Assembly (NCBI GenBank): GCA_030625885.1
Contig: DAOUPZ010000001.1
Coordinates: 186,001 to 250,000, forward strand
Reading direction: 5' to 3'
Length of the DNA: 64,000 nucleotides
DNA from: Clostridia bacterium
GTDB taxonomy: Bacteria; Bacillota; DAOUPZ01
A program made the translations under genes and the position numbers. Shown here piece by piece: positions 1 to 64,000 of the stretch (position 1 is its first letter; each line of letters begins with the position of its first letter). The notes beneath the pieces were generated by a model. The model saw only the letters and a program-made list of their open reading frames with translations. It ran no database searches and was not told the origin of the DNA.

Positions 1-233
1 TAGCTGTTGATACACATGTGTTTCGAGTAGCAAACCGTCTAGGCTTGGCAAGTAGCAAAAATGTGTTAGAAACGGAAAAGCAATTAATGGCTGTTATCCC
101 TCAAAAAAAATGGTCAGATGCGCATCACTGGCTCATTTTTCATGGCCGACATACTTGTGCATCACGAAATCCAAAATGTTATCAATGTTTATTAAAGGAT
201 TTTTGTCCTTTTGAGGCGAAAAATTTAGAGTAA
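1..233 (+). CDS. nth: Endonuclease III, C-terminal part (truncated by window edge)
   Basis: This is the C-terminal part of the base-excision-repair DNA glycosylase/AP lyase endonuclease III; the N-terminal two thirds lie before the window. The open frame enters at base 3 and reads AVDTHVFRVANRLGLA, the conserved segment holding the catalytic Asp. The GTG at 18 is internal and not a real start. The C terminus carries the family's [4Fe-4S] cluster ligands with the exact spacing C-X6-C-X2-C-X5-C (CASRNPKCYQCLLKDFC). It ends with TAA at 231-233. No terminator is obvious immediately after it. Identification is firm; only the missing 5' end limits it. Confidence 0.95.
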   Translation, partial: AVDTHVFRVANRLGLASSKNVLETEKQLMAVIPQKKWSDAHHWLIFHGRHTCASRNPKCYQCLLKDFCPFEAKNLE

Positions 234-349
234 TAAAGAGTTTATCCAAAACGTTTTAAAGGGAGAGTTTTAGATAAATGTATCATTAAAATATCCCGAA
301 TGATGGATTCGTTTACCTAAACTTTCAGGAAACTACTTATTTGTTAATC

Positions 350-408
350 TGTGGAAAAAACTGTGGAAAAATGCGTTTATTGTGGATAAAATAGTAATAT
401 GTGGTAAT
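350..408 (+). promoter_or_regulatory. Cluster of four DnaA-box-like TGTGG motifs
   Basis: Four same-orientation nonamers begin at 350 (TGTGGAAAA), 362 (TGTGGAAAA), 381 (TGTGGATAA) and 400 (TGTGGTAAT). The third is a perfect DnaA box (reverse of TTATCCACA); the others are degenerate. Spacing is 12, 19 and 19 bases. They occupy the AT-rich gap between nth and the DUF4062 gene. DnaA binding is inference; they could equally be chance or sites for another factor. Confidence 0.35.
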
Positions 409-471
409 AATAAATAGAATGTCTATTTTTACGAAGTAGTAGAATATTTAAAGGTTAGGTGATTTAATTCG

Positions 472-1317
472 ATGTTAGATACTGTATTTGTCAGCTCCAC
501 AGTTATAGATTTAAAATTAGAGCGAAGATGTTTATCTCAGGTGATTAAAGATTTAGGATATAAAGCTATACTTTCCGAGGATTTGGAAACTCAGTCGCTA
601 TCCTCAGAGGAAGTTTGTACGAAATGGGCTCGAAATTGTGATGTTTATATCCTTGTTTTAGGGGAAAGATACGGTTGTATTATTCCCGAGTATGATATTT
701 CTCCAACTGAACTAGAGTTTCAGGTGGCTAAAGAAAGTGATTCGGAAAAAATATTGGTTTATGTTAAAGATATTGAGCAAAGGGAACCTAGACAACAAGC
801 GTTTGTCAGTCGTGTTGAAGATTTTACAGGGGGGTATTTTCGGGGTAATTCATTTCATGGTATAGATGAATTAGAACAGCGAGTAAGAATGGATTTAATG
901 CGATTAATGGCTCGAAAGAGAGCCAAACAAGGGTACCCTCTTTTTCTCTCTAAAATGATTATTGACACGTCATTACAACAACAATTATTAACCTATTACA
1001 ATAGGCTTGACCAACAAGGTAGACAACTACTCCATTTGCTTTATCATAACCCAGGTATTACAGAAAGAGAGATCATGAGGATTCAAAAAATAAACCAAAA
1101 GTATGTATTTCATGTTGTTTATCCCTTGGTACAAATGGATATGCTTTTTGCTGAAGGTCAGGAGAATATTTTTTTCTGTATTCCTGCTGATCGTAAGGCT
1201 TATTGGGATGCATTATATGATACGATTAATCGCATTCATTCTGCAGGTGAGAAAATTTGTTTTTTAACATTAGAAGATATATTTTATACCTATGAACATT
1301 ATTTAGAGAATGATTAG
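472..1317 (+). CDS. DUF4062 domain protein with C-terminal winged-helix-like region
   Basis: The 281-residue protein starts with a DUF4062 domain. The opening MLDTVFVSSTVIDLKLERR and the later CDVYILVLGERYG are its typical signatures. DUF4062 is usually an N-terminal module of signalling or presumed defence proteins and has no settled biochemical role. Residues from about 165 onward look helical and may form a winged helix (the stretch around LLYHNPGITEREIMRIQKIN resembles a helix-turn-helix). I see no STAND NTPase, KAP or transmembrane part, so this is a short, stand-alone form. It is monocistronic, with an ATG start, a DnaA-box-like cluster upstream and its own terminator. Domain call is good; function unknown. 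Confidence 0.75.
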   Translation: MLDTVFVSSTVIDLKLERRCLSQVIKDLGYKAILSEDLETQSLSSEEVCTKWARNCDVYILVLGERYGCIIPEYDISPTELEFQVAKESDSEKILVYVKDIEQREPRQQAFVSRVEDFTGGYFRGNSFHGIDELEQRVRMDLMRLMARKRAKQGYPLFLSKMIIDTSLQQQLLTYYNRLDQQGRQLLHLLYHNPGITEREIMRIQKINQKYVFHVVYPLVQMDMLFAEGQENIFFCIPADRKAYWDALYDTINRIHSAGEKICFLTLEDIFYTYEHYLEND

Positions 1318-1318
1318 T

Positions 1319-1340
1319 AAGACAGCCATGGGCTGTCTTT
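1319..1340 (+). terminator. Intrinsic terminator after DUF4062 gene
   Basis: GACAGCC and GGCTGTC arms with an ATG loop are followed by TTTC, immediately after the stop codon of the DUF4062 gene. Confidence 0.75.
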
Positions 1341-1435
1341 CATATGTAAACATATACATTGCAATAAATATGACATGAACTTTATAGTAAAAAATGAGAC
1401 GGATAAACTTTCTCCCTATTTTGGATTTTAGGTTA

Positions 1436-1592
1436 AAGTGGAAAGTAGAAAGTGGAAAGATCGCTCACTACGTTCGCTGAAAGTTAAAAGACTAAAGACT
1501 AAAAACTAGAAATAAGAAATAGTGAAACATTCTATAATTTAATTCCTTTATCTTTTACTTCCAACTAACCAACTTTCCAACTAACCAACTGC
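1436..1592. repeat. Foldback element with word-array arms (copy A)
   Basis: The left arm is a degenerate array of GTGGAAAGTAGAAA-type words (about 1438-1460). The right arm is an array of opposite polarity (CCAACTAACCAACTTTCC, about 1560-1590). Between them lies GATCGCTCACTACGTTCGCT, which itself resembles REP-type intergenic sequences, and a run of AAAGACTAAAGAC-like repeats. The rest of the 1341-1735 gap holds no gene that I can see. The same architecture, with different words, recurs at about 4.6, 38.9, 40.7 and 62.3 kb. Confidence 0.5.
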
Positions 1593-1750
1593 CCTGTGAA
1601 ATTAAACTCTAAGAAAAATATTTAATGCGTTCTATATATATCAGTTATTAGCGATCAGCTTAAAGGAAAGACAAAAAGATTAGATTAAAGGTGAAAAAAG
1701 AAAAACATTTATTGAAAGTTAAATATTAAATAATTAGGAGGAGCATAACT

Positions 1751-3466
1751 TTGTTAACACAACAAGATTTTGAAAAAAAAGTGTATGGGATTGACGGCAA
1801 AAGCTATAAAGCTTATAAGGATATGGCAGGTGTATATCAATTTGGTGTATTTGAGGTTTATTGTGATTATATACAAGGTGATCCCTTTGCTTCTCCCTCA
1901 CGTATACGTGTGCGTTTGCCTCAAAAAACCGCAAAATTTCCATTCCTACTTTTTGAAAATAAGGTGGGTAAAATTGCAGTTGAAGACTTTTTGACACGGC
2001 GTTTTGCACAATGTATTAGACAGTTTGTTAAGGGAAATCGAGGGACGGGAAAGAGTGGTATGATTGCAATCGATAAATGTGGTCAGGAAATTTTGGAACG
2101 TTCATCTGTGCTTATTAATCAAGCGTTTGTGGAAGTGCGTTTTGTGATGGGATTGCCGGCACAAGGTCGGCGGGTGTTAGGAAAACATGCCGTAGAAATG
2201 TTCTGTAACGAATTACCACATATTATCAATCAAACATTATTCTATGAGCGAATTGATCAGGAGGCTTTGCAACAACATGTTGCGTTAGCAGAAGATCAAC
2301 ATTATATTAGGTGCTATTTAGAGACAAATAATTTGGTTGCTTTTGTTGCTAATGGTTCCATTTTGCCACGGCAAAGTGGTGTCAGTGATCGACCTTTGGA
2401 ATATAGTAAAACAATTCCCTTTGAGTCACCGCCTGATATGAGAATTGAAATGACATTGCCTCATTATGGGGTTATAAAGGGGATGGCTATAAAGGAGGGT
2501 GTTACACTGATAGTAGGTGGAGGCTATCATGGAAAGTCAACCTTACTTAAAGCGTTAGAACGTGGTGTTTATGACCACATTAAAGGGGATGGAAGAGAAT
2601 ATGTGATTACTGTGAATGATGCAGTGAAAATTCGCGCTGAGGATGGGAGAAGGGTAGAAAAAGTGGACATCAGTCCTTTCATTAATAATCTTCCTTATGG
2701 TCGGGACACATCTCGTTTTTCCACGGATGACGCCAGCGGCAGTACCTCCCAAGCGACCAACATCATGGAGGCCATTGAAGTTGGTACCCATTTATTGCTG
2801 CTGGATGAGGATACAAGTGCTACGAACTTTATGATTCGCGATGCACGGATGCAAAGGTTGGTTGCCAAAGATAAAGAACCTATTACCCCTTTTATTGACC
2901 GTGTTAAACAGCTTTATAACCATATGGGGATTTCTACTGTGCTGGTCGTAGGGGGGTCAGGCGACTATTTTGACGTTGCAGATTCTGTGGTGATGTTGGA
3001 TGAATATCGTCTTTACGAGGTCAGCGAGCAGGCAGAAAAAATTGCCTCGCAGTTTACAAGTTTGCGGTACCCTGAAGGGGGACAAACTATCAGTACTGCT
3101 AAGGAAAGGATTCTTTTGCGGCAGGGATTCGATCCCCAAAAAGGAAGAAAGATAAAGGTTGATGCCAAAGGCTTATATCATATTCTATTTGGAGATGAAA
3201 GTATAGATTTGCAGTCTGTAGAGCAAATGATTGATATCAGTCAGACACGGGCAATAGGTGCTTTTATTTACTATTGTTTAAGGCATATCATTGATGGGGA
3301 CAAATCACTTAATGAAACGATAGATATTGGGATAAAAAAGATAGAAGAACAAGGGCTTGATATTCTGTCGCCATTTAATAATCAACCTTACGGCGATTTT
3401 GCAAAGCCCCGCAAATATGAAATAGCGGCTGCAATTAATCGATTGCGTACTTTAAAGGTAAAATAA
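1751..3466 (+). CDS. Predicted ATPase of the ABC class (COG3044 / ABC_ATPase family)
   Basis: The 571-residue protein matches the ABC_ATPase family (COG3044), cytosolic proteins with an ABC-type nucleotide site but no transporter domain. A Walker A-like motif GGGYHGKST lies near residue 255. A signature-like SGSTSQA stretch lies near 326, and the Walker B LLLLDEDTSATNFM near 346. An N-terminal RNase H-like or accessory region of about 200 residues precedes the ATPase core, as in the family. The start is TTG at 1751, supported by AGGAGG at 1737-1742; no nearer ATG is in frame. The gene stands alone. The physiological role of the family is unknown. Confidence 0.85.
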   Translation: MLTQQDFEKKVYGIDGKSYKAYKDMAGVYQFGVFEVYCDYIQGDPFASPSRIRVRLPQKTAKFPFLLFENKVGKIAVEDFLTRRFAQCIRQFVKGNRGTGKSGMIAIDKCGQEILERSSVLINQAFVEVRFVMGLPAQGRRVLGKHAVEMFCNELPHIINQTLFYERIDQEALQQHVALAEDQHYIRCYLETNNLVAFVANGSILPRQSGVSDRPLEYSKTIPFESPPDMRIEMTLPHYGVIKGMAIKEGVTLIVGGGYHGKSTLLKALERGVYDHIKGDGREYVITVNDAVKIRAEDGRRVEKVDISPFINNLPYGRDTSRFSTDDASGSTSQATNIMEAIEVGTHLLLLDEDTSATNFMIRDARMQRLVAKDKEPITPFIDRVKQLYNHMGISTVLVVGGSGDYFDVADSVVMLDEYRLYEVSEQAEKIASQFTSLRYPEGGQTISTAKERILLRQGFDPQKGRKIKVDAKGLYHILFGDESIDLQSVEQMIDISQTRAIGAFIYYCLRHIIDGDKSLNETIDIGIKKIEEQGLDILSPFNNQPYGDFAKPRKYEIAAAINRLRTLKVK

Positions 3467-3574
3467 TTTTTGTAATTTTTTTGTCACTTTTTTATGATTA
3501 TTTTCTGATAATATAAATTTAAAGCTATTTTTACATCGAAAATTGTCGCAATATGAACAGGGGAGATGGATAAG

Positions 3575-4558
3575 ATGAATTTATGGACCAATAATAAATT
3601 TCGATTTTTGGGTATAAGTATGGTTATATTATTGCTATTGTTGGGTTTGTTTGGTTGTGGGAAAAAGCAAGAATTGTCCTCTAATGATCAAAATAGGCAT
3701 CAAGAAACTGAAAAACAAGCTTCAGGAGAACCAGTTAAAATTGCGCTTGAAGAAAAACAAGAAGTAAAGCCTAAACTTAAAGCAGAAGAAGTGAAAGAAG
3801 CAGAAAAAACGCCGAAAAGCAATTCTGCTTCAACTGAAGAAGTTTTTGTTGATCAGGATACATCACTAAGCAATGAAAAACATGGTTGGGGTTTTAAACG
3901 GAGTGATCAGCATGAAACGCCAGGCTTTGGCAGCCGTACAACAACATTAATCAATAAGTATCAGGGTATTTTTGCGGATTCTACCGACCAAAAAGTTGTC
4001 TATTTAACTTTAGATGAAGGATACGAAAATGGATTCACACCACGAATTTTGGATACGTTGAAGGATAACCAGGTAAAAGTCGCTTTTTTCATTACAGGTG
4101 ATTACATTACGAGAAATCCAGAACTTGTGAAACGCATGGTACAGGAAGGACATCTTGTAGGTAATCATTCATGGACGCATCCTAGTTTGCCGGATAAATC
4201 GAATGAGGAAATAAAAGAAGAAATTACAAAATTAGAAAATGCGTTTTTAGATTTAACGGGTCAACACATTGCACCGTATTTAAGGCCGCCCAGAGGCGAA
4301 TATAGTGAGAGAACGTTAGCACTGACTCAGGAATTAGGATATCGAACAACATTCTGGAGTATGGCTTATAGAGATTGGGATCGTGATAACCAACCAGGTG
4401 CAGAGTATTCCTATAATCATGTCATGCAAAACATCCATCCCGGTGCAGTTATTTTGCTTCACGCTGTTTCAGAAAGTAATACACAAGCATTAGATCGAAT
4501 CATCAAAGGATTGCGTAATGAGGGATATGTATTTAAGACGCTGGATGAGTTGCCATAA
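3575..4558 (+). CDS. Polysaccharide deacetylase lipoprotein, PdaA-like
   Basis: Predicted peptidoglycan N-acetylmuramic acid deacetylase (NodB/CE4 fold), attached to the outside of the membrane as a lipoprotein. The N terminus has a hydrophobic segment ending in the lipobox-like LFGC, then a Glu/Lys-rich linker to about residue 105. The catalytic motifs are present: TLDEGYENG (metal-binding Asp region), GNHSWTHPSL (H-X3-H), RPPRGEYS, and ILLHAVS with the last His. The TLDEGYENG form matches PdaA rather than chitooligosaccharide deacetylases. PdaA makes muramic delta-lactam in spore cortex, which would imply a spore former. AGGGGAG at 3559-3565 suits the ATG at 3575; the ATG at 3566 is too close to it. 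Confidence 0.85.
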   Translation: MNLWTNNKFRFLGISMVILLLLLGLFGCGKKQELSSNDQNRHQETEKQASGEPVKIALEEKQEVKPKLKAEEVKEAEKTPKSNSASTEEVFVDQDTSLSNEKHGWGFKRSDQHETPGFGSRTTTLINKYQGIFADSTDQKVVYLTLDEGYENGFTPRILDTLKDNQVKVAFFITGDYITRNPELVKRMVQEGHLVGNHSWTHPSLPDKSNEEIKEEITKLENAFLDLTGQHIAPYLRPPRGEYSERTLALTQELGYRTTFWSMAYRDWDRDNQPGAEYSYNHVMQNIHPGAVILLHAVSESNTQALDRIIKGLRNEGYVFKTLDELP

Positions 4559-4595
4559 GATAATATTTTTGATTTTGAGTAGATAAGTAATATCT

Positions 4596-4707
4596 AGCAG
4601 GTAGCAACCAGGAGGTAGGAGGTAGGGAAAAACTAGTAGGATAGATAGGTGAAAAAACGATAAATATCAAATTAAAGCCTACCTGCTACCTGCTGTTCTC
4701 TACCTAC
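4596..4707. repeat. Foldback element with GGTAG-word arms (copy B)
   Basis: The left arm (4596-4627) is a degenerate array of GCAGGTAG / GGAGGTAGG words. The right arm (4677-4707) is the reverse complement type (CCTACCTGCTACCTGCTG). The two share AGCAGGTAGCA exactly in inverted orientation. It sits between the convergent ends of the PdaA-like gene and the minus-strand AlbA-type gene, so transcripts from either side could fold it as a terminator. Confidence 0.6.
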
Positions 4708-4712
4708 TTTCT

Positions 4713-5894
4713 TTATAACTTGTAATGTTTTACGCCCGGTAATTGAACTCGAAAGAGATTGCGTTTTTTATCATTAATGAATTTGACACTTGTTTTATTT
4801 TCAAAGGATTCCTTTATTTTTCCTAACCCGAGTCCACTGTTTACAAATCTTTGTTTTTCATCTAGCGTCATTAGCTTTTGAAATAACCAAGGGTTACGAA
4901 TAGGGGGATTAAAGTCATTATCTGATTTTTTTAAAACCGTTTCATCTAAAATCGTACCCGGATTGCTGATTTCAATCATGTTTTCTTGAATAAGAAGCGT
5001 TATATTATGAGAATAGATTAAATAATCACGATGAACAACGGCATTACATAGCGCTTCTCGAAGGGGAAGGAACGGGTAGGTATGATCCTTTAATATTTGT
5101 TTTAAATAATTTTCTGTTTTTTCCAGCATCTCAAGTAATGTGCCGGAAACATATTTAACAGAAGTTTTAGGGCCTTTTTTATGGATTTTATGGGTAATAC
5201 GATCAACAATTTTGATTGTGTTATGAGGTAAGAATTTTTGTGGATCTTGGCCAAATAGGAGAATACCTCCCATGGTGGGAATATACTTTCCGATTTCAGG
5301 ATCACGTTTAATAATCCCCATACTTTCCCAATGATAATATTGAGCTTGCTCTGGAGAAATATTGAATTTATTCAAGAGTTTATTGACTTTGCCTGAATCA
5401 ACTTCTGTTAATTCTGCCTGGTGGATGGGCATTGCTTCGGGGAGAATAAGACCAACGTCTTGCATCATGGCGGCTACCTCTTCACGATGGGCAATATCTG
5501 TGGTTGATCCACGCCGAATATAAAAACTTCCTTGATAGCGGATTTGATGTGGACGTTGCTGGCTTTTAAAGATGGTAATGATCCCGATGTTTTTTCCTTG
5601 ATAAGGGATGATGTCAACTCGAACAGGAATGGGAGGATCGCAGCGGTAGCTGATAATTTGTTGGATTTGTTCCTCATGGATTGCTTTGGGATTAATACCT
5701 ACGATTTCTTTATTCTTATCAGCGATTCCAATGATTAAGTAGCCTCTTCCACCTCGAGAATTAGCAATAGCGCAAATGTCCTTTGCAAATTCTTTTTTAT
5801 CACTTTCCGTATCTAAATTTAATTTTAATTTAAAATCCAGCTTTGGTCCTTCTTCCCTTTTAAGCAAAAAATTTAGCCGTTGCTCGTCCATCAT
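4713..5894 (-). CDS. AlbA_2/Schlafen-type DNA-binding protein with C-terminal HATPase-like domain
   Basis: The protein belongs to the widespread RecG-like transcriptional regulator family: an N-terminal Schlafen AlbA_2 domain (EGPKLDFKLKL, then AIANSRGGRGYLIIGI) and a C-terminal HATPase_c_4-type region (PLREALCNAVVHRDY, then MIEISNPGTI). Members are putative DNA- or RNA-binding regulators without a fixed function. The chosen ATG at 5894 has GGAGGT six bases upstream. An in-frame start at 5924 would add MVQIKNGGLF but has no ribosome site. It is the only minus-strand gene in this part and converges with the PdaA-like gene. Confidence 0.8.
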   Translation of the reverse strand: MMDEQRLNFLLKREEGPKLDFKLKLNLDTESDKKEFAKDICAIANSRGGRGYLIIGIADKNKEIVGINPKAIHEEQIQQIISYRCDPPIPVRVDIIPYQGKNIGIITIFKSQQRPHQIRYQGSFYIRRGSTTDIAHREEVAAMMQDVGLILPEAMPIHQAELTEVDSGKVNKLLNKFNISPEQAQYYHWESMGIIKRDPEIGKYIPTMGGILLFGQDPQKFLPHNTIKIVDRITHKIHKKGPKTSVKYVSGTLLEMLEKTENYLKQILKDHTYPFLPLREALCNAVVHRDYLIYSHNITLLIQENMIEISNPGTILDETVLKKSDNDFNPPIRNPWLFQKLMTLDEKQRFVNSGLGLGKIKESFENKTSVKFINDKKRNLFRVQLPGVKHYKL

Positions 5895-6010
5895 GAAAAG
5901 ACCTCCATTTTTTATTTGCACCACCTATATCTTAACATATATATATTAGATCTTAAAAGGAATGATTAATGGTTAAGAGAACAATACTAATTATTTTTTT
6001 GCTATGGATA

Positions 6011-6115
6011 GCAGATTTTAAAGATAAATCAATATTTAGTGAAAGAACGTTGATCCAACAAAAGATTAGAGAAAACAATAAATACTAAATGCTAGTGTTT
6101 TTTTATTTATAAGTA
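6011..6115 (+). repeat. Dispersed intergenic repeat R1, copy 1
   Basis: The core GAACGTTGATCCAACAAAAG (6045-6064) followed by ATTAGAGAAAAC is identical to the copy at 11.2 kb and similar to the copy at 39.0 kb. The left flank (GCAGATTTTAAAGATAAATC) and the right flank (TTTTTTTATTTATA) also match the other copies. The copy lies in the divergent gap between the AlbA-type gene and vanW. No ORF is present in 5925-6176. Confidence 0.65.
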
Positions 6116-6215
6116 GGAATAAGGGTAATTTTTACATTGATATATTTATCTTATTTTATTATTATTATCATTAAGTGTGTTACAAGTGTATTTCTTAATA
6201 AATGAAGGGGAAGGG

Positions 6216-7859
6216 ATGACTATGGAGACATCTAATATTAATATTGAAAAAAACGAAAAAATGCCCAAGTCTTTTGTATTAATTTTTATTATAACAGGGG
6301 TTATCTTAGTGAGTTTGGCAGGCGGAATATTTTTTGCTCTAGCACAAGATAAAGATGTTATTGTTTCTGGAGTAAGAATTAATGATATGGATGCTTCAGG
6401 ATTATCTTGTAGTGCTGTTAAAACAAAACTTGAAGATCGTTTTCAGGGACAATACCAGGCTTCAAAACTTAACTTATCCTATCAAGGTAATACATGGGAA
6501 ATACCCTTTGAAGCGATCAATGGAGAACCAGATTACGACGCCGCCATAGAACAAGCCTATGCGATTGGGCATGAAGGAAATATGATAGAACAATTATCAC
6601 AGCGATATCGTAAGGGTGAAAAAATTATTAATATAGATATTCCTATTCGTTATAGTGAAGAAAAAGTGAGTGAGAACCTTAATTCTATAAAAGAAAAAAT
6701 TGAGTCTTCTTCCCAAAATGCGGCGGTATTGTTTCAAGAAGGCGATATTGTTTTGCGGGAAGAAATCATTGGACGTACTTTAAATGAAAAGCGTACGTTA
6801 GAGATAATACGAGAATCGATGTATCAATACCCCATTGAACCAGTGATACTTTGTGTCGATGAGGACAAGCCAACCATTACAGATGATCTATTAAAGAATG
6901 TAGAAGATGTACTAGGGAAATTCACAACCAAATTTAATGCTGCAAATATACCAAGAAGCCATAATGTTGCCGTTGCCGCCCAAGCTATTAATAATACGAT
7001 GGTTAAATCAGGGGAGATATTTTCATTTAATAAAGTAGTGGGTCTTCGGTCAAAAGCGAATGGTTATGTTGATGCACCGGTTATTGTTAATAATGAATTG
7101 GTTCCAGGAATAGGTGGAGGCGTCTGTCAAGTGTCAAGTACACTTTATAATGCGGTACTATATGGGAATCTTGGCGTCAAACAACGTTCCAACCATTCTC
7201 TCGCTGTGGGGTATGTTCCTTTAGGGCAAGATGCAACGGTTGCAGATGGGGCTATTGATTTTCAATTTATGAATACCACGGCTTACCCTGTCTATTTGAA
7301 GACTAAAGTTAAAGGAAACGCCCTAACCGTTTGGATTTTGGGGAAAAAAGAAATAGCAGGACAATCCGTGCAGGTTGTTTCTAACGTTGTTGAGGTTATA
7401 GAACCTTTGATTGAAACCCAGGAAGATGATTCTCTTTCAGTTGGAACTGTTGTGAAAGAAAAAGCCGCGAAAACGGGTTATAAAGTTCGGACCACTCGTA
7501 TCGTAAGAGAAAATGGTAAGGTCATTAATGAGGAAGATGTTTTCAAAAGTTATTATCGGCCTGTTAAAGGAATGCATGTGATTGGTACAAAAAAGACAGA
7601 GGCAGATAATCCAAACGATTTAGATGAAGGCATACAGGATACGAATGACCCATCAGACCAGATTACACCAGAAGCTGATCCATCGAATGAAGCGATTGAA
7701 ATACCTGTAGAAGATGAAGGCGTTATTCCTTCAAACCAAGAGGCAGAAGAGACTGCTGCTCCTTCTAATGATTCAAATGAAATACCTACAGAAGATGAAG
7801 AACTTGTGCCTAACATAGAACCTGAAGTGAATGATGAAAGCGCGGAACTAGAAATATAG
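6216..7859 (+). CDS. VanW family protein with peptidoglycan-binding-4-type domain and acidic tail
   Basis: Membrane-anchored extracytoplasmic protein. A single transmembrane segment (FVLIFIITGVILVSLAGGIF) follows a short cytosolic N terminus. A domain of the PG_binding_4 type then leads to the VanW core, seen in GEIFSFNKVVG and GGGVCQVSSTLYNAVL. After it comes a G5-like segment and a low-complexity acidic tail of about 85 residues with two related units (NEAIEIPVEDEGVIPSN and SNEIPTEDEELVPN). VanW domains occur in some vancomycin-resistance clusters but also in many ordinary Firmicutes; this one has no van neighbours. ATG 6216 or 6222 fits the AAGGGGAAGGG site; a GTG at 6177 does not. Confidence 0.85.
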   Translation: MTMETSNINIEKNEKMPKSFVLIFIITGVILVSLAGGIFFALAQDKDVIVSGVRINDMDASGLSCSAVKTKLEDRFQGQYQASKLNLSYQGNTWEIPFEAINGEPDYDAAIEQAYAIGHEGNMIEQLSQRYRKGEKIINIDIPIRYSEEKVSENLNSIKEKIESSSQNAAVLFQEGDIVLREEIIGRTLNEKRTLEIIRESMYQYPIEPVILCVDEDKPTITDDLLKNVEDVLGKFTTKFNAANIPRSHNVAVAAQAINNTMVKSGEIFSFNKVVGLRSKANGYVDAPVIVNNELVPGIGGGVCQVSSTLYNAVLYGNLGVKQRSNHSLAVGYVPLGQDATVADGAIDFQFMNTTAYPVYLKTKVKGNALTVWILGKKEIAGQSVQVVSNVVEVIEPLIETQEDDSLSVGTVVKEKAAKTGYKVRTTRIVRENGKVINEEDVFKSYYRPVKGMHVIGTKKTEADNPNDLDEGIQDTNDPSDQITPEADPSNEAIEIPVEDEGVIPSNQEAEETAAPSNDSNEIPTEDEELVPNIEPEVNDESAELEI

Positions 7860-7865
7860 TTTTTG

Positions 7866-7894
7866 TTGACAAAGAAATACGGAGAGCTTATAAT
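7866..7894 (+). promoter_or_regulatory. Consensus sigma-A promoter of the CobW-type gene
   Basis: TTGACA (7866-7871), a 17-base spacer and TATAAT (7889-7894): a perfect consensus. The predicted start near 7901 is just before the palindrome at 7906, an arrangement expected of a strong, repressible promoter. Confidence 0.85.
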
Positions 7895-7905
7895 ATAAAC
7901 GCGGT

Positions 7906-7935
7906 TATATAACTATATGATGATATAGTTATATA
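7906..7935. promoter_or_regulatory. Inverted-repeat operator downstream of the CobW-type promoter
   Basis: There are perfect 13-bp arms TATATAACTATAT and ATATAGTTATATA with the 4-base spacer GATG. The element begins about 5 bases after the predicted transcription start and lies 27 bases before the gene. Its position suggests a repressor that blocks initiation or clearance. It does not match the Zur, Fur or PerR consensus that I know; the regulator is not in the window. Confidence 0.65.
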
Positions 7936-7961
7936 TTAAAACTAGGAATGGAGATAAGGAA

Positions 7962-8891
7962 ATGAGTAAAAGAACAGAATTATATTTGTTATCTGGTTTC
8001 TTAGGTGCAGGAAAAACAACTTTTTTACAAAATACTTTAAATGAACTATCGGATAAAAAAGTTGGCGTTATTATGAATGAATTTGGAAAAATTAGTATCG
8101 ATGGCCCGATTATTGAAAAAAACGGAATGCAGATGATAGAAGTTAATCGTGGATCTATTTTCTGTTCCTGTTTGAAGCTGAATTTTGTCCAAGCTATGAT
8201 GGACATGGCTGCTAATGAATTAGATTATTTGTTTGTAGAAAGTTCGGGATTGGCTGATCCATCTAATATTGGAGATGTTCTTTATGGATTAGAAGATACA
8301 GATGGTGATGTGTATGATTATAAAGGTGCGATTTGCATTGTCGATGGCCTTCATTTTTTGGATCAGATTCAAGATTTAGAAACAGTAGAAAGACAACTGA
8401 AACACTGTCATCTTGCCGTTATTAGTAAAGCAGACTTAATCGATTCAAAGACATTAGAACGAATTATGGAAACGATGCGAGAAATCAATCCTATTGTAGA
8501 TATAAAAACAGCTGCAGTTGGGAAAATAGATGAACCATTTTGGAATATGGATTTAATGAAAAATCAATGGGCTGAAACAGAAGAAACAACCAATTCTCCG
8601 GACAATAAACCTAAAACGCTGCATCTTACTTTTACTAAAGGTGTGGAAAAAGAAAAACTGAATCAATTTATAAATTCAATATCTTCTGATTCCTATCGTA
8701 TTAAAGGGTTCTTTGAACTTGAAGATGGCTGGAATCAAGTAGATGTTGTGAATCAAAAAATTGATTATCAATCATCTGAAGCTAAAGAATCTTCTCAACT
8801 TGTTATTATTTCTAAAATTGGCCCTCAAATTATCCGCAGTATTGTGAATAACTGGAATGAAATCATCGGCGAAGAAATGAAATTAAGATAA
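7962..8891 (+). CDS. CobW/COG0523-type GTPase, putative metallochaperone
   Basis: The 309-residue G3E-family P-loop GTPase has Walker A GFLGAGKTT at residues 12-20, switch region around VIMNEFG, and a guanine-specificity motif SKAD near residue 153. The metal-binding CxCC motif of COG0523 proteins is reduced to CSCL (FCSCLKLNF). The C-terminal CobW_C-like domain is short. Relatives load zinc, nickel, cobalt or nitrile-hydratase metals; the metal here cannot be told from sequence. It is monocistronic, with a consensus promoter, an operator and a strong terminator, so it is probably tightly regulated by a metal or a similar signal. ATG at 7962 has a ribosome site (ATGGAGATAAGG). Confidence 0.85.
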   Translation: MSKRTELYLLSGFLGAGKTTFLQNTLNELSDKKVGVIMNEFGKISIDGPIIEKNGMQMIEVNRGSIFCSCLKLNFVQAMMDMAANELDYLFVESSGLADPSNIGDVLYGLEDTDGDVYDYKGAICIVDGLHFLDQIQDLETVERQLKHCHLAVISKADLIDSKTLERIMETMREINPIVDIKTAAVGKIDEPFWNMDLMKNQWAETEETTNSPDNKPKTLHLTFTKGVEKEKLNQFINSISSDSYRIKGFFELEDGWNQVDVVNQKIDYQSSEAKESSQLVIISKIGPQIIRSIVNNWNEIIGEEMKLR

Positions 8892-8934
8892 ATAAAAATG
8901 GTACAAAGCATTTGCTTTGTACCATTTTTATTTA
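8889..8934. terminator. Strong bidirectional intrinsic terminator
   Basis: A 22-bp perfect stem (left arm ends GGTACAAAGCA, right arm starts TGCTTTGTACC) closes a TT loop and is flanked by A and T tracts on both sides. It overlaps the stop codon of the CobW-type gene. Confidence 0.9.
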
Positions 8935-8948
8935 CTTCTCTCCACAAT

Positions 8949-8966
8949 TAGTGTAAAATTACACTA
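8949..8966. promoter_or_regulatory. Palindromic operator before the radical-SAM pair
   Basis: TAGTGTAA-AA-TTACACTA has 8-bp arms and lies 34 bases upstream of the first radical-SAM gene. A possible -10 box (TATACA) directly follows it, so a bound factor would overlap the promoter. I recognise no specific regulator consensus. Confidence 0.55.
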
Positions 8967-8999
8967 TACATACAAAAGAGCATGTAAGAACGGGGGAGA

Positions 9000-10277
9000 A
9001 TGATGCTTACAGATGTTTTACGTAAAGTGATATTAGGGAAGAAAGAAAAGTTTTTGTTTACTCATTATCAGGAGGGAACCATTGACTTTAATGAAATAAA
9101 TGGAGAGATTGGATTATACATACATATTCCCTTTTGTAAAACCCTTTGTCCCTATTGTCCTTATAATAAGATTGTTTATAAAGCAGACACGGCCCAAAAA
9201 TATCAGCAAGCTTTAATTCAGGAGTTAGCTTTATATAAAGATAAAATGAATCATAGAACCATTTCTTCTATATACATTGGTGGAGGAACGCCGACATTAT
9301 TAGTATCTGAATTGAAGGAAATCATTCAATACATCAAAGAATATTATTACTTTAATGGGGATATAGGAATAGAAGTGTATCCAACTGAAGTTAATCGTGA
9401 GTTGCTTGAAGCATTAAAGAAAATGGGTGTCAACCTGATTAGTTTAGGCGTACAGACATTTAATGATGAAAAATTACGGTTTTTAGGACGTCATTATACT
9501 CAAAAAGATATTAATGCTGCAATATCTCTGGTAAAAGCGTTTGACTTTAAATGTTTAGATGTTGATATGATGAGTAATATACCCGGACAAACCATTGAGG
9601 ATATTAAATATGATGTAAAAACGGTTTTCTCTTACGATATCGATCAACTCTCTATATATCCTTTGATTGTTTTTCCTCTAACGGATATGGCTAGCGTGAT
9701 AAAGCAAAGAGGGTTAAGTCGATTTGGTGAAATAGAAGAGAAAAGAATCTTAGCAATCATTGATGAAATTGCCGGGGAATATGGTTATAAAAGAACATCG
9801 ATATGGACTTATGGAAAAGGCGATGACAATAGATACACTTCTGTAACACGAGAAAGCTTTGTTGGGCTAGGAGCTGGAGCAAGTTCGCATTTTGGCAATT
9901 ACTTTTATCTTAATACGTTTGATGTTGAAGCATATATTAATGTACTTCATAATGAATCATTACCCATCAATATTGTTAATGTAATGACAGAGAAAGAAAA
10001 GATGATATTCTGGCTTTTTTGGCGGTGTTATGATGGTGTGATCGATGCAAATAGATTTCAGCAATTATTTAATAAAAATATGAAAAAGGAGTTTAAGTTG
10101 CTATTTACGGCATTAAAACTCATGGGATTGAGTAAAAAAGAAGGCGCGAAGATTGTTCTGACAGATTGGGGAAGGTTTGCGTATCATTTTATAGAAAAAC
10201 AGTACTCCATTCACTACTTAAATACGGTATGGCAGAAATCCATGGAACAGCCCTGGATAAAAGAACTGCGAATATAA
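9000..10277 (+). CDS. Radical SAM protein, HemN/HemW-like
   Basis: The 425-residue radical-SAM enzyme belongs to the coproporphyrinogen-oxidase-like (HemN/HemW/HemZ) group. The cluster motif C-X3-C-X2-C is CKTLCPYC at residues 46-53, just after YIHIPF, and is followed by PYNK. YIGGGTPT (near residue 95) is the SAM-binding GGGTP motif. The C-terminal third looks like a winged-helix HemN_C domain. A true HemN needs further N-terminal residues, and HemW has a different C terminus, so the substrate is open: heme handling or another methyl/radical transfer. It is the first gene of a two-gene operon, 10 bases from the next. GGGGGAGA precedes ATG 9000. Confidence 0.8.
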   Translation: MMLTDVLRKVILGKKEKFLFTHYQEGTIDFNEINGEIGLYIHIPFCKTLCPYCPYNKIVYKADTAQKYQQALIQELALYKDKMNHRTISSIYIGGGTPTLLVSELKEIIQYIKEYYYFNGDIGIEVYPTEVNRELLEALKKMGVNLISLGVQTFNDEKLRFLGRHYTQKDINAAISLVKAFDFKCLDVDMMSNIPGQTIEDIKYDVKTVFSYDIDQLSIYPLIVFPLTDMASVIKQRGLSRFGEIEEKRILAIIDEIAGEYGYKRTSIWTYGKGDDNRYTSVTRESFVGLGAGASSHFGNYFYLNTFDVEAYINVLHNESLPINIVNVMTEKEKMIFWLFWRCYDGVIDANRFQQLFNKNMKKEFKLLFTALKLMGLSKKEGAKIVLTDWGRFAYHFIEKQYSIHYLNTVWQKSMEQPWIKELRI

Positions 10278-10287
10278 AGGAGAAAAA

Positions 10288-11190
10288 ATGAAAAAGAGAG
10301 ACTTTATGGATTTAGCTTGGTTTGGTTTAAAAACGATCATATTCAAGCAAAAGAAGCCGATTTTAGGCACCATCATATTAACGGATTACTGTAATTTGAG
10401 CTGTAAGCATTGTGCAGTTAATAACATTAATAAAAGAATGTATTCGTATGAAAGTATTTTAGAGGAAATGCACAACTTTTATAACGAGGGGATAAGAATC
10501 TTGTTTTTTTGTGGAGGAGAAACTTTACTTTGGGAAGATCGTAGGAGAAACATTAAAGATCTGATAAAAGAAGCGAAGCGGATTGGTTTTTATATCGTGA
10601 ATGTTGTCACTAATGGAACGATTGATCTTGATCTACCTGAAGCAGATGTCATTTTTCTAAGTATTGATGGCAGCAGAGAAACCCATAATTTAATTAGAGG
10701 TGATACATACGATATCATTATGAAAAAATTAGATGAAGCAAAGCAATCTAACATATGTATTTACATGGCAATTAACAAGCTTAATTATCTGGAAATAGAA
10801 GCAGTGGGGAGACTGGCGAAGGAACATCCGCATATCCATTCAATTTCTTTTAATTTTCATACACCGTATAAAGGGACGGAATATCTTCAGCTTTGCAAGG
10901 AAGAAAAGAGAGAAAGTATCGAAAAAATTAAAAAGATGATGGGTGAAAATGTACCGGTTTTTAATTTGTTCAGTGCGCTGGATGTTTACATGGAGAACCA
11001 ATGGCAAAGGCCGTGTTATCAGTGTATTGTGTCGGAGAATCATAAAAGATATATATGTGGTAGATGTGTGGAAGATGAGGGTTTGTGTGAGGAATGCGGG
11101 TACTTATTTGCAGCAGAATTTTCTCTGCTATTTAGCGGGAATATTAAGATAATCTGGGAAATGTTAAGAACCTATTTAAGATATGTTTAA
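10288..11190 (+). CDS. Radical SAM protein with three C-terminal CxxC pairs
   Basis: The 300-residue MoaA/PqqE-type radical-SAM protein has its cluster motif CNLSCKHC at residues 35-42. FFCGGETLL is the SAM-binding GGE motif. The C-terminal part has six cysteines in three CxxC pairs (CYQC, CGRC, CEEC), suggesting auxiliary Fe-S clusters or a zinc site of SPASM or twitch type. It ends in an aromatic/basic helix (IIWEMLRTYLRYV) that could touch the membrane. The ribosome site AAAGGAGA lies 10 bases after the upstream HemN-like gene, so the two are co-transcribed and probably act in one pathway. No precursor peptide is visible next to them. Confidence 0.8.
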   Translation: MKKRDFMDLAWFGLKTIIFKQKKPILGTIILTDYCNLSCKHCAVNNINKRMYSYESILEEMHNFYNEGIRILFFCGGETLLWEDRRRNIKDLIKEAKRIGFYIVNVVTNGTIDLDLPEADVIFLSIDGSRETHNLIRGDTYDIIMKKLDEAKQSNICIYMAINKLNYLEIEAVGRLAKEHPHIHSISFNFHTPYKGTEYLQLCKEEKRESIEKIKKMMGENVPVFNLFSALDVYMENQWQRPCYQCIVSENHKRYICGRCVEDEGLCEECGYLFAAEFSLLFSGNIKIIWEMLRTYLRYV

Positions 11191-11192
11191 AA

Positions 11193-11335
11193 TAGTAGAC
11201 TTTAAAGTTAAATAAATATTTGGCAAAAGAACGTTGATCCAACAAAAGATTAGAGAAAACGTAAACAGTAAGTTTTCTAGCTAATCTTTTGTAAGTTACG
11301 CCTTTTCTTTTGCCAAATATTCTAGAGTTTTTTAT
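11193..11335 (+). repeat. Dispersed intergenic repeat R1, copy 2 (full hairpin form)
   Basis: This copy holds the core GAACGTTGATCCAACAAAAG plus an inverted partner. ATATTTGGCAAAAGAA (from 11217) pairs with TTCTTTTGCCAAATAT (to about 11321), and ACAAAAGATTAG pairs with CTAATCTTTTGT. The whole stretch is a long imperfect hairpin of about 105 bases ending in TTTTTTATCTATA. The other copies keep only the left half. It lies after the radical-SAM pair and may act as its terminator. Confidence 0.7.
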
Positions 11336-11454
11336 CTATAAAATAAGATAGCATAAAAATTAGTAAACTCGAGATGAAATAGGATGAAATTTATGGTAAA
11401 ATCTTATATGAGTTTTATCATTTTTTATTGACAGAACAGTAGGGGGGAGAAAAG

Positions 11455-12705
11455 ATGAAATATGAATTGAAGTATGCTAAGGGTACAGTGGAATTTGAAA
11501 TAAATGATAAAAATTATATGGGAGAATTGCTGCCAAATGAAGTTGAATACGATTTAACAGGCGAAGCTGAGGTAGAACGTGCACTACAAAGCCCTATCGG
11601 GACAGCAACAATAAAGGATATTGTAACGCCTGGTGAAAAGATTGCAATCATTACCAGTGATATAACAAGGCCTATGCCAAGTAAAATCGTATTACCGCCT
11701 GTCATCAAAGCTCTTAAACAAGCTGGAATTAAAGAAGAAGATGTAACGGTTGTTTTGGCCCGTGGGAGTCATAGAGGGCATACGGAAGAAGAGAAAAGAA
11801 ACCTGGTAGGGGAAGCGGTATTTGGAAGTAAAATAAATGTGATTGATAGTGACATGGACAATTGTATTAATCTAGGTAAATGCAATAACGGGACACCTGT
11901 AGATATATTTAGACCCGTTGCTGAAGCTGATCGAATTATCTGCATGGGCAATATAGAATACCATTACTTTGCAGGATATAGCGGCGGTTCAAAAGCGCTG
12001 ATGCCCGGTGTATCCAGCCATGATGCCATTCAGGCTAACCACTCCAACATGGTAAAAGAAGAAGCCTATGCTGGAAACCTAGAAACGAATCCGGTTCGAC
12101 AGGACATAGATCAAGTTGGAGCGTTTATAAAAATAGATTTTATTATAAATGTAGTACTCAACAAGAAGAAAGAAATTGTAAAAGCCGTAGCTGGTCATTA
12201 TATAAAAGCGCATAGAGAAGGCTGCAAATATTTAGATAAGATGTATGGCATACCAATTGATAAACAAGCAGATATTGTTATATTATCTCCAGGTGGATTT
12301 CCCAAAGATATTAATATCTATCAGTCACAAAAGGGGCTGGATAATGCCAAACATGCCGTAAGAGAAGGCGGGATCATTATTCTCGCTGCTTCAGCAAAAG
12401 AGAAATTTGGTGAAAAGACATTTGAAGATTGGATGCTCAATAAAGCACCCCAAGAAATGATTAAAGAAATAAAGGAAAACTTTAAATTAGGTGGTCATAA
12501 GGCTGCAGCTATAGCGATGATTTTACAAAAGGCGAAAATATTCATGGTATCAGATCTGGAAGATGAACTGGTAAGAAAAATTAATTTTGAACCATTTGCA
12601 ACCGTACAGGATGCAGTAGATGCAGCACTAAAAGAGTTAGGAGAAGATTCACAAATCATGATGCTGCCTGTTGCTGGATCCACTTTGCCAATATATAAGG
12701 GATAG
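11455..12705 (+). CDS. larA: LarA family protein (nickel-pincer-nucleotide racemase/epimerase)
   Basis: The 416-residue protein is in the lactate racemase LarA family, which uses a nickel pincer nucleotide cofactor to racemise or epimerise 2-hydroxyacids by hydride transfer. The key residues known from Lactobacillus LarA have counterparts: His106 (ARGSHRGHT), His170 (GNIEYHYF), Lys180 (YSGGSKALMPGV, the cofactor-linking Lys) and His196 (QANHSN). Length is usual. larB, larC and larE, needed to build the cofactor, are not in the window. LarA homologs act on many hydroxyacids, so lactate is only one option. It is monocistronic with its own terminator and has a GGGGGGAG ribosome site. Confidence 0.85.
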   Translation: MKYELKYAKGTVEFEINDKNYMGELLPNEVEYDLTGEAEVERALQSPIGTATIKDIVTPGEKIAIITSDITRPMPSKIVLPPVIKALKQAGIKEEDVTVVLARGSHRGHTEEEKRNLVGEAVFGSKINVIDSDMDNCINLGKCNNGTPVDIFRPVAEADRIICMGNIEYHYFAGYSGGSKALMPGVSSHDAIQANHSNMVKEEAYAGNLETNPVRQDIDQVGAFIKIDFIINVVLNKKKEIVKAVAGHYIKAHREGCKYLDKMYGIPIDKQADIVILSPGGFPKDINIYQSQKGLDNAKHAVREGGIIILAASAKEKFGEKTFEDWMLNKAPQEMIKEIKENFKLGGHKAAAIAMILQKAKIFMVSDLEDELVRKINFEPFATVQDAVDAALKELGEDSQIMMLPVAGSTLPIYKG

Positions 12706-12750
12706 TGTAGTTATTGAAGTATTTCTTTAAACATGAAAAAACGTGATATT

Positions 12751-12786
12751 AATGAGTTGAGGCATAAAACCTTGACTCATTTTTTT
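12751..12786 (+). terminator. Intrinsic terminator after larA-type gene
   Basis: ATGAGTTGAGG pairs with CCTTGACTCAT (two G-U pairs) around the loop CATAAAA and is followed by TTTTTTT. The rest of 12706-12936 holds only the promoter region of the next gene. Confidence 0.85.
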
Positions 12787-12936
12787 AATGGCCATGATTT
12801 TGGAAGCAGATCACAAATTTAACCATTATGTAAATGTTTTGTAATAAGTTTGTAACCTTTTTAGTTTGCTTTGAATTTACAATGTATACGAGATGTACAT
12901 TTTAAACAAATAAGTATACTGAAAGGAGTTATGTAA

Positions 12937-14130
12937 ATGTTTAAAAGATCAGTTTGTTTTATAATTGCCCTTATCTTAAGTATGACACTAACAATGAGTT
13001 GTGTATTTGCCCAATCTCCCCAAGTTGTGGAGACAGCTATGGAGGCAACTGCAAATACAACACAGCCTGCATTGACAGATGCGCAGATAAAAACATTTGT
13101 TCCGGAAAACGCTAATGTTGATGTCCAACGTGTTGCTTTAACAGGTAAAAAGATGTCAGAGGCGGTCATTGCATACTGGGTATTTGAGTCTGAGCCCGAT
13201 GGTTCTGCCAAACCCAATGCAGGAACGATTGTACTTCAATTTAATGAAGACAATCAATTATGGGAGAAAATCTGGGAGCGAAAAGATGAAGACGCTTTTC
13301 ATATGGAAATTTTAGATAGCGGGAAGTTATTTAATGATGAAACGGAGCAGGTGGCATTAGGCAGCTGGGAAGGTTCAGGAGCCTTCTTAAACTTTTATTT
13401 GCTGGGGAAAGATGAAAATGGTAAGATTGCTGTACTAATGGATAAAATGAACGAAGAAGACGGCTATTTATTTGGCGGTCTTAAAATAAAAGATGGTGAT
13501 TTATGGGTTAGTTCCGCTTCACAGGGAACTTGTTTTCATTGGAACGGGAAAAAATTTGAAGAATCGCAGTTTATTGATAATCCTGATATAAATCTAGCAG
13601 GTGATGAAGATGTTATCATTCATTATTCGATTGATGACGATGGCAATATGACGGCCAGTTATCCTAATCATGCTGTGATAAAAATTGAACCCCATGACAG
13701 GATCTTCTTTGTTCGTGATAATTACAATGAAAAAGTTGAGAGAATACTTTACAGTGGTAACGGAACGATAGATGTGGATTTAAGCAAACACTACAAAGTG
13801 TATGAAGCGTTAGCGCCTGGCAAAACATCGATTGACATCATTCCTAACGGTTATGATTGGGATAAGTCATATACGTATGAAATTAAAGTGATTGGGTCAG
13901 AATCAAATGAACAAACATCTGGCAGTGATGCAGCTGAAGAAAGAGCACAAACCATACAGGTTAACTTCGATAAAGTTCATGTTAAAGTTAATGACCAGGA
14001 TATTAAAACAAAAACCATTCTTTATAATGGAACGACTTATGTACCAATACGAGAAGCAGCTGAAATGCTAGGTAAGGATGTTATTTGGAATAGTGATACC
14101 TTTACAGCTCATATTCAAGATAAAAAGTAG
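12937..14130 (+). CDS. Secreted protein with C-terminal copper-amine-oxidase-N-type domain
   Basis: The 397-residue exported protein has a signal peptide (basic MFKRS, hydrophobic core, cleavage probably after CVFAQ). The middle region of about 290 residues is rich in Asp and aromatic residues, reads as beta-rich and matches no family I know. The last 60 residues are a Cu_amine_oxidN1 domain (YVPIREAAEMLGKDVIWN), a non-catalytic module common in secreted clostridial proteins and likely to bind the cell wall or mediate assembly. No enzyme motif is visible. AAAGGAG precedes the ATG, and a terminator follows at 14170. Confidence 0.7.
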   Translation: MFKRSVCFIIALILSMTLTMSCVFAQSPQVVETAMEATANTTQPALTDAQIKTFVPENANVDVQRVALTGKKMSEAVIAYWVFESEPDGSAKPNAGTIVLQFNEDNQLWEKIWERKDEDAFHMEILDSGKLFNDETEQVALGSWEGSGAFLNFYLLGKDENGKIAVLMDKMNEEDGYLFGGLKIKDGDLWVSSASQGTCFHWNGKKFEESQFIDNPDINLAGDEDVIIHYSIDDDGNMTASYPNHAVIKIEPHDRIFFVRDNYNEKVERILYSGNGTIDVDLSKHYKVYEALAPGKTSIDIIPNGYDWDKSYTYEIKVIGSESNEQTSGSDAAEERAQTIQVNFDKVHVKVNDQDIKTKTILYNGTTYVPIREAAEMLGKDVIWNSDTFTAHIQDKK

Positions 14131-14169
14131 GATGTAATGATATGAGAAATAAGAATATGATGGTATAAT

Positions 14170-14200
14170 AAAAAGATACTCTTTGTAAGAGTATCTTTTT
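14170..14200 (+). terminator. Intrinsic terminator
   Basis: AAAAAGATACTC and GAGTATCTTTTT arms around the loop TTTGTAA form a perfect 12-bp stem with a T tract. Confidence 0.9.
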
Positions 14201-14262
14201 GCATTAGAATTTATATAAAACAAGAAATGATTGTAAATAAAAGGAGGTAAGGAACACGCCAT

Positions 14263-14727
14263 ATGCATGCAAATTGTAATAATTTAAATGAGAATGCACA
14301 AACAAATAAACCACTTTCCGAGACGATATTGAATGGTGTTAAGAGTGGGTTTCATGTTACTTGGAATCTAACAAAAATAATTGTACCTATTTATTTCTTT
14401 ATTACTTTTTTAAAATATACCGGGGTATTGGAATGGATATCATTAAAATTTGCCCCCATGATGTCATTGTTTGGGTTGCCCGGTGAGGCGGCAATTGCTT
14501 TGGTATTTGGCAACGGCCTTCACCTGTACGCAGCTATTGGTGTCATTACGACATTATCGCTGACTCAAAAACAAATAACTGTCATAGCCATTATGTTGTT
14601 ATTTTCTCATAGTTTGTTTATGGAGACTGCTGTGGCTAAAAAGACAGGTGTTAATGTATTTATCATTATATTAATCAGGATTTCATTAGCTGTGACATCA
14701 GGCATGGTATTAAATAGGTTAATTTAG
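14263..14727 (+). CDS. Nucleoside-recognition (gate) domain membrane protein, first of a pair
   Basis: The 154-residue integral membrane protein has about four hydrophobic segments and a nucleoside-recognition or gate domain, as in SpmA/SpmB and YjiH/YjiG proteins. A polar N terminus of about 30 residues precedes the first segment. Such small paired proteins are thought to form a transporter or channel; the substrate is unknown. The next gene starts 10 bases later and encodes the partner. The AGGAGG at 14242-14247 lies 15 bases from this ATG, longer than usual, so the start is less certain than the frame. Its position just upstream of the MBL and AraC genes could link it to the selenoprotein cluster. 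Confidence 0.75.
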   Translation: MHANCNNLNENAQTNKPLSETILNGVKSGFHVTWNLTKIIVPIYFFITFLKYTGVLEWISLKFAPMMSLFGLPGEAAIALVFGNGLHLYAAIGVITTLSLTQKQITVIAIMLLFSHSLFMETAVAKKTGVNVFIIILIRISLAVTSGMVLNRLI

Positions 14728-14737
14728 GGGGGATCAA

Positions 14738-15190
14738 GTGGACATTATATTATTTATCAAAGAAGGATGCAGTGAGAGTTTGGTTTCCATTATTACAATT
14801 GCTAAAATTGTTATTCCTCTTATGATTGGGATAGAAATACTAAAAGATTTTAATATATTGGATAAGGTTTCATCTTTTTTAAACCCATTAGCTAAATTTT
14901 TGGGTATTTCCAAAGAATCTACATTACCCTTAGTGATAGGACTTGTATTAGGACTTTTTTATGGGGCAGGGGTCATTATTGAAAGCGCCAAAGAAGGAGA
15001 ACTTTCTAAAAAAGATCTCTATTTGCTCATGATTTTCTTAGTAGCCTGCCACTCTATTTTTGAGGATATATTATTATTCGTTGCAATAGGGGCTAACGGA
15101 TGGCTGTTATTAAGCGTTAGGTTGGTAACCGCAATCATATTAACTTCTTTAGTATCAAAGCATATTGATAAGGTTTTGAGCGTTGATTAA
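14738..15190 (+). CDS. Nucleoside-recognition (gate) domain membrane protein, second of a pair
   Basis: The 150-residue partner of the preceding protein has several transmembrane segments and a gate-domain core (VIGLVLGLFYGAGVIIESA). It starts with GTG behind a strong GGGGGGAT site. Pairing of two separate gate proteins resembles SpmA/SpmB (spore dehydration) and YjiH/YjiG; sequence alone does not decide between them. It is probably translated from the same transcript as the MBL gene 60 bases downstream. Confidence 0.75.
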   Translation: MDIILFIKEGCSESLVSIITIAKIVIPLMIGIEILKDFNILDKVSSFLNPLAKFLGISKESTLPLVIGLVLGLFYGAGVIIESAKEGELSKKDLYLLMIFLVACHSIFEDILLFVAIGANGWLLLSVRLVTAIILTSLVSKHIDKVLSVD

Positions 15191-15250
15191 AGTGGGGAGA
15201 CCGCGAAGAAAGTCTTTCACTGAATTATTAAATAAAGGAACGTGATTGAA

Positions 15251-16135
15251 ATGGAACTGAGTAAAATAAAAGGTAATACGTATTTTATTAAATATACAAC
15301 AAACATAGGTGTTTATACTTTTAAAAACAAAAACTGTATTGTTATTGATACAGGGATAAGCAATAGTTCTGGAAGGAGAATAGATCAAGTATTAGAAGAA
15401 AATCATTTGAAACCCAAGTATATCATTAATACGCATCATCATCTTGATCACTGTGGCGGTAATAAATATTTTTGTGAAAATCATCCTGGTGTAAACGTAT
15501 GTACATCTGAAAAAACTCGGGTTCATTTTGAAAATCATTACATAGGGTCTGCAGTGATTTTTTCTGGGCATTTTCCTAAAGAACTAGAGGAAAAAAAATA
15601 CACTAAAGTAGATTTTGCTCTAAATATTGGATTGAATAAATTTAATGACGAGAAATTTATGATTATGTCACTAAAGGGCCATTCTGATGATCAGATAGGA
15701 ATCATAACGCCTGATAAAGTATGCTTTTTAGGGGATTCTATATTTAGCAGCAGCATTTTGAAAAAGTATTCATTTCCATATCTATATAATATTCAAGAGA
15801 GCATAGAAACACTTCAGTCATTAAAGGAAATTGAAGCGGACTACTTCGTCATTAGTCATGCTCGGGAAGTCTTGAAAAAAGACGAATTATGTGAATTAGC
15901 AGATGATAATGTAAACAACATCAATAATTATAAAGAACAAATATTGGAGCTTTTAAGTCAACCAATGACAAGAGAAGAATTGCTAGAAAATATTATCGTA
16001 TTGAATGGGCTTTTTGTTAATTTTAAGCAGTATCATTTATATTTTTCTACTTTATCTTCGTTTATCACCGATCTATACGATAATGGACTCATAAAATGTT
16101 CGATTGAAGATGGAAAGTTGTATTATTATGCTTAG
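15251..16135 (+). CDS. MBL-fold hydrolase with C-terminal winged-helix-like region
   Basis: Metallo-beta-lactamase-fold protein with the zinc/iron site THHHLDHCGG (HxHxDH), a later His in GHSDDQIG, the bridging Asp in FLGDS and a last His in VISHA. The C-terminal 75 residues (after VNNINNYKEQ) look like a winged helix, as in the homologous gene at 61453. Such hydrolases cleave thioesters, lactones or phosphodiesters; the substrate is unknown. ATG 15251 has AAAGGA 10 bases upstream; GTG 15242 is too close to it. It lies directly before an AraC regulator and the Prd-like operon, which suggests, but does not prove, a shared pathway. Confidence 0.8.
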   Translation: MELSKIKGNTYFIKYTTNIGVYTFKNKNCIVIDTGISNSSGRRIDQVLEENHLKPKYIINTHHHLDHCGGNKYFCENHPGVNVCTSEKTRVHFENHYIGSAVIFSGHFPKELEEKKYTKVDFALNIGLNKFNDEKFMIMSLKGHSDDQIGIITPDKVCFLGDSIFSSSILKKYSFPYLYNIQESIETLQSLKEIEADYFVISHAREVLKKDELCELADDNVNNINNYKEQILELLSQPMTREELLENIIVLNGLFVNFKQYHLYFSTLSSFITDLYDNGLIKCSIEDGKLYYYA

Positions 16136-16271
16136 GGTCTGTGTGTCCAGCAAACAGGGTATATCGCATAAATAGAACTAGGATAGAGTTAAAAATCATA
16201 AGAATTAGTATCCCAGCTGATGTATTACCGGGTTTTTACGTTATGATATAAAAACGAAGAGGTGAATTATT

Positions 16272-16976
16272 TTGAACGGTATAAATTGTGAACGTAGGAT
16301 ATATGTCGATAAATTTAATACACATTCTCATTCATTTGCTCAATTAATTTTACCCCTTTATGGAATGCTTTATATAGAAACTAACTATAAAGAACTTATG
16401 CTAGATGATGAACATTTGTTCTTATTGCCTCCAGATTGTGAACACACCTTTAAGGCTGATAAGCGTAATGAATTTTTGGTTTTGGATATACCGCATCATA
16501 TGGTCACTAAACATGATATGGAAAAGATACTGGGTGGTGCTAAGTTTTTATTTGATGATAAATGGAAGGCAATAAGGTTTTTATTATTGAATGAAATTGA
16601 TGGTAAAAAAGGTTCTAGTTCAATTAACAGCTTATTTCATTATTTTTATCAAATGATTGCTAATGACAATACAGCTGATTCTGTAAAATATATTAATGAG
16701 AATTTCGCTGAAGAAATAGATTTAGAGACTTTAGCTCGTATTGAGCATTACAATATAAATTATTATAGCGAATGGTTTAAAAAGACGATGAAGGTTTCTC
16801 CTAAGGAATATATACAAAAATTAAGGGTTGAAAAGGCAAAAGAACTTCTTATAAACTCAGACTTTACAATATTACACATTGCTCAAATGGTAGGATATAG
16901 ACATAATTCTTCCTTGACTAGAATATTCAAAGAGTTAGAAAAAATAACACCTGCAGAGTTTAGAAGGAGAATATGA
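16272..16976 (+). CDS. AraC-family transcriptional regulator with cupin sensor domain
   Basis: The 234-residue regulator has an N-terminal cupin-like ligand domain (HSHSFAQLILPLYG, then FLLPPDCEHTF) and a C-terminal AraC HTH with two helix-turn-helix units (LARIEHYNINYYSEWFKKTM and ITPAEFRRR). It starts with TTG behind GAGGTG. It is transcribed toward the DMT transporter and the Prd-like genes, from which it is separated by a 138-base gap suitable for a regulated promoter. By position it is the likely activator of the selenoprotein operon, and its cupin may sense that operon's substrate. That is inference. Confidence 0.85.
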   Translation: MNGINCERRIYVDKFNTHSHSFAQLILPLYGMLYIETNYKELMLDDEHLFLLPPDCEHTFKADKRNEFLVLDIPHHMVTKHDMEKILGGAKFLFDDKWKAIRFLLLNEIDGKKGSSSINSLFHYFYQMIANDNTADSVKYINENFAEEIDLETLARIEHYNINYYSEWFKKTMKVSPKEYIQKLRVEKAKELLINSDFTILHIAQMVGYRHNSSLTRIFKELEKITPAEFRRRI

Positions 16977-17114
16977 AAATAAGCTAAGAAACAACTTGAT
17001 TTAGGAAAAGATTTATTTAAGCGATGAATTATAATAATATACATAAGAAGTTTTATAAAGAGCTATTCTACAAAATAGTTCTTTATTTTTTACAATTTTT
17101 GAGGAGGTATGATA

Positions 17115-18026
17115 ATGGAGAATTTGTTATCTAAAAGTAAAAAAATCAATGCATATTTTAATTTAGCGCTATGTATTTTATTATGGGCATCAATACCTGT
17201 AGCAACGAAAAAAATTCTTGTAGAGTTAGATAATTTACAAACGTTGTTTTATTCAACTATTTTATCAACACTTGTATTAGGGATATTGCTAATATTTCAG
17301 AAGAAAACGATAGATTTAAAAAAATACAATAAAAATCAATATATTAAAATGATTTCACTTGGATTTTTAGGTAACTATCTATATTATGTTTTCTTATATG
17401 GTGCACTTGAGAGAACAACCGCATCTGAAGGATTCATTTTAGCGTATACATGGCCTATGCTGGTTCTGGCATTGTCTTTTATAATACTTAAAGAAAAGAT
17501 CACTACAAAAAAACTAATAGGTGTTTTTATTAGTTTTTTCGGAATAATTATCATAACAACCAAAGGTGATATAACAGGTTTCAACTTAACAAGCTTATCA
17601 GGGGATGTATTAGCAATTAATGGAGCATTTGTTTTTGCATTGTTTTCAGTATTAGGTAAAAAATTTAACTTTGATAAAACGATAAGTGTATTTATTTATT
17701 TTTTTACTGCTTTAATTTTCTTAATACCAACTGTTGCAATTTTTTCTAAATTTGTTTGGCCAAGTTCGAAAATTTTAATCTGGATAATATATAATGGGGT
17801 ATTTGTAAATGGCATATCTTATATATTTTGGTTCAAAGCTTTAGAGAATGGGGAAACGCATATCATTTCAAATTTGCTGTATTTGACACCTTTTATTTCT
17901 TTAATTTATATTTCAATTTTTTTAAATGAAAAAATATTAACGAGTTCGATAATAGGACTTATAGTTATAATATTTGGAGTTTTATTACAATACTTTAAAT
18001 TGCATATTTTCAGCCGTGAAAGTTGA
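17115..18026 (+). CDS. EamA/DMT-superfamily transporter
   Basis: About 303 residues with ten predicted transmembrane segments and two EamA repeats, the second starting near LAINGAFVFALFSVLGKK. EamA proteins move amino acids, nucleotides or other metabolites, usually as exporters but sometimes as importers. GAGGAGG at 17101-17107 supports ATG 17115 rather than ATG 17109. The stop lies 41 bases before the PrdA-like gene, so it is the first gene of that operon and probably carries the reductase's substrate or product. Confidence 0.85.
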   Translation: MENLLSKSKKINAYFNLALCILLWASIPVATKKILVELDNLQTLFYSTILSTLVLGILLIFQKKTIDLKKYNKNQYIKMISLGFLGNYLYYVFLYGALERTTASEGFILAYTWPMLVLALSFIILKEKITTKKLIGVFISFFGIIIITTKGDITGFNLTSLSGDVLAINGAFVFALFSVLGKKFNFDKTISVFIYFFTALIFLIPTVAIFSKFVWPSSKILIWIIYNGVFVNGISYIFWFKALENGETHIISNLLYLTPFISLIYISIFLNEKILTSSIIGLIVIIFGVLLQYFKLHIFSRES

Positions 18027-18067
18027 GTTAATAATTAAAAAAAATATAATTAGGGAGGGTTTATAAT

Positions 18068-19543
18068 ATGTCAATTACTGAAGAAACAGGTCAATCACAT
18101 GGTAATGATGGTGATGTAACTCGTTGTAGATTCGAAACAGACACTGTGGTTGAAGCTTCAAATCTCGAAGCACAGAAGGGAAAAGAGATAAGAAAGCTTA
18201 GAAGAAAGTATTTTGAAATAGACAGGGTTGATTTTGGGTCTGAGACAAAAATAGAGGGGACAAAGCTGTATATAAGAGAAGATATTCTTAAAGATGCAAT
18301 TGCATCTCAAGAGTTGGTTGTAGATATGAAATTAGATATTATTACACCAGAAAGATACCAGGAATACAGTGAAACCATCATGGATGTTCAACCGATAGCG
18401 ACAAAAGAAGAAGGAGAACTAGGTGAAGGAATTACTAGAGTTGTAGATGGTGTTATTGTTATGGTAACAGGTACAGATGAAAATGGCATTCAAATTGGAG
18501 AATTTGGTTCTTCAGAAGGAATACTAGATAGAAATATCATGTGGGGCAGACCGGGATCACCAGAAAAGGGTGAAATATTCATAAAAACTGAAGTGAAAGT
18601 AAAAGCTGGTACGAGCATGATAAGGCCAGGGCCTATTGCGGCTCATGAAGCTACAGATTTTATTACTCAAGAAATAAGAGATGCTCTTAAAAAAGCAGAT
18701 GATTGCTTGGTTGTCAATGAAGAAGAATTTAATCAAGTACGACGTCTAGGGAAAAAGAAAGTAGTCATAGTCAAAGAAATTATGGGGCAAGGTGCAATGC
18801 ATGATAATTTCATTTTGCCGGTAGAGCCAGCAGGAACATTAGGCGCTAAGCCAAATATTGATTTAGGAAATGTTCCGGTTGTTGTATCACCCCTTCAAGT
18901 ATTAGACGGATGTATTCATGCATTAACATGTATTGGACCTGCTTCGAAGGAAACGACTAGACATTACTGGAGAGACCCTTTGGTAACAGAAGTAATGAAT
19001 GATGAAGAATTGGACTTAGCAGGCGTAATTTTTGTTGGTTCGCCACAAGTAAACTCAGAAAAATTTTACGTATCAAAAATATTAGGGATGACAATAGAAG
19101 CAATGGATATAGAGGGTGCTATTGTTGCTACAGAAGGTTTTGGAAATAATCATATAGACTTTGCAAGTCATATTGAACAAATTGGTATGAGGGGAATTCC
19201 AGTGGTAGGGGTGACATACTCAGCAGTTCAAGGACAATTAGTCGTTGGAAATCAATATATGACTGCGTTAATTGATAACAATAAATCAGCCAAAGGTATT
19301 GAAAATGAAATTCTTGAAAACAACTGTCATACTTCAGAAGATGCAATACGTACAGTATGTATGTTGAAGGCCAAAATGGGAGGGGAAGAAATAAAGAAAG
19401 CTGAAAGAGAATGGAATCCAAATGTGAAATTAAAAAACATTGAAGCTATAGAAAATCAAATTGGAATAAAAATTGATCTAGTGCTTAATGAACAATCATT
19501 AGAAAAGAGTAAAAAGAGAAAAGAAATTTACGAAGTAGAATGA
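18068..19543 (+). CDS. PrdA-like reductase proprotein (proline/glycine reductase component, predicted pyruvoyl enzyme)
   Basis: The 491-residue protein is homologous to D-proline reductase proprotein PrdA and to the GrdE/GrdG subunits of glycine/sarcosine/betaine reductases. The N terminus (MSITEETGQ, then TRCRFETDTVV) is PrdA-like. In PrdA a Cys is cleaved and converted to a pyruvoyl group that binds the substrate amine. The best candidate here is Cys288 in GCIHALTCIGPASKETTRHY. Cleavage before it would give fragments of 287 and 204 residues, the latter matching the roughly 23-kDa pyruvoyl subunit of PrdA. The N-terminal part is shorter than in PrdA, whose proprotein is about 620 residues from memory. 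The ribosome site is AGGGAGGG. The PrdB-like partner lies downstream. No prdC, prdD, prdE or proline racemase is nearby, so the substrate may not be proline. Confidence 0.85.
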   Translation: MSITEETGQSHGNDGDVTRCRFETDTVVEASNLEAQKGKEIRKLRRKYFEIDRVDFGSETKIEGTKLYIREDILKDAIASQELVVDMKLDIITPERYQEYSETIMDVQPIATKEEGELGEGITRVVDGVIVMVTGTDENGIQIGEFGSSEGILDRNIMWGRPGSPEKGEIFIKTEVKVKAGTSMIRPGPIAAHEATDFITQEIRDALKKADDCLVVNEEEFNQVRRLGKKKVVIVKEIMGQGAMHDNFILPVEPAGTLGAKPNIDLGNVPVVVSPLQVLDGCIHALTCIGPASKETTRHYWRDPLVTEVMNDEELDLAGVIFVGSPQVNSEKFYVSKILGMTIEAMDIEGAIVATEGFGNNHIDFASHIEQIGMRGIPVVGVTYSAVQGQLVVGNQYMTALIDNNKSAKGIENEILENNCHTSEDAIRTVCMLKAKMGGEEIKKAEREWNPNVKLKNIEAIENQIGIKIDLVLNEQSLEKSKKRKEIYEVE

Positions 19544-19556
19544 AAAAGGAGGGATA

Positions 19557-19805
19557 ATGATGAATAGACTAAAATATATGTCTTCTGAAAAATTTTTCGA
19601 AGGAATTATTGTGGGAATAGATGATTGTTCTGTAACAATAGATTTAAAAGGAAGAATGGGGCAACTTAAGGTTCCTCGAAGATTAATAATAACGAATTAT
19701 GAAATATTGCTAGGCCAAGAGGTTGGGTTTATGATGACTTATCCTGAAATATTAGGTCCGGATGTGGATGAAGAATATGAAGAAATTGCAATACGACAAC
19801 GATAA
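19557..19805 (+). CDS. Small protein between prdA- and prdB-like genes (CBO2463/CBO2479-domain type)
   Basis: The 82-residue cytosolic protein looks like a short beta-barrel (FFEGIIVGIDDCSVTIDLKG, then RMGQLKVPRRLIITN). It resembles the small CBO2463/CBO2479-domain proteins found next to proline-reductase-like genes in Clostridia; that name is from memory. It has a single Cys and no catalytic motif. AGGAGG ends five bases before ATG 19557. It lies 13 bases after the PrdA-like gene and 43 before the selenoprotein, so it is part of the operon. A structural or maturation role for the reductase is plausible but unproven. Confidence 0.65.
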   Translation: MMNRLKYMSSEKFFEGIIVGIDDCSVTIDLKGRMGQLKVPRRLIITNYEILLGQEVGFMMTYPEILGPDVDEEYEEIAIRQR

Positions 19806-19848
19806 ATAGAAAAAATAAAAGAGAAATAATTTAAGAGGAGGGAAAATT

Positions 19849-20574
19849 ATGAGTCTAACTATTGTAAAAGGACTACAATCTGAAATATTTGTTCCAATTA
19901 CGCCTCCAATAGTATGGACACCTGTATGGAAATCACTAAATGAAATGGTTATTGCGCTAGTATCTGGTGCAGGAGTACATTTAAAATCAGATAAAAGATT
20001 TAATTTAGCTGGAGATACAAGCTTCAGAATTATTCCAGCAGATGCGTCATGTGATGAATTAATGGTATCTCATGGAGGATACGATAATAAAGATGTAAAT
20101 AAGGATATTAACTGCATGTTTCCAATTGAGAGTATGCGGGAATTAGCAGAAAAAGGTATTATTAAAAGCCTTGCTCCAGTAAACATTAGTTTTATGGGAG
20201 GTGGTGGAGACATACGAGCTTTTACAGAAGAAACAGGTCCTGAAATAGCGAAAAAACTAAAAGAAGCGGGAATAGATGGCGTATTACTTACAGCAGGCTG
20301 AGGGACATGCCACCGCTCTGCCGTGATTGTGCAGAGAGCGATTGAGAAAGCTGGAATACCTACCATTATTATTGCCGCTTTACCTCCTGTAGCAAGACAA
20401 ACTGGTGCCCCTAGAGTATCAGCTCCATTAGTTCCAATGGGAGCCAACGCTGGAGAACCAAACAATATTGAAATGCAAACTGCTATTACATTGGAAACTT
20501 TAAAAGCATTAGTTTCTATTGAAATGCCAGGGAGAATTGTAAGCCTTCCATATCAGTATATTGCGCAAATATAG
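19849..20574 (+). CDS. PrdB-like selenoprotein reductase subunit (in-frame UGA = selenocysteine)
   Basis: The frame runs 150 codons to TGA at 20299-20301 and continues in the same frame for 90 codons to TAG at 20572-20574. Reading TGA as Sec gives 241 residues with Sec151 in LLTAG-U-GTCHRS, i.e. a U-X2-C redox motif (Sec151, Cys154). Length, motif and Sec position agree with PrdB, the selenoprotein subunit of D-proline reductase, which reductively cleaves a C-N bond with the PrdA pyruvoyl subunit. Protein similarity continues naturally past the UGA (VPMGANAGEPNN, typical of the family). A stem-loop just after the UGA serves as SECIS. Ribosome site is GAGGAGGG. A stop-terminated 150-residue protein and a separate 83-residue ORF are artefacts of the UGA. 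The substrate is unknown. Confidence 0.92.
20299..20340 (+). promoter_or_regulatory. Selenocysteine UGA codon and predicted SECIS hairpin
   Basis: UGA is at 20299-20301. The stem CTCTGC (20316-20321) pairs with GCAGAG (20331-20336) and is extended by CG (20314-20315) with CG (20339-20340) past a two-base bulge. The apical loop CGTGATTGT contains G and U residues. The stem starts 12 to 14 bases after the UGA, within the range for bacterial SECIS elements inside the coding region. The window contains no selA, selB, selC or selD. Confidence 0.75.
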
Positions 20575-20585
20575 TATAAATTCAA

Positions 20586-20621
20586 GGTTTCCCATCTTGA
20601 TCTAGATCAAGATGGGAAACC
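20586..20621. terminator. Perfect 36-bp palindrome after the selenoprotein operon
   Basis: GGTTTCCCATCTTGATCT is followed immediately by its exact reverse complement, with no loop bases. It lies 12 bases after the selenoprotein stop and between convergent genes. It lacks a clear T tract, so it may be a factor-binding site or a mRNA 3'-end stabiliser rather than a classical terminator. Confidence 0.6.
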
Positions 20622-20652
20622 AAATAAATGCTGTATTATTATAGTTAAGAAA

Positions 20653-21999
20653 TTACCATCTTTTCATGCATCCGAAAATCTCTTCGAGATATCCCCAAAC
20701 ACAGACGGGAGACATTAATAATTGATACATTAATGTATACGCTATGAACCCGAAATGATTTCTACGTATGGTTAAATTGAGTTCTCCAAATACAGTGCTT
20801 TGATGCTTGTACATAACATAATTAATTAAAAAAGTAAGTGGGAGAACGGCTAATGTCATAGGGCCTGCTATCCAGAACTTGCCCAAAAAGGCTAGTACGA
20901 TACCAGGAATATACACAAAAGTATAGGTAAAATCTATAATTGGAAAAAGCAGATCAAGTGCAATTAAGAATTTTGTCATAGAAATATTTTTATACAGTAA
21001 ATTAAAATGATTTTTAAACCCTTCAATCATTCCTCTGGACCAGCGCCTTCTTTGGCGGGCAAACTGTTTGAAAGTTACTGGAACATCAGTAAAGCCGATG
21101 GCTGTTGACTCAAACCCAATGCGATATCCAGCTTTAATCATTCCCCACGTAAAAACAATATCTTCCCCAATACAATTTGACCACCCACCCAATGATCTTA
21201 CAATTTCGGTTTTAAATAGACTAAAGGCACCTTGTGCGACAAGTGTACCTTGATAGAGAGATTGTTGTCTTTTGATAGAAGAAATCGCTAAAAAATAATC
21301 CCATTTTTGTAATTGAGTTATAAAAGAGTCCCTGGAATTTTTGGTTAATACACAACCAGCAACTGCTGATGTATGATTTGGATCACTCAACATTCTTGTC
21401 ATGATTCGAGTAACAGCTTGGGGATGCAAAAAGGTATCTGCATCTAAAGTTATCATATGACCGTGTGAAATTTCTTGCAAACCACGATTTAAGGCAGCTG
21501 CTTTACCGCTATGATTATTCTTGATTAATTTAGTATTAGTCATGTTTGCTTTTAAGATAATATCTCTTGTTTTGTCAGTAGAACCATCATCAACAATAAT
21601 GATCTCAAGTGGCGCCGTGTAATTTTGTTGTTTGATAGAACTTAATGTTTGGGCAATACATTTTTCTTCATTATAAGCCGCTATTAATAAAGAGACGGGG
21701 GGCAGATCGTCCTTCTGATTGAACTTTGGTGGTTTATCTAACAAGAGGCTTGTTAACAAAAACATATTTAAGTATCCAGGTATTAAAGCAATAAACAACA
21801 CGATAAACCAAGCGGGAAACAAAGTTGTATGTTTTGACAGTGATATCACCCAACCGCAGCTTATGTAACAGGATAATACGAACCATACGATAGCAATGGT
21901 ATTGGAGATTATAAATTTGTATTTGACTGGAATATAAAAATCTTCATAAAATGGAATTTGTAAGTATTTATTTTGGGATAAGGTATTATTTCGATTCAT
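20653..21999 (-). CDS. Family 2 processive glycosyltransferase (membrane polysaccharide synthase)
   Basis: The 448-residue membrane glycosyltransferase has two N-terminal transmembrane segments, then a GT2 domain with SLLIAAYNEE, the nucleotide-binding VDDGSTDKT, the DxD motif LDADT and the processive-synthase motif QRRRW, then about three to four C-terminal transmembrane segments. This is the layout of PgaC/IcaA poly-N-acetylglucosamine synthase, hyaluronan synthase and similar enzymes. The sugar cannot be deduced. No pgaB, pgaD or ica genes are adjacent. It is monocistronic, with AAAGGATG upstream of the ATG, and converges with the selenoprotein operon. Confidence 0.85.
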   Translation of the reverse strand: MNRNNTLSQNKYLQIPFYEDFYIPVKYKFIISNTIAIVWFVLSCYISCGWVISLSKHTTLFPAWFIVLFIALIPGYLNMFLLTSLLLDKPPKFNQKDDLPPVSLLIAAYNEEKCIAQTLSSIKQQNYTAPLEIIIVDDGSTDKTRDIILKANMTNTKLIKNNHSGKAAALNRGLQEISHGHMITLDADTFLHPQAVTRIMTRMLSDPNHTSAVAGCVLTKNSRDSFITQLQKWDYFLAISSIKRQQSLYQGTLVAQGAFSLFKTEIVRSLGGWSNCIGEDIVFTWGMIKAGYRIGFESTAIGFTDVPVTFKQFARQRRRWSRGMIEGFKNHFNLLYKNISMTKFLIALDLLFPIIDFTYTFVYIPGIVLAFLGKFWIAGPMTLAVLPLTFLINYVMYKHQSTVFGELNLTIRRNHFGFIAYTLMYQLLMSPVCVWGYLEEIFGCMKRW

Positions 22000-22216
22000 G
22001 TGCTATCATCCTTTAACTTGAATTCTTTTTTTATTGATAGACAAGCATGGTTTATGTTAACATATTATGTTTACCAATTGGTTAGATGAAGAAAAAATCC
22101 TTCATGTAAATGGTGGAGGGGTTTCCATTTCATTTATTTGTAAGAGAAAAGTGGATTGTATATGATAAAGGGAAGGGTATTATATACCGTGCACTGACAA
22201 AATCCAGGTAAATAAG

Positions 22217-22256
22217 TTAGTTATTAAAATATGATTAATCATATTTTAATAACTAA
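22217..22256. promoter_or_regulatory. Perfect 40-bp palindrome upstream of the CheY-like gene
   Basis: There are two exactly complementary 20-base arms with no spacer (left arm TTAGTTATTAAAATATGATT). It lies in the 403-base divergent gap 22000-22402 between the glycosyltransferase and the CheY-like gene. It has no T tract and is far from either stop codon, so an operator or cruciform site is more likely than a terminator. Nothing else in this gap was recognised. Confidence 0.6.
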
Positions 22257-22402
22257 TAAATGACATAAAAGAGATATAACAACATAAAATGTATTAAATA
22301 TTCAGGTTAATAATATTCATAAAAATTAACTGAAAGGTGGTGTGATTCCTGGTTTTGTAATGGCCTTAATATTTTATAGTTTTACAAATACTGGGTTAAA
22401 TC

Positions 22403-22777
22403 ATGGGCGCTATTAAGAAAATAATGATTTGTGATGATTCAATAACCATTAGAAAAAAACTTTTTGGGGTGTTAGAGAAAGTTGAAGGCTGTGAGATAAT
22501 AGAAGCTGAAAACGGACAAATAGCTGTTGATTTGTATAAACAATACAGTCCCGACATTGTCTTCATGGATATTATTATGCCGCAAAAAGATGGTATTGAG
22601 GCAGTTAGAGAAATAGTTGAATTTGACAAAGATGCAAATATTATTATGGCTTCTTCAGTTGGAACAAAAAATAATCTTAAACAGGCTTTAGAATCAGGTG
22701 CAAGGGATTTTATTCAAAAGCCATGGGATGATATAATGGTTATTAATTTGGTAAATAAATTAACTAAAGAAAGGTAG
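22403..22777 (+). CDS. CheY-like single-domain response regulator
   Basis: The 124-residue stand-alone receiver domain has all key residues: the acidic pair in ICDDS, the phosphoacceptor Asp in VFMDIIMPQKDG, the Thr/Ser position in MASSVG and the Lys in FIQKPW. It has no output domain, so it acts by protein contact as CheY does. The start has no strong ribosome site; an upstream region of 146 bases after the 40-bp palindrome may be its leader. The next gene, 9 bases downstream, encodes a CheX/CheC-like protein, the likely partner or phosphatase. No chemoreceptor or kinase genes are in the window. Confidence 0.9.
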   Translation: MGAIKKIMICDDSITIRKKLFGVLEKVEGCEIIEAENGQIAVDLYKQYSPDIVFMDIIMPQKDGIEAVREIVEFDKDANIIMASSVGTKNNLKQALESGARDFIQKPWDDIMVINLVNKLTKER

Positions 22778-22786
22778 ATCATTAAT

Positions 22787-23674
22787 ATGTTTAGTGAATT
22801 TTTTGGGAATTATCTATTAAATAAAGGTTTGGTTGATGGAGAAAGCTTAAAAGAATTGCTGGCAGTTAAAGAAGAGGTAAGGATAAAGCTTGGCGTTTTA
22901 GCAATAAATGCTGGTTATATGACTGCTAAAGAAATACAAGATATCAATGATTTACAAGCTACAATTGATAAAAGATTTGGTGAACTTGCAATTGAGAGAG
23001 GATATCTGACTAGCAGTCAGCTGACTAGTTTATTAAAAGAACAAAAAAAGGAACATCTTTTACTAGGACAGGTACTTGTTGATAGAAATTTTCTTACGCT
23101 TGAACAGTTTGAGAATGAATTGAATAACTACAAGAAAGCATATTCGTTGAGTGATGAACAATTTGAAGCACTAAAAGATGGAAACGCGGAAGAAATTATA
23201 AATGTTTTCTTGAAATTTGACAAAGCCATTGATGATAAGGTATATAAAGATTTTTCTTCTTTGTTTTTTAAGAATATTATAAGGTTTATTGATAATGGCG
23301 TTAGAATAGAAACTGCAGAAGAGGTAGAAGAGGGTCGGTATGAGTGGATTTTTTACCAGGAAGTTAAAGGTGAAATAGAGTTGTTTACAGCCATTGCTGG
23401 AAAAGAAAAACCGTTGTTAGGTTTAGCAGGGAAATTTGCAAAAGAGAATTTTAATTTAATGGATGATTATGCTCAAGATGCTATTGGAGAGTTTTTAAAT
23501 CTCAACAATGGGTTATTCTTGGTTAATATGTCTGATAGAGGTATTGAGCTTAATCTCAGTATTCAAAAAACTGATAAAAATAAAAAGATAACTGGATTAA
23601 AAAACGCGTATGGGATTACATATTATTTACCTTTTGGTGAATTTGATTTATTAGTGGGAAGTAAAACTGTTTAA
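22787..23674 (+). CDS. Protein with MshEN-like N-terminal repeats and CheX-like C-terminal domain
   Basis: The 295-residue protein is encoded directly after the CheY-like regulator. The first 125 residues hold repeated units of the type LGVLAINAGYMTAKEI, FGELAIERGYLTSSQL and LGQVLVDRNFLTLEQF, resembling MshEN/T2SSE N-terminal domains, some of which bind c-di-GMP. Residues from about 150 to the end resemble a CheX/CheC-type domain, with FGEF close to the C terminus. The combination suggests a phosphatase or target of the adjacent receiver that also senses a nucleotide. Both domain calls are by eye and moderate. Confidence 0.6.
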   Translation: MFSEFFGNYLLNKGLVDGESLKELLAVKEEVRIKLGVLAINAGYMTAKEIQDINDLQATIDKRFGELAIERGYLTSSQLTSLLKEQKKEHLLLGQVLVDRNFLTLEQFENELNNYKKAYSLSDEQFEALKDGNAEEIINVFLKFDKAIDDKVYKDFSSLFFKNIIRFIDNGVRIETAEEVEEGRYEWIFYQEVKGEIELFTAIAGKEKPLLGLAGKFAKENFNLMDDYAQDAIGEFLNLNNGLFLVNMSDRGIELNLSIQKTDKNKKITGLKNAYGITYYLPFGEFDLLVGSKTV

Positions 23675-23713
23675 AGTGCGGTTTTCTGCTTTCTAAGTAA
23701 AATAGTTAAATCC

Positions 23714-23756
23714 AAGCAAGCGGAACCTTTAGATTATGAGGAGCTGCTTGCTTTTT
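23714..23756 (+). terminator. Intrinsic terminator after the CheX-like gene
   Basis: AAGCAAG and CTTGCTT arms enclose a long loop, followed by TTTTT. The remaining stretch to 24176 contains no supportable gene. It includes AAACAAAAGAACCATCCCTA near 24044, which resembles remnants of REP/RAYT-type repeats. Confidence 0.6.
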
Positions 23757-24176
23757 AAATATATAGAACTTTTAATTGACCCTGATAAAGGGTGCCCTTT
23801 AAATGCTCTAAGAAACTTTTTTAGGAATTGTACCTTTATGAGAAAAATATGCGAAATTATAGAGGCTTTTGAATATTTTTGTAGAAAATATGTAGAAAAT
23901 ACGGAAAACGTCGCCTCTTTTTTGTCAGTCCTCACAGAGTGTTGTTTCAATGCTCTGCCAACGCTTCTAGAATATAGATAGAAGAATTTGTGGATTTTTG
24001 CAGGGGAATTAACTTTCTATTAAGTCTAATCAACAGAATCTGACGAAACAAAAGAACCATCCCTATGTTTCAACAGGATCAACAGGGCAAGCAGATGTAC
24101 AACATACTTTGTTGTTTGTTTAGGAAAAGTGGAGTAAAATAGATGACTTTTAAATACTTTATTCAGGGAGGGCAAT

Positions 24177-25115
24177 ATGAAAAAAATAATTTGTTATATC
24201 ATGGTTCTATCAATCGTCTTAGGTTTTGCTGGCTGTGGGGCAAAGGAGACTGTAAAACCGGAAACAGCAGAAGTACAAAAAGAAGTAGAAATGATAGAAA
24301 TAAAAGATGATGAGATTATAACTACATATGCCTATAGGAATCTTGATGGTGTAGACGTATCTTCCCTAGGAGAGGTAGTAATCAATGCCGAGGAGATTAC
24401 TAAAGGCGATGAAACTACAGGAGATATTTTTGAATATAAAGCAGCCTTTTTTGGAGAAGTTAAAAATGTAAAGATAAACTATAGTGGCTATACTTATGAG
24501 TATCGTGGGGAAGAGATAGGGAGTTATGATAGTCTAAAAGATACCTTACTGATTATCAAATCCAATAAGTTGGATGATTATGCTGGATTTTTTGTATGGT
24601 TTGAAGACGGAAGAGGTATAGAAAACCGATTTATAGTCGGTGATGGTATAGTGGGTGAGGGGAATAAAATAGAGTTGAAATCAGGATTTACAGCCCTAGA
24701 AAAAACACCATCACCTTATACAGCTTATGATATGTCTGATGTAGTCAATTGTATAGGTATGACGACAGATGAATTTGACAGTAGTGCTATGATGCAGTAT
24801 GCAGAAAAGGAAATGGTAGATGGCATGGACGATCAGTTCTATAGCTATAATATGAACGATTTTATTAAGGGTTTGAAGATAGAATATAATGCATCGAAAA
24901 CCGACAATACCATAACAACATGTTATATACGTACAGATCAAGAGACCTATGAAAATTTATCGGATGAAGAGAAATATAGCTTTCTAGGTATGGATTTTGA
25001 TATGTCAGTTGTCAGAGCAAAATATAACATGGTCAAGCCGGATTTGTTAACTGGTTCAGATGTATGGGGGCAAACACCCGATAGTGCAATAGATACAATA
25101 GTACTTTATAAGTAG
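24177..25115 (+). CDS. Putative lipoprotein of unknown function
   Basis: The 312-residue protein has a clear lipoprotein signal (MKKIICYIMVLSIVLGFAGC; lipobox FAGC, Cys20). The mature part is rich in Asp, Tyr and Glu and looks like a beta-rich extracellular domain; no family is recognised. It is monocistronic, with a GGAGGG ribosome site. It could be a surface or adhesion-related protein, but there is no evidence for a specific job. Confidence 0.65.
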   Translation: MKKIICYIMVLSIVLGFAGCGAKETVKPETAEVQKEVEMIEIKDDEIITTYAYRNLDGVDVSSLGEVVINAEEITKGDETTGDIFEYKAAFFGEVKNVKINYSGYTYEYRGEEIGSYDSLKDTLLIIKSNKLDDYAGFFVWFEDGRGIENRFIVGDGIVGEGNKIELKSGFTALEKTPSPYTAYDMSDVVNCIGMTTDEFDSSAMMQYAEKEMVDGMDDQFYSYNMNDFIKGLKIEYNASKTDNTITTCYIRTDQETYENLSDEEKYSFLGMDFDMSVVRAKYNMVKPDLLTGSDVWGQTPDSAIDTIVLYK

Positions 25116-25349
25116 AATTATTTGAAGAAACAACAATTTATGTAAGTTGAATCTCTAAAGGAAAAAGAATAAAAGTAATAGCATTTAGCTGACGGTTACA
25201 TTAGAATTATAGTAAATACTTAATAAAACATATAGGGGGAGATATTCCATCATTTTGCGTTTAAGTATCATCCTAGCGCATCAACACAGGATGATTGTAC
25301 AGTGTTGATAGAGAAGAAAATCTTTGAATAGAGCTTTTGTATGATCATG

Positions 25350-25421
25350 ATCCCCTTATAGTAGACACATAAAAAAAGAACCTTTTAATTGGTTCCTAAA
25401 ATGTGTTTGCTATAAGGGGAT
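25350..25421. repeat. MITE-like hairpin with long inverted ends
   Basis: The ends ATCCCCTTATAG and CTATAAGGGGAT are exact inverted repeats; ACACAT and ATGTGT extend the stem after small bulges, and GAACC/GGTTC form an inner stem. The A7 and T5 tracts at the base could also make it a bidirectional terminator for the lipoprotein and DUF5658 genes. The ends resemble IS3-type termini (TAGACA), so a non-autonomous element is possible. The rest of 25116-25442 is empty as far as I can see. Confidence 0.55.
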
Positions 25422-25442
25422 TTTTCTATGTCTTTAATTTTA

Positions 25443-25799
25443 TTATAGAACGAGTAATATGTCTAAAAGTGAAAACCATATCAAATGAGATACATTTATA
25501 AGAGCATAAGCTGTCGTAGCAATATTAATAATAATATTCGATATTTTTAATTGATAGTCTGTAGCTTTTTTTATTCTCAAAGATAGGTATAGTAGTAATA
25601 TAGCTGGTAATACAATTTTCAATATAAAACTAATGGATAGATTTTGGACTGCTTTTATCATAAAAGGATTTGCCTCCATGTAGAATCCTGTATTCAAAAG
25701 TAAAAGTGTGAAAATGATATCAGTTACATTAAGAAAATATAAGATTACGAGTTTGTTTCTTATGTTTTCAAGATTATAGTTTTTTATAAACGCCATCAT
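25443..25799 (-). CDS. Small membrane protein, DUF5658-like
   Basis: The 118-residue hydrophobic protein has about four transmembrane segments. The motif pattern LNVTDIIFTLLLLNTG followed by EANPFM is that of DUF5658 proteins, which are short membrane proteins of unknown function. GGAGGTG is six to seven bases before the ATG pair at 25799/25796. It is divergent from the ABC exporter operon and single. Function unknown. Confidence 0.7.
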   Translation of the reverse strand: MMAFIKNYNLENIRNKLVILYFLNVTDIIFTLLLLNTGFYMEANPFMIKAVQNLSISFILKIVLPAILLLYLSLRIKKATDYQLKISNIIINIATTAYALINVSHLIWFSLLDILLVL

Positions 25800-25922
25800 C
25801 TAAAACACCTCCATTGAAGGAGTATCTCCATTTAGATGAAAAATAAACGTCTGGTTATCTCTAATAAATTAGAATTTGAAATAGCTTTTCAAGAAGATGA
25901 GATAAAATAATTCGTTAAAATC

Positions 25923-25984
25923 TATATGTAATGCAATAAAGAACTTATATTGCCAGAGCCATTCTAAATGTAAAAACTTTAATA
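25923..25984 (+). repeat. Dispersed repeat R2, copy 1 (uninterrupted)
   Basis: TATATGTAATGCAATAAA, then GAACTTATATTGCCAGAGCC and ATTCTAAATGTAAAAACTTT match 42857-42988 with only a few differences. The other copy carries a 70-base insertion in the middle. It lies in the divergent gap 25800-26078, which has no other recognised feature. Confidence 0.7.
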
Positions 25985-26078
25985 AGATATTGATTTCGAA
26001 GGGTTCTCACAAGTAATAGATACGTATTTAAATAGAATAAAAGAGACATTTTATAAATGAAGAAGGAGGCGTTTCGTC

Positions 26079-26933
26079 ATGATTAAAGTTAATAATTTAT
26101 ATCATTCTTACAATAAAGATGGCAAATTTGCAGTTAAAGACGTGAGTTTTGAAGTGAAAGATGGAGAAATATTTGGTTTTCTTGGACCTTCCGGAGCAGG
26201 TAAATCAACCACACAAAATATTTTGACCGGTTTATTACAATTACAAAAAGGGGACGTTACAGTTGCTGGTTATGATATTAAAAAAATCTCCAACAAAATG
26301 TTTAATAAGATTGGCATGTCTTTTGAGGAATCGAATGTGTATAGTAAAATGACTGCCAAAGAGAATTTGGATTTTTATAGAAAATTGTTTGATGTAGAGA
26401 CACGTGAACCAGAAGAATTATTAAAATTAGTAGGTCTAAGAGACAAAGCTAATGTAAGAGCTGGAGAGTTCTCTAAAGGTATGAAGCATCGGCTTACTTT
26501 TGCTAGATCAATGATTAACAATCCTTCATTATGGTTCTTAGATGAACCTACAACGGGTCTTGATCCTGCTATTGCATCTGAGATTAAAGATATTATTAAA
26601 GCTGAAAATAAAAAAGGCGTTACCATCTTCTTAACAACTCATAACATGTACATCGCAGATGAATTATGTGAACGTGTGGCCTTTATCGTAGATGGTGAGA
26701 TTAAGTTGATTGATTCACCAAAAAATCTCAAGCTGCAATATGGCGATAAACTTGTAGAGGTTGAGTATATTAAAGATGGTGAGCCTAATAAGGAAACTTT
26801 ATCGACGATACAAGAAGATGATATCAAATACCTACAAGATATTATTGGCAAATACGAAGTTCAGACAATGCACACTAAGGAGGCTACATTAGAAGAAATC
26901 TTTATTAAAGTAACTGGAAGGGGACTTGTATAA
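26079..26933 (+). CDS. ABC transporter ATP-binding protein (exporter type)
   Basis: The 284-residue ATPase of an ABC-2 exporter has Walker A GPSGAGKST, the signature region FSKGMKHRL (a variant of LSGGQ), Walker B LWFLDEPTTGLDP and the switch His in TTHNM. The C-terminal extension of about 60 residues is typical of drug or lipid exporters. It is followed by two permease genes, the first starting one base after its stop codon. GAAGGAGG precedes the ATG. Confidence 0.9.
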   Translation: MIKVNNLYHSYNKDGKFAVKDVSFEVKDGEIFGFLGPSGAGKSTTQNILTGLLQLQKGDVTVAGYDIKKISNKMFNKIGMSFEESNVYSKMTAKENLDFYRKLFDVETREPEELLKLVGLRDKANVRAGEFSKGMKHRLTFARSMINNPSLWFLDEPTTGLDPAIASEIKDIIKAENKKGVTIFLTTHNMYIADELCERVAFIVDGEIKLIDSPKNLKLQYGDKLVEVEYIKDGEPNKETLSTIQEDDIKYLQDIIGKYEVQTMHTKEATLEEIFIKVTGRGLV

Positions 26934-26934
26934 G

Positions 26935-28047
26935 ATGAAATTATGGCATAGTTTTATAAAAGAACTCAAACTGTCTTCTAGAGGATTTTATTTCTATATC
27001 GAGTTGATTATGGCCATTATTATATTGACCGTCGTACTATTTGCTATTCCGGAAGATTTTGTCAGCAAAGATACAGAATATATGTATTTTGACTTGCCAG
27101 AAGAGATGATTGATGAATATAGAGCGGATATTTTAAAAGATGATTTGGATGGTAAAGCAGAGTATGTAGACGTCAAGAGTGGTAAAGATGTATTCTCTGC
27201 TGAATATTACGAAACCGATAAAAAGAAATACTATGTTGTTAAGAGTAAAGCGGCAGCTATTCAAATAGCGGAGACAGAAAGGCCTTTGGTTAGTGCGGTT
27301 ATGACTTTAGATGATACAGGTAACGTTCATTATAAATATTATTTACAGGGATATGAAACAGAGCGGCTTAAAAACACTTATCTTGTCATTCATAATCTTG
27401 ATATCAATTTATTAAAAGAAGAAGTGGATCATCAGGTCGTTCGTTCTTTATCCACAGATTATGAGAAGTTGACTGATCGCGAAAATGTGATTCCATCTTT
27501 ATTAACTTTCAATGGCAGTTTAATGGGCCTATTTATTATAGCCGCGTATATCTTCTTAGATAAACAAGAAGGCATCATAAAAGCCTATGCGATCACAGCT
27601 TCTCCAGTGTGGATGTATTTAATGAGTAAAATTTGGGTTATTTTATTAACAAGTACGTTATCTAGTTTTATCATAGTTGTTCCAGTAATGGGTTTACAGC
27701 CTAACTACCTATTACTGCTATTGTTACTTATTACATCAGGATTCTTTGCTTCTTCATTAGGGTTGGTGATTGCAAGCTTTTATAAGAATATGATGCAAGC
27801 CTTTGGCGTTGTTTATTTACTGATGATCGCAATGATTCTGCCAAATATTGCTTATTTTATTCCGAGTTGGGAACCGATATGGATCAAAGTCATACCAACC
27901 TATCCTTTGATTCAAGGTTTTAAAGAAACGATTTTGGTAAATGGTGATACAACTTATATTCTAATGGCTTCTTTGGGATTCTTTGCTGGTGGTATGTTAC
28001 TGTTTTTAATGGCTAATAAGCGATACAAAAAAACACTAGCAGCATAG
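26935..28047 (+). CDS. ABC-2 type permease (first)
   Basis: About 370 residues, with an N-terminal transmembrane segment, a large extracytoplasmic loop of about 150 residues (residues 45-190) and five to six C-terminal transmembrane segments: the ABC-2 exporter fold. It resembles fluoroquinolone-type export permeases. A TTG at 26926 would overlap the ATPase gene, but AAGGGGA is well placed for ATG 26935. It probably forms a heterodimer with the next permease. Confidence 0.8.
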   Translation: MKLWHSFIKELKLSSRGFYFYIELIMAIIILTVVLFAIPEDFVSKDTEYMYFDLPEEMIDEYRADILKDDLDGKAEYVDVKSGKDVFSAEYYETDKKKYYVVKSKAAAIQIAETERPLVSAVMTLDDTGNVHYKYYLQGYETERLKNTYLVIHNLDINLLKEEVDHQVVRSLSTDYEKLTDRENVIPSLLTFNGSLMGLFIIAAYIFLDKQEGIIKAYAITASPVWMYLMSKIWVILLTSTLSSFIIVVPVMGLQPNYLLLLLLLITSGFFASSLGLVIASFYKNMMQAFGVVYLLMIAMILPNIAYFIPSWEPIWIKVIPTYPLIQGFKETILVNGDTTYILMASLGFFAGGMLLFLMANKRYKKTLAA

Positions 28048-28064
28048 TGGAAAGGCGGATTGTG

Positions 28065-29066
28065 ATGATAAAAAAAATAGGGACCCTGTTTTTGAGGGAT
28101 TTGAAAGTGAATAAAAGAGATTTTTTAGCAATGTATATTATCATTTTTCCAGTACTTTTTGCCTTGGGTATCAATTTACTCGCACCAAGCATTAATGATA
28201 CCACTGTAAATTTAGCACTTATTGAAGGTGAAAATCCTGATCAAGTCACATATCTTGAAGACTTTGCACGTGTTGAGATGTTTAAAGATGTTGAAGCAGT
28301 AGAAAAGCGTGTGGCTAAACGAGACAATATTATAGGTGTACTTCCAGATGGTGATGATTATTATGTCTTACAGCAAGGGAATGAGGCAGAAGGTGTCGTT
28401 GATTTTGCCAAATTGCTCGTGACTTTCTATGAACAAGATGTTCAATTAGAAAATACCAATGCGGAGATTATTGAGCTGGGTCGTACTGTGCCGCCGCTTA
28501 AGAAATTACTCGTGAACATTGCGATACTTTTTACTTCTGTTCTTGGCGGTATGCTGATTGCCCTGAATATTGTAGAGGATAAGGTGGATCGTACCATTAG
28601 AGCGATTCACTTGTCACCGGTTTCCCGGAAAGCCTATATTCTTGGTAAGAGTGTGATTGGCGTATTGCTGCCAATCTATGGTACAGCAGTCCTGGTTTGG
28701 ATCACAGGATTTAATGATATAAATGTGGGGCAGATGATGGTGATCGTTTTGGTGTCAACCATCCTAAGTCTTCTTGTAGGACTCATTGAGGGGCTTAATA
28801 ATGATGATGTTATTAATGCAGCAGCCAATATTAAAATATTATTTCTGCCTATGGCAGCAGCTATTGTTGCTGTAGAATTACTAGGTGACAAATGGCAGAA
28901 ATTCTTCTACTGGATTCCATTTTATTGGGCTTATAAAGGCAACGATGCTGTACTTGCTGGGGGCGCTACTTGGCAGCAGATTTTACTATACTCAGTCATC
29001 GTCTTGGGATTAAGTAGTGTTGTATATGTTTACTTAGCACCTAAGATTAGAAAGGGTTTAGAATAG
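28065..29066 (+). CDS. ABC-2 type permease (second)
   Basis: About 333 residues, again with one N-terminal transmembrane helix, an extracytoplasmic loop and a C-terminal membrane block. Together with the preceding ATPase and permease it makes a complete three-gene exporter. ATG 28065 follows a GGAAAGGCGG site; the GTG at 28047 is less likely. Substrate (drug, peptide or lipid) unknown. Confidence 0.8.
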   Translation: MIKKIGTLFLRDLKVNKRDFLAMYIIIFPVLFALGINLLAPSINDTTVNLALIEGENPDQVTYLEDFARVEMFKDVEAVEKRVAKRDNIIGVLPDGDDYYVLQQGNEAEGVVDFAKLLVTFYEQDVQLENTNAEIIELGRTVPPLKKLLVNIAILFTSVLGGMLIALNIVEDKVDRTIRAIHLSPVSRKAYILGKSVIGVLLPIYGTAVLVWITGFNDINVGQMMVIVLVSTILSLLVGLIEGLNNDDVINAAANIKILFLPMAAAIVAVELLGDKWQKFFYWIPFYWAYKGNDAVLAGGATWQQILLYSVIVLGLSSVVYVYLAPKIRKGLE

Positions 29067-29198
29067 GAGAAATCTTCAGTATATTGATAGTAAAAGATAT
29101 GGTTCATTTGCTTTAAAATAAGACAAAGGATACCATTTTTATGATATAATTTACCAGTGTAAATGTATTAATAAGGATATGATTTGGGGAGTGTGAAA

Positions 29199-30458
29199 AT
29201 GGATAAAATATTAATACTAAAGGGCAATATTATTTTCACGAGAACTGCTGATCGATTTGAGGTTTATCAAGACAGTTATATTGTATCCGTTGACGGCAAA
29301 GTAGAGGGCATATATAAAGTATTGCCTGAAAAATATATCAATTGCACGGTTGATGATTATGGAGGCCGATTAATTATTCCGGGGTTTGTTGATTTGCATT
29401 TGCATGCAGCTCAGTTTCTGCAATGTGGCATAGGTATGACCAAGCAATTGCTTGAGTGGTTAAATGATTATACATTTAACTTGGAAAAAGAATTTCAGAA
29501 TGTAGAATTTGCAAAAGAAGTTTATACAAAATTTGCAGATAAACTCGTCGCAAACGGTACGCTTAGAGCCTGTATTTTCGCATCTTCATCCACTAAAGGT
29601 ACGGAAGTATTGTTCGAAATATTGAAAGAAAAAGGAATAGGTGCTTATATAGGTAAAGTGAATATGGATCGAAATGCGCCTGATTTTATGATCGAAACGA
29701 CGGAAGAATCAATAAAAGGGACAGAATACCTGATAGAAAAATATAAGGATGAAAAATTAGTTAAACCGATTATAACGCCCCGATTTGCACCTACTAGTAC
29801 CGATGAATTATTAGAGAAATTAGGTGAATTAGCTAAAAAATATGTTTTGCCGGTACAATCTCATTTAAGTGAAAATATTGATGAAATAAATTGGGTTAGG
29901 GAACTTTACCCTGATTCAAATCATTATTCTGATGTTTATAATAAGCACCTTTTATTTGGACAGACACCGACAGTGATGGCACATGCCATTTATTTAGAGA
30001 AAGATGAAATTGAGTTGGTAAAAAGAAATAGCGTGACGCTGGTACATTGTCCTGATTCAAATATTAATGTGAGAAGCGGGATCATGCCTTTACGAAAATA
30101 TTTAAACATAGGACTTTCAATTGGACTTGGCAGTGATATAGCAGGTGGACATAAAATTGCATTAAATGAAGCCATCGTGAGAACCATCCAGTTATCAAAA
30201 TTATTAAGTATGGACCAGCCAGAATATGAGCCGCTTAGCGTGTCAGAATCATTTTATTTAGGTACTAAAGGCGGCGGGACGTTTTTTGGGAAGACAGGCA
30301 GTTTTGAAGAAGGTTATTTCTTTGATGCTTTAGTTATTGAAGATAATTCGATCATAGCTGATAGATATGGTTTAGAAGATAGATTAGAAAGATTTTTGTA
30401 TGTAGGCGATGATCGAAATATTTGTGCTCGGTATGTAGAAGGAAATAAACTTAAGTAA
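29199..30458 (+). CDS. guaD: Guanine deaminase (amidohydrolase)
   Basis: The 419-residue amidohydrolase is predicted to deaminate guanine to xanthine with one zinc. The metal and substrate motifs are HLHAAQFLQCG (HxH), QSHLSEN, VMAHAIYL and GLGSDIAGGH. PGFVDLHLHAAQ and the CG-x-T context are characteristic of GuaD rather than of other amidohydrolases. GGGGAG upstream supports ATG 29199. It is a single gene; a purine-salvage or nitrogen-source role is likely. Confidence 0.88.
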   Translation: MDKILILKGNIIFTRTADRFEVYQDSYIVSVDGKVEGIYKVLPEKYINCTVDDYGGRLIIPGFVDLHLHAAQFLQCGIGMTKQLLEWLNDYTFNLEKEFQNVEFAKEVYTKFADKLVANGTLRACIFASSSTKGTEVLFEILKEKGIGAYIGKVNMDRNAPDFMIETTEESIKGTEYLIEKYKDEKLVKPIITPRFAPTSTDELLEKLGELAKKYVLPVQSHLSENIDEINWVRELYPDSNHYSDVYNKHLLFGQTPTVMAHAIYLEKDEIELVKRNSVTLVHCPDSNINVRSGIMPLRKYLNIGLSIGLGSDIAGGHKIALNEAIVRTIQLSKLLSMDQPEYEPLSVSESFYLGTKGGGTFFGKTGSFEEGYFFDALVIEDNSIIADRYGLEDRLERFLYVGDDRNICARYVEGNKLK

Positions 30459-30533
30459 GAAAACCCATTTAGGAATTTTTCGAGGGAAGCGTAAAGAAGG
30501 AAGAAAAAGAAATAGGGGGATTTGGATAAGAAT

Positions 30534-32645
30534 ATGGATATCATTAAAATGATTAGTAAAGAACTTCAGCTTCAAGAAAAATATGTTAGCCGTACGATAT
30601 CACTTTTAGATGAAGGTAATACAGTTCCCTTTATCGCCCGCTATCGAAAAGAAATGACGGGATCAATGGATGAAGAGAAATTACGTGATCTTTTAGAGCG
30701 TCTAAATTACTTGCGTAATTTAGAAAAAAGACGTGGCGAGATTATTCATGCTTTGGAAGAACAGGAAAAAATCACACCTGAGTTATCCAAGGCTATTTTG
30801 CAGGCCGCAACTTTGACTGCATTAGAGGATATTTATAGACCTTATAAACCCAAACGACGTACTCGGGCAATGATTGCGCGAGAAAAGGGCTTGGAAGACT
30901 TGGCAATGCTTTTATTTAATCAGGAAACTATGGATCCTCATGCAGATGCAGCTAAGTTTATTAATGAAGAACTAGGGGTTCTAACACAAGAAGAAGCGTT
31001 TCAGGGTGCTATGGATATCATTGCTGAAATTATTGCAGATCAGTCGGAATACCGCCATGTTGTAAAGGATTTAATGATTAAATCTGGATTAATTACAACA
31101 AAAGGAGAAGGGGAAGACCATAACTATTTAGATTACCTTGATTATGCCGAACCAGTAGGCAAAATTCCATCTCATCGCATTCTTGCTATTAATAGGGGGG
31201 AAAGAGAAAAAATTCTTAATGTTAAGTTAGTTGTCAATGATGAGACAGCATTTCAAATGATTGCCCAAAAAATTATTAAAAAAATATCGCATCCAACGGT
31301 TGAATATATAACCAATGCGATTGAGGATGGCTATAAAAGATTACTCTTCCCTTCTTTAGAACGAGAAATTAGAAATGAACTCACTGAGAATGCCAGTAAG
31401 AAAGCAATCAACATTTTTTCACGGAACTTGAAGCAACTTTTATTACAGCCACCTGTAAAAAATAAAATAGTTTTGGGATTTGATCCCGCTTATCGTACCG
31501 GATGTAAATTGGCAGCTGTAGATCAATGGGGGAAGCTCGTCTACACGGGTTTAATCTTTCCGACACCGCCCCAGAGTGATATTAAAGGTGCTGCCAAGGT
31601 TTTGCTAGGATTAGTGGCAGAATTCCATATTAATGCGATTGCTATTGGTAATGGCACTGGATCGCGAGAATCAGAAAAATTTGTATCAGACGTCATTAAG
31701 GAAAATGAGTTGGCAGTTGAATATACCATCGTTAGCGAGGCTGGGGCTTCCGTATATAGTGCCTCAAAAATTGCTAAAGAGGAATTTCCTGACCTTGATG
31801 TTTCATATCGGGGTGCTATTTCTATTGCGCGTCGCATTCAAGATCCTTTGGCAGAATTAGTAAAGATTGACCCCAAAGCGATTGGTGTGGGACAATATCA
31901 GCATGACGTGAACCAAAAAGGATTATCTACTGCGGTAAACGGTGTTGTAGAGGATTGTGTTAACTCAGTAGGGGTAGACCTTAATACAGCTTCTTTTAGT
32001 TTGTTAAGTTATATAGCGGGGATTAATAGTCGGGTTGCCAAAAATATTGTTGCCATGAGAGAAGAAAAAGGGCAATTTTACAAACGTCAAGAACTATTGA
32101 AGGTTTCGGGGTTAGGGGCAAAAGCTTTTGAACAATGTGCTGGATTTTTGCGCATTCGTGATGGTGATGAACCGTTGGATAATACAGCTGTACATCCTGA
32201 AAGTTATGGTGTGGCAAAAAAAGTAAGTCATCTTAATAAGCAGGAACTTTTAGAACGCGCGAACCATAAACAGGAAATTATAAAAATGTCAGAAGACTTT
32301 CAAGTTGGTGAGTTGACATTAAGGGATATTATGCTGGAATTAGCTAAACCGGGAAGAGATCCACGTGATGAACTGCCTAAGCCCATTTTTCGTACGGATG
32401 TCCTAGAACTTAAAGATCTAAGTGAAGGCATGGTTCTAATGGGAACCGTTCGAAATATTGTTGATTTTGGTGCATTTGTTGATATTGGTGTTCATCAGGA
32501 TGGGTTAGTTCATATTTCCCAAATGGCGGATCATTATATTAAACATCCTCTGGATGTTGTGAATATCGGAGATGTGGTAAAAGTAAAGATCATCTCTATT
32601 GATTCCAAAAGAGAACGTGTTGGTTTAAGTATGAAAAATATATAG
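30534..32645 (+). CDS. tex: Tex-family RNA-binding protein (S1 domain)
   Basis: About 703 residues. Tex/YdcI proteins are conserved nucleic-acid-binding factors connected with transcription. The layout is complete: an N-terminal helical region (VPFIARYRKEMTG), a YqgF/RNase H-like domain (ILGFDPAYRTGCKLA-type motif), a helix-hairpin-helix segment (VSGLGAKAFEQCAGF) and a C-terminal S1 domain (GTVRNIVDFGAFVDIGVHQD). ATG 30534 gives the usual Tex N terminus; the TTG at 30522 is too close to the ribosome site. The yajQ-like gene follows 21 bases later. Confidence 0.93.
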   Translation: MDIIKMISKELQLQEKYVSRTISLLDEGNTVPFIARYRKEMTGSMDEEKLRDLLERLNYLRNLEKRRGEIIHALEEQEKITPELSKAILQAATLTALEDIYRPYKPKRRTRAMIAREKGLEDLAMLLFNQETMDPHADAAKFINEELGVLTQEEAFQGAMDIIAEIIADQSEYRHVVKDLMIKSGLITTKGEGEDHNYLDYLDYAEPVGKIPSHRILAINRGEREKILNVKLVVNDETAFQMIAQKIIKKISHPTVEYITNAIEDGYKRLLFPSLEREIRNELTENASKKAINIFSRNLKQLLLQPPVKNKIVLGFDPAYRTGCKLAAVDQWGKLVYTGLIFPTPPQSDIKGAAKVLLGLVAEFHINAIAIGNGTGSRESEKFVSDVIKENELAVEYTIVSEAGASVYSASKIAKEEFPDLDVSYRGAISIARRIQDPLAELVKIDPKAIGVGQYQHDVNQKGLSTAVNGVVEDCVNSVGVDLNTASFSLLSYIAGINSRVAKNIVAMREEKGQFYKRQELLKVSGLGAKAFEQCAGFLRIRDGDEPLDNTAVHPESYGVAKKVSHLNKQELLERANHKQEIIKMSEDFQVGELTLRDIMLELAKPGRDPRDELPKPIFRTDVLELKDLSEGMVLMGTVRNIVDFGAFVDIGVHQDGLVHISQMADHYIKHPLDVVNIGDVVKVKIISIDSKRERVGLSMKNI

Positions 32646-32666
32646 GGAAAGAAAGGGGAAATCATT

Positions 32667-33158
32667 ATGGCTAAAGATGTTTCTTTTGACCTTGTTTCAC
32701 AAGTAAATATGGAAGAGGTAAAAAACGCAATCAATCAAACAACCAAAGAAATTAGTCAAAGATATGATTTTAAGAACAGCAAAACAGAGATCAGTTTTGA
32801 GGAAGAAAATATTAAAGTGATAGCAGATGATGATTTTAAACTGAAAAGTATCATCGATATTTTGCAGACTAAAATGATTCGTAGAAATGTTCCTATCAAG
32901 AATTTGGATTATGGTAAAGCAGAAGATGCCAGTGGGGGTATGGTACGTCAATTAATTAAGGTTAAACAAGGCATTGAAAGTGAAAAAGCTAAAAAGATTG
33001 TAAAAGATATTAAAGGATTAAAAATGAAGGTTCAGGCACAGATTATGGATGTTCAAGTGAGGGTTTCCGGTAAAAATAAAGATGATCTACAGCAAGTCAT
33101 TCAGTTTTTGAAAGAACAAGATTATGAAGTAGAGTTGCAGTTTATTAATTATCGTTAG
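32667..33158 (+). CDS. yajQ: YajQ-family nucleotide-binding protein
   Basis: The 163-residue protein is at the family's usual length. The N terminus ([21 protein letters not shown]) and the [11 protein letters not shown] segment are YajQ signatures, and two ferredoxin-like repeats are expected. In some bacteria YajQ proteins bind c-di-GMP and act with transcription factors; that role is not established here. It is co-transcribed with tex and ends before a strong terminator. Confidence 0.93.
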
Positions 33159-33236
33159 TTTAAATTTACAAAAAGATAACAAGACAAGGATGTAAAATAG
33201 TATACGGACTTGTAATTTTTTCGAATATGTTTTGAT

Positions 33237-33277
33237 GCGGAAAATCTGTTATGATCAGGTTTTCCGCTTTTTTATTT
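33237..33277 (+). terminator. Intrinsic terminator after yajQ
   Basis: GCGGAAAATCTG and CAGGTTTTCCGC arms (one mispair) enclose TTATGAT, followed by TTTTTTATTTT. Confidence 0.88.
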
Positions 33278-33366
33278 TGAGAATAATGATGTAAATATTT
33301 ACTACAATTGCTTTGTGATAATTTTGGGTGGTAATGGGAAGAGTTATATTTGAATTCATATATTTA

Positions 33367-34755
33367 ATGAGGGTGGAAGTGATTGATGTGGTAGATCATA
33401 AAGCAAAAAGAGAACGGTTTTCTTCAAGTATTGCCGTGTTTTTCGCAACATTGAGTTCGACAGTAGGGTTAGGTAACATATGGAAATTCCCCTATTTAAC
33501 AGGTAATTCTGGCGGTGGAGCCTTCCTTTTTGTTTATCTATTATGTATTGTGTTTGTAGGAATTCCGGTTATGATTAGTGAATTCTATATTGGCAGAACG
33601 ACACGAAAAAATGCGATTGGTGCTTTTGAGCAATTAAAGCCCCGCACAAGTTGGAAGTATATTGGTGTTATGGGTGTTGTAGCAGCATATTTAATCATAT
33701 TTTTTTATAGTTGTGTTGCGGGTTGGGTTTATTATTATGTGTTTAAAGCACTAAGAGGTGATTTTGTTAATGCTACAGCTAAATCAGTTGAATCACAATT
33801 TAATAATGTCGTTTTAGGACCATTTTCTCCTATTATATGGCAAATCGTTGTTATCGTTGTTGTATCAACCATACTTATTTTAGGGGTTCGAAAAGGAATT
33901 GAACAAATCACCAAAAGGCTTATGCCTTTATTATTCATTTTAATTATTATTTGCGATATCAGAGCCTTGACACTATCAGGTGCATCGGAAGGTTTAGCGT
34001 TTTTATTTAAAGTTGATTTTACAAAATTTAAACCTGCAATTATTTTAACAGCATTGGGTCTAGCGTTTTTTAAATTTTCAATTGGAATGGGTACAATGAT
34101 TACCTATGGAAGCTATTTTACTGAAGATAATAATATGCTCAATACTTCTGCAAAAGTTGCACTATCCGATACAATTATTTCTCTATTGGCTGGAATTGCA
34201 ATTTTCCCAGCAGTTTTCTCCTTTGGCATGGAACCTGGTGCTGGGCCGGGACTTCTTTTTATGACCTTACCACTTGTTTTTTCTAATATTCCGTTCGGCA
34301 ATTATTTGTTGATTATATTCTTTTTACTGACATCTTTCGCAGCGACAATGGCGATGTTATCTATGGTGGAAGTACCTGTTGCTTATCTTTCCGAAGAGCA
34401 AGGTATATCTAGAAAGAATGCGGTGATCATAACGGCGATTATAGTCATTGGTATGGGAATGCTCGCATCACTTTCTGCAGGGGAAGCAAGCCTGCTTTCG
34501 AAAAATACGATATTTGGTATGCGCTTTTTTGATTTATTTGATTATTTTTCTTCAAATATTTTACTTCCAGCAGGTGGTTTTCTTATCGCCCTTTTTGTAG
34601 GTTTTGCCGTTCGGAAGGAAGACTTTAAATATGAAATTTCGAATCACGGTACACTAAAGATTGGTTTTTTTATTGAGATGTTCTATTTTTTGATAAAATA
34701 TGTAACACCAGCTTTAATTTTTATTATATTTTTAAATTCTATCGGAATAATTTAA
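33367..34755 (+). CDS. Sodium-dependent transporter of the NSS (SNF) family
   Basis: About 462 residues with about 11 to 12 transmembrane segments. The NSS signature GLGNIWKFPYLTG covers the sodium and substrate site in the first helix. Bacterial NSS transporters such as LeuT or MhsT import amino acids with Na+, which suits an amino-acid fermenter. The start is unclear: GTG 33328, ATG 33367 and GTG 33388 are in frame, and the family usually has only about ten residues before the KRERFSS segment. It is monocistronic. Confidence 0.87.
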   Translation: MRVEVIDVVDHKAKRERFSSSIAVFFATLSSTVGLGNIWKFPYLTGNSGGGAFLFVYLLCIVFVGIPVMISEFYIGRTTRKNAIGAFEQLKPRTSWKYIGVMGVVAAYLIIFFYSCVAGWVYYYVFKALRGDFVNATAKSVESQFNNVVLGPFSPIIWQIVVIVVVSTILILGVRKGIEQITKRLMPLLFILIIICDIRALTLSGASEGLAFLFKVDFTKFKPAIILTALGLAFFKFSIGMGTMITYGSYFTEDNNMLNTSAKVALSDTIISLLAGIAIFPAVFSFGMEPGAGPGLLFMTLPLVFSNIPFGNYLLIIFFLLTSFAATMAMLSMVEVPVAYLSEEQGISRKNAVIITAIIVIGMGMLASLSAGEASLLSKNTIFGMRFFDLFDYFSSNILLPAGGFLIALFVGFAVRKEDFKYEISNHGTLKIGFFIEMFYFLIKYVTPALIFIIFLNSIGII

Positions 34756-34923
34756 ATAAGTTGTGAATTTATGGTTGTAATTATTCTCATTTTTGATTAC
34801 AATGAACTGGTACATTAAAAAGTTTGGAAGAACCCAGAAATCTTGTTACCTTTTGTAAAAGTAAGGAGCAAAGATATTTGGAGTAATTCCACTTTTAAGT
34901 AAATTATTAAGGAGGCCAAACAC

Positions 34924-35121
34924 ATGGTTGGAAAAGTTAAATGGTTTAATGCACAGAAAGGTTTTGGATTTATTGAAAGAGAAGAAGGTGGAGATGTTTT
35001 CGTTCATTTTTCTGCTATTCAAGGAGATGGTTTCAAGTCTCTAGAAGAAGGACAAAGTGTTGAATTTGATGTTGTAGAAGGTGAACGCGGACCACAAGCT
35101 GCTAACGTTGTTTGCTTGTAA
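34924..35121 (+). CDS. Cold-shock protein (CspA family)
   Basis: The 65-residue single cold-shock domain has the RNA-binding motifs KGFGFIER (RNP1) and VFVHFSAI (RNP2). It is an RNA chaperone that melts mRNA structure. The AAGGAGG ribosome site is strong, and the leader of more than 100 bases from 34800 may carry the usual cold-responsive structure. It lies just before a DEAD-box helicase, a common cold-response partner, but a terminator separates them. Confidence 0.95.
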
Positions 35122-35146
35122 GATATAACGAATTAAATGATTGTGA

Positions 35147-35186
35147 AAAGGGTATTTTCCAATTTCACGGGAAATACCCTTTTTTA
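35147..35186 (+). terminator. Intrinsic terminator after the cold-shock gene
   Basis: AAAAGGGTATTTTCC and GGGAAATACCCTTTTTT arms around AATTTCAC form a strong stem with a T tract. Confidence 0.9.
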
Positions 35187-35255
35187 TATGGTATAAAATT
35201 TTGGAAAATTATAAATAATATTATTAAATAGCAGGACAAAGGAGAATAAGAAATA

Positions 35256-36710
35256 ATGACAACATTTAATCAATTGAAGCTTAATGACCCAGTGCTTCAA
35301 GCAATTAGCAATATGGGTTTTGAAGAAGCAACGCCCATTCAAGAAAAAACCATTCCCGTTGCTATAGATGGTAAAGATCTAATTGGTCAGGCACAGACTG
35401 GAACTGGAAAGACGGCAGCCTTTGGTATACCTATGATTGAGAAATTCGAGTTATATGAGAAGCAAATTCAGGGTATTGTAATAACGCCTACCCGTGAACT
35501 TGCTGTTCAGGTAGCCGAAGAGTTAAATAAGATTGGGCAATTTAAGGGAATACGTGCATTACCCATTTATGGGGGGCAGGATATTAATCGTCAGATTAAA
35601 GCGCTAAAGAAAAAACCACATATTATTGTAGGAACGCCAGGACGGTTAATAGATCATATAAAACGTAAGACAATTCGTCTTAATGAAATTAAAATGGCTA
35701 TTCTAGACGAAGCCGACGAGATGCTTAATATGGGATTTATCGAAGATATCGAAGCGATACTTAAGGAAGTACCAGAAGAACGCCAAACGTTGCTTTTTTC
35801 TGCTACAATGCCTAAGCAGATACAGAACCTTGCTCAACAGTTTATGAGAAATCCCGAAATTATTAAGAATAAGTCTAAGGAAATTACTGTGCCTAATATT
35901 GAACAAAACTATATTGAAGTTCAGGAAAAACAAAAATTTGATGCTCTTTGCCGACTTTTAGATATTCAATCACCTGACTTAGCCATTGTCTTTGGTCGGA
36001 CCAAGCGTCGTGTTGATGAACTTTCTGAAGCATTGAATAAACGCGGCTACTCAGCTGAAGGAATCCATGGTGATCTTAATCAGGCAAAACGAAACAGCGT
36101 ACTCGCGCAATTTAAAGGAGGAAGCATTGAAGTATTGGTAGCGACTGATGTAGCTGCCAGGGGGTTGGATATCTCTGGAGTGACTCACGTTTATAACTTT
36201 GATATTCCTCAAGACCCAGAAAGTTATGTTCATCGAATTGGTCGTACGGGACGGGTTGGAAAAGCGGGTATAGCCATTACCTTTGTGACGTCTCGGGAAA
36301 TGGGACACTTAAGAATAATTGAAAATACAACTAAGCGTAAAGTTGTTCGTAAGCCCCTTCCAACCATAACTGAGGCCATTAAAGGACAACAACTTGTGAC
36401 GATAGATCGTTTACAACGCGTTATAGCAGAAGAAGATATCATGCAATACAAGGGATTAGCAGAGGATTTACTGGAGAAAACGGATTCAGTTACACTTTTA
36501 TCAGCAGCCTTAAAAATGCTTACTAGAGAACCGAATACGACGCCTGTGAAACTGACAGAAGAAGTATCATTCAGGGGGAAAAAAGAAAAAAATTACCAAT
36601 CTAAAAGGAATTATAGAGATAATAGAGATAGTGGAAAACAAAGAAGAAGCTATCGTGATGGGAGAAATAAAAGTAATCAAGGTACTTCCCAAAAAGGCAA
36701 AATGAGTTAA
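35256..36710 (+). CDS. DEAD-box ATP-dependent RNA helicase (CshA/DeaD type)
   Basis: The 484-residue helicase has all family motifs in order: Q motif (GFEEATPIQ), [27 protein letters not shown], the ARGLD region and HRIGRTGR. The basic C-terminal tail from about residue 440 ([14 protein letters not shown] and [13 protein letters not shown]) resembles the RNA-binding tails of CshA/DeaD. It acts in RNA unwinding, ribosome assembly or mRNA decay, especially in the cold. An AAAGGAG site precedes the ATG. Confidence 0.95.
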
Positions 36711-36732
36711 AACGATATCTTTTGTCATATAT

Positions 36733-36775
36733 AAAAAGTGAGAAACCTAATGGCATCAGGTTCCCCACTTTTTTT
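36733..36775. terminator. Intrinsic terminator between helicase and aconitase genes
   Basis: AAAAAGTG, bulged AACCT, then AGGTT and CACTTTTTTT form a long stem. A tracts on the left also allow it to stop the convergent aconitase transcript. Confidence 0.8.
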
Positions 36776-36813
36776 GTTGTATAATTTATCAAGATAGGTC
36801 GTAATGGTTAGAT

Positions 36814-38742
36814 TTACACATTGTTATTTTTGGTATAATTTAGTAAACCACCAGCTAGGACAATTTCAATTTGACGGGATGATAACCCGTGATACATTTC
36901 AAATTCAGTTCCCTTGGTCGTATTTTTAACAATAACCTTCTCATCATTTTTAATACGATTTACGACATTTGAAATTTCGAGAACATCATCGCGATCAATC
37001 GCAGCATAATCGCCTTCATTGACAAAAGTGAGCGGCAAAATGCCAAAATTAATAAGATTTGCTCGATGAATTCTAGCGAAAGATTTTGCAAGAATAGCTT
37101 TAACGCCTAGGTACATCGGGGCTAAAGCAGCATGCTCACGGCTGGAACCTTGGCCATAGTTATGGCCACCTATGATAAAGCCACCATTTCTTTCCTTTGC
37201 ACGTTTTGAAAATTCTGCATCTACACCTGAGAATACATGTTCAGAGATAGCCGGGATATTAGAACGCAAGGGAAGAATTTTTGCCCCAGCAGGCATAATA
37301 TGGTCAGTCGTTATGTTGTCTTCAACAACCAGCAGTGCGTCGCCATTTAGTGCTTCTGGCAATGATTGGCGTAAAGGTAATGGTTTGATGTTAGGACCTC
37401 GTCTTACCTCTAAAGTTTCCGGCTCTTTAGAAGGAGAAACGATCATGCTGTCATCAATGATAAATTGTTCCGGCATTTCTACTTCAATATAATCACCTAA
37501 CTCACGTGGATCGGTTAACGCCCCAGTTAAAGCTGCAGCTGCAGCAACTTCTGGACTTGCCAGGTAAACACCCGCACTTTTAGTGCCGCTACGGCCTTCA
37601 AAGTTACGATTGAATGTTCTTACAGAGACAGCATTGGAACAGGGTGATTGTCCCATACCGATGCAAGGGCCGCAAGTAGCTTCTAAAACGCGTACACCAG
37701 CAGATACAATGTCAGCCAAAGCACCATTGCGTGAAAGCATTTCTAATACTTGTTTGGAGCCTGGGGACAATACAACACTGGTTTGTGGGTGAACGGTTTT
37801 TCCTTTTAGAATACCCGCTACACGCATTAAGTCGGTATAGGATGCGTTTGTACAGCTGCCAATTGCAACTTGATCGACTTTAATTTTGCCAACCTCTTTT
37901 ACTTTAGCAACATGATCTGGACTGTGAGGTTGAGCAACCATGGGTTCCAAAGTATTCAAGTCAATTTCAATAATTTCATCGTATGTTGCACCTTCATCAG
38001 CTTTTAGTTCACACCAGTCCTGTTCACGGTTTTGCGCTGCCAGAAAACGGTGTGTTATTTCATCACTAGGGAAGATAGAAGTGGTTGCACCTAGTTCTGC
38101 ACCCATATTAGTAATGGTCGCGCGTTCAGGTACAGATAATGTTTGAACACCTTCACCACTGTATTCTATGATTTTACCTACGCCGCCTTTTACAGACATA
38201 ATACGCAATACTTCAAGAATAATATCTTTTGCAGAAACCCAGGGTTGTAATTGACCAGAAAGTTTTACGTTGACGACTTTGGGCATATTTAAGTAGAAGG
38301 GGCCGCCACCCATTGCGACAGCAACATCTAATCCACCTGCGCCAATAGCAAGCATGCCAATTCCGCCATTAGTCGGTGTATGACTATCAGAACCTAATAA
38401 AGTACAGCCAGGCATTCCAAACCGTTCAAGATGTACTTGATGGCAAATGCCATTACCCGGGCGGGAGAAGTAAATACCATGTTTAGCAGCCACGCTTTGT
38501 AAAAATAAATGATCATCTGCATTTTCGAAACCGGACTGTAACGTATTATGATCAACATAACTAACAGATAATTGTGTTTTAACTTGTGGAATTTCTAATG
38601 CTTCAAATTGTAAATATGCCATCGTTCCGGTAGCATCCTGAGTCAAGGTTTGATCAATGCGAATCGCAATTTCTTGACCTGGAATCATTTCACCGGAGAC
38701 AAGATGTTCACTAATAATTCTTTGTGCAATATTTTTTCCCAA
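36814..38742 (-). CDS. Aconitate hydratase (monomeric, clostridial 640-residue type)
   Basis: The 642-residue [4Fe-4S] aconitase interconverts citrate and isocitrate. Cluster cysteines are visible in SCTNASY and EATCGPCIGMGQ, and LLGSDSHTPTNGG and NYGQGSSREHAAL are active-site segments. The length is that of the short aconitase form found in Clostridia and related bacteria, shorter than AcnA. It probably serves glutamate synthesis or a partial TCA pathway; no citrate synthase or isocitrate dehydrogenase is adjacent. The ATG has an AAAGGAGGG site on the minus strand. Confidence 0.94.
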   Translation of the reverse strand: MGKNIAQRIISEHLVSGEMIPGQEIAIRIDQTLTQDATGTMAYLQFEALEIPQVKTQLSVSYVDHNTLQSGFENADDHLFLQSVAAKHGIYFSRPGNGICHQVHLERFGMPGCTLLGSDSHTPTNGGIGMLAIGAGGLDVAVAMGGGPFYLNMPKVVNVKLSGQLQPWVSAKDIILEVLRIMSVKGGVGKIIEYSGEGVQTLSVPERATITNMGAELGATTSIFPSDEITHRFLAAQNREQDWCELKADEGATYDEIIEIDLNTLEPMVAQPHSPDHVAKVKEVGKIKVDQVAIGSCTNASYTDLMRVAGILKGKTVHPQTSVVLSPGSKQVLEMLSRNGALADIVSAGVRVLEATCGPCIGMGQSPCSNAVSVRTFNRNFEGRSGTKSAGVYLASPEVAAAAALTGALTDPRELGDYIEVEMPEQFIIDDSMIVSPSKEPETLEVRRGPNIKPLPLRQSLPEALNGDALLVVEDNITTDHIMPAGAKILPLRSNIPAISEHVFSGVDAEFSKRAKERNGGFIIGGHNYGQGSSREHAALAPMYLGVKAILAKSFARIHRANLINFGILPLTFVNEGDYAAIDRDDVLEISNVVNRIKNDEKVIVKNTTKGTEFEMYHGLSSRQIEIVLAGGLLNYTKNNNV

Positions 38743-38851
38743 ATAAAACCCTCCTTTTCTTATTTAACTAAAATTAATTTTCATATTTAATAATATACCA
38801 AAAAAACGGGTGGCTGTATAGGTTTTGGCTTATTATCTATGAATGATACGT

Positions 38852-39188
38852 TATTGGTTATGGTAAATAGTAGAAAATATGGTAAGTGGTAAGTGGTAAG
38901 AAGTGAAATTATTTGATGGTTTCTGCATACTTATATAAAATAGTGCTTATTAGATAACAGAATTTAAAATTAAATAAATACTGAGCAAAACAACTTTTAT
39001 TCAACAAAAGGTTAGAGAAAAAATATTAAATCCTACAGTTTTTATCTATATTTAAAAGGGTTTAAGATATATATTTTTTAATGGAAAATGGATAATACTA
39101 TATTAATATCTTAATTAAAATCATATTGTGAAAATTAGAAATGATCAAGGTAAATCCACTTACCACTTACTACTTACCATTTACCACA
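38852..39188. repeat. Foldback element with GGTAAGT-word arms (copy C), enclosing repeat R1
   Basis: The left arm (about 38863-38902) is a near-tandem array of GGTAAGTGGTAAGTGGTAAG. The right arm (about 39155-39186) is the inverse array CCACTTACCACTTACTACTT. The third copy of R1 lies between the arms. The whole 38743-39225 gap between aconitase and pyruvate kinase holds no gene. Confidence 0.6.
38955..39050 (+). repeat. Dispersed intergenic repeat R1, copy 3 (diverged)
   Basis: AAATTAAATAAATACTGAGC, then TTCAACAAAAGGTTAGAGAA and CAGTTTTTATCTATA correspond in order to the copies at 6.0 and 11.2 kb, with more substitutions. Confidence 0.6.
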
Positions 39189-39234
39189 GCGACCGAAGGA
39201 AGCGTATAACTTTAAATATGGAAGGGTGAAAAAC

Positions 39235-40647
39235 ATGAAGCGAACAAAAATTATTTGTACAATAGGTCCTGCGAGCGAAACGGTTGAAAAAATAAAGACA
39301 ATGGCATTAGGTGGAATGGATGTTGCTCGAATTAATCTTTCGCATGGTACGTTAGAAGATTTGAACCGTTATATACAAAATATTCATCAAGCCTCTGAAA
39401 AGATTAATAAGCCGATTCCCATTTTGTTGGATACTCAAGGTCCGGAAATTCGCATAGGTTCTTTTATAGATAATAAGGTGCAATTGGTAGCAGGGCGTTT
39501 ATTCACGCTTACGATCGACGAGAAATTAGGGGATCAAAAATCTGTTTCAGTACTATACGATGGGTTTATTCATGAAGTAAAAGAAGGTATGGTGATATTA
39601 TTAAATGATGGCTTGATTAAGCTTAGAGTAGAAAAAGAATGTGTTAGAGATATTGTTTGTAGGGTTGAGGTTGGCGGCGAATTGTCCAATCATAAAAAAA
39701 TTAATATTCCTGAGTCACCCCTTTCTTTACCTTCCCTTTCACAGATGGATAAAGATAAATTGCGAAGGGGGATTACGTTAGGGATAGACTTTATTGCTGG
39801 ATCGTTTATTCGCTCTGCACAAGATGTACAGGAAATCACACAATTTCTATCTGCGATTCATCGGGGACAAAAAATTAACATGATTGCTAAAATTGAAAAT
39901 CAATCTGGAATTGATCACCTTGATGAGATTATAAAAGCAGCCGATGGTATTATGATTGCTAGAGGGGATTTAGGTGTAGAAATTATGACAGAAGCTGTTC
40001 CCGTTGTACAAAAAGAAATAATAAAAAAATGTAACGAGTGTGGAAAGCCTGTTATCACAGCGACGCAAATGTTAGAATCAATGACAGAACACTCTACACC
40101 TACTCGGGCTGAAGCGAGTGATGTGGCGAATGCTATTTTAGATGGTACTGATGCAGTCATGTTATCTGGGGAAACTGCGGTTGGGAAATTTGCAATTGAA
40201 GCAGTGGAGACAATGACGCGCATAGCTATTGAGACTGAGAAAATATTTCCATTTTCATTTCGTGCGGATAACGCCAAGAATAGTTTAGGCGTTCCTGATG
40301 TGATATGCCAATCTGCTGTATCTATGGCTAAGCAGTTAAATGCCAGGGTAATTATTACACCCACTCATTCTGGTTATACAGCGTGTCATGTTGCTAAATA
40401 TCGACCGCAGGCACCTATTTTAGCTGTAACAGACCAAGAAAGTGTTTATCGACAACTATTTTTAGTATGGGGGACTGAGCCTTTCTTGACTTCTTTTGCA
40501 AAATCTACCGATCTAATGTTGGAAAAAGGAATTGAACATGCTAAATCCGATCATCGTGTTAAAGCTGGAGATTATATTGTGATTACAGCTGGGGTACCAG
40601 TTTGGGTTACGGGAACAACTAATCTTGTGAAAGTTCATCAGGTGTAA
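39235..40647 (+). CDS. pyk: Pyruvate kinase
   Basis: The 470-residue glycolytic enzyme converts phosphoenolpyruvate and ADP to pyruvate and ATP. Visible features are RTKIICTIGPAS at the N terminus, NLSHG, LLDTQGPEIR, the catalytic signature MIARGDLGVEI and TATQMLESM. It lacks the extra C-terminal PEP-utiliser domain of Bacillus enzymes. GGAAGGG supports ATG 39235; GTG 39226 is too close. It is monocistronic. Confidence 0.96.
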   Translation: MKRTKIICTIGPASETVEKIKTMALGGMDVARINLSHGTLEDLNRYIQNIHQASEKINKPIPILLDTQGPEIRIGSFIDNKVQLVAGRLFTLTIDEKLGDQKSVSVLYDGFIHEVKEGMVILLNDGLIKLRVEKECVRDIVCRVEVGGELSNHKKINIPESPLSLPSLSQMDKDKLRRGITLGIDFIAGSFIRSAQDVQEITQFLSAIHRGQKINMIAKIENQSGIDHLDEIIKAADGIMIARGDLGVEIMTEAVPVVQKEIIKKCNECGKPVITATQMLESMTEHSTPTRAEASDVANAILDGTDAVMLSGETAVGKFAIEAVETMTRIAIETEKIFPFSFRADNAKNSLGVPDVICQSAVSMAKQLNARVIITPTHSGYTACHVAKYRPQAPILAVTDQESVYRQLFLVWGTEPFLTSFAKSTDLMLEKGIEHAKSDHRVKAGDYIVITAGVPVWVTGTTNLVKVHQV

Positions 40648-40649
40648 TT

Positions 40650-40940
40650 AGTTCTCGGTTATCAGTTCTCAGCGCTCGACCTCCAAAGTATTTTATTATT
40701 TAATGTGAAAAAATCTTAATTATATATAACACATAAGAGAACTTACAGCGTTGAATTTGTATCATGGGAATACATCTCGTTCCAAGGAATGTCCCTGGGT
40801 GTTCATTGCTGTGGTTGCCGGAAAAGTATGAAGTATTGGGGACATTCCAGGATGTACGAGTGGTGTGTCTCCGGTATTGCATGGACAAAGCAGCAGAAAT
40901 TTTGCTCTAAGGACTGAGAGCCGAGAACTGAGAACTTCTA
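40650..40940. repeat. Foldback element with TTCTCAG-word arms (copy D), enclosing a REP-like element
   Basis: The left arm GTTCTCGGTTATCAGTTCTC (about 40653-40672) and the right arm GAGAGCCGAGAACTGAGAAC (about 40916-40935) are inverted. Inside, GGAATGTCCC (from about 40784) and GGGGACATTCC (from about 40837) are inverted, and GTACGAGTGGTGTGTCTCC follows. The internal 67-base block GTTGCCGGAAAAGT...TTGC is homologous to the insertion at 42886-42955. No gene is seen in 40648-41033. Confidence 0.6.
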
Positions 40941-40961
40941 ACCAAACAACATTATTTTACA

Positions 40962-40990
40962 TTGCAATCGACATCATACTTCGTTATAAT
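40962..40990 (+). promoter_or_regulatory. Predicted promoter of azlCD
   Basis: TTGCAA, a 17-base spacer and TATAAT at 40985-40990, 44 bases before the azlC start codon. Confidence 0.7.
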
Positions 40991-41033
40991 CACAATGAAT
41001 GATAGGTAGACAAGTTGAAGGGAAGATGGAGAA

Positions 41034-41732
41034 GTGAAATCAAATTATTTTTTATATGGGGCACGTTCTGCTATGCCAATTGTTTTAGGCTATGTTCCTT
41101 TAGGGTTTGCGTTTGGTGTATTAGCAGTTGATAGTGGCTTAACAATTTTTGAGGCGACATTGATGTCGTTATTGTGCATCACAGGGAGTGGGCAGTATAT
41201 AGCTGCTAGTATGCTCAGTTTGGGTGCTTCTACCCTATCCATATTGTTAACAATATTATTAATAAATTTACGTTATTTGCTTATGAGTGCTTCTCTGGCT
41301 ACAACGCATATGCGAAATTGGCGGACAGGCTTACTTGGATTAATATCATTTTGGATTACAGATGAGACATATGCTGTATCTATTATGAAACTAAAAAATG
41401 AAGAGCTAAAACCTGCCTTTTTCTTTGGATTGGACCTTCCATCTCATGGATCCTGGGTTTTTAGTTCATTTCTCGGTGCTGCTGTTGGCAACTTGATTAG
41501 TAATCCCGAAGCTTTAGGACTGAATTTTGCTTTGACAGCGATGTTTATATCTTTATTGATGATATTGGTTACTGAAAGACTAATGGTGATGGTTGCCACA
41601 CTAGCGGGATTTGTTTCTATATTACTTGCAGCGGGTTTGCATATGAAAGGGAATATAATTATTGCAGCTGTTTTGGCTGCGACATTGGGGGTAATGTTAG
41701 AAAAATGGATCACAAAAAAATCTTCATTGTAA
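41034..41732 (+). CDS. azlC: AzlC family branched-chain amino acid exporter, large subunit
   Basis: The 232-residue membrane protein has about five to six segments and the AzlC N-terminal pattern AMPIVLGYVPLGFAFGVLA. AzlC with AzlD exports branched-chain amino acids and analogues such as 4-azaleucine. GTG start behind GAAGGGAAGATGG. It overlaps azlD by 28 bases, showing translational coupling. It fits an organism that turns over branched-chain amino acids. Confidence 0.9.
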   Translation: MKSNYFLYGARSAMPIVLGYVPLGFAFGVLAVDSGLTIFEATLMSLLCITGSGQYIAASMLSLGASTLSILLTILLINLRYLLMSASLATTHMRNWRTGLLGLISFWITDETYAVSIMKLKNEELKPAFFFGLDLPSHGSWVFSSFLGAAVGNLISNPEALGLNFALTAMFISLLMILVTERLMVMVATLAGFVSILLAAGLHMKGNIIIAAVLAATLGVMLEKWITKKSSL

Positions 41733-42034
41733 TAATAGGCATGGGGCTTATTAATTATATATTACGGATGGTACCTTTAACATTTCTAAGTAAATTACCG
41801 ATATCTGACACGATGAAACGCTGGCTTGATTTTATTCCTGTTGCAGTGTTGGGGGCGTTATTGGCGCCTGACTTGTTTTTAACTAACGGAAAGGTGAATC
41901 TCACTTTATCAAATTATTCTCTTGTTGCAAGTATTCCTTGCTTTTTTATTGCTATTAAAACGAAGAGTTTAATTTGGACTTTGATTGCAGGAATGGCTGC
42001 AATGGCCTTATTAAATAACTTTAATTTTCTGTAG
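41705..42034 (+). CDS. azlD: AzlD family branched-chain amino acid transporter, small subunit
   Basis: The 109-residue protein has about four transmembrane segments and the typical RMVPLTFLSKLPI and FIPVAVLGALLAP pattern of AzlD. It works with AzlC, whose gene overlaps its start by 28 bases. Confidence 0.88.
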   Translation: MDHKKIFIVIIGMGLINYILRMVPLTFLSKLPISDTMKRWLDFIPVAVLGALLAPDLFLTNGKVNLTLSNYSLVASIPCFFIAIKTKSLIWTLIAGMAAMALLNNFNFL

Positions 42035-42220
42035 AAATTAAATAACTTTATGTTTTTTATATAATCGTTACTAATCATTTACAAATACTTTTTATTAGTC
42101 TTGCCAAAATTTTTAGAAAATTGCAGGTTAAATGAACTTGCATGACGAAATATAATACAACAATTACATATACTATAGTAACAGGTGTGTGAGGGAAAAA
42201 AGAGTAGGAGGATGATAATC

Positions 42221-42631
42221 ATGATAGTCAGAAATTGCTCTGGTGGTGTTGTTTTTAATAAGGGAAAAGTTTTTCTATTAAAAAATGACAAAAATGAATG
42301 GGTTTTACCTAAAGGTGTAATCCGTTCCGGTGAATTACCTCACGAAGTTGCAACAAACAGAGTAAAAGATGAGACAGGCTTAGAGTCAAAAATCCTTGCG
42401 TATGCGGGTAAAACCAGCTATGAGTTTTACTCCCTTTCACGACAAAACCCTGTATGCAACCACATTTCCTGGTATATTATGGAGTCTGCTTCTGAAGACT
42501 TTGATGTAAGTAAAGATGATGGCTTTATGGAAGGTGGGTTTTTTCCCATTGAAGAATCACTAAATAGAATTACTTATAGTCAGGATAAATCATTAGTAAA
42601 TATCTCCTACAAAAAGTATTGTTCACTTTAA
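42221..42631 (+). CDS. NUDIX hydrolase-fold protein with degenerate Nudix box
   Basis: The 136-residue Nudix-fold protein starts at ATG 42221, nine bases after AGGAGG. The box region reads GVIRSGELPHEVATNRVKDETGL. Compared with the consensus G-X5-E-X7-R-E-U-X-E-E-X-G-U, the Arg is Asn, the following Glu is Arg, and the next Glu is Asp. One of the metal-binding glutamates is therefore missing, although the second Glu, Gly and hydrophobic residues are kept. The protein may be inactive, have changed chemistry, or act as a sensor. It is monocistronic with an unusually strong terminator. Confidence 0.8.
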   Translation: MIVRNCSGGVVFNKGKVFLLKNDKNEWVLPKGVIRSGELPHEVATNRVKDETGLESKILAYAGKTSYEFYSLSRQNPVCNHISWYIMESASEDFDVSKDDGFMEGGFFPIEESLNRITYSQDKSLVNISYKKYCSL

Positions 42632-42648
42632 GGTTTCAAAAGATTAAT

Positions 42649-42702
42649 AAGATATGAAAAAACAGCTTTAGGAATATTCCTAAAGCTGTTTTTTCATATC
42701 TT
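42649..42702. terminator. 54-bp perfect palindrome acting as a bidirectional terminator
   Basis: There are two 27-base exactly complementary arms with no loop bases; each contains AAAAAACAGCTTTAGGAAT or its complement. A6 and T6 tracts on either side of the GC part would terminate transcription in both directions. It lies 18 bases after the Nudix gene. Confidence 0.9.
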
Positions 42703-42721
42703 TTTCATATATTATATTATG

Positions 42722-42745
42722 TAGATCATTAGACCTAATGATCTA
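42722..42745. other. Small perfect hairpin
   Basis: TAGATCATTA and TAATGATCTA arms enclose GACC. It lies in the 42632-43054 gap, has no T tract and no assigned role. Confidence 0.4.
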
Positions 42746-42856
42746 GCAGGTAATTTAGTCCCGGATGTTTAATAATAGTTAGTAAAGAAGTTTTATCTCA
42801 AACTACACATTAGTGCTTCTACATTTAGTGTTGTACAAAAAGAATCATATCAAATA

Positions 42857-42988
42857 TATATGTAATGCAATAAAAAACTTACATTACAGGTTTGCAGGAA
42901 AAGTGAAGGAAAGATGGGGACATTCCGCGAGGTACGAGCGGTGTGTCCCCATGTTGCCAGAGCCATTTTAAATGTAAAAACTTTAATA
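42857..42988 (+). repeat. Dispersed repeat R2, copy 2, interrupted by a REP-like insertion
   Basis: The two halves of R2 (to about 42885, and 42956-42988) are separated by 70 bases at 42886-42955. The insert contains TGGGGACA and TGTCCCCA inverted arms around TTCCGCGAGGTACGAGCGG, and it is homologous to the block inside 40650-40940. The uninterrupted copy is at 25923-25984. Confidence 0.7.
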
Positions 42989-43054
42989 CGTTGTATATAG
43001 AAAAGAATTGATTGAATGTATGATGATCATTATTTTAATGAGAAGGTGAAAAAT

Positions 43055-43753
43055 ATGAATGAGAAAATGTATTATGAAAAAAATGTAATTTGTCCTATAT
43101 GTAACGGGTCTTTTTCATTGTTAAAAATACGTAAGTCTGCTTTACGAGTTGTGAAGACAGATGATGATTTTTGTAATTATTATTCGCATGTTAACCCGAT
43201 TTATTATTATGTTAGTATTTGTCCTCATTGTTATTACGCGGCTCCTGAAATTATTTTTGATAAAATATCTTACTTGGAAAAGAAAAGGTTAAAACCTGCT
43301 TTGCAAGCGTTTAAGAGTTCAATAGATTTTTGGGGGGAACGTTCTTTTGAGGTTGCAATTGTTAGTTTAAAGCTTGGCATTTATTGTTGTGAAGTCAGGC
43401 GAACACCAAAGAGTATCATAGCGGGCTTGTGTATCCGTTTAGCCTGGCTTTACCGAATGAATGAGGCGCAAGAACAAGAACATTATTTTTTAGGTCAAGC
43501 ACTTTGTTTTTATGAAGAAGCTTTTTCATCGGAATCATTCCCTATAGGTGGTCTGTCAAGAGCGGGTGTCATGTACCTTATTGGGGAATTATATCGTCGT
43601 ATGGGTGAATTATCTATTGCTTTAATGTGGATCAGTCGTGCTGTTGAAGATCCTTCTATAAAATCTCAACCTTTTATAAATAAGAAGGCAAGAGAACAAT
43701 GGTCTAATATTCGGGAAGCAATTAAAAGATCATCTGATTCACTGTCTATATGA
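43055..43753 (+). CDS. DUF2225 family protein (zinc-ribbon plus TPR-like)
   Basis: About 232 residues. The N-terminal pattern CPICNGSFSLLK and later SICPHCYYAAPE form two CxxC pairs typical of DUF2225 and probably bind zinc. The C-terminal half is helical and TPR-like (LYRMNEAQEQEHYFLGQAL). The AAGGTG ribosome site supports ATG 43055; the frame is open from 43016. DUF2225 proteins are common in Firmicutes, with no known function. A terminator follows. Confidence 0.82.
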   Translation: MNEKMYYEKNVICPICNGSFSLLKIRKSALRVVKTDDDFCNYYSHVNPIYYYVSICPHCYYAAPEIIFDKISYLEKKRLKPALQAFKSSIDFWGERSFEVAIVSLKLGIYCCEVRRTPKSIIAGLCIRLAWLYRMNEAQEQEHYFLGQALCFYEEAFSSESFPIGGLSRAGVMYLIGELYRRMGELSIALMWISRAVEDPSIKSQPFINKKAREQWSNIREAIKRSSDSLSI

Positions 43754-43787
43754 TTTCATAAAAAACTTACTAAAATACATTATTTTA

Positions 43788-43824
43788 AAACTGTGTAGTA
43801 ATCAAGACGTTGCACAGTTTTTTT
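43788..43824 (+). terminator. Intrinsic terminator after DUF2225 gene
   Basis: AAACTGTG and CACAGTTT arms around a 17-base loop are followed by TTTT. Confidence 0.7.
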
Positions 43825-43867
43825 GGTATAATTATAGAGAAAAGGATTATATAAGGGAGAGATAGGC

Positions 43868-45199
43868 GTGTCGCAGGGAAAATACTGGAACGAAGAAATT
43901 GAAACGATGCCGCGTGAAAAATTACAAGCTTTACAACTTAAGCGGCTTAAAGAAGTTGTGAAGAAGGCGTATGAGAATAATCGCTTTTATCGGTTACTTT
44001 ATGATGAGGCAGGTGTACATCCAGAGGATATTAAATCGCTTTCCGATTTATCTAAATTACCTTTTATCCAAAAAGATACGGTTCGAGATGCCTATCCTTA
44101 TGGAATGCTTATTTCACCCATTGAACAATGTGTGGAAATGCATGCCACATCTGGTACAACGGGGAAGTCTGTGCCAGTGTTTGCTACCAGAAGAGATTTG
44201 GATCATTGGGCAGAAGTAAATGCACGGGAATTATGGATGGTTGGATTACGTCCTGGGGATATACTGCAAAATGCATATGGATATGGTCTGCCAACAGGTG
44301 GTTTCGGTTTTCATTATGGTGCTATGAAGCTGGGTGCAATGGTTATTCCAACAGGAACAGGACAGACACAACGGCAGATTGAAACCATCATGGATTATGG
44401 CGTAACAGCGATATGCATGACACCTTCCTATGCACAATATTTAGGGCAGAAAGCTCTAGAACAGGGCATTGATTTGACTAAGCAGTCAAAGTTAAAAATA
44501 GGACTATTTGGGGCTGAACCCTGGCCGTTAGCAACAAGATATAAAATTGAAGAACTGCTCGGGATAACGGCTTATGATGAATTTGGGATGACGGAATTTC
44601 TTGGTCCCGGTATGAGTTGTGAATGTGAAGCACGTCAGGGTATGCACACCTGGGCGGACACTTTTTTGGTAGAATGTATTAATCCGGAAACGGGTCAGCC
44701 CGTACCAGATGGACAGGAAGGCGAGTTAGTATGGACCTGGTTGACATCAGAAGGAACAGCCATGATTCGCTACCGCAGTCGCGATTTATCATCTGTTTGT
44801 TGGGAAGATTGTCCTTGTGGACGAACACATCCCAAGATAGCGCCTATTAAAGGACGTACGGATGATGCAGTGGTCATCGGGGGGTTAATTGTTTTTCCAA
44901 GTCAAATTGAAGATATATTGGGGTCATTCCCAGAAATAGGTGCAAATTTTCGTTTGTATGTAGATCGAAACGTTCGGGGATTGGATTACTTTACCTTAAG
45001 TATTGAATTAAAAGAATATGGTTTGCTTGAGAAAGGAGAACTATTAAGTTTATTACAACGATGTATAAGGGAAAAAATCAAAAATGTAATCGGATTACTT
45101 CCCCAAAATATCAGCTTTGTCGCACCCGATGCTTTACCCAGGGTAACTTCGGGGGAAGGGAAAACGGCTTCGGCTAGATTGGAAGACAGGAGAAAATAA
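43868..45199 (+). CDS. paaK: Phenylacetate-CoA ligase family protein (first copy)
   Basis: The 443-residue AMP-forming adenylate enzyme has HATSGTTGKSV (phosphate-binding loop), GAEPW, YDEFGMTEFLGPG, and YRSRDL near the C terminus. PaaK converts phenylacetate or related aryl acids to CoA thioesters at the cost of ATP to AMP. It lies 83 bases before vorB-like and vorA-like genes, so it may handle products of 2-oxoacid oxidation. Compare the similar gene at 56934. Which acid is used is not visible. Ribosome site GGGAGA precedes GTG 43868. Confidence 0.88.
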   Translation: MSQGKYWNEEIETMPREKLQALQLKRLKEVVKKAYENNRFYRLLYDEAGVHPEDIKSLSDLSKLPFIQKDTVRDAYPYGMLISPIEQCVEMHATSGTTGKSVPVFATRRDLDHWAEVNARELWMVGLRPGDILQNAYGYGLPTGGFGFHYGAMKLGAMVIPTGTGQTQRQIETIMDYGVTAICMTPSYAQYLGQKALEQGIDLTKQSKLKIGLFGAEPWPLATRYKIEELLGITAYDEFGMTEFLGPGMSCECEARQGMHTWADTFLVECINPETGQPVPDGQEGELVWTWLTSEGTAMIRYRSRDLSSVCWEDCPCGRTHPKIAPIKGRTDDAVVIGGLIVFPSQIEDILGSFPEIGANFRLYVDRNVRGLDYFTLSIELKEYGLLEKGELLSLLQRCIREKIKNVIGLLPQNISFVAPDALPRVTSGEGKTASARLEDRRK

Positions 45200-45282
45200 C
45201 AAGCAGTAAATATCAAATTAAATCTTAACAGTTAACTATTAGCCCTTAATTCCTAATGATGATAAAGAAAGGAACGATAACG

Positions 45283-46332
45283 ATGACAGATAAATTATTG
45301 ATGAAAGGAAATGAAGCGGTCGCGGAAGCTGCTGTTCGTGCTGGTTGCCGCTTCTTTTATGGATATCCTATTACACCTCAAAGTGAAATACCGGAATATA
45401 TGGCAAAAAGAATGCCGCAAGTTGAAGGCACTTTTTTACAGGCGGAAAGTGAAGTGGCAGCAATTAATATGATTTATGGGGCAGCAGCTACAGGAGAAAG
45501 GGCAATGACTTCTTCTTCTAGTCCTGGTATTAGCCTGATGCAAGAAGGGATTTCATATCTAGCAGCTTCAGAACTTCCCTGCTTGATCGTAAATATTGTT
45601 CGGGGCACTCCGGGACTGGGTGGCATCGGGCCTGCACAAGCAGATTATTTTCAAGCAACAAAAGGCGGCGGGCACGGAGATTATAAGACCATTGTTCTCG
45701 CACCAGGTTCTGTGCAGGAAATGGCGGATCATGTTGCTTTAGCATTTGACTTAGCCTTTAAATACCGCAATCCAGCTTTAATTTTGGGAGATGGTATCTT
45801 GGGTCAAATGATGGAACCCGTTACTTTTCCTAAGCTTTGTGATAAAGTTCCAGCGCCCGAATGGGCAGTACGAGGAAAAAGTTGTGGTGAAAAAAAAGTC
45901 ATTCACTCTTGCTACTTAGCTAATGATGATGTAGAAAATCTTGTCCATCACTTGTTTGCAAAGTATGATGCGATAGAAAAAAATGAGAAACGCTGGGAGG
46001 CTTATCAGCTTGAAGATGCTGAATATGTTATTACTGCGTTTGGTACGACAGCTCGTATTGTTAAAACAGCAATAGAAAGGTTACGACAAGAAGGGATTAA
46101 AGTGGGTTTAATTCGCCCGATTACATTATGGCCTTTTCCTGAAGAGCCTTTTGTTACAATGAGAAGTAAAGTTAAATCATTTTTATGTGTGGAAATGAGT
46201 ATGGGGCAAATGGTTGAGGATGTAGAGAGAGTAGTAGGCATAGAGGTTCCAGTTCATTTTTATGGCCGTACAGGGGGAAATGTACCTGAGATAGATAAAA
46301 TTGTAGAAAAAGTGAAACAGATGATAAAATAA
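45283..46332 (+). CDS. 2-oxoacid:ferredoxin oxidoreductase alpha subunit (VorB/KorA type)
   Basis: About 349 residues. It corresponds to the alpha subunit (pyrimidine-binding plus domain II) of a heteromeric 2-oxoacid:acceptor oxidoreductase, best matching VorB/KorA. MKGNEAVAEAAVRAGCRF and YPITPQSEIPE at the N terminus and PGISLMQEGISYLA are characteristic. With the next gene (TPP-binding beta subunit) it oxidatively decarboxylates a 2-oxoacid such as 2-oxoisovalerate or 2-oxoglutarate, giving acyl-CoA and reduced ferredoxin. The gamma and ferredoxin-like subunits normally encoded beside these are absent. Start ATG 45283 has AAAGGA at about 10 bases. Confidence 0.85.
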   Translation: MTDKLLMKGNEAVAEAAVRAGCRFFYGYPITPQSEIPEYMAKRMPQVEGTFLQAESEVAAINMIYGAAATGERAMTSSSSPGISLMQEGISYLAASELPCLIVNIVRGTPGLGGIGPAQADYFQATKGGGHGDYKTIVLAPGSVQEMADHVALAFDLAFKYRNPALILGDGILGQMMEPVTFPKLCDKVPAPEWAVRGKSCGEKKVIHSCYLANDDVENLVHHLFAKYDAIEKNEKRWEAYQLEDAEYVITAFGTTARIVKTAIERLRQEGIKVGLIRPITLWPFPEEPFVTMRSKVKSFLCVEMSMGQMVEDVERVVGIEVPVHFYGRTGGNVPEIDKIVEKVKQMIK

Positions 46333-46351
46333 TTTTTTGGAGGAAAAAGTA

Positions 46352-47089
46352 ATGAAAAAGTTATTTGAAAGACCCAAAGCATTGTTAGATAAGCCGTTCC
46401 ATTTTTGTCCCGGCTGTTCTCATGGAAAGATTTATCATTTGATAGCAGAAGTAATGGATGAACTGGATATTGTTAACCAAACAATAGGGGTAGCATGTGT
46501 GGGGTGTGGGGAACTGGCTTTTGAATATTTTAATTGTGATTTTATTCAGGTTGCTCACGGTCGTGCACCTGCTGCTGCTACTGGTGTTAAACGGGCTTTA
46601 AAGGATCGGACGGTGTTTACTTATCAAGGAGATGGTGATTTAGCGGCTATTGGAACTGCGGAAATAGTACATGCTGCAGCAAGGGGAGAAAATATAACGA
46701 CTTTTTTTGTTAATAATAGTACATTTGGTATGACTGGGGGACAAATGGCACCCACATCTCTTTTGTCACAAAAAACGACAACGACACCTTATGGGAGGAA
46801 TGCGGAATCGAATGGTTTTCCGATTCATGTACCTGAAATGCTAGCTGCGCTTTCAGGTGCCACATATCTTGCTCGAGGAAGTGTTCATGATTACAAAAGT
46901 ATTATTGACACAAAGCAATATATTAAGAAAGCTTTTATAAACCAACTGGATGAAGGGGGTTTTTCCTTGGTTGAAATTCTTTCCCTTTGTCCCACAAACT
47001 GGGGATGTACGCCTATTGAAGCGATTAAACGTGTAGAAAATAAAATGATTCCCTATTATCCTTTAGGAGAAATAAAAAATGAAATGTAA
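46352..47089 (+). CDS. 2-oxoacid:ferredoxin oxidoreductase beta subunit (TPP-binding)
   Basis: The 245-residue beta subunit carries the TPP motif GDGDLAAIGTAEIVHA and cluster cysteines CPGCSHGK and ACVGCGE. ATG 46352 follows GGAGG. It lies 19 bases after the alpha subunit and forms its catalytic partner. No gamma subunit follows; the next gene, after a 118-base gap, is a tRNA methyltransferase. Confidence 0.87.
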   Translation: MKKLFERPKALLDKPFHFCPGCSHGKIYHLIAEVMDELDIVNQTIGVACVGCGELAFEYFNCDFIQVAHGRAPAAATGVKRALKDRTVFTYQGDGDLAAIGTAEIVHAAARGENITTFFVNNSTFGMTGGQMAPTSLLSQKTTTTPYGRNAESNGFPIHVPEMLAALSGATYLARGSVHDYKSIIDTKQYIKKAFINQLDEGGFSLVEILSLCPTNWGCTPIEAIKRVENKMIPYYPLGEIKNEM

Positions 47090-47207
47090 TTTTTATTAGC
47101 ATCTTTTGGCGGATAGTGAATAATTGAAGGAATAATTAATAAACTATTCATGGGAGTTAAAGATATTTCTTTCCCCCTGTAATGAACTGAAGGGAGTATG
47201 ATACGAT

Positions 47208-47666
47208 ATGAATTTTGTATTAGTAGAACCCGAAATCCCTTATAATACGGGAAATATCGCTCGTACCTGTGCTTTGACTAAAACAAGTTTGCATTTGGTG
47301 AAACCACTGGGATTTTCAGTAGATGATAAACATTTAAAAAGAGCTGGATTAGATTATTGGCATTTGGTCGATATTCATTACTATGATTCGTTTGGTGAAT
47401 TACAGGCTAAATTTCCAGAAAGCAATTTTTATTTTGCAACAACTAAAACAACACAATCTTATGATGCTGTGCAGTATCAAGCAGATGATTTTATTGTTTT
47501 TGGAAAAGAAACAAAGGGTTTACCTCAGTCACTTTTGGATGAAAACAAAGAACATTGTATTCGTATTCCAATGCTAAATATTGGTCGTTCTTTAAATCTT
47601 TCTAATTCGGCGGCCATAATTATTTATGAAGCCCTTCGGCAGCAAGGTTTTGATAGTTTAGTATAA
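47208..47666 (+). CDS. trmL: tRNA (cytidine(34)-2'-O)-methyltransferase TrmL
   Basis: The 152-residue SPOUT methyltransferase matches TrmL. EPEIPYNTGNIARTC, KPLGF, FGKETKGLP and IPM-x6-LNLSNSAAI are its signature segments, including the trefoil-knot SAM site. It methylates the wobble nucleotide of tRNA-Leu isoacceptors. It is monocistronic with a terminator at 47710. Confidence 0.94.
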   Translation: MNFVLVEPEIPYNTGNIARTCALTKTSLHLVKPLGFSVDDKHLKRAGLDYWHLVDIHYYDSFGELQAKFPESNFYFATTKTTQSYDAVQYQADDFIVFGKETKGLPQSLLDENKEHCIRIPMLNIGRSLNLSNSAAIIIYEALRQQGFDSLV

Positions 47667-47709
47667 GTGTAAAAATATGTTTTTTTATAAATAATAATTT
47701 TATGGATTA

Positions 47710-47735
47710 TGGTTTGGGTTACAAAACCCAAACCA
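47710..47735. terminator. Hairpin terminator after trmL
   Basis: TGGTTTGGGTT and AACCCAAACCA arms around ACAA, followed by CTTTATTT. The remaining gap to 47921 shows only the leader of pfk. Confidence 0.7.
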
Positions 47736-47921
47736 CTTTATTTAGAAAAAGAGAAACTCTTTTACGTGGCGTTCCAAGGTGTTTAGGGTAACATAATTAA
47801 GTATGGTGCCTCTATTTTTCTTGATGATAGGTATAAATTTTATTGGAGCTAGAAAAGCTTCTATTATAAATGTTTTTGAATCACCCTATTATTAATTTAC
47901 ATTTGCCAAAGGAGGAGTTAC

Positions 47922-49025
47922 ATGAACAGCAAGAGTAGTATTAAAACCATCGGTGTTTTAACAGGGGGAGGAGATTGTCCCGGAATTAATGCAGTTATTC
48001 GTGCTGTAGTAAAGACTGCTATTTACAAATATGGATTAAAAGTGGTTGGAATTCAGGACGGGTATAAAGGGATGGTTGAAAACAATACCGTTAATTTAAC
48101 TATTGATGATGTTTCGGGTATATTACCTAGGGGTGGAACTATTTTGGGGACTACAAACCGTGATAATCCCTTTAAGTATACAGTAGAGATAGAGGGTGAT
48201 AACCATATTGAAGACCGCTCTGATCAAGCTATTCAAAACATGAAGAATTTAGGAATTGACGGTATGGTGATTATTGGTGGAGACGGAACATTGACGATTG
48301 GGAATATGCTTTCTCAAAAAGGATTACCCGTTGTAGGTGTCCCTAAAACAATTGATAATGATTTGTCTGCTACGGATTATACGTTTGGTTTTGATACGGC
48401 TGTTCAAACAGCCACAGACGCTCTAGACAAGTTGCATACAACAGCTGAATCCCATCATCGAATTATGATTTTAGAGGTTATGGGCCGATATGCAGGATGG
48501 ATTGCGCTCCATGCGGGCATTGGGGGTGGTGCTGATGTCATATTAATACCAGAAATGCCATACACCATTGAGAATGTCGTTAAAAAGATACAGAAGCGTC
48601 TAGAGGAAGGGAAGCGCTTTAGTATTATTGTTGTTGCGGAAGGTGCCAAACCTCAAGGCGGAGAAATGGTTATTAAAGAAATGGCTGATGATCCCACTCA
48701 TCCTGTTCGGTTAGGCGGTGTTGGTCATAAAATTGCAAAAGATATTTCTTGTTCTACAGGTTTAGAAACGCGAGTAACGACTTTAGGGCATTTACAAAGA
48801 GGTGGGACACCTTCTTCAATGGATAGAACGCTATCAACATGCTTTGGTTCAAAAGCTGTTGACATTTTGATGGAAAGAAAGTTTGGATATATGGTTTGTC
48901 TTCGTACACCCCATATTAAAGAAACGCCGATCTTAGAAGCAGTGGGCAAATTGAAAACGGTTCCCATTGACAGCGATAAAATTTTAGCGGGAAAGGCCAT
49001 TGGGATATCTTTTGGGGATGAATAA
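47922..49025 (+). CDS. 6-phosphofructokinase (group III type)
   Basis: The 367-residue phosphofructokinase has GGGDCPGINAVIR, GGDGTLTIG (residues 119-127), PKTIDND (141-147), the MGRYAGWIA segment and GHLQRGG. The combination of Gly in GGDGT and Lys in PKTIDND is the group III pattern. There, Gly favours ATP while Lys is shared with pyrophosphate enzymes. ATP dependence is therefore likely but not proven. It is monocistronic, with a GGAGGAG site. Pyruvate kinase lies at 39 kb, not in the same operon. Confidence 0.92.
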   Translation: MNSKSSIKTIGVLTGGGDCPGINAVIRAVVKTAIYKYGLKVVGIQDGYKGMVENNTVNLTIDDVSGILPRGGTILGTTNRDNPFKYTVEIEGDNHIEDRSDQAIQNMKNLGIDGMVIIGGDGTLTIGNMLSQKGLPVVGVPKTIDNDLSATDYTFGFDTAVQTATDALDKLHTTAESHHRIMILEVMGRYAGWIALHAGIGGGADVILIPEMPYTIENVVKKIQKRLEEGKRFSIIVVAEGAKPQGGEMVIKEMADDPTHPVRLGGVGHKIAKDISCSTGLETRVTTLGHLQRGGTPSSMDRTLSTCFGSKAVDILMERKFGYMVCLRTPHIKETPILEAVGKLKTVPIDSDKILAGKAIGISFGDE

Positions 49026-49145
49026 GGAAAGCAGCCTACGACTATTTTTAATCGAAAACTGATAATTTAAAATTAAAAATACTTATGAGATAAAAATAAA
49101 AGAGTTTATTAGTTAATCGTTGCGAAGAAAGGGTATGAATATGCT

Positions 49146-50060
49146 ATGGATAAAAAGATTATACTAGAAGAAATAAAAGCTTTTTTAGAATCGGATCAGA
49201 TTTTAATTGATGAACCACTGAAGAATCATACTTATTTTAAGATTGGTGGTCCTGCAGATATTGTTGTTATTCCTGAAAGCCCGGGGCAAATTAAGAGAAT
49301 TATACAATTATGTCTCCGGGAATCAATTCCCTATTATGTGATTGGGAATGGTACGAACCTGTTAGCAGCTGACGAGGGTTTTCGAGGTATCATCATAAAG
49401 ATGGCAAAACCATTTTGCGGTGCACGGATCAAGGAAAATAGAATTTGTGTTGGTGCTGGTATGTTATTACCTCATTTATCTCAGCTTGCCTTTAAGCATC
49501 GTTTAACAGGTATAGAATTTGCTTGTGGTATTCCAGGAAGCGTTGGCGGGGCTGTTATTATGAATGCCGGCGCTTACGGGGGTGAAATGAAAGATATTAT
49601 ATCTCGGGCAAAAGTGATTACCTCAAAAGGAGAAGAAAAAATATATAGTAAAGAGGATTTGAGCGTACAATATCGTCAAAGTATGGTTGATACAGAAGAT
49701 ATTGTCTATGAGATTGAACTTGAACTCAAACCATCTACTGAAGAGGAAATTAAGCGGGTCATGGATGATTTAACAGCTAAAAGGGAAGAAAAACAACCCT
49801 TAGAAATGCCTAGTGCAGGTAGTATATTCAAAAAGCCGGACGGACATTATGCAGGTGCTTTAATTGAGGATGCGGGATTAAAAGGCTTCAGGGTGGGGGA
49901 TGCCCAAGTTTCTCCAAAGCATGCTGGGTTTATAGTCAATGTTGGGAATGCGACTGCTGCTGATGTTTTAGCACTTATTGATCAAATTAAGCAAAAGATA
50001 AAAGAAAAATTCAATGTAGAATTAGAGCAAGAAGTTAAGTATATTGGAGGTAATAACTAA
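49146..50060 (+). CDS. murB: UDP-N-acetylenolpyruvoylglucosamine reductase
   Basis: The 304-residue FAD enzyme makes UDP-N-acetylmuramate from the enolpyruvyl precursor with NADPH. FAD-binding segments include YFKIGGPADIVV, GNGTNLLAADEGF and GIPGSVGGAVIMNAGAYGGEM. The YRQS motif and the Ser in SAGSIFKKP (proton donor) are present, and the type IIb length fits. Gene stands between pfk and the EF-G-like gene, not in a dcw cluster. Confidence 0.95.
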   Translation: MDKKIILEEIKAFLESDQILIDEPLKNHTYFKIGGPADIVVIPESPGQIKRIIQLCLRESIPYYVIGNGTNLLAADEGFRGIIIKMAKPFCGARIKENRICVGAGMLLPHLSQLAFKHRLTGIEFACGIPGSVGGAVIMNAGAYGGEMKDIISRAKVITSKGEEKIYSKEDLSVQYRQSMVDTEDIVYEIELELKPSTEEEIKRVMDDLTAKREEKQPLEMPSAGSIFKKPDGHYAGALIEDAGLKGFRVGDAQVSPKHAGFIVNVGNATAADVLALIDQIKQKIKEKFNVELEQEVKYIGGNN

Positions 50061-50184
50061 ATTTGTTACCAGAAAAAGAAGGATTTTAATAATTTTTAGA
50101 TAATTAAATATATAATAAATGTATATCACTTATTCAGATGCTTTTTATAGTTCTCAGTAAAAAACGCGGAAAAGGAGAGATTCA

Positions 50185-52233
50185 GTGATGAAAAATTATT
50201 CACCAGCGAAAATTAGAAATATCGGTATTTTTGGACATGCAGGATCCGGAAAAACAGCTCTAATTGATGCAATGGCTTTTGATAGTGGAGCCGCCAAACG
50301 TTTGGGAAAAGTGGATGATGGAACTTCTATTGCCGATTATTTACCTGAAGAAATTGATAAAAAAGCTACTATAAGTACTGCGCTTGTTCCTATTGAATGG
50401 AACAAACATAAGATTAATATTCTTGATACACCTGGTTACGCAGACTTTGTAGGGGAAGTTTATAGTGTTATGCGTGTTGTTGATAATGCGTTATTAGTAT
50501 TAGATGCTAAGTCCGGTGTGGAGGTAAGAACAGAAATTGCATGGGATATGGCCGCTAAAAAGGGTATTCCAGTTATGGCGATCGTCAGTAAAATGGATCG
50601 TGAAAATGCTAATTTTAATCAAGCTGTTGAACAAATGAGAGAAAAATTTAGTGGACGTAATATTGTACCTCTCCAAATTCCTATTGGAGAAGGAGAAAAT
50701 TTCAAAGGGATTATTGATGTTTTGAAAAAGAAAGCTTATGTATATGATGGTAATGGTGGTAAATTTAATGAAACAGGTGTTCCAGCAGAATATCAAGATG
50801 ATTTAGAAATGTATTATGCTTCGATTGCTGAAGCTGCGGCAGAAGCAGATGATGAGTTATTAATGAAATTTTTAGAAGAGGAACCTTTAACAGAAAAAGA
50901 AGTTAATGATGGTTTGTGTGCTGCTATTAAAGATAGTAAAGCTGTGCCTGTGCTGTGTGGATCAGGGCTGAATAATATTGCGGTTCCTCAGTTGTTGGAT
51001 AGTATTATCGATTTTATGCCTTCACCGGAACAAATTGAAGGAGACAAAAAAGGTGAATCGTTAGCTGCTTTTATTTATAAAACGCTTTCAGACCCATTTG
51101 TTGGAAAACTTAGCTTCGTCCGGGTTTACCAAGGTGTTTTAAATGGAGATACAAAGCTTTATAACAGTAATAAAGAAATTGAAGAAAAAGTGGGTAAAAT
51201 TTACTTTGTTCAGGGTAAAGAACAATTTCAAACAGAAGAAATTTCTGCTGGTGACTTTGGTGCAATTGTTAAACTGCAGGAGACAGCTACTGGTGATACA
51301 TTCTGTATTAAAGAAGAACCGGTTACATTAGAAGGAATTGATTTCCCGGAACATAATTATTCCCTGGCTGTAGAACCTGCTACTAAAGCAGACGTAGATA
51401 AGATGGGTCATGCAATTATTCGTTTGCTTGAAGAAGATCCCACATTAAGTTTAGAGCGTCATGCGGAAACAAAAGAAAATGTTCTATCCGGGATTGGTGA
51501 TACTCAATTAGACGTTGTTGTTATGAAGTTAAAACAAAAATTTGGTGTTGAAGTTATAACAAAAACACCGCTGATTCCTTATCGTGAAACAATTCGTACT
51601 AAAGTAGAAATAGAAGGGAAGCATAAGAAACAATCAGGGGGACATGGGCAGTATGGCCACGTATGGTTAAGAATGTCTCCTAATGATAATACAGAAGAGA
51701 ATATTTCCTTTAGTCAAGAAATATTTGGCGGATCTGTTCCGAGAAATTATTTTCCAGCGGTAGAAAAAGGGGTAAAAGAAGCATCAGAAGAAGGTGCCTT
51801 AGCAGGCTATCCAGTAACTAATGTGAAGGTCGTTCTTTATGATGGTTCCTATCATCCTGTTGATTCCTCTGAAATGGCTTTTAAGATTGCGACAGTTCAA
51901 GGGTTTAAAAAAGGAATGGAAAAAGCACAGCCTATTCTTTTAGAACCCCTTATGAATGTAGATATTACGGTTCCAGATTATAATATGGGGGATATCGTTG
52001 ACGATTTAAACACGAAACGTGGGCGTATTTTAGGAATGGAACCCAAAGATGGGCATCAAGTGATTAAAGCGCAGGTGCCTTTGTCAGAAATGATGCGTTA
52101 CGCTATTGATTTAAAATCAATTACTCAAGGGCGTGGTGTTTTCCATATGGAATTTGCACAATACGAAGAGGTGCCGGCTCGTATAGCGGATCAGGTTATT
52201 GAACAAGCAAGAAAAGATAAAGAAGAAGCATAA
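50185..52233 (+). CDS. EF-G-like translational GTPase (second, divergent EF-G type)
   Basis: The 682-residue translation GTPase has EF-G architecture but belongs to the EF-G2 type. The P-loop is GHAGSGKT instead of GHIDAGKT, and DTPGYADF and SKMD are present. The C-terminal domains IV and V look complete (GGHGQYGHVWLRM, then GSYHPVDSSEM). It may assist translation under stress or carry a split EF-G function; it could lack full translocase activity. It is not next to rps or tuf genes. Start GTG/ATG around 50185-50188 behind AAAGGAGA. Confidence 0.9.
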   Translation: MMKNYSPAKIRNIGIFGHAGSGKTALIDAMAFDSGAAKRLGKVDDGTSIADYLPEEIDKKATISTALVPIEWNKHKINILDTPGYADFVGEVYSVMRVVDNALLVLDAKSGVEVRTEIAWDMAAKKGIPVMAIVSKMDRENANFNQAVEQMREKFSGRNIVPLQIPIGEGENFKGIIDVLKKKAYVYDGNGGKFNETGVPAEYQDDLEMYYASIAEAAAEADDELLMKFLEEEPLTEKEVNDGLCAAIKDSKAVPVLCGSGLNNIAVPQLLDSIIDFMPSPEQIEGDKKGESLAAFIYKTLSDPFVGKLSFVRVYQGVLNGDTKLYNSNKEIEEKVGKIYFVQGKEQFQTEEISAGDFGAIVKLQETATGDTFCIKEEPVTLEGIDFPEHNYSLAVEPATKADVDKMGHAIIRLLEEDPTLSLERHAETKENVLSGIGDTQLDVVVMKLKQKFGVEVITKTPLIPYRETIRTKVEIEGKHKKQSGGHGQYGHVWLRMSPNDNTEENISFSQEIFGGSVPRNYFPAVEKGVKEASEEGALAGYPVTNVKVVLYDGSYHPVDSSEMAFKIATVQGFKKGMEKAQPILLEPLMNVDITVPDYNMGDIVDDLNTKRGRILGMEPKDGHQVIKAQVPLSEMMRYAIDLKSITQGRGVFHMEFAQYEEVPARIADQVIEQARKDKEEA

Positions 52234-52245
52234 AAAATGATATAA

Positions 52246-52274
52246 GAAGATCCCACCTTATTGTGTGGGATCTT
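52246..52274. terminator. Bidirectional terminator at convergent gene ends
   Basis: AAGATCCCAC and GTGGGATCTT arms surround a short loop. It overlaps the last codons of the minus-strand small gene ending at 52258. Confidence 0.8.
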
Positions 52275-52494
52275 TCTGTATATGGGGACTATTGCGTTTA
52301 TTTTGTTTTTTTACTTGACGAACATCCTCTAGAAATTCGATATCTTCTTGATCAATGACGGCATAAGGTCCCCCCATTGTAATATCATTTCTCGTGATAT
52401 TTTGACTTTTTAATAGTGGGTTATCTTCTAAGTTTAATTCTGTGGGATAATCTTTGTTTAAATCTACATTCTTTTTTCCTTTATCGTCGACCAT
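52258..52494 (-). CDS. Small acidic protein, paralogue of the neighbour at 52506
   Basis: The 78-residue hydrophilic protein has no Cys and no membrane segment. AAGGAGGG upstream of the ATG on the minus strand supports translation. The segment GGPYAVIDQEDIEFLEDV corresponds to GDLSYGIEEEDVEFIDND in the adjacent gene, so the two are tandem paralogues. No family is recognised. It is the downstream gene of a two-gene unit. Confidence 0.65.
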   Translation of the reverse strand: MVDDKGKKNVDLNKDYPTELNLEDNPLLKSQNITRNDITMGGPYAVIDQEDIEFLEDVRQVKKQNKRNSPHIQKDPTQ

Positions 52495-52505
52495 GTAAAC
52501 CCTCC

Positions 52506-52667
52506 TTAATCATTATCAATAAATTCTACATCTTCTTCTTCGATACCATAACTGAGGTCTCCCTTTACACTATTATTCTGTGTGACTTTTTGCTTTGTGG
52601 TTAGGGTATTGCCTTTTAAGTTATTTTTATCATGTTTTTCACATTTTTTATTGTTTTTATTATTCAA
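52506..52667 (-). CDS. Very small acidic protein, paralogue of the gene at 52258
   Basis: About 53 residues from TTG 52667, which has AGGAG 10 bases upstream. The frame is open to 52709, but no earlier start has a ribosome site. The protein is rich in Asn, Lys and Thr and ends SYGIEEEDVEFIDND, the motif shared with the next gene. No known family. The clear ribosome site and paralogy argue for a real gene. Confidence 0.5.
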   Translation of the reverse strand: MNNKNNKKCEKHDKNNLKGNTLTTKQKVTQNNSVKGDLSYGIEEEDVEFIDND

Positions 52668-52810
52668 TATTTCATCACTCCTAACTTTTCCTATTAATAG
52701 CGTGTCCAATTTATTAATTTTTATGATTTATTAATGTCCATAAAAAGGAAGGAATTTTCCGATATAGGAAGAATACTTATTTTAAATATTAATAACGGGG
52801 AGTGGTTAAA

Positions 52811-53212
52811 ATGACAATGAAAGGGATTAATCATGTCGGTATTGCTGTCGTAGATATGGATAAAACGGTATCTTTTTATACAGAGGTTTTAGGATTATCA
52901 ATGAGTCGTGAATATAATATTAAGGCTAGAAATCTACGAATTGTTTTTCTTCAGGTAGGAAACCAGGAACTAGAATTACTTCAATACGATTATGTAGAAC
53001 CATCCGAAAAAGGGCAGCGTGCTCATAAAAATCAAGGGATAAATCATATTGCTTTAGAAGTAGATGATATTAAAAGTTATATACCCAAATTAAAGGAACA
53101 GGGTGTAGAATTTATCGATCAAGAACCTAGAGACGTGTTTGGCGGGCCTATGAAAATCTTGGATTTTTGGGGGCCGGATCAAGTTATTATTGAACTTTAC
53201 CAGAGTAAGTAA
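52811..53212 (+). CDS. VOC-superfamily (glyoxalase/methylmalonyl-CoA epimerase-like) protein
   Basis: The 133-residue vicinal-oxygen-chelate protein has two beta-alpha-beta-beta-beta units. Likely metal ligands are His in INHVGIAV, Glu in LELLQY, His in INHIALEV and Glu in IIELYQ. Methylmalonyl-CoA epimerase and glyoxalase I share this layout, and the sequence does not separate them. ATG 52811 has GGGGAG nine bases upstream. The next gene starts 18 bases later, so it may be in the DUF362 transcription unit. Confidence 0.78.
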   Translation: MTMKGINHVGIAVVDMDKTVSFYTEVLGLSMSREYNIKARNLRIVFLQVGNQELELLQYDYVEPSEKGQRAHKNQGINHIALEVDDIKSYIPKLKEQGVEFIDQEPRDVFGGPMKILDFWGPDQVIIELYQSK

Positions 53213-53230
53213 AGGAAAGAGGACGTGTTT

Positions 53231-54343
53231 ATGACTTCAGTTGCGATACAGAAATGCGCATATTATGAAAAAAAGATTGTTGAGCAAAAGGTTGCACAGA
53301 TTGTGGCTGATTTAGGGGGTATAGAATCATATGTAAAGCCAGGTGATACCGTATTAGTTAAACCCAACCTATTAATGGCTAAACCTAAAGAAGCATCTGT
53401 TACAACTCATCCTGACGTTGTCAGAGCCGTATTGAAACTAGTACTAAAAGCAGGTGGTAAACCCATTGTTGGAGATAGTCCAGGTTTTGGTAATGGTGTT
53501 CGTATTGCTGAGAAAGCAGGAATTGGGTCAGTATGCCGGGAAATGGATGTTCCCGTTATTGAACTTAACCAATCTATTTCTGTTAAAGCCCCAAAGCAAC
53601 ATGTTTTTAAGGAGATAGAACTATCTCGTGAGGCTGTAGAAGCGGATGTGGTTATTAACTTACCTAAGCTGAAGACTCACAGTCAGATGATATTATCATT
53701 AGGTGTTAAAAATATCTTCGGTTGTGTCGTGGGTAGACGTAAACCTCAATGGCATATGAAGACTGGAAAAGATAAAGCTTTATTTGCCAAAGTTCTTGTA
53801 GAAATTTATGATTTAATCTCTCCTGAACTAACCATTGTGGATGGTATTATTGGCATGGAAGGAGATGGACCCAGTAATGGAACACCAAAAGAAATTGGAT
53901 TGTTACTAGGTGCAACAGATTGTATTGCGCTGGATTGTATGATCAGCACGATTGTCGGTCTTTCTCCTGAACAACTTTATACCACTCAGGCAGCTCAGGA
54001 AATAGGGCTTGGAGAAACAAATATTGATAATGTGGAGATATTGGGTGACCAACTTGAGCATATCAAATTAAATAATTTCCGCATGCCTAGGTCAGTGACG
54101 TTAGATTTTGGTTTGCCGCCTTTTTTACGCCATGCTTTGAAGGATATGTTTTCTGCAAAGCCGATTATTAAACATGATGTTTGCCGACGCTGCAAACAAT
54201 GTGTAGATATTTGTCCGCCTCAAGCGATGAAACTAAAATCTGATAAAGTTATTATAAATTATAAGGAATGTATCCGCTGCTTTTGTTGTCATGAAATGTG
54301 TCCTTATGATGCCATAGACGTTAAAAGAGGAATGAAATTTTGA
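53231..54343 (+). CDS. DUF362 protein fused to a 2[4Fe-4S] ferredoxin domain
   Basis: About 370 residues. The N-terminal 290 residues are DUF362 (TVLVKPNLLMAKP and HPDVVRAVLKL, then GVKNIFGCVVG). The last 60 carry two [4Fe-4S] motifs, CRRCKQCVDICPP and CIRCFCCHEMCPY. DUF362-ferredoxin proteins are common in anaerobes, with no settled reaction; they may be electron carriers or oxidoreductases. It ends at a consensus promoter for iorA and so belongs to the preceding unit. Confidence 0.85.
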   Translation: MTSVAIQKCAYYEKKIVEQKVAQIVADLGGIESYVKPGDTVLVKPNLLMAKPKEASVTTHPDVVRAVLKLVLKAGGKPIVGDSPGFGNGVRIAEKAGIGSVCREMDVPVIELNQSISVKAPKQHVFKEIELSREAVEADVVINLPKLKTHSQMILSLGVKNIFGCVVGRRKPQWHMKTGKDKALFAKVLVEIYDLISPELTIVDGIIGMEGDGPSNGTPKEIGLLLGATDCIALDCMISTIVGLSPEQLYTTQAAQEIGLGETNIDNVEILGDQLEHIKLNNFRMPRSVTLDFGLPPFLRHALKDMFSAKPIIKHDVCRRCKQCVDICPPQAMKLKSDKVIINYKECIRCFCCHEMCPYDAIDVKRGMKF

Positions 54344-54368
54344 CACTTTAGTCAAATTATGCTATAGT
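54340..54368 (+). promoter_or_regulatory. Consensus promoter of the ior-paaK operon
   Basis: TTGACA (54340-54345, overlapping the stop codon of the preceding gene), a 17-base spacer and TATAGT (54363-54368). Confidence 0.75.
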
Positions 54369-54466
54369 AACCGTAGATAAGAAGAGTGTGAGATGAGGAG
54401 AGAAATGAATAACGAGAAAAGGTGAGCAGAGCAAAAAGTATATGTTCTGATAAATAAAGCCATGCT

Positions 54467-54501
54467 CATGAATTGAGATGGCTTCTTTTTTATTATAAAT
54501 T
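54467..54501 (+). terminator. Leader terminator upstream of iorA (possible attenuator)
   Basis: AAGCCAT-G-CTCA pairs with TGAG-ATGGCTT around TGAAT, followed by CTTTTTTATT. It sits inside the leader, between promoter and iorA. TGAGC at 54423-54427 is complementary to GCTCA at 54474-54478 in the left arm, so an alternative, anti-terminating fold is possible. A hexacodon ORF (ATG at 54404, GAGGAGA before it) also lies in the leader. Confidence 0.6.
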
Positions 54502-54508
54502 TTCAATT

Positions 54509-54531
54509 AAAAACAGCCGCAGGCTGTTTTT
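54509..54531 (+). terminator. Second hairpin immediately before the iorA ribosome site
   Basis: AAAAACAGCC and GGCTGTTTTT arms around GCA end four bases before AGGGGG, the iorA ribosome site. It may terminate or control access to that site. Confidence 0.55.
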
Positions 54532-54543
54532 GCTAGGGGGATT

Positions 54544-56352
54544 ATGATGCAAAAACAACTATTAATGGGAAATGAAGCGATTGCTCGTGGGGCAGTTGAA
54601 GCAGGGGTAGAGGTTGTTACCGCTTATCCCGGAACACCTTCTTCGGAAATATTCTCGACTCTGGCTAAATTTGCCAAGCAGTATAACTATCAGGCTGAAT
54701 GGTCATCTAATGAAAAAGTAGCTTTGGAAGTGGCTGCTGGGGCAGCTTATACCGGCGCACGGTGTATGGTTACTATGAAACAGGTGGGATTAAATGTTGC
54801 TGCAGATCCGTTAATGACATTGGCTTATATCGGGGTTAAAGGAGGAATGGTGCTAGCAGTTGCCGATGATCCCGGTCCACATAGCTCCCAAAATGAACAG
54901 GATACACGAGCCTTTGCTAAATTTGCTAAATTACCTGTTTTTGATCCGTCTTCACCACAAGAGGCCAAGGACATGACCAAATATGCATTTGGACTTTCTG
55001 AGGAATTAGAACTACCTGTCTTTATTAGACCCACTACCCGAATCTGTCATGGGTGTGCTGATGTTACTTTAGAAACCATTCCTGATCCTGATAAAAGACC
55101 AAAACATACATTTGAAAAAGATCCGAAATGGGCAATTATGCCAAAACTATCATATGAAAAACATAAATGGTTATCCTTGCAACAAGAGAAAATGCGTGAG
55201 ATATTTAATGGTTTGTCTTTTAATCGGATCGAATCAGGAAATGAAATTGGTATTGTGGCCTCAGGTCTTTCATATCAGTATGTTAAAGATGCATTAAATG
55301 CTTTAGAAATTCCAGCAACGGTTTTGAAAATTGGTACACCTTATCCTTTGCCGGATCGGCCTGTTAAGGAATTTTTTAATAAAGTAAATAAAGTGCTTAT
55401 AATAGAAGAACAGGACCCGGTAGTAGAAGAACAAATGATTCAATTGGCCTTCGCTCAAGGATTTCGTATATCCATATCCGGGAAATTGGATGGGATTGTT
55501 CCCCGGGAAGGCGAATTTAACGTTGACAAAGTTATGAAAATGATTCAACGATTTTTGGGTACGGCAGAAGGTGAAGAGACGTCTATTAGTTTACCGCCAT
55601 TACCCGTCCGACAACCGGCTCTTTGTGCTGGGTGTCCTCATCGAGCTTCTTTCTTTGCTTTTAAAGAAGCTGCCAAGGGTTTGGATGCCGTTTTTACTGG
55701 AGATATAGGTTGCTATACTTTAGGTGTTACTGCGCCGTTGCAAGCTTTAGACACCTGTTTATGTATGGGTGCCGGGATTACTATGGCAGCCGGGCTTAAT
55801 AAAGTAGAACCTAAACGTAGTCAAGTTGCTTTTATAGGTGATTCGACTTTCTTTCATACTGGAATTCCGGGATTGATTAATTGTGTTTATAATAAAGCAA
55901 ATATTACGATCGTTGTTTTAGATAATGATACAACCGCTATGACGGGTTATCAACCTCATCCAGGTCTCAACGTCAATGCGGTGGGGGAACAAACGATTGG
56001 TATTTCCATACCCGCTATTGTCAAAGCATGTGGTGTTGAGTTCTTAGAAATTGTTGATCCAAATGATTTTGAAAAAGCTAAGAAAGTTGCCTGTGCGGCA
56101 ATGGCTTATGATGGTCTAGCTGTTGTTATTATGAAGGCACCTTGTATCAAAATTAAGCGAGAGAAAAAGATGTTCTCTGTTAAGGCTGATTTATGTACGA
56201 ATTGTCAAATTTGCATAAAAAAACTTGGATGTCCTTCGCTGTTTGTTTCAAATGGTAAAGTACAAGTGGATGAAACATGTACTGGCTGTGGTTTATGTAC
56301 CTATGTTTGTCCGCAAAATGCGATTCAGGAGGTGGTACAGGATGGAATATAA
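54544..56352 (+). CDS. iorA: Indolepyruvate ferredoxin oxidoreductase, alpha subunit
   Basis: The 602-residue TPP enzyme oxidises aryl pyruvates from Trp, Phe or Tyr transamination to aryl-acetyl-CoA with ferredoxin. The N-terminal pyrimidine domain starts MGNEAIARGAVEAGVEVVTAYPGTPSSEI. The central TPP site is GDIGCYTLG with CAGCPHR. Two [4Fe-4S] clusters are at the C terminus (CTNCQICIKKLGC, CTGCGLCTYVCP). Length is usual. The iorB start overlaps its end by 11 bases. Leader control is likely (see 54467 and 54509). Confidence 0.95.
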   Translation: MMQKQLLMGNEAIARGAVEAGVEVVTAYPGTPSSEIFSTLAKFAKQYNYQAEWSSNEKVALEVAAGAAYTGARCMVTMKQVGLNVAADPLMTLAYIGVKGGMVLAVADDPGPHSSQNEQDTRAFAKFAKLPVFDPSSPQEAKDMTKYAFGLSEELELPVFIRPTTRICHGCADVTLETIPDPDKRPKHTFEKDPKWAIMPKLSYEKHKWLSLQQEKMREIFNGLSFNRIESGNEIGIVASGLSYQYVKDALNALEIPATVLKIGTPYPLPDRPVKEFFNKVNKVLIIEEQDPVVEEQMIQLAFAQGFRISISGKLDGIVPREGEFNVDKVMKMIQRFLGTAEGEETSISLPPLPVRQPALCAGCPHRASFFAFKEAAKGLDAVFTGDIGCYTLGVTAPLQALDTCLCMGAGITMAAGLNKVEPKRSQVAFIGDSTFFHTGIPGLINCVYNKANITIVVLDNDTTAMTGYQPHPGLNVNAVGEQTIGISIPAIVKACGVEFLEIVDPNDFEKAKKVACAAMAYDGLAVVIMKAPCIKIKREKKMFSVKADLCTNCQICIKKLGCPSLFVSNGKVQVDETCTGCGLCTYVCPQNAIQEVVQDGI

Positions 56353-56947
56353 TGTGATGATTACAGGTGTAGGCGGTCAAGGTTCCGTTCTGGCTTCTCG
56401 TATTGTTGCCAATGCCGCTATGTTTGCCGGATATGAAGTACGTACTTCGGATACCATTGGAATGGCACAGCGGGGAGGATCGGTTATCAGCCATGTTCGT
56501 TTTGGTGATTGTATTGCTAGTCCGTTAATTGCTAATGGTAACGTGGATATACTATTAGGATTTGAATTGGCGGAAGCTGTTCGAGGATTGAAAATGTTAA
56601 AACCAGATGGCATGGCAGTGGTTAATGAACAAGTTATTGTTCCACCCAGTGTATATGCTGGAATTTCAGAATATCATGAAGCAGAGATAAAAGATTTCTT
56701 GGAAGCAACTGTGCCTCACTTACATCTTTTTAATGCGGTGCAAATAGCTCGTCAAGCGGGACACTGGAAATCAACCAATATTGTTTTGATTGGTGCATTA
56801 TCACAAATAGAGGATTTTCCTTTGAATTCAGATCAACTTCTGGAAAGTATTATTCAAACAGTACCAGCAAAGATGAAAGAGCTTAATGAACGCGCATTTA
56901 GAATGGGAATAAGGCATATGGAGGAGCTTAAAAATGGCCATAAATAG
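56342..56947 (+). CDS. iorB: Indolepyruvate ferredoxin oxidoreductase, beta subunit
   Basis: About 201 residues, matching IorB, the gamma-type subunit of pyruvate-type oxidoreductases. MEYNVMITGVGGQGSVLASRIVANA and TIGMAQRGGSVISHVR are diagnostic. The frame is open to 56225, but the real start is ATG 56342, which has GAGGTGG upstream and overlaps iorA by 11 bases, indicating coupling. Its end overlaps the paaK start by 14 bases. Confidence 0.93.
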   Translation: MEYNVMITGVGGQGSVLASRIVANAAMFAGYEVRTSDTIGMAQRGGSVISHVRFGDCIASPLIANGNVDILLGFELAEAVRGLKMLKPDGMAVVNEQVIVPPSVYAGISEYHEAEIKDFLEATVPHLHLFNAVQIARQAGHWKSTNIVLIGALSQIEDFPLNSDQLLESIIQTVPAKMKELNERAFRMGIRHMEELKNGHK

Positions 56948-58229
56948 AATTGAGTTGGGGGATAAACCTTTTACCGCTATGAATGAAGAAGAAGTGCGTA
57001 TATACCAGGGAAATCAATTGCGTACATTAGTAAAAAATGTAGCACTAAATAGCTCTTTTTACCGGGATAAATTCCAATCATTAGGGTTAGAACCTCATGA
57101 TATTCACTCTCTTGATGACATTACCAAGTTACCATTTACGGAGAAACAAGACTTAAGAGAGGGTTATCCACTTAAATATATGGCCGTCCCGGAGTCCGAA
57201 GTGGTGCGGATTCATTCATCTTCGGGGACAACCGGAAAACCTGTGATCATTCCTTATACGAAAAATGATGTGGATACGTTTACAGAAATGATGAGACGAA
57301 CTATGGAGACGGTAGGCGTCCATTCTATGGATCGTGTGCAAATTACGCCGGGTTATGGGTTGTGGACCGCTGGTATTGGTTTTCAAGCGGGTGTAGAGAA
57401 ATTGGGTGCATTGGCTATTCCTACCGGCCCGGGGAATACGAACAAACAACTACAAATGATGCAAGACTTAAAATCAACGGTATTGATTGGGACCTCATCA
57501 TATGGACTTTTATTAGCGGAAGAAATAAAGAGGCGGGAAATAATGGATCAAACATCCCTTCGAATAGGCATTTTCGGTTCCGAACGGTGGGGAGATAAAA
57601 TGCGTTTTCGGATTGAAGCGATTCTCGGTATTGAAACATTTGATATTTATGGTTTAACGGAAATCTATGGTCCTGGTATTGCTATTGATTGTCCTGAGCA
57701 TCAGGGGTTACATTACTGGAATGATTATCTGATATTTGAAATTATTGATCCGCAAACAGGGCAGCCTTTACCGGTTGGTGAAAAAGGAGAACTGGTTATT
57801 ACAACATTGACAAAAGAAGGGTTGCCGCTTATTCGTTATCGGACACATGATTTAACCTGTTTATTACCTGATCCTTGTCCTTGTGGGAGCCCGTATCCTT
57901 TAATTGACCGTGTTATGGGGCGATCTGATGATATGGTCAAAATTAAAGGCGTCAATATATATCCCGGACAAATTGATCATTTTATTAAGCAGATCAATGG
58001 TTTAAGCAGCGAATATCAATTGGTATTGAAACGATTTGAAGGTAAAGATCAGCTTCTATTGCGAGTTGAAGGGGAAGAAGATTATAATTTTGAAAGTTTG
58101 AAACAGGAAGCCATCCAGCAATTTAAGTCTCAAATCGGCATTATCATTGATATTGAAATTGTTCCTATAGGAACGTTGCCACGGACAGAAAAGAAAAGTA
58201 AACGGATATTGGATTATCGGGAACAGTAG
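56934..58229 (+). CDS. paaK: Phenylacetate-CoA ligase family protein (second copy)
   Basis: The 431-residue AMP-forming ligase has HSSSGTTGKPVIIPYT, GSERWGD, YGLTEIYGPG and a YRTHDL motif near the C terminus. As part of an iorA-iorB-paaK operon it probably interconverts the aryl acetate and aryl-acetyl-CoA produced by IorAB, a standard arrangement in anaerobes that ferment aromatic amino acids. It resembles the copy at 43868, which sits beside a different oxidoreductase. The start overlaps iorB. Confidence 0.92.
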   Translation: MAINRIELGDKPFTAMNEEEVRIYQGNQLRTLVKNVALNSSFYRDKFQSLGLEPHDIHSLDDITKLPFTEKQDLREGYPLKYMAVPESEVVRIHSSSGTTGKPVIIPYTKNDVDTFTEMMRRTMETVGVHSMDRVQITPGYGLWTAGIGFQAGVEKLGALAIPTGPGNTNKQLQMMQDLKSTVLIGTSSYGLLLAEEIKRREIMDQTSLRIGIFGSERWGDKMRFRIEAILGIETFDIYGLTEIYGPGIAIDCPEHQGLHYWNDYLIFEIIDPQTGQPLPVGEKGELVITTLTKEGLPLIRYRTHDLTCLLPDPCPCGSPYPLIDRVMGRSDDMVKIKGVNIYPGQIDHFIKQINGLSSEYQLVLKRFEGKDQLLLRVEGEEDYNFESLKQEAIQQFKSQIGIIIDIEIVPIGTLPRTEKKSKRILDYREQ

Positions 58230-58249
58230 GAAAGACAGCAAAGCTGTTT

Positions 58250-58354
58250 TTAAGTTGACAGTTGATAGTGGACAGTTGACAGTTAAAAGACAAAAACACA
58301 AAAATACTATATTTATCTTTATAAGGAAACGCGTTAACGCGTTTCCTTTTTTGG
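58250..58354. repeat. GTTGACAGTT word array and terminator hairpin
   Basis: GTTGACAGTTGATAGTGGAC, then AGTTGACAGTT (about 58254-58284) forms a degenerate array of one arm only. It is followed by a 26-bp palindrome AAGGAAACGCGTT plus complement at 58323-58348 and TTTT, a strong terminator for the ior operon. A short ACAGC/GCTGT hairpin at 58235-58247 precedes it. The rest of 58230-58543 is the upstream region of the CAP gene. Confidence 0.65.
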
Positions 58355-58543
58355 TATATTGCGCCATCGGTCATAATTTATAAGCATATTGGAGGATTAT
58401 AAGGAATCCCGAGTATTTTTGTACAATATAAGCTTTGAGATGCATCATAAAGTTGTTATATGATTATATGAGCTTTGCTTGTCCTAAATGGTTTTGGTAG
58501 AATGGATAAGTATCATTGAAAATAATTAAGGAGGAGATTGTGA

Positions 58544-59266
58544 ATGACAAGAAAGCGTTTTATTAAAATGATGACTTTATTTATTATCGTTGCCATGGTG
58601 GTAACGGTACTACCATGGAACTCAACAGCCCAAGCTGAAACGTTAACTTTTAACTTAGAAAATCGTAGTAGTAATAATATCAAATTGGTAAATGGATATA
58701 CAGACAATTACAGTATACCAACAATAAACCTTATTGATCTATTCTCTATATCTGCACCAAAGCCTGTACCCGCTTCAGTTCCTGCTACACCAGTAGCAAA
58801 GCCAACCCCGGTTTCAGCAGTACCTGCAGTAGAAGCAGTACCTATTGCTAATCCATCTTCTGCTGTTGCGCCTGCTGAAGGTTTAACAGCTGAAGAACAA
58901 CAAATGTTGAATAGGGTTAATCAAGAACGAGCTAAAGTTGGATTATCAGCATTAAAAGTAGATATGCAGTTAGTAAAATTAGCAAGAATGAAAAGTAAAG
59001 ATATGATCGATAAAAATTACTTTGACCATAATTCACCCACGTATGGCTCGCCTTTTGATATGATGAAAACTTACGGTGTCAATTTCCGTACAGGTGGAGA
59101 AAACCTAGCGTGTGCACCGACTGTTGAACGGGCACACACAGGCTTGATGAACAGCCAGGGTCATAGAGAAAACATTTTACGCGACAGTTTTACACATATC
59201 GGTATCGGTATTGTAGATGGCGGGAAATGTGGTAAAATGTTTACGCAGTTGTTTGTAGGAAGATAA
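58544..59266 (+). CDS. Secreted CAP (SCP/PR1) domain protein
   Basis: The 240-residue exported protein has a signal peptide (MTRKRFIKMM and a hydrophobic core, cleaved after NSTAQA), a Pro/Ala/Val-rich linker from about 70 to 110 and a C-terminal CAP domain of about 125 residues: LNRVNQERAKVGLSALK, KDMIDKNYFDHNSP, GENLAC, and NSQGHRENIL with the conserved His. Bacterial YkwD-type CAP proteins are cell-surface proteins of uncertain activity. The ribosome site is GGAGGAG; a terminator follows. Confidence 0.88.
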   Translation: MTRKRFIKMMTLFIIVAMVVTVLPWNSTAQAETLTFNLENRSSNNIKLVNGYTDNYSIPTINLIDLFSISAPKPVPASVPATPVAKPTPVSAVPAVEAVPIANPSSAVAPAEGLTAEEQQMLNRVNQERAKVGLSALKVDMQLVKLARMKSKDMIDKNYFDHNSPTYGSPFDMMKTYGVNFRTGGENLACAPTVERAHTGLMNSQGHRENILRDSFTHIGIGIVDGGKCGKMFTQLFVGR

Positions 59267-59273
59267 TATTACA

Positions 59274-59302
59274 AAGCATGCTCAACATGAGCATGCTTTT
59301 TT
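59274..59302 (+). terminator. Intrinsic terminator after the CAP gene
   Basis: AAGCATGCTCA and TGAGCATGCTT arms enclose ACA, then TTTT. Confidence 0.92.
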
Positions 59303-59504
59303 GTATAGCACAAAATATACTAGTGACATATAATAAACTATATATTATAATAATAAAATATAATAAACTTTTTAGAATTGGCAATTATAAACTTTGATTT
59401 GTAGATAATATAGAATGTATAACAGAGAAATCTTAATAATCGATACCTAGTCAATTTTGGAAAAATGTGATAAGCTATGTAGTGAAAATATAAGGAGGGT
59501 CAGC

Positions 59505-60197
59505 ATGACAAATATTTTCTCGCGTGAGGAGATTATGATTGGTAAAGAAGGCTTAGAAATATTACAAAAAGCAAAAGTGATTATATTAGGTATTGGTGGT
59601 GTTGGTTCATTTGCAGCAGAAGCATTGACGCGAGCAGGTATCGGTCATCTTATCTTAGTTGATCATGATATTGTCGATATAACCAATATTAATCGTCAAT
59701 TACTTGCTACACAGCGTACGGTGGGTAAAATTAAAGTCCATGTGATGCAGGAACGGATACTAGATATTAATCCAGATATTCATGTTGATATCGTACCACA
59801 ATTTGTTTCTGAAGATAATATTAAAGAGATCATACCAAATGATTGTGATTATATCGTTGATGCGATTGATACCATTTCTTCTAAAATTAATCTTATAGAA
59901 TATGCATATCATAATAAGATACCGATTATATCTGCTATGGGTGCTGGTAATAAGTTTAATCCCACTCAGTTTAACGTGGCTGATATTTCACAAACCAGTG
60001 TATGTCCTTTAGCACGAATTGTCAGGAAGGAACTACGTAAAAAAGGGATAGAAAAAGGGGTAGAGGTGGTTTATTCTAAAGAATTACCAAAACAGGGCAA
60101 AAACCAAGTTCCAGGCAGTATTTCATTTGTACCATCTGTAGCAGGATTGGTTTGTGCAGCTGTTGTTGTTAATCGCTTGCTTAATCAACCGATATAG
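59505..60197 (+). CDS. tcdA: tRNA threonylcarbamoyladenosine dehydratase (TcdA/CsdL)
   Basis: About 230 residues of the E1/ThiF/MoeB fold. IILGIGGVGSFAAEALTRAG is the ATP-binding motif, TNINRQLLA holds the Arg/Gln region, and the C-terminal SVCPLARIVRKELRK segment is typical of TcdA. It cyclises t6A37 in tRNA with ATP. GGAGGGTC precedes ATG 59505; the open frame extends back to 59457 without a ribosome site. Confidence 0.9.
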   Translation: MTNIFSREEIMIGKEGLEILQKAKVIILGIGGVGSFAAEALTRAGIGHLILVDHDIVDITNINRQLLATQRTVGKIKVHVMQERILDINPDIHVDIVPQFVSEDNIKEIIPNDCDYIVDAIDTISSKINLIEYAYHNKIPIISAMGAGNKFNPTQFNVADISQTSVCPLARIVRKELRKKGIEKGVEVVYSKELPKQGKNQVPGSISFVPSVAGLVCAAVVVNRLLNQPI

Positions 60198-60209
60198 AGG
60201 AGGAGAACG

Positions 60210-61082
60210 ATGATGGAAGAAAAAAAATTTGATGTTATTATTATAGGAGGGGGTCCTGCTGGTTTATCTGCAGGTATCAATTGTAACAGCCGTAATAAAA
60301 AAGCGGCTATATTTGAAAATGGACAATTATGTGAAAAAATTAGAAAAGCACCGCATGTTAATAATTTAATAGGTTTTCCTATGGTTACGGGAAAAGAGTT
60401 ATCAGATCGCTTAATTAACCATGCTAGAGAAGCAAATTTGACATTTGTCTCTCAAACCATCAATAAAATTCATCCCGGGGGAGATACTTTTTATATACAA
60501 GCGGGTCAGGAATTTTATGAAACTAAAGCAGTTATTATAACTTCCGGGGTAGCGGTAAAAACAGATTTAAAAGGGGAACTTGATTTTATTGGTAAAGGCG
60601 TTAGCTACTGTGCGACATGTGATGGTTCTTTTTACAAAGGCAAAAAGGTTGCTGTGGTGAGTGACTATGAAAAAGGAGAGGAAGAAGCAAAATTCTTAAG
60701 CGAGATTGCTTCTGAGGTTTGTTATATTCCTCTTTATAGTAATGTAGGAGATTTACCAGATCGTATAAAGGTCATTAAGGATAAACCTCAGGAAATTATC
60801 GGAACAGGAAAAGTAGAAAAATTAATCCTTAAAGAAAATGATATTGAAGTGGATGGCATATTTTTAGAACGTCGTTCTATCCCATTGGTACAGTTGATTG
60901 AAGGATTAGAAAATGATGGTCGGCATATCAAGATAGATTGCGATATGGCAACCAATATTCCGGGAGTCTTTGCTGCAGGGGATTGTACGGGAGAACCCTA
61001 TCAATTACCCAAAGCAATTGGTCAGGGTGCAACAGCAGCATTAAGCGCAGCGCAATGGATGGATAATCAGAATAAAAACTAA
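60210..61082 (+). CDS. Thioredoxin-reductase-like flavoprotein lacking NADPH motifs (ferredoxin-dependent type candidate)
   Basis: The 290-residue flavoprotein has an FAD site IIGGGPAGLSAGINC, the redox CATC (Cys134, Cys137 in YCATCDGSFY) and the C-terminal FAD motif FAAGDCTGEPYQLPKAIGQG. The NADPH-binding domain is unusual. Where thioredoxin reductases have GxGxxA and HRRxxxR, this sequence reads SDYEKGEEEA and CYIPLYSN. That loss is known in ferredoxin-dependent flavin thioredoxin reductases of Clostridia and in related enzymes. It could pass electrons from ferredoxin to thioredoxin-like partners. It is 12 bases after tcdA and probably co-transcribed. GAGGAGGAG precedes the ATG. Confidence 0.82.
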   Translation: MMEEKKFDVIIIGGGPAGLSAGINCNSRNKKAAIFENGQLCEKIRKAPHVNNLIGFPMVTGKELSDRLINHAREANLTFVSQTINKIHPGGDTFYIQAGQEFYETKAVIITSGVAVKTDLKGELDFIGKGVSYCATCDGSFYKGKKVAVVSDYEKGEEEAKFLSEIASEVCYIPLYSNVGDLPDRIKVIKDKPQEIIGTGKVEKLILKENDIEVDGIFLERRSIPLVQLIEGLENDGRHIKIDCDMATNIPGVFAAGDCTGEPYQLPKAIGQGATAALSAAQWMDNQNKN

Positions 61083-61091
61083 TTAATTAAG

Positions 61092-61120
61092 TTGACAATT
61101 AACATAATATTTTTTATAAT
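61092..61120 (+). promoter_or_regulatory. Consensus sigma-A promoter of the T-box transcript
   Basis: TTGACA (61092-61097), a 17-base spacer and TATAAT (61115-61120), exactly consensus. Confidence 0.88.
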
Positions 61121-61139
61121 ATAGCATAAATATATATGT

Positions 61140-61426
61140 AAAAGTTATGACAGGAAGAGTAATTAAAGGTTAGACGCTACAGAAAGCCGGGAGGGTGAGA
61201 ACCGGTACGGATATCTTTGATGAAGGTCATCCTGGAACTGTATTCATTGAAAGACTTCGAGTAGATGGTACCGGGTATTGAAACTCGTTAGCAAATCAAA
61301 GTATCGGATGATGATCCTGTACTTGCAGAGATTATTATCGCAAGATAATGATGAATTTGGGTGGTAACACGAAGGCATGATTCCTTTCGTCCCTACACGA
61401 TGTGTATTGGACGGGAGGTTTTTTTT
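61140..61426 (+). ncRNA. T-box leader upstream of an MBL-fold gene
   Basis: A stem I apical region AGCCGG-GAGGGTGAGAA-CCGGT begins near 61176. A variant T-box core GGTGGTAACACG lies at 61360-61371 and ends in GAAGG. The terminator is CCTTTCGTCC (61383-61392) pairing with GGACGGGAGG (61409-61418, two G-U pairs) before T8. GAAGG/CCTTTC and the GGG/CCC flanks provide the competing antiterminator. So transcription reads through when an uncharged tRNA binds. I cannot fix the specifier codon by eye; GAT or ATC near 61220 is the best place to look. T-boxes normally control aminoacyl-tRNA synthetase or amino-acid genes, not MBL hydrolases. Confidence 0.85.
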
Positions 61427-61452
61427 ATAACTTTAAGAAAGGAATGAAGAAG

Positions 61453-62295
61453 ATGGGGTTAGTAAAACAATTGGATAAAGATACGTTATTTATTGCAGGT
61501 GAGAATAATGCACTTATTTGGGAAAAAACAGCTTTTGATCCCAGTGTTGATATTGAGCATTTTGAGGATAAAAAAATTGAGCGGGTTTATATTTCCCATG
61601 GACATGCTGATCATTTTCGTCAAGCAAGTTATTTAAGAGAAAAAGGGGCGAAGATATTAACAGCTAAGAAGGAGTCTGTTTTTGTGGAAGATCCTACCAT
61701 GAACGTGCGTGCTATGTTTAGCTGGGCTGCATTACCGCCTAAAATGGTAACGCGCTTTTTCCGTGGTGAGGGTTGTAAGGTAGATGGGTATACGGAGGAT
61801 GACATAGATAGCTCAATTATTTCTATCCCCTTACCGGGACATTCAGTAGGACACTTAGGTTTTCTTTTGCCGAACAAAGTTCTTTTCAGCGGAGATGCAT
61901 TATGGCCAAAAGAATTATGGGACATATTCCCTTTTCCTTATACGATTGATATTAATCAGGCCCGCAATTCTTTGAAAAAGATCAAAACATTAGATTTCGA
62001 ATGGTTAATTCCCGCTCATGGTAGTCTCCTTTCACATTCTGAAAGTTTAGAAAATATCGATTATCATTTAAAACGATTGGATATGATAGATGAAATGATA
62101 TTAAATTTCCTCTCATCTCCTTTAAAAACCGAAGAATTAGCAGAATCGTTATCGAAACAGCTTAATCTAATTAATCGTTTAAACCAATATTGGTTAACGA
62201 TTGTCATATTAAAAGGTTTTCTTTGCAGCTTATATGAACGGGGTTTGATTTCATGTGAGTATGATGAATATCAGGCAAAGTGGGTTAAGGAATAA
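61453..62295 (+). CDS. MBL-fold hydrolase controlled by a T-box
   Basis: About 280 residues. Metallo-beta-lactamase-fold site SHGHADHF (HxHxDH) with GHSVGHLG, FSGDALWP and PAHG. The C-terminal 75 residues resemble a winged helix, as in the homologous protein at 15251. ATG 61453 has AAGAAAGGA nine bases upstream; it lies 27 bases after the T-box terminator, so it is the regulated gene. A link to amino-acid supply is implied by the leader, for example hydrolysis of an amino-acid-derived thioester, but no direct evidence exists. Confidence 0.82.
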   Translation: MGLVKQLDKDTLFIAGENNALIWEKTAFDPSVDIEHFEDKKIERVYISHGHADHFRQASYLREKGAKILTAKKESVFVEDPTMNVRAMFSWAALPPKMVTRFFRGEGCKVDGYTEDDIDSSIISIPLPGHSVGHLGFLLPNKVLFSGDALWPKELWDIFPFPYTIDINQARNSLKKIKTLDFEWLIPAHGSLLSHSESLENIDYHLKRLDMIDEMILNFLSSPLKTEELAESLSKQLNLINRLNQYWLTIVILKGFLCSLYERGLISCEYDEYQAKWVKE

Positions 62296-62298
62296 ACG

Positions 62299-62374
62299 TT
62301 CTCGGTTATCGGTTCTCAGGCTAAGGGAAAAAGGTAATACTTTGCTCTTGAACCTGAGAACTAATAACTGAGAA
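62299..62374. repeat. Foldback element with GGTTCTCAG-word arms (copy E)
   Basis: The left arm GTTCTCGGTTATCGGTTCTC (62299-62318, then AGG) and the right arm CCTGAGAACTAATAACTGAG (62352-62371, then AAC) are inverted. The words are the same type as those of copy D at about 40.7 kb. It lies between convergent genes and may act as a terminator. Confidence 0.65.
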
Positions 62375-62380
62375 CATTTT

Positions 62381-63112
62381 TTATTTTTTAATCCAGAGAT
62401 GATCGACATTAACATGTTGTAATGAACTTAAAAGTCGATCACGGACGCCAGGAATTTGCCTTTCAAGTTGTTGAATCAAATCTTTCATTTCTTGACGTTT
62501 TGTAGTTGCGGCAGCCGGACAAAGATAAGGTAGAATGGGAAATTCCAGATCTTTTACGACTTGTTTGATCGCATCTTCTTTTACATAAATCATGGGTCGT
62601 ATAACCGTAATGTTTTTGCGATCAAGATATGTTTTTGGCATAAAACAACTGTATCTTCCTTCGTAAAACATACATAACAATAACGTTTCAATAGCGTCAT
62701 CTAGATGATGACCCAGAGCAACTTTATTACAGTCAAGTGTAATCGCTGTATTATTTAAGGCACCGCGTCGCAATTTAGCACATAATGAGCAAGGATTTTT
62801 TTCTTGACGCGCCTCAAAGACAATGGGCGCGATTTGTGTTAATTCATGATGAAAAGGAACTTGGATTTCTTCACAAAACGTTTTTAAAGGGGTGAAGTCT
62901 TGTTCCCAACCCATACCCAGATGAATAGCTTGCAAAGAAAAATCTACTTTACTAATCCGCTGTAAATGGCGCAGTGCATATAATAAGGTAATACTGTCTT
63001 TCCCACCGGAAATGCCAACAGCAATACGGTCTTCTTGCTCTATCAGATTATAATCTCCTATAGCCTGACCAATTTTACGCCAGACTCTTTGATGAAATGG
63101 TTTGCGCATCAT
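62381..63112 (-). CDS. TtcA-like tRNA 2-thiocytidine / thiolation protein
   Basis: The 243-residue PP-loop ATPase has VGISGGKDSITLLYAL near residue 33, ALGHHLDDAIETLL, a CxxC in NPCSLCAKLRRG and a Cys in PYLCPAA. These are features of the TtcA group, which adds sulphur to tRNA via an Fe-S cluster; TtcA and related TtuA/TilS subtypes are hard to separate by eye. AAAGGAGAG precedes the ATG on the minus strand. The next gene, 26 bases downstream on the same strand as transcribed before it, is the NAGPA gene, so they may be linked. Confidence 0.82.
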   Translation of the reverse strand: MMRKPFHQRVWRKIGQAIGDYNLIEQEDRIAVGISGGKDSITLLYALRHLQRISKVDFSLQAIHLGMGWEQDFTPLKTFCEEIQVPFHHELTQIAPIVFEARQEKNPCSLCAKLRRGALNNTAITLDCNKVALGHHLDDAIETLLLCMFYEGRYSCFMPKTYLDRKNITVIRPMIYVKEDAIKQVVKDLEFPILPYLCPAAATTKRQEMKDLIQQLERQIPGVRDRLLSSLQHVNVDHLWIKK

Positions 63113-63138
63113 ACTCTCCTTTAAGAAAAATCTAATTT

Positions 63139-64000
63139 TTATTCTGGGACAATAATTAAGGCATCTGCAACTTTTCTTTGAATCCCACCTGAAGGAGAAT
63201 TAATCACTTCCCCTTCGATAACCATTGTAGTTGAACCGCCGCCATCAAGGTTAACGGCTTCTTCTGCTCCAAATTCTTTCATAATTTCTGCTAACTCTAC
63301 TAATGTTACCCCCATGCTTAAAGCGGGTTGACGTCCGTCTACCGTGACAAACAAAACTTTACCTCTTGAGGTCATACCAATCGCTGTACGAGGTGCGTGA
63401 GAATTAATAATGTCGGGTTTAAATAAGTCTTCCCATAATTCGGGTTCAACTAATCTGCCATTATCAATTAAACGCGGTCCTCCGTTTAATGCAAATCGTT
63501 CATCTTTATCAAATGGGGGATCAAAAATCCACTCCACATTAACTTGATCACCAATCTGTAAAGAAGTGAGCATTTCAATACTATTGCCATTAGCAGAAAT
63601 AATATAGCCCTCTTGTGGAATGATGCTATTACCAGTATCGGGATAAATATCGATGATTTCATTATCTTGAACAACCCATTCCCAACCAAATTCATTCGTA
63701 TGTGTTGTTTCTCCAGATTCAGGTGTATAAATAATAATTTCATCCATCATACGCTGGCGATTGATACCGTTTACAGGGTAATCTGTTTTATCAGTTGAAA
63801 TTAAACCACCTTTAAACTGCAAATCCTTTATTTTAAATTGTCCATTTTCCTCAAATACAATACGATCCCAGCTTTCAATTGGCTCTGTCAGTAACATTCC
63901 ATTATTGTATACTAAACCGACTGGCTTTCCATCCGTCAGATTAAAAAATGAACCGTTGACAGCAGCAATCGCATCAGTCCGTTCAGAAATATCACTGACT
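63139..64000 (-). CDS. Phosphodiester glycosidase (NAGPA-domain) protein, partial
   Basis: The frame stays open to the window edge, so the N terminus is missing. The visible part includes IAAVNGSFFNL and NLDGGGSTTMVIEGEVIN, the characteristic NAGPA (phosphodiester glycosidase) motifs, and RQPALSMGVTLVELAEIM. Such proteins are usually exported and may cleave phosphodiester-linked GlcNAc in cell-surface polymers. An internal methionine at 63897 is not the true start. The gene is on the minus strand and is followed by the TtcA-like gene. Confidence 0.88.
   Translation of the reverse strand, partial: VSDISERTDAIAAVNGSFFNLTDGKPVGLVYNNGMLLTEPIESWDRIVFEENGQFKIKDLQFKGGLISTDKTDYPVNGINRQRMMDEIIIYTPESGETTHTNEFGWEWVVQDNEIIDIYPDTGNSIIPQEGYIISANGNSIEMLTSLQIGDQVNVEWIFDPPFDKDERFALNGGPRLIDNGRLVEPELWEDLFKPDIINSHAPRTAIGMTSRGKVLFVTVDGRQPALSMGVTLVELAEIMKEFGAEEAVNLDGGGSTTMVIEGEVINSPSGGIQRKVADALIIVPE

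Follow-up and report, generated by a model that had tools for sequence, protein, structure and literature searches.

A PrdA/PrdB-type proline-reductase operon with an internally shortened PrdA in a Clostridia genome without a recognised PrdC or proline racemase

In the studied enzymes, cleavage of the proprotein PrdA falls between the Thr and the Cys of a Thr-Cys pair, this Cys is converted to a pyruvoyl group to which the substrate binds, and the selenol of PrdB carries out the reductive cleavage (PMC3091704, PMC9908766). PrdC has been proposed to re-reduce the Se-S bridge of PrdB through CxxU, thioredoxin is used by glycine reductase, and PrdG is the proposed exporter of 5-aminovalerate (PMC3091704). 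The prd genes are activated by PrdR (PMC6615313). Clostridium botulinum has a second set of prd genes, without prdD and prdE (PMC3091704).

The window, i.e. the whole 64,000-nucleotide stretch of DNA that was analysed, belongs to a draft genome of 39 contigs (98% complete), for which genome-wide absences were established by profile searches. The features under study are the following:

16272..16976, + strand: AraC-family regulator, 234 aa (Pfam HTH_18 and AraC_binding above cut-off)
17055..17098, + strand: possible terminator or leader attenuator in the araC-eamA gap, an A+T-rich hairpin followed by a U-rich tract (folding)
17115..18026 (start 17109/17115), + strand: EamA/DMT-type transporter (PF00892, two repeats, 137 bits)
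18068..19543, + strand: PrdA-like proprotein, 491 aa (TIGR04480, 800.2 bits, cut-off 700, model positions 162-587 only)
18068..18169, + strand: vestigial N-terminal stub of PrdA, residues 1-34, MSITEETGQSHGNDGDVTRCRFETDTVVEASNLE (alignment, structure model)
19557..19805, + strand: small CBO2463-domain protein, 82 aa (NF041553, 82.2 bits, cut-off 50)
19849..20574, + strand: PrdB-like selenoprotein, 241 aa, Sec151, UxxC (TIGR04483, 389.7 bits, cut-off 300)
20299..20340, + strand: UGA-Sec codon and SECIS-like hairpin, CGCTCTGCCGTGATTGTGCAGAGAGC (nucleotide conservation)
20586..20621, no strand assigned: 36-nt perfect inverted repeat, GGTTTCCCATCTTGATCTAGATCAAGATGGGAAACC, in the convergent gap between the prdB-like and glycosyltransferase genes (-26.6 kcal/mol, z = -7.1)

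A sequence-only reading of the window had described the transporter, the PrdA-like protein, a small protein and the PrdB-like protein in tight order with the AraC regulator directly upstream, and open reading frames were found at these places, in this order and intact throughout the EamA-PrdA-CBO2463-PrdB operon. In known prd loci, the place of the AraC-family regulator is taken by the sigma-54 activator PrdR, and a PrdR-like ORF of ~580 aa, recognised by eye, comes first in several of the compared loci. Neither a PrdG- nor a PrdR-like gene lies beside the prdA/prdB of the window. The hairpin in the araC-eamA gap (fold z = -2.69, 3 of 200 shuffles equally good) lends weak support to a terminator or attenuator. 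The 36-nt palindrome, which is terminator-like on the - strand and present in a single copy within the window, is probably a terminator. No RNA was found in the region by Rfam search, and the IMG/VR scan gave no match. Elsewhere in the window, a LarAH6-family nickel-dependent malate racemase is encoded at 11455-12705 (561 bits, cut-off 500); two Gate-domain proteins and a protein with a metallo-beta-lactamase fold are encoded downstream of it.

Both subunits score above their equivalog cut-offs (PrdA 800.2 against 700 bits, PrdB 389.7 against 300 bits). The Grd-type equivalogs are matched far below theirs (59 bits against 780 for GrdG, 90.7 against 800 for GrdF), and the PrdB of the window is no full-length GrdB. 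In the trees of PrdA (support 100/99) and PrdB (97/94), the window groups with the locus L085 of genome G080, with Tissierella simiarum (L091), and with L087 and L086. Its PrdA is 75.5% identical to the PrdA core of G080 (a genome with a complete prd locus), 73% to that of Tissierella simiarum and 69% to an Acetoanaerobium PrdA; its PrdB is 73% identical to that of L085. The PrdA end branch of the window (0.48) is like those of its intact neighbours (0.49 and 0.42), and thus the core is not decaying. Among 131 PrdA columns without variation in 17 other representatives, four are changed in the window, two in the stub (A16D, C19R) and two in the core (E185I, V264I), and it retains ~122 of the 124 core positions that are invariant in 29 conventional PrdA proteins. 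In PrdB, one of 86 invariant columns is changed. Since the proteins sit in the proline-reductase clade, score as equivalogs and keep nearly all invariant residues and the motifs, no new family is proposed: as judged from sequence, the enzyme derives from an authentic D-proline reductase and its catalytic core is complete. The pattern of residue conservation is that expected of a functional enzyme that has retained the ancestral chemistry.

This placement bears on the earlier suggestion of a substrate other than proline, which was to be abandoned if both proteins fell inside authentic proline-reductase clades, prdC, prdF and other genes were encoded elsewhere in the genome and the enzyme acted on D-proline. 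Both proteins do fall inside that clade, which goes half way against the suggestion; the partner genes were not found (see below).

Sec-containing prd loci were also observed in Enterococcus, Tetragenococcus and Gemella (among L091-L103). Plasmid-borne prdA occurs in Terrisporobacter, Enterococcus raffinosus and Ligilactobacillus salivarius, with alignments that begin at query residue 23 or later. Proline reductase seems to be subject to horizontal transfer, with lactic acid bacteria among the recipients.

The standard PrdA starts with ~85 conserved residues (MSIT-ETA-EH---AV-CCR-E-GTII---NLEDP-I-PDLEDSGLL), followed by a disordered linker with a short IKIHIGEGK hairpin and then by the core. 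The PrdA of the window is not a full-length protein with this N-terminal Cys-Cys domain. It had been read as N-terminally shorter (491 against ~620 aa); the difference in length is real, and the alignment ascribes it to ~130 residues missing inside the protein, directly after residue 34, not to a later start. In the stub that is left, Arg stands in place of the first of the two cysteines of the invariant CC motif (C19R). Because a stub of the domain is retained and followed by a jump to the core, the short PrdA is read as the product of an internal loss from an ancestor that possessed the domain, and not as a primitive short form. In the structure model of the window PrdA, residues 41-240 have pLDDT values of mostly 80-98 and residues 1-40 of 47-61, so the stub is predicted to be disordered, whereas the model of a complete PrdA (L077) predicts the whole domain well. 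The predicted self-cleavage site, T287/C288, lies in the conserved motif ALT287-C288IGPASKE. A detached, split or relocated N-terminal domain was searched for elsewhere and is not encoded, and further sampling of the order and class surrounding G080 and G150 yielded no other shortened PrdA. Sequence and fold searches of the PDB gave no relative of PrdA; the lost domain had a SAF-like fold match at E = 0.017, below the cut-off and a weak hint. The PrdA of G080 (L085 12255-14357, - strand, 700 aa) appears to have the N-terminal domain twice, the second copy being divergent.

The PrdB gene is read through an in-frame TGA at 20299-20301, within the conserved motif TAGUGTCHR. Selenocysteine decoding at this codon is credible, since the genome has a tRNA-Sec, several GrdB-type genes and a GrdA read through TGA, and since the hairpin after the TGA is conserved. 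In most Sec homologues this SECIS-like hairpin matches almost nucleotide for nucleotide, even in the fused ones, whose proteins are only ~56% identical to that of the window, and it is degenerate in the homologue of G204 (L078), in which Cys replaces Sec. It shows no unusual stability compared with shuffled sequences; its support is nucleotide conservation.

The small CBO2463-domain protein is a regular member of prd operons: homologues 31-62% identical lie between prdA and prdB of other prd loci, and it is the prdA-prdB spacer gene in nearly all of those compared. The AraC regulator and the EamA transporter had no counterparts in the other prd-type loci (EamA searched by tblastn). The best partial model matches of EamA are exporter families (92.7 bits for TIGR00950, 89.5 bits for the YddG model, both below cut-off). 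EamA may be a candidate product exporter, replacing PrdG, or a substrate permease; import of the substrate by it is unproven.

The sequence-only reading had pointed out that prdC, prdD, prdE and proline racemase are absent, and this holds for the whole genome as well as for the window. The best matches to PrdC reached 53 bits against a cut-off of 490, and the top two resemble NuoF/HydB-type proteins by eye. There were zero PF05544 matches for the proline racemase PrdF, and PrdD and PrdE were not found, as a single PrdA-type gene came out of the genome profile search and its remaining matches were all Grd relatives. The absence of prdD and prdE alone is not unusual, being seen also in Tissierella simiarum (L091). 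The genome encodes at least five GrdE/GrdB-type gene pairs (contigs C9, C12, C15, C16 and C20; L080-L084) and, in its glycine reductase operon, the thioredoxin TrxA and GrdA. Contigs C15 and C16 both end inside near-identical grdB copies, which suggests collapsed repeats. With PrdC and the racemase missing, the enzyme cannot work exactly as the textbook D-proline reductase. The operon is thus an orphan, and the earlier doubt about the textbook pathway was justified; the proposed change of substrate has no positive evidence, because both proteins lie in the proline-reductase clade with a nearly unchanged invariant core.

Fused PrdA-PrdB selenoproteins of ~643 aa with one UGA and without the N-terminal Cys-Cys domain were found in three further genomes (G005, G051 and G090; loci L074-L076):

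L074 8851-10791, - strand: fused PrdA-PrdB selenoprotein
L075 9518-11449, + strand: fused PrdA-PrdB selenoprotein
L076 8924-10855, - strand: fused PrdA-PrdB selenoprotein

No description of such a fusion was found in the literature searched. In L075, genes for a sodium:solute symporter and an amidohydrolase precede the fused gene, and in L076 it lies on the opposite strand, beyond glutaminase-proC-proB-proA; the neighbours of the fused genes indicate no single substrate. The fused form is the only PrdA/PrdB type in G051 and G090, both of which are without PrdC and racemase.

The co-occurrence of the PrdA N-terminal domain with its partners was compared in 28 genomes with PrdA-type cores, of which 25 have the domain and three (the genome of the window, G051 and G090) do not. 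PrdC was above the cut-off in all 25 genomes with the domain and in none of the three without it (Fisher p = 0.0003, relatedness ignored). Proline racemase was present in 24/25 and 0/3, respectively; in the sole domain-bearing genome without it (G291), the contig with the prd genes is 8.9 kb long. The fusions of G051 and G090 form a deep branch of their own, so the association is drawn from two independent lineages. Both the GrdE of the source genome and the fused proteins begin directly at the core, without an N-terminal domain. On the simplest view, the domain would belong with PrdC-dependent electron supply. Within the clade of the window, secondary loss of the domain is seen in one genome only, so the losses of domain and PrdC could also be unrelated neutral events.

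With the domain, PrdC and the racemase lost, the enzyme probably has another electron donor and perhaps another substrate. The best explanation, held with moderate confidence, is a PrdC-independent minimal proline-reductase core that would be served by another dithiol donor and act on D-proline, or an analogue close to it, acquired from outside. By homology with the studied enzymes, the proprotein would cleave itself at T287/C288, Cys288 would become the pyruvoyl group that binds the substrate amine, and Sec151 of PrdB would reductively open the alpha C-N bond and be left in an oxidised Se-S bridge. Without PrdC another dithiol must act on this bridge, and the thioredoxin in the glycine reductase operon is the natural candidate and the simplest donor to propose. 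In an ordinary PrdA, the N-terminal domain that is lost here would be the portion that works with PrdC. As there is no racemase, D-proline would come from outside or from an unrecognised enzyme, or the substrate would be a close relative; the most likely substrate would be environmental D-proline or a cyclic amino acid close to it, which would yield 5-aminovalerate or an analogue, and EamA would export the product (or import the substrate). Against this explanation, E185I alters an otherwise invariant core residue.

The same change could be taken to mean that the substrate has shifted from proline to some other amino acid, cyclic or N-substituted, for which EamA would be the importer and AraC the sensor. 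Such a shift would fit the absence of both PrdC and proline racemase from the genome and the presence of a regulator and a transporter not found in other prd-type loci. Residue 185 is Thr in all three fusions, and two of their genomes are also without racemase. Because 15 of the 124 positions differ in all fusions, a shared change at 185 would arise by accident about one time in four, and E185I, with another residue in the fusions, was not accepted as a specificity signature. The shift nevertheless seems unlikely, given ~122 of 124 core positions kept, an ordinary branch length, nesting within proline reductases, and an EamA whose closest models are exporters. The genes could also be the decaying remains of an earlier, partially deleted proline reductase operon that now does little or nothing; this view would account for the lost partner genes and for a deletion within a folded domain that leaves a useless stub with C19R. 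It is a distinctly improbable reading beside the intact frames, the retained Sec codon, SECIS-like hairpin and invariant residues, the tight spacing with EamA and a PrdA branch no longer than those of intact neighbours. That this is an ordinary D-proline reductase, with PrdC and racemase merely missing from the draft assembly, could be argued from the 39 contigs, the 98% completeness and the breaks of C15 and C16 within grdB copies. However, three kinds of partner gene are absent together, and any missing prdC contig must carry the racemase too; in other genomes these partners adjoin prdA, and here a single contig spans the operon and both of its flanks. The shortening of PrdA and the adjoining AraC and EamA genes are features of the assembled sequence itself, and a gap in the assembly is therefore very hard to credit.

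Extended beyond this genome, the preferred PrdC-independent core leads to a more tentative proposal, possible but short of probable: a class of PrdC-independent enzymes may have arisen at least twice, as the shortened PrdA with PrdB and as the fused PrdA-PrdB of G051 and G090. The domain would be absent because it serves PrdC, electrons would come from thioredoxin, and the substrate would not derive from L-proline via racemase. What is new here is the anatomy, i.e. the coupled loss of the PrdA N-terminal domain and PrdC, which is more informative than the substrate claim. An enzyme that appears to have kept its core without the domain and PrdC would offer a direct test of the link between the two, and it is a simpler object to assay and crystallise. 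The presence of annotated PrdA and PrdB does not imply a proline Stickland pathway.

The operon shares the Thr-Cys pyruvoyl site, the UxxC of PrdB and the CBO2463 gene in between with D-proline reductase (EC 1.21.4.1; Acetoanaerobium sticklandii, Clostridioides difficile; TIGR04480/TIGR04483), and differs from it in the ~130 deleted PrdA residues and in having EamA and AraC in place of the usual genes. Unlike a complete prd system, its genome has no PrdC, PrdD, PrdE or racemase. The prd locus of Tissierella simiarum is similar in the absence of prdD and prdE, but it has kept the PrdA N-terminal domain, and prdC, prdB and the racemase gene are beside prdA. Component B of glycine/sarcosine/betaine reductase (GrdE/GrdB) also combines a pyruvoyl proprotein with a Sec subunit and has no N-terminal Cys-Cys domain, and Grd systems receive dithiols from thioredoxin through GrdA; the component is only ~22-29% identical to the window, its GrdB has an extra N-terminal half and its product goes to GrdA. 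The fused PrdA-PrdB is one 643-aa chain with ~45% (PrdA part) and ~56% (PrdB part) identity to the window, forms a deep separate clade, and has other neighbours and no small protein, yet it shares with the window the absence of the N-terminal Cys-Cys domain, the same catalytic motifs and the SECIS-like hairpin.

Follow-up and report, generated by a model that had tools for sequence, protein, structure and literature searches.

A D-proline reductase core of PrdA and PrdB is encoded in a genome without PrdC. We found it in a 64,000-nucleotide stretch of a draft Clostridia bacterium genome (the window). The PrdA is shortened by most of its N-terminal domain, and by combining this with the absence of PrdC the locus represents a new form of a known enzyme. 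At a probability of roughly 0.6, we read the locus as a catalytically intact PrdA/PrdB core that has persisted in the absence of PrdC, possibly with thioredoxin as its reductant, as in glycine reductase. If so, a selenocysteine UGA has outlived the loss of its enzyme's usual electron chain.

The in-frame UGA of prdB

The prdB gene (19849..20574, plus strand) encodes the selenoprotein subunit of D-proline reductase, 241 aa long. Its frame opens with ATG at 19849, meets TGA at codon 151 (20299..20301, plus strand), and runs on for 90 further codons, beginning GTCHRS, to TAG at 20572-20574. The first-pass annotation had seen an in-frame UGA in a PrdB homolog, family sequence for 90 codons past it, and a U-X2-C motif at Sec151 and Cys154. 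All of this holds: the read-through protein contains U151-G-T-C154 and scores 389.7 bits against TIGR04483 (cut-off, 300), covering profile positions 1-237 of 238. Identity to the nearest relatives is 81%, and a PDB search with the PrdB sequence returned weak matches to unrelated proteins only.

Standard ORF calling with table 11 breaks prdB into two halves, 19849-20301 (150 aa) and 20323-20574 (83 aa), just as had been predicted. Taken at face value, this favors the UGA as a true stop, with a truncated PrdB of 150 aa and a separate 83-aa ORF product. The family data contradict it. When we aligned PrdB homologs at the selenocysteine column, as had been proposed, TGA was present in 85 of 85 loci (the window plus 84 homologous loci from Clostridia, Halanaerobiaceae, Lactobacillaceae, Spirochaetota, Synergistota, Myxococcota, and others), with conserved sequence beyond; none has Cys, and none has another or an ordinary stop. 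Synonymous constraint extends past the UGA as well: codon identity at the conserved residues 152-166 is 0.54 versus 0.45 elsewhere (p = 0.0017), making this the most strongly constrained stretch of prdB. The genome also encodes complete selenocysteine machinery. The suggested search for selA, selB, selC, and selD found all four, with 631.8 bits for selA, 385.9 bits for selB, 396.6 bits for selD, and 68.1 bits for the tRNA-Sec (selC), which adjoins selB. A true stop is thus extremely improbable.

Other genes in this genome carry in-frame TGA codons too: selD has one, and each of three GrdB-type genes has one. GrdE/GrdB-type sets with TGA lie at C12:255418-258000, C9:44686-47300, and C20:61056-63600. 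The GrdG on contig C9 scores above the sarcosine-reductase cut-off; that of C20 is far below it and may belong to a different reductase.

The UGA is followed by a bSECIS-like hairpin at 20314..20340 on the plus strand, with an 8-bp stem (CGCUCUGC/GCAG(AG)AGCG) and a 9-nt loop (CGUGAUUGU). It starts 13 nt 3′ of the UGA, within the 12 to 14 bases given for a stem-loop by the first-pass annotation. Folded alone, the 31-nt hairpin gives a z of −2.56, with 5 of 200 shuffles equally good. The wider 57-nt stretch gives no signal (z = −0.3), a point in favor of a true stop, and the single-sequence fold is therefore weak evidence for the hairpin. The pairing across the family is the better evidence for this predicted structure: over 40 relatives, 83% of cells pair, and 3 of the 8 pairs are doubly changed. 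The covariation score was matched by 0 of 500 shuffles, but one register shifted along the sequence gave a slightly better score, so covariation cannot settle the matter by itself. RNAalifold did not recover the hairpin from the ungapped alignment, which is probably due to small shifts of the pairing register among variants.

Reading of the UGA at 20299-20301 as selenocysteine is well supported by these comparisons, and the resident SelA/B/C/D system would decode it as Sec151, guided by the hairpin. Selenocysteine in PrdB is already established in the literature; the C. sticklandii protein has Sec152 in 242 residues (PMC3091704), and a published list counts TIGR04483 among the UxxC selenoproteins (PMC13188914). 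The PrdB of the window is an ordinary further member.

PrdA with an internal deletion

The prdA gene (18068..19543, plus strand) encodes 491 aa, compared with about 620 aa typically and 583-716 aa in relatives complete in their loci. The protein scores 800.2 bits against TIGR04480 (cut-off, 700), covering only profile positions 162-587 of 587; positions 1-161, the N-terminal domain, have no match in it. Alignment with relatives (L049 and L050) places an internal deletion: residues 1-34 are a normal PrdA start, encoded by a remnant of 34 codons at 18068..18169 (plus strand), followed by an in-frame gap of about 135 residues and then the catalytic core. We searched the genome for the missing domain, including as a stand-alone gene, and found only the first 35 residues, within prdA itself. 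The first-pass annotation mentioned neither this deletion nor the absence of the usual accessory genes. By sequence, the catalytic core is intact, as is the predicted self-cleavage and pyruvoyl site, the CIGPAS motif (within TCIGPAS) at residues 288-293, with C288. A PDB search with the PrdA sequence found no matching chain.

What was lost appears to be most of a domain resembling SAF/beta-clip folds. A structure model of a relative's N-terminal domain, confident over residues 1-80, is similar in fold to FlgA (Z of 7.3-7.4) and to type III antifreeze proteins (Z of about 7), and the domain matches Pfam SAF (PF08666) with an E value of 0.006 and 17.6 bits, below the cut-off of 21. It also carries an almost invariant Cys-Cys pair. 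The literature we searched describes no role for the N-terminal domain of PrdA. Among relatives with complete loci, only one other PrdA, L078, is clearly without the domain, and the tree makes this loss a separate event. The opposite of loss is also seen: PrdA proteins of about 680-716 aa in L055, L063, L072, L082, L084-L086, L092, L100, L111, L115, L119, and L120 have two partial copies of the domain. Copies just 5′ of prdA, at L070:4547, L084:5177, L086:5176, L095:5323, L105:5372, and L127:4983, are possibly stand-alone small genes.

Since the genome is a draft of 39 contigs, the deletion might be an assembly artefact. The junction, however, is in frame and internal to its contig, prdC is missing as well, and sites invariant in other sequences have changed in the remnant, a drift that no artefact would produce. 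We consider an artefact very improbable.

The drift of the remnant is informative in its own right. Three of its six near-invariant sites are changed (A16D, C19R, and G25D), against 4 of 143 in the PrdA core (Fisher p = 0.0012) and 1 of 89 near-invariant columns in PrdB. A dead locus or a recent deletion would leave tail and core alike, and they are unlike. Because the remnant drifted while the core and PrdB hardly changed, the core has probably been held under selection after the loss of the domain. The constraint on the PrdA core could still be mostly historical; a single genome with the deletion is on the branch.

Missing accessory genes and new neighbors

We searched the whole genome for PrdC by profile, and the best matches reached about 53 bits (cut-off, 490); these RnfC/PrdC-like matches are NuoF-family proteins, and we rejected them as PrdC. 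Neither did the genome yield a match to the proline racemase PrdF (PF05544). For PrdD and PrdE, the related PrdA profile matches only PrdA itself and GrdE-type genes in the genome, and the window has no separate PrdD or PrdE; PrdR has no match in the window either. Across 398 genomes of the phylum, PrdA exceeds its cut-off in 16 and PrdC in 15. Full-length PrdA and PrdC occur in exactly the same 15 genomes, and the sixteenth with PrdA is that of the window, the sole exception in the 398, having neither full-length PrdA nor PrdC. At the level of its class, the search took in this genome alone. The co-occurrence suggests that the N-terminal domain serves PrdC as a docking or electron-entry site; it is a correlation, not proof.

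With PrdC, PrdD/PrdE, PrdF, and the N-terminal domain of PrdA all gone, the locus may be a decaying relic: an ancestral or horizontally acquired prd operon in the course of being lost, its prdA-cbo-prdB genes merely without stops yet. The drifting tail fits this, as do a somewhat longer terminal branch (0.22 versus 0.10-0.11 in the sisters), the change E185I in the PrdA core at a Glu invariant in 76 of 76 sequences, and the presence of only one genome on the branch. But the core seems to outlast the deletion, with the 1/89 and 4/143 changes accrued while the tail drifted, and the UGA, the hairpin, CIGPAS, the CBO gene, and the ribosome-binding sites of the locus are intact. We therefore think decay unlikely. 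Transfer of prd clusters is suggested elsewhere in the family, where those of an uncultured Synergistales (L123) and a Treponema (L118) are nested among Bacillota sequences.

The CBO gene, between prdA and prdB (19557..19805, plus strand), encodes a small CBO2463/CBO2479-domain protein (NF041553, 82.2 bits; cut-off, 50); such a gene has this position in nearly all loci and is a standard member of prd clusters. About 40 bp 5′ of prdA lies a gene for an EamA-family (YddG-like) transporter (17109..18026, plus strand; PF00892, 137 bits), and no eamA adjoins prdA in relatives L049-L127. An AraC-family regulator precedes it (16272..16976, plus strand; HTH_18, E = 3.6e-20) and is probably a local regulator replacing the usual PrdR; we found no sigma-54 type site, as used with PrdR, upstream of 17109 or 18068. 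After prdB comes a perfect 36-nt palindrome without a T-run (20586..20621); the 32 nt at its center are found a single time in the window and never in the shuffles. The palindrome is probably a terminator or the end of the unit. Elsewhere, the window encodes a nickel-pincer malate racemase of the LarAH6 family (11455-12705, 561 bits), a TrxB-like protein below the thioredoxin-reductase cut-off (60210-61082), and a T-box leader (61138-61397, 100.2 bits), which is the window's only Rfam match at the gathering threshold.

These neighbors raise the idea of a repurposed enzyme, in which the core would reduce another cyclic or N-substituted amino acid, with EamA importing it or exporting the product under AraC control. 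The new EamA and AraC genes, the missing racemase, and E185I at a family-invariant site are compatible with such a change. Against it, PrdB scores far above the cut-off of its equivalog model, the catalytic columns are conserved, and nothing points to any other substrate. The idea is, in our judgment, quite improbable.

Electron supply and comparison with known systems

According to the published scheme, substrate is bound on the pyruvoyl group of PrdA, the selenolate of PrdB attacks, and the resulting selenide-sulphide is re-reduced by PrdC with NADH (PMC3091704). Since the catalytic core and the CIGPAS site are intact, PrdA and PrdB of the window should form a working reductase; going by the biochemistry of the family, the pyruvoyl group would bind the amino acid and the selenolate would cleave the C-N bond. 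At the gene level the genome is without PrdC, so the usual NADH-PrdC route would be closed and the re-reduction step would need another donor. Most likely, electrons would return to the bare, GrdE-like core from the thioredoxin system or from some other dithiol. Thioredoxin would be the most economical donor by analogy, because Grd enzymes, whose GrdE is without the PrdA N-terminal domain, use it, and this same genome also codes for related reductases that have no PrdC (the GrdG above its cut-off, and GrdE/GrdB-type genes with TGA). That the TrxB-like protein of the window scores below the thioredoxin-reductase cut-off is a point against this donor. As there is no proline racemase, the substrate would have to be imported in its final form, as either D-proline or a related amine.

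More tentatively, and at somewhat below even odds, this may be a PrdC-independent selenoenzyme of the proline-reductase type that shed the N-terminal domain along with PrdC, that domain having been the docking or electron-entry site for PrdC; it would use another donor and perhaps another substrate. The joint loss of domain and PrdC, set against their perfect co-occurrence in the phylum sample, leads to a testable prediction: PrdC delivers electrons at this domain.

The enzymes of C. sticklandii and C. difficile share with the window a PrdB with Sec in UxxC at position 151 or 152, a PrdA core with the pyruvoyl-forming Cys motif, and a small CBO2463-type gene between prdA and prdB. Unlike them, the window has a PrdA without most of the SAF-like N-terminal domain and a locus without PrdC, PrdD, PrdE, PrdF, and PrdR, with AraC and EamA genes instead; PrdC and the racemase are absent genome-wide. 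The second prd set of C. botulinum also has prdA and prdB without prdD and prdE (PMC3091704), but it accompanies a complete prd cluster as a partial duplicate, whereas the set in the window is the only one and its PrdA is shortened. L078, from a Myxococcota MAG (JAJSZT010000008), likewise keeps the UGA and hairpin with no N-terminal domain and no PrdC (searched 6 kb upstream). It differs in its separate loss, in having no CBO gene, in a racemase-like gene downstream, and in a rearranged 5′ side. The GrdE/GrdB proteins of glycine, sarcosine, and betaine reductases resemble the window in a core without the PrdA N-terminal domain, in pairing a pyruvoyl-type proprotein with a UxxC selenoprotein, and in having no PrdC partner; they are thioredoxin driven. 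The proteins of the window are nevertheless clearly PrdA and PrdB, above cut-off for TIGR04480 and TIGR04483 and far below it for the specific Grd models.
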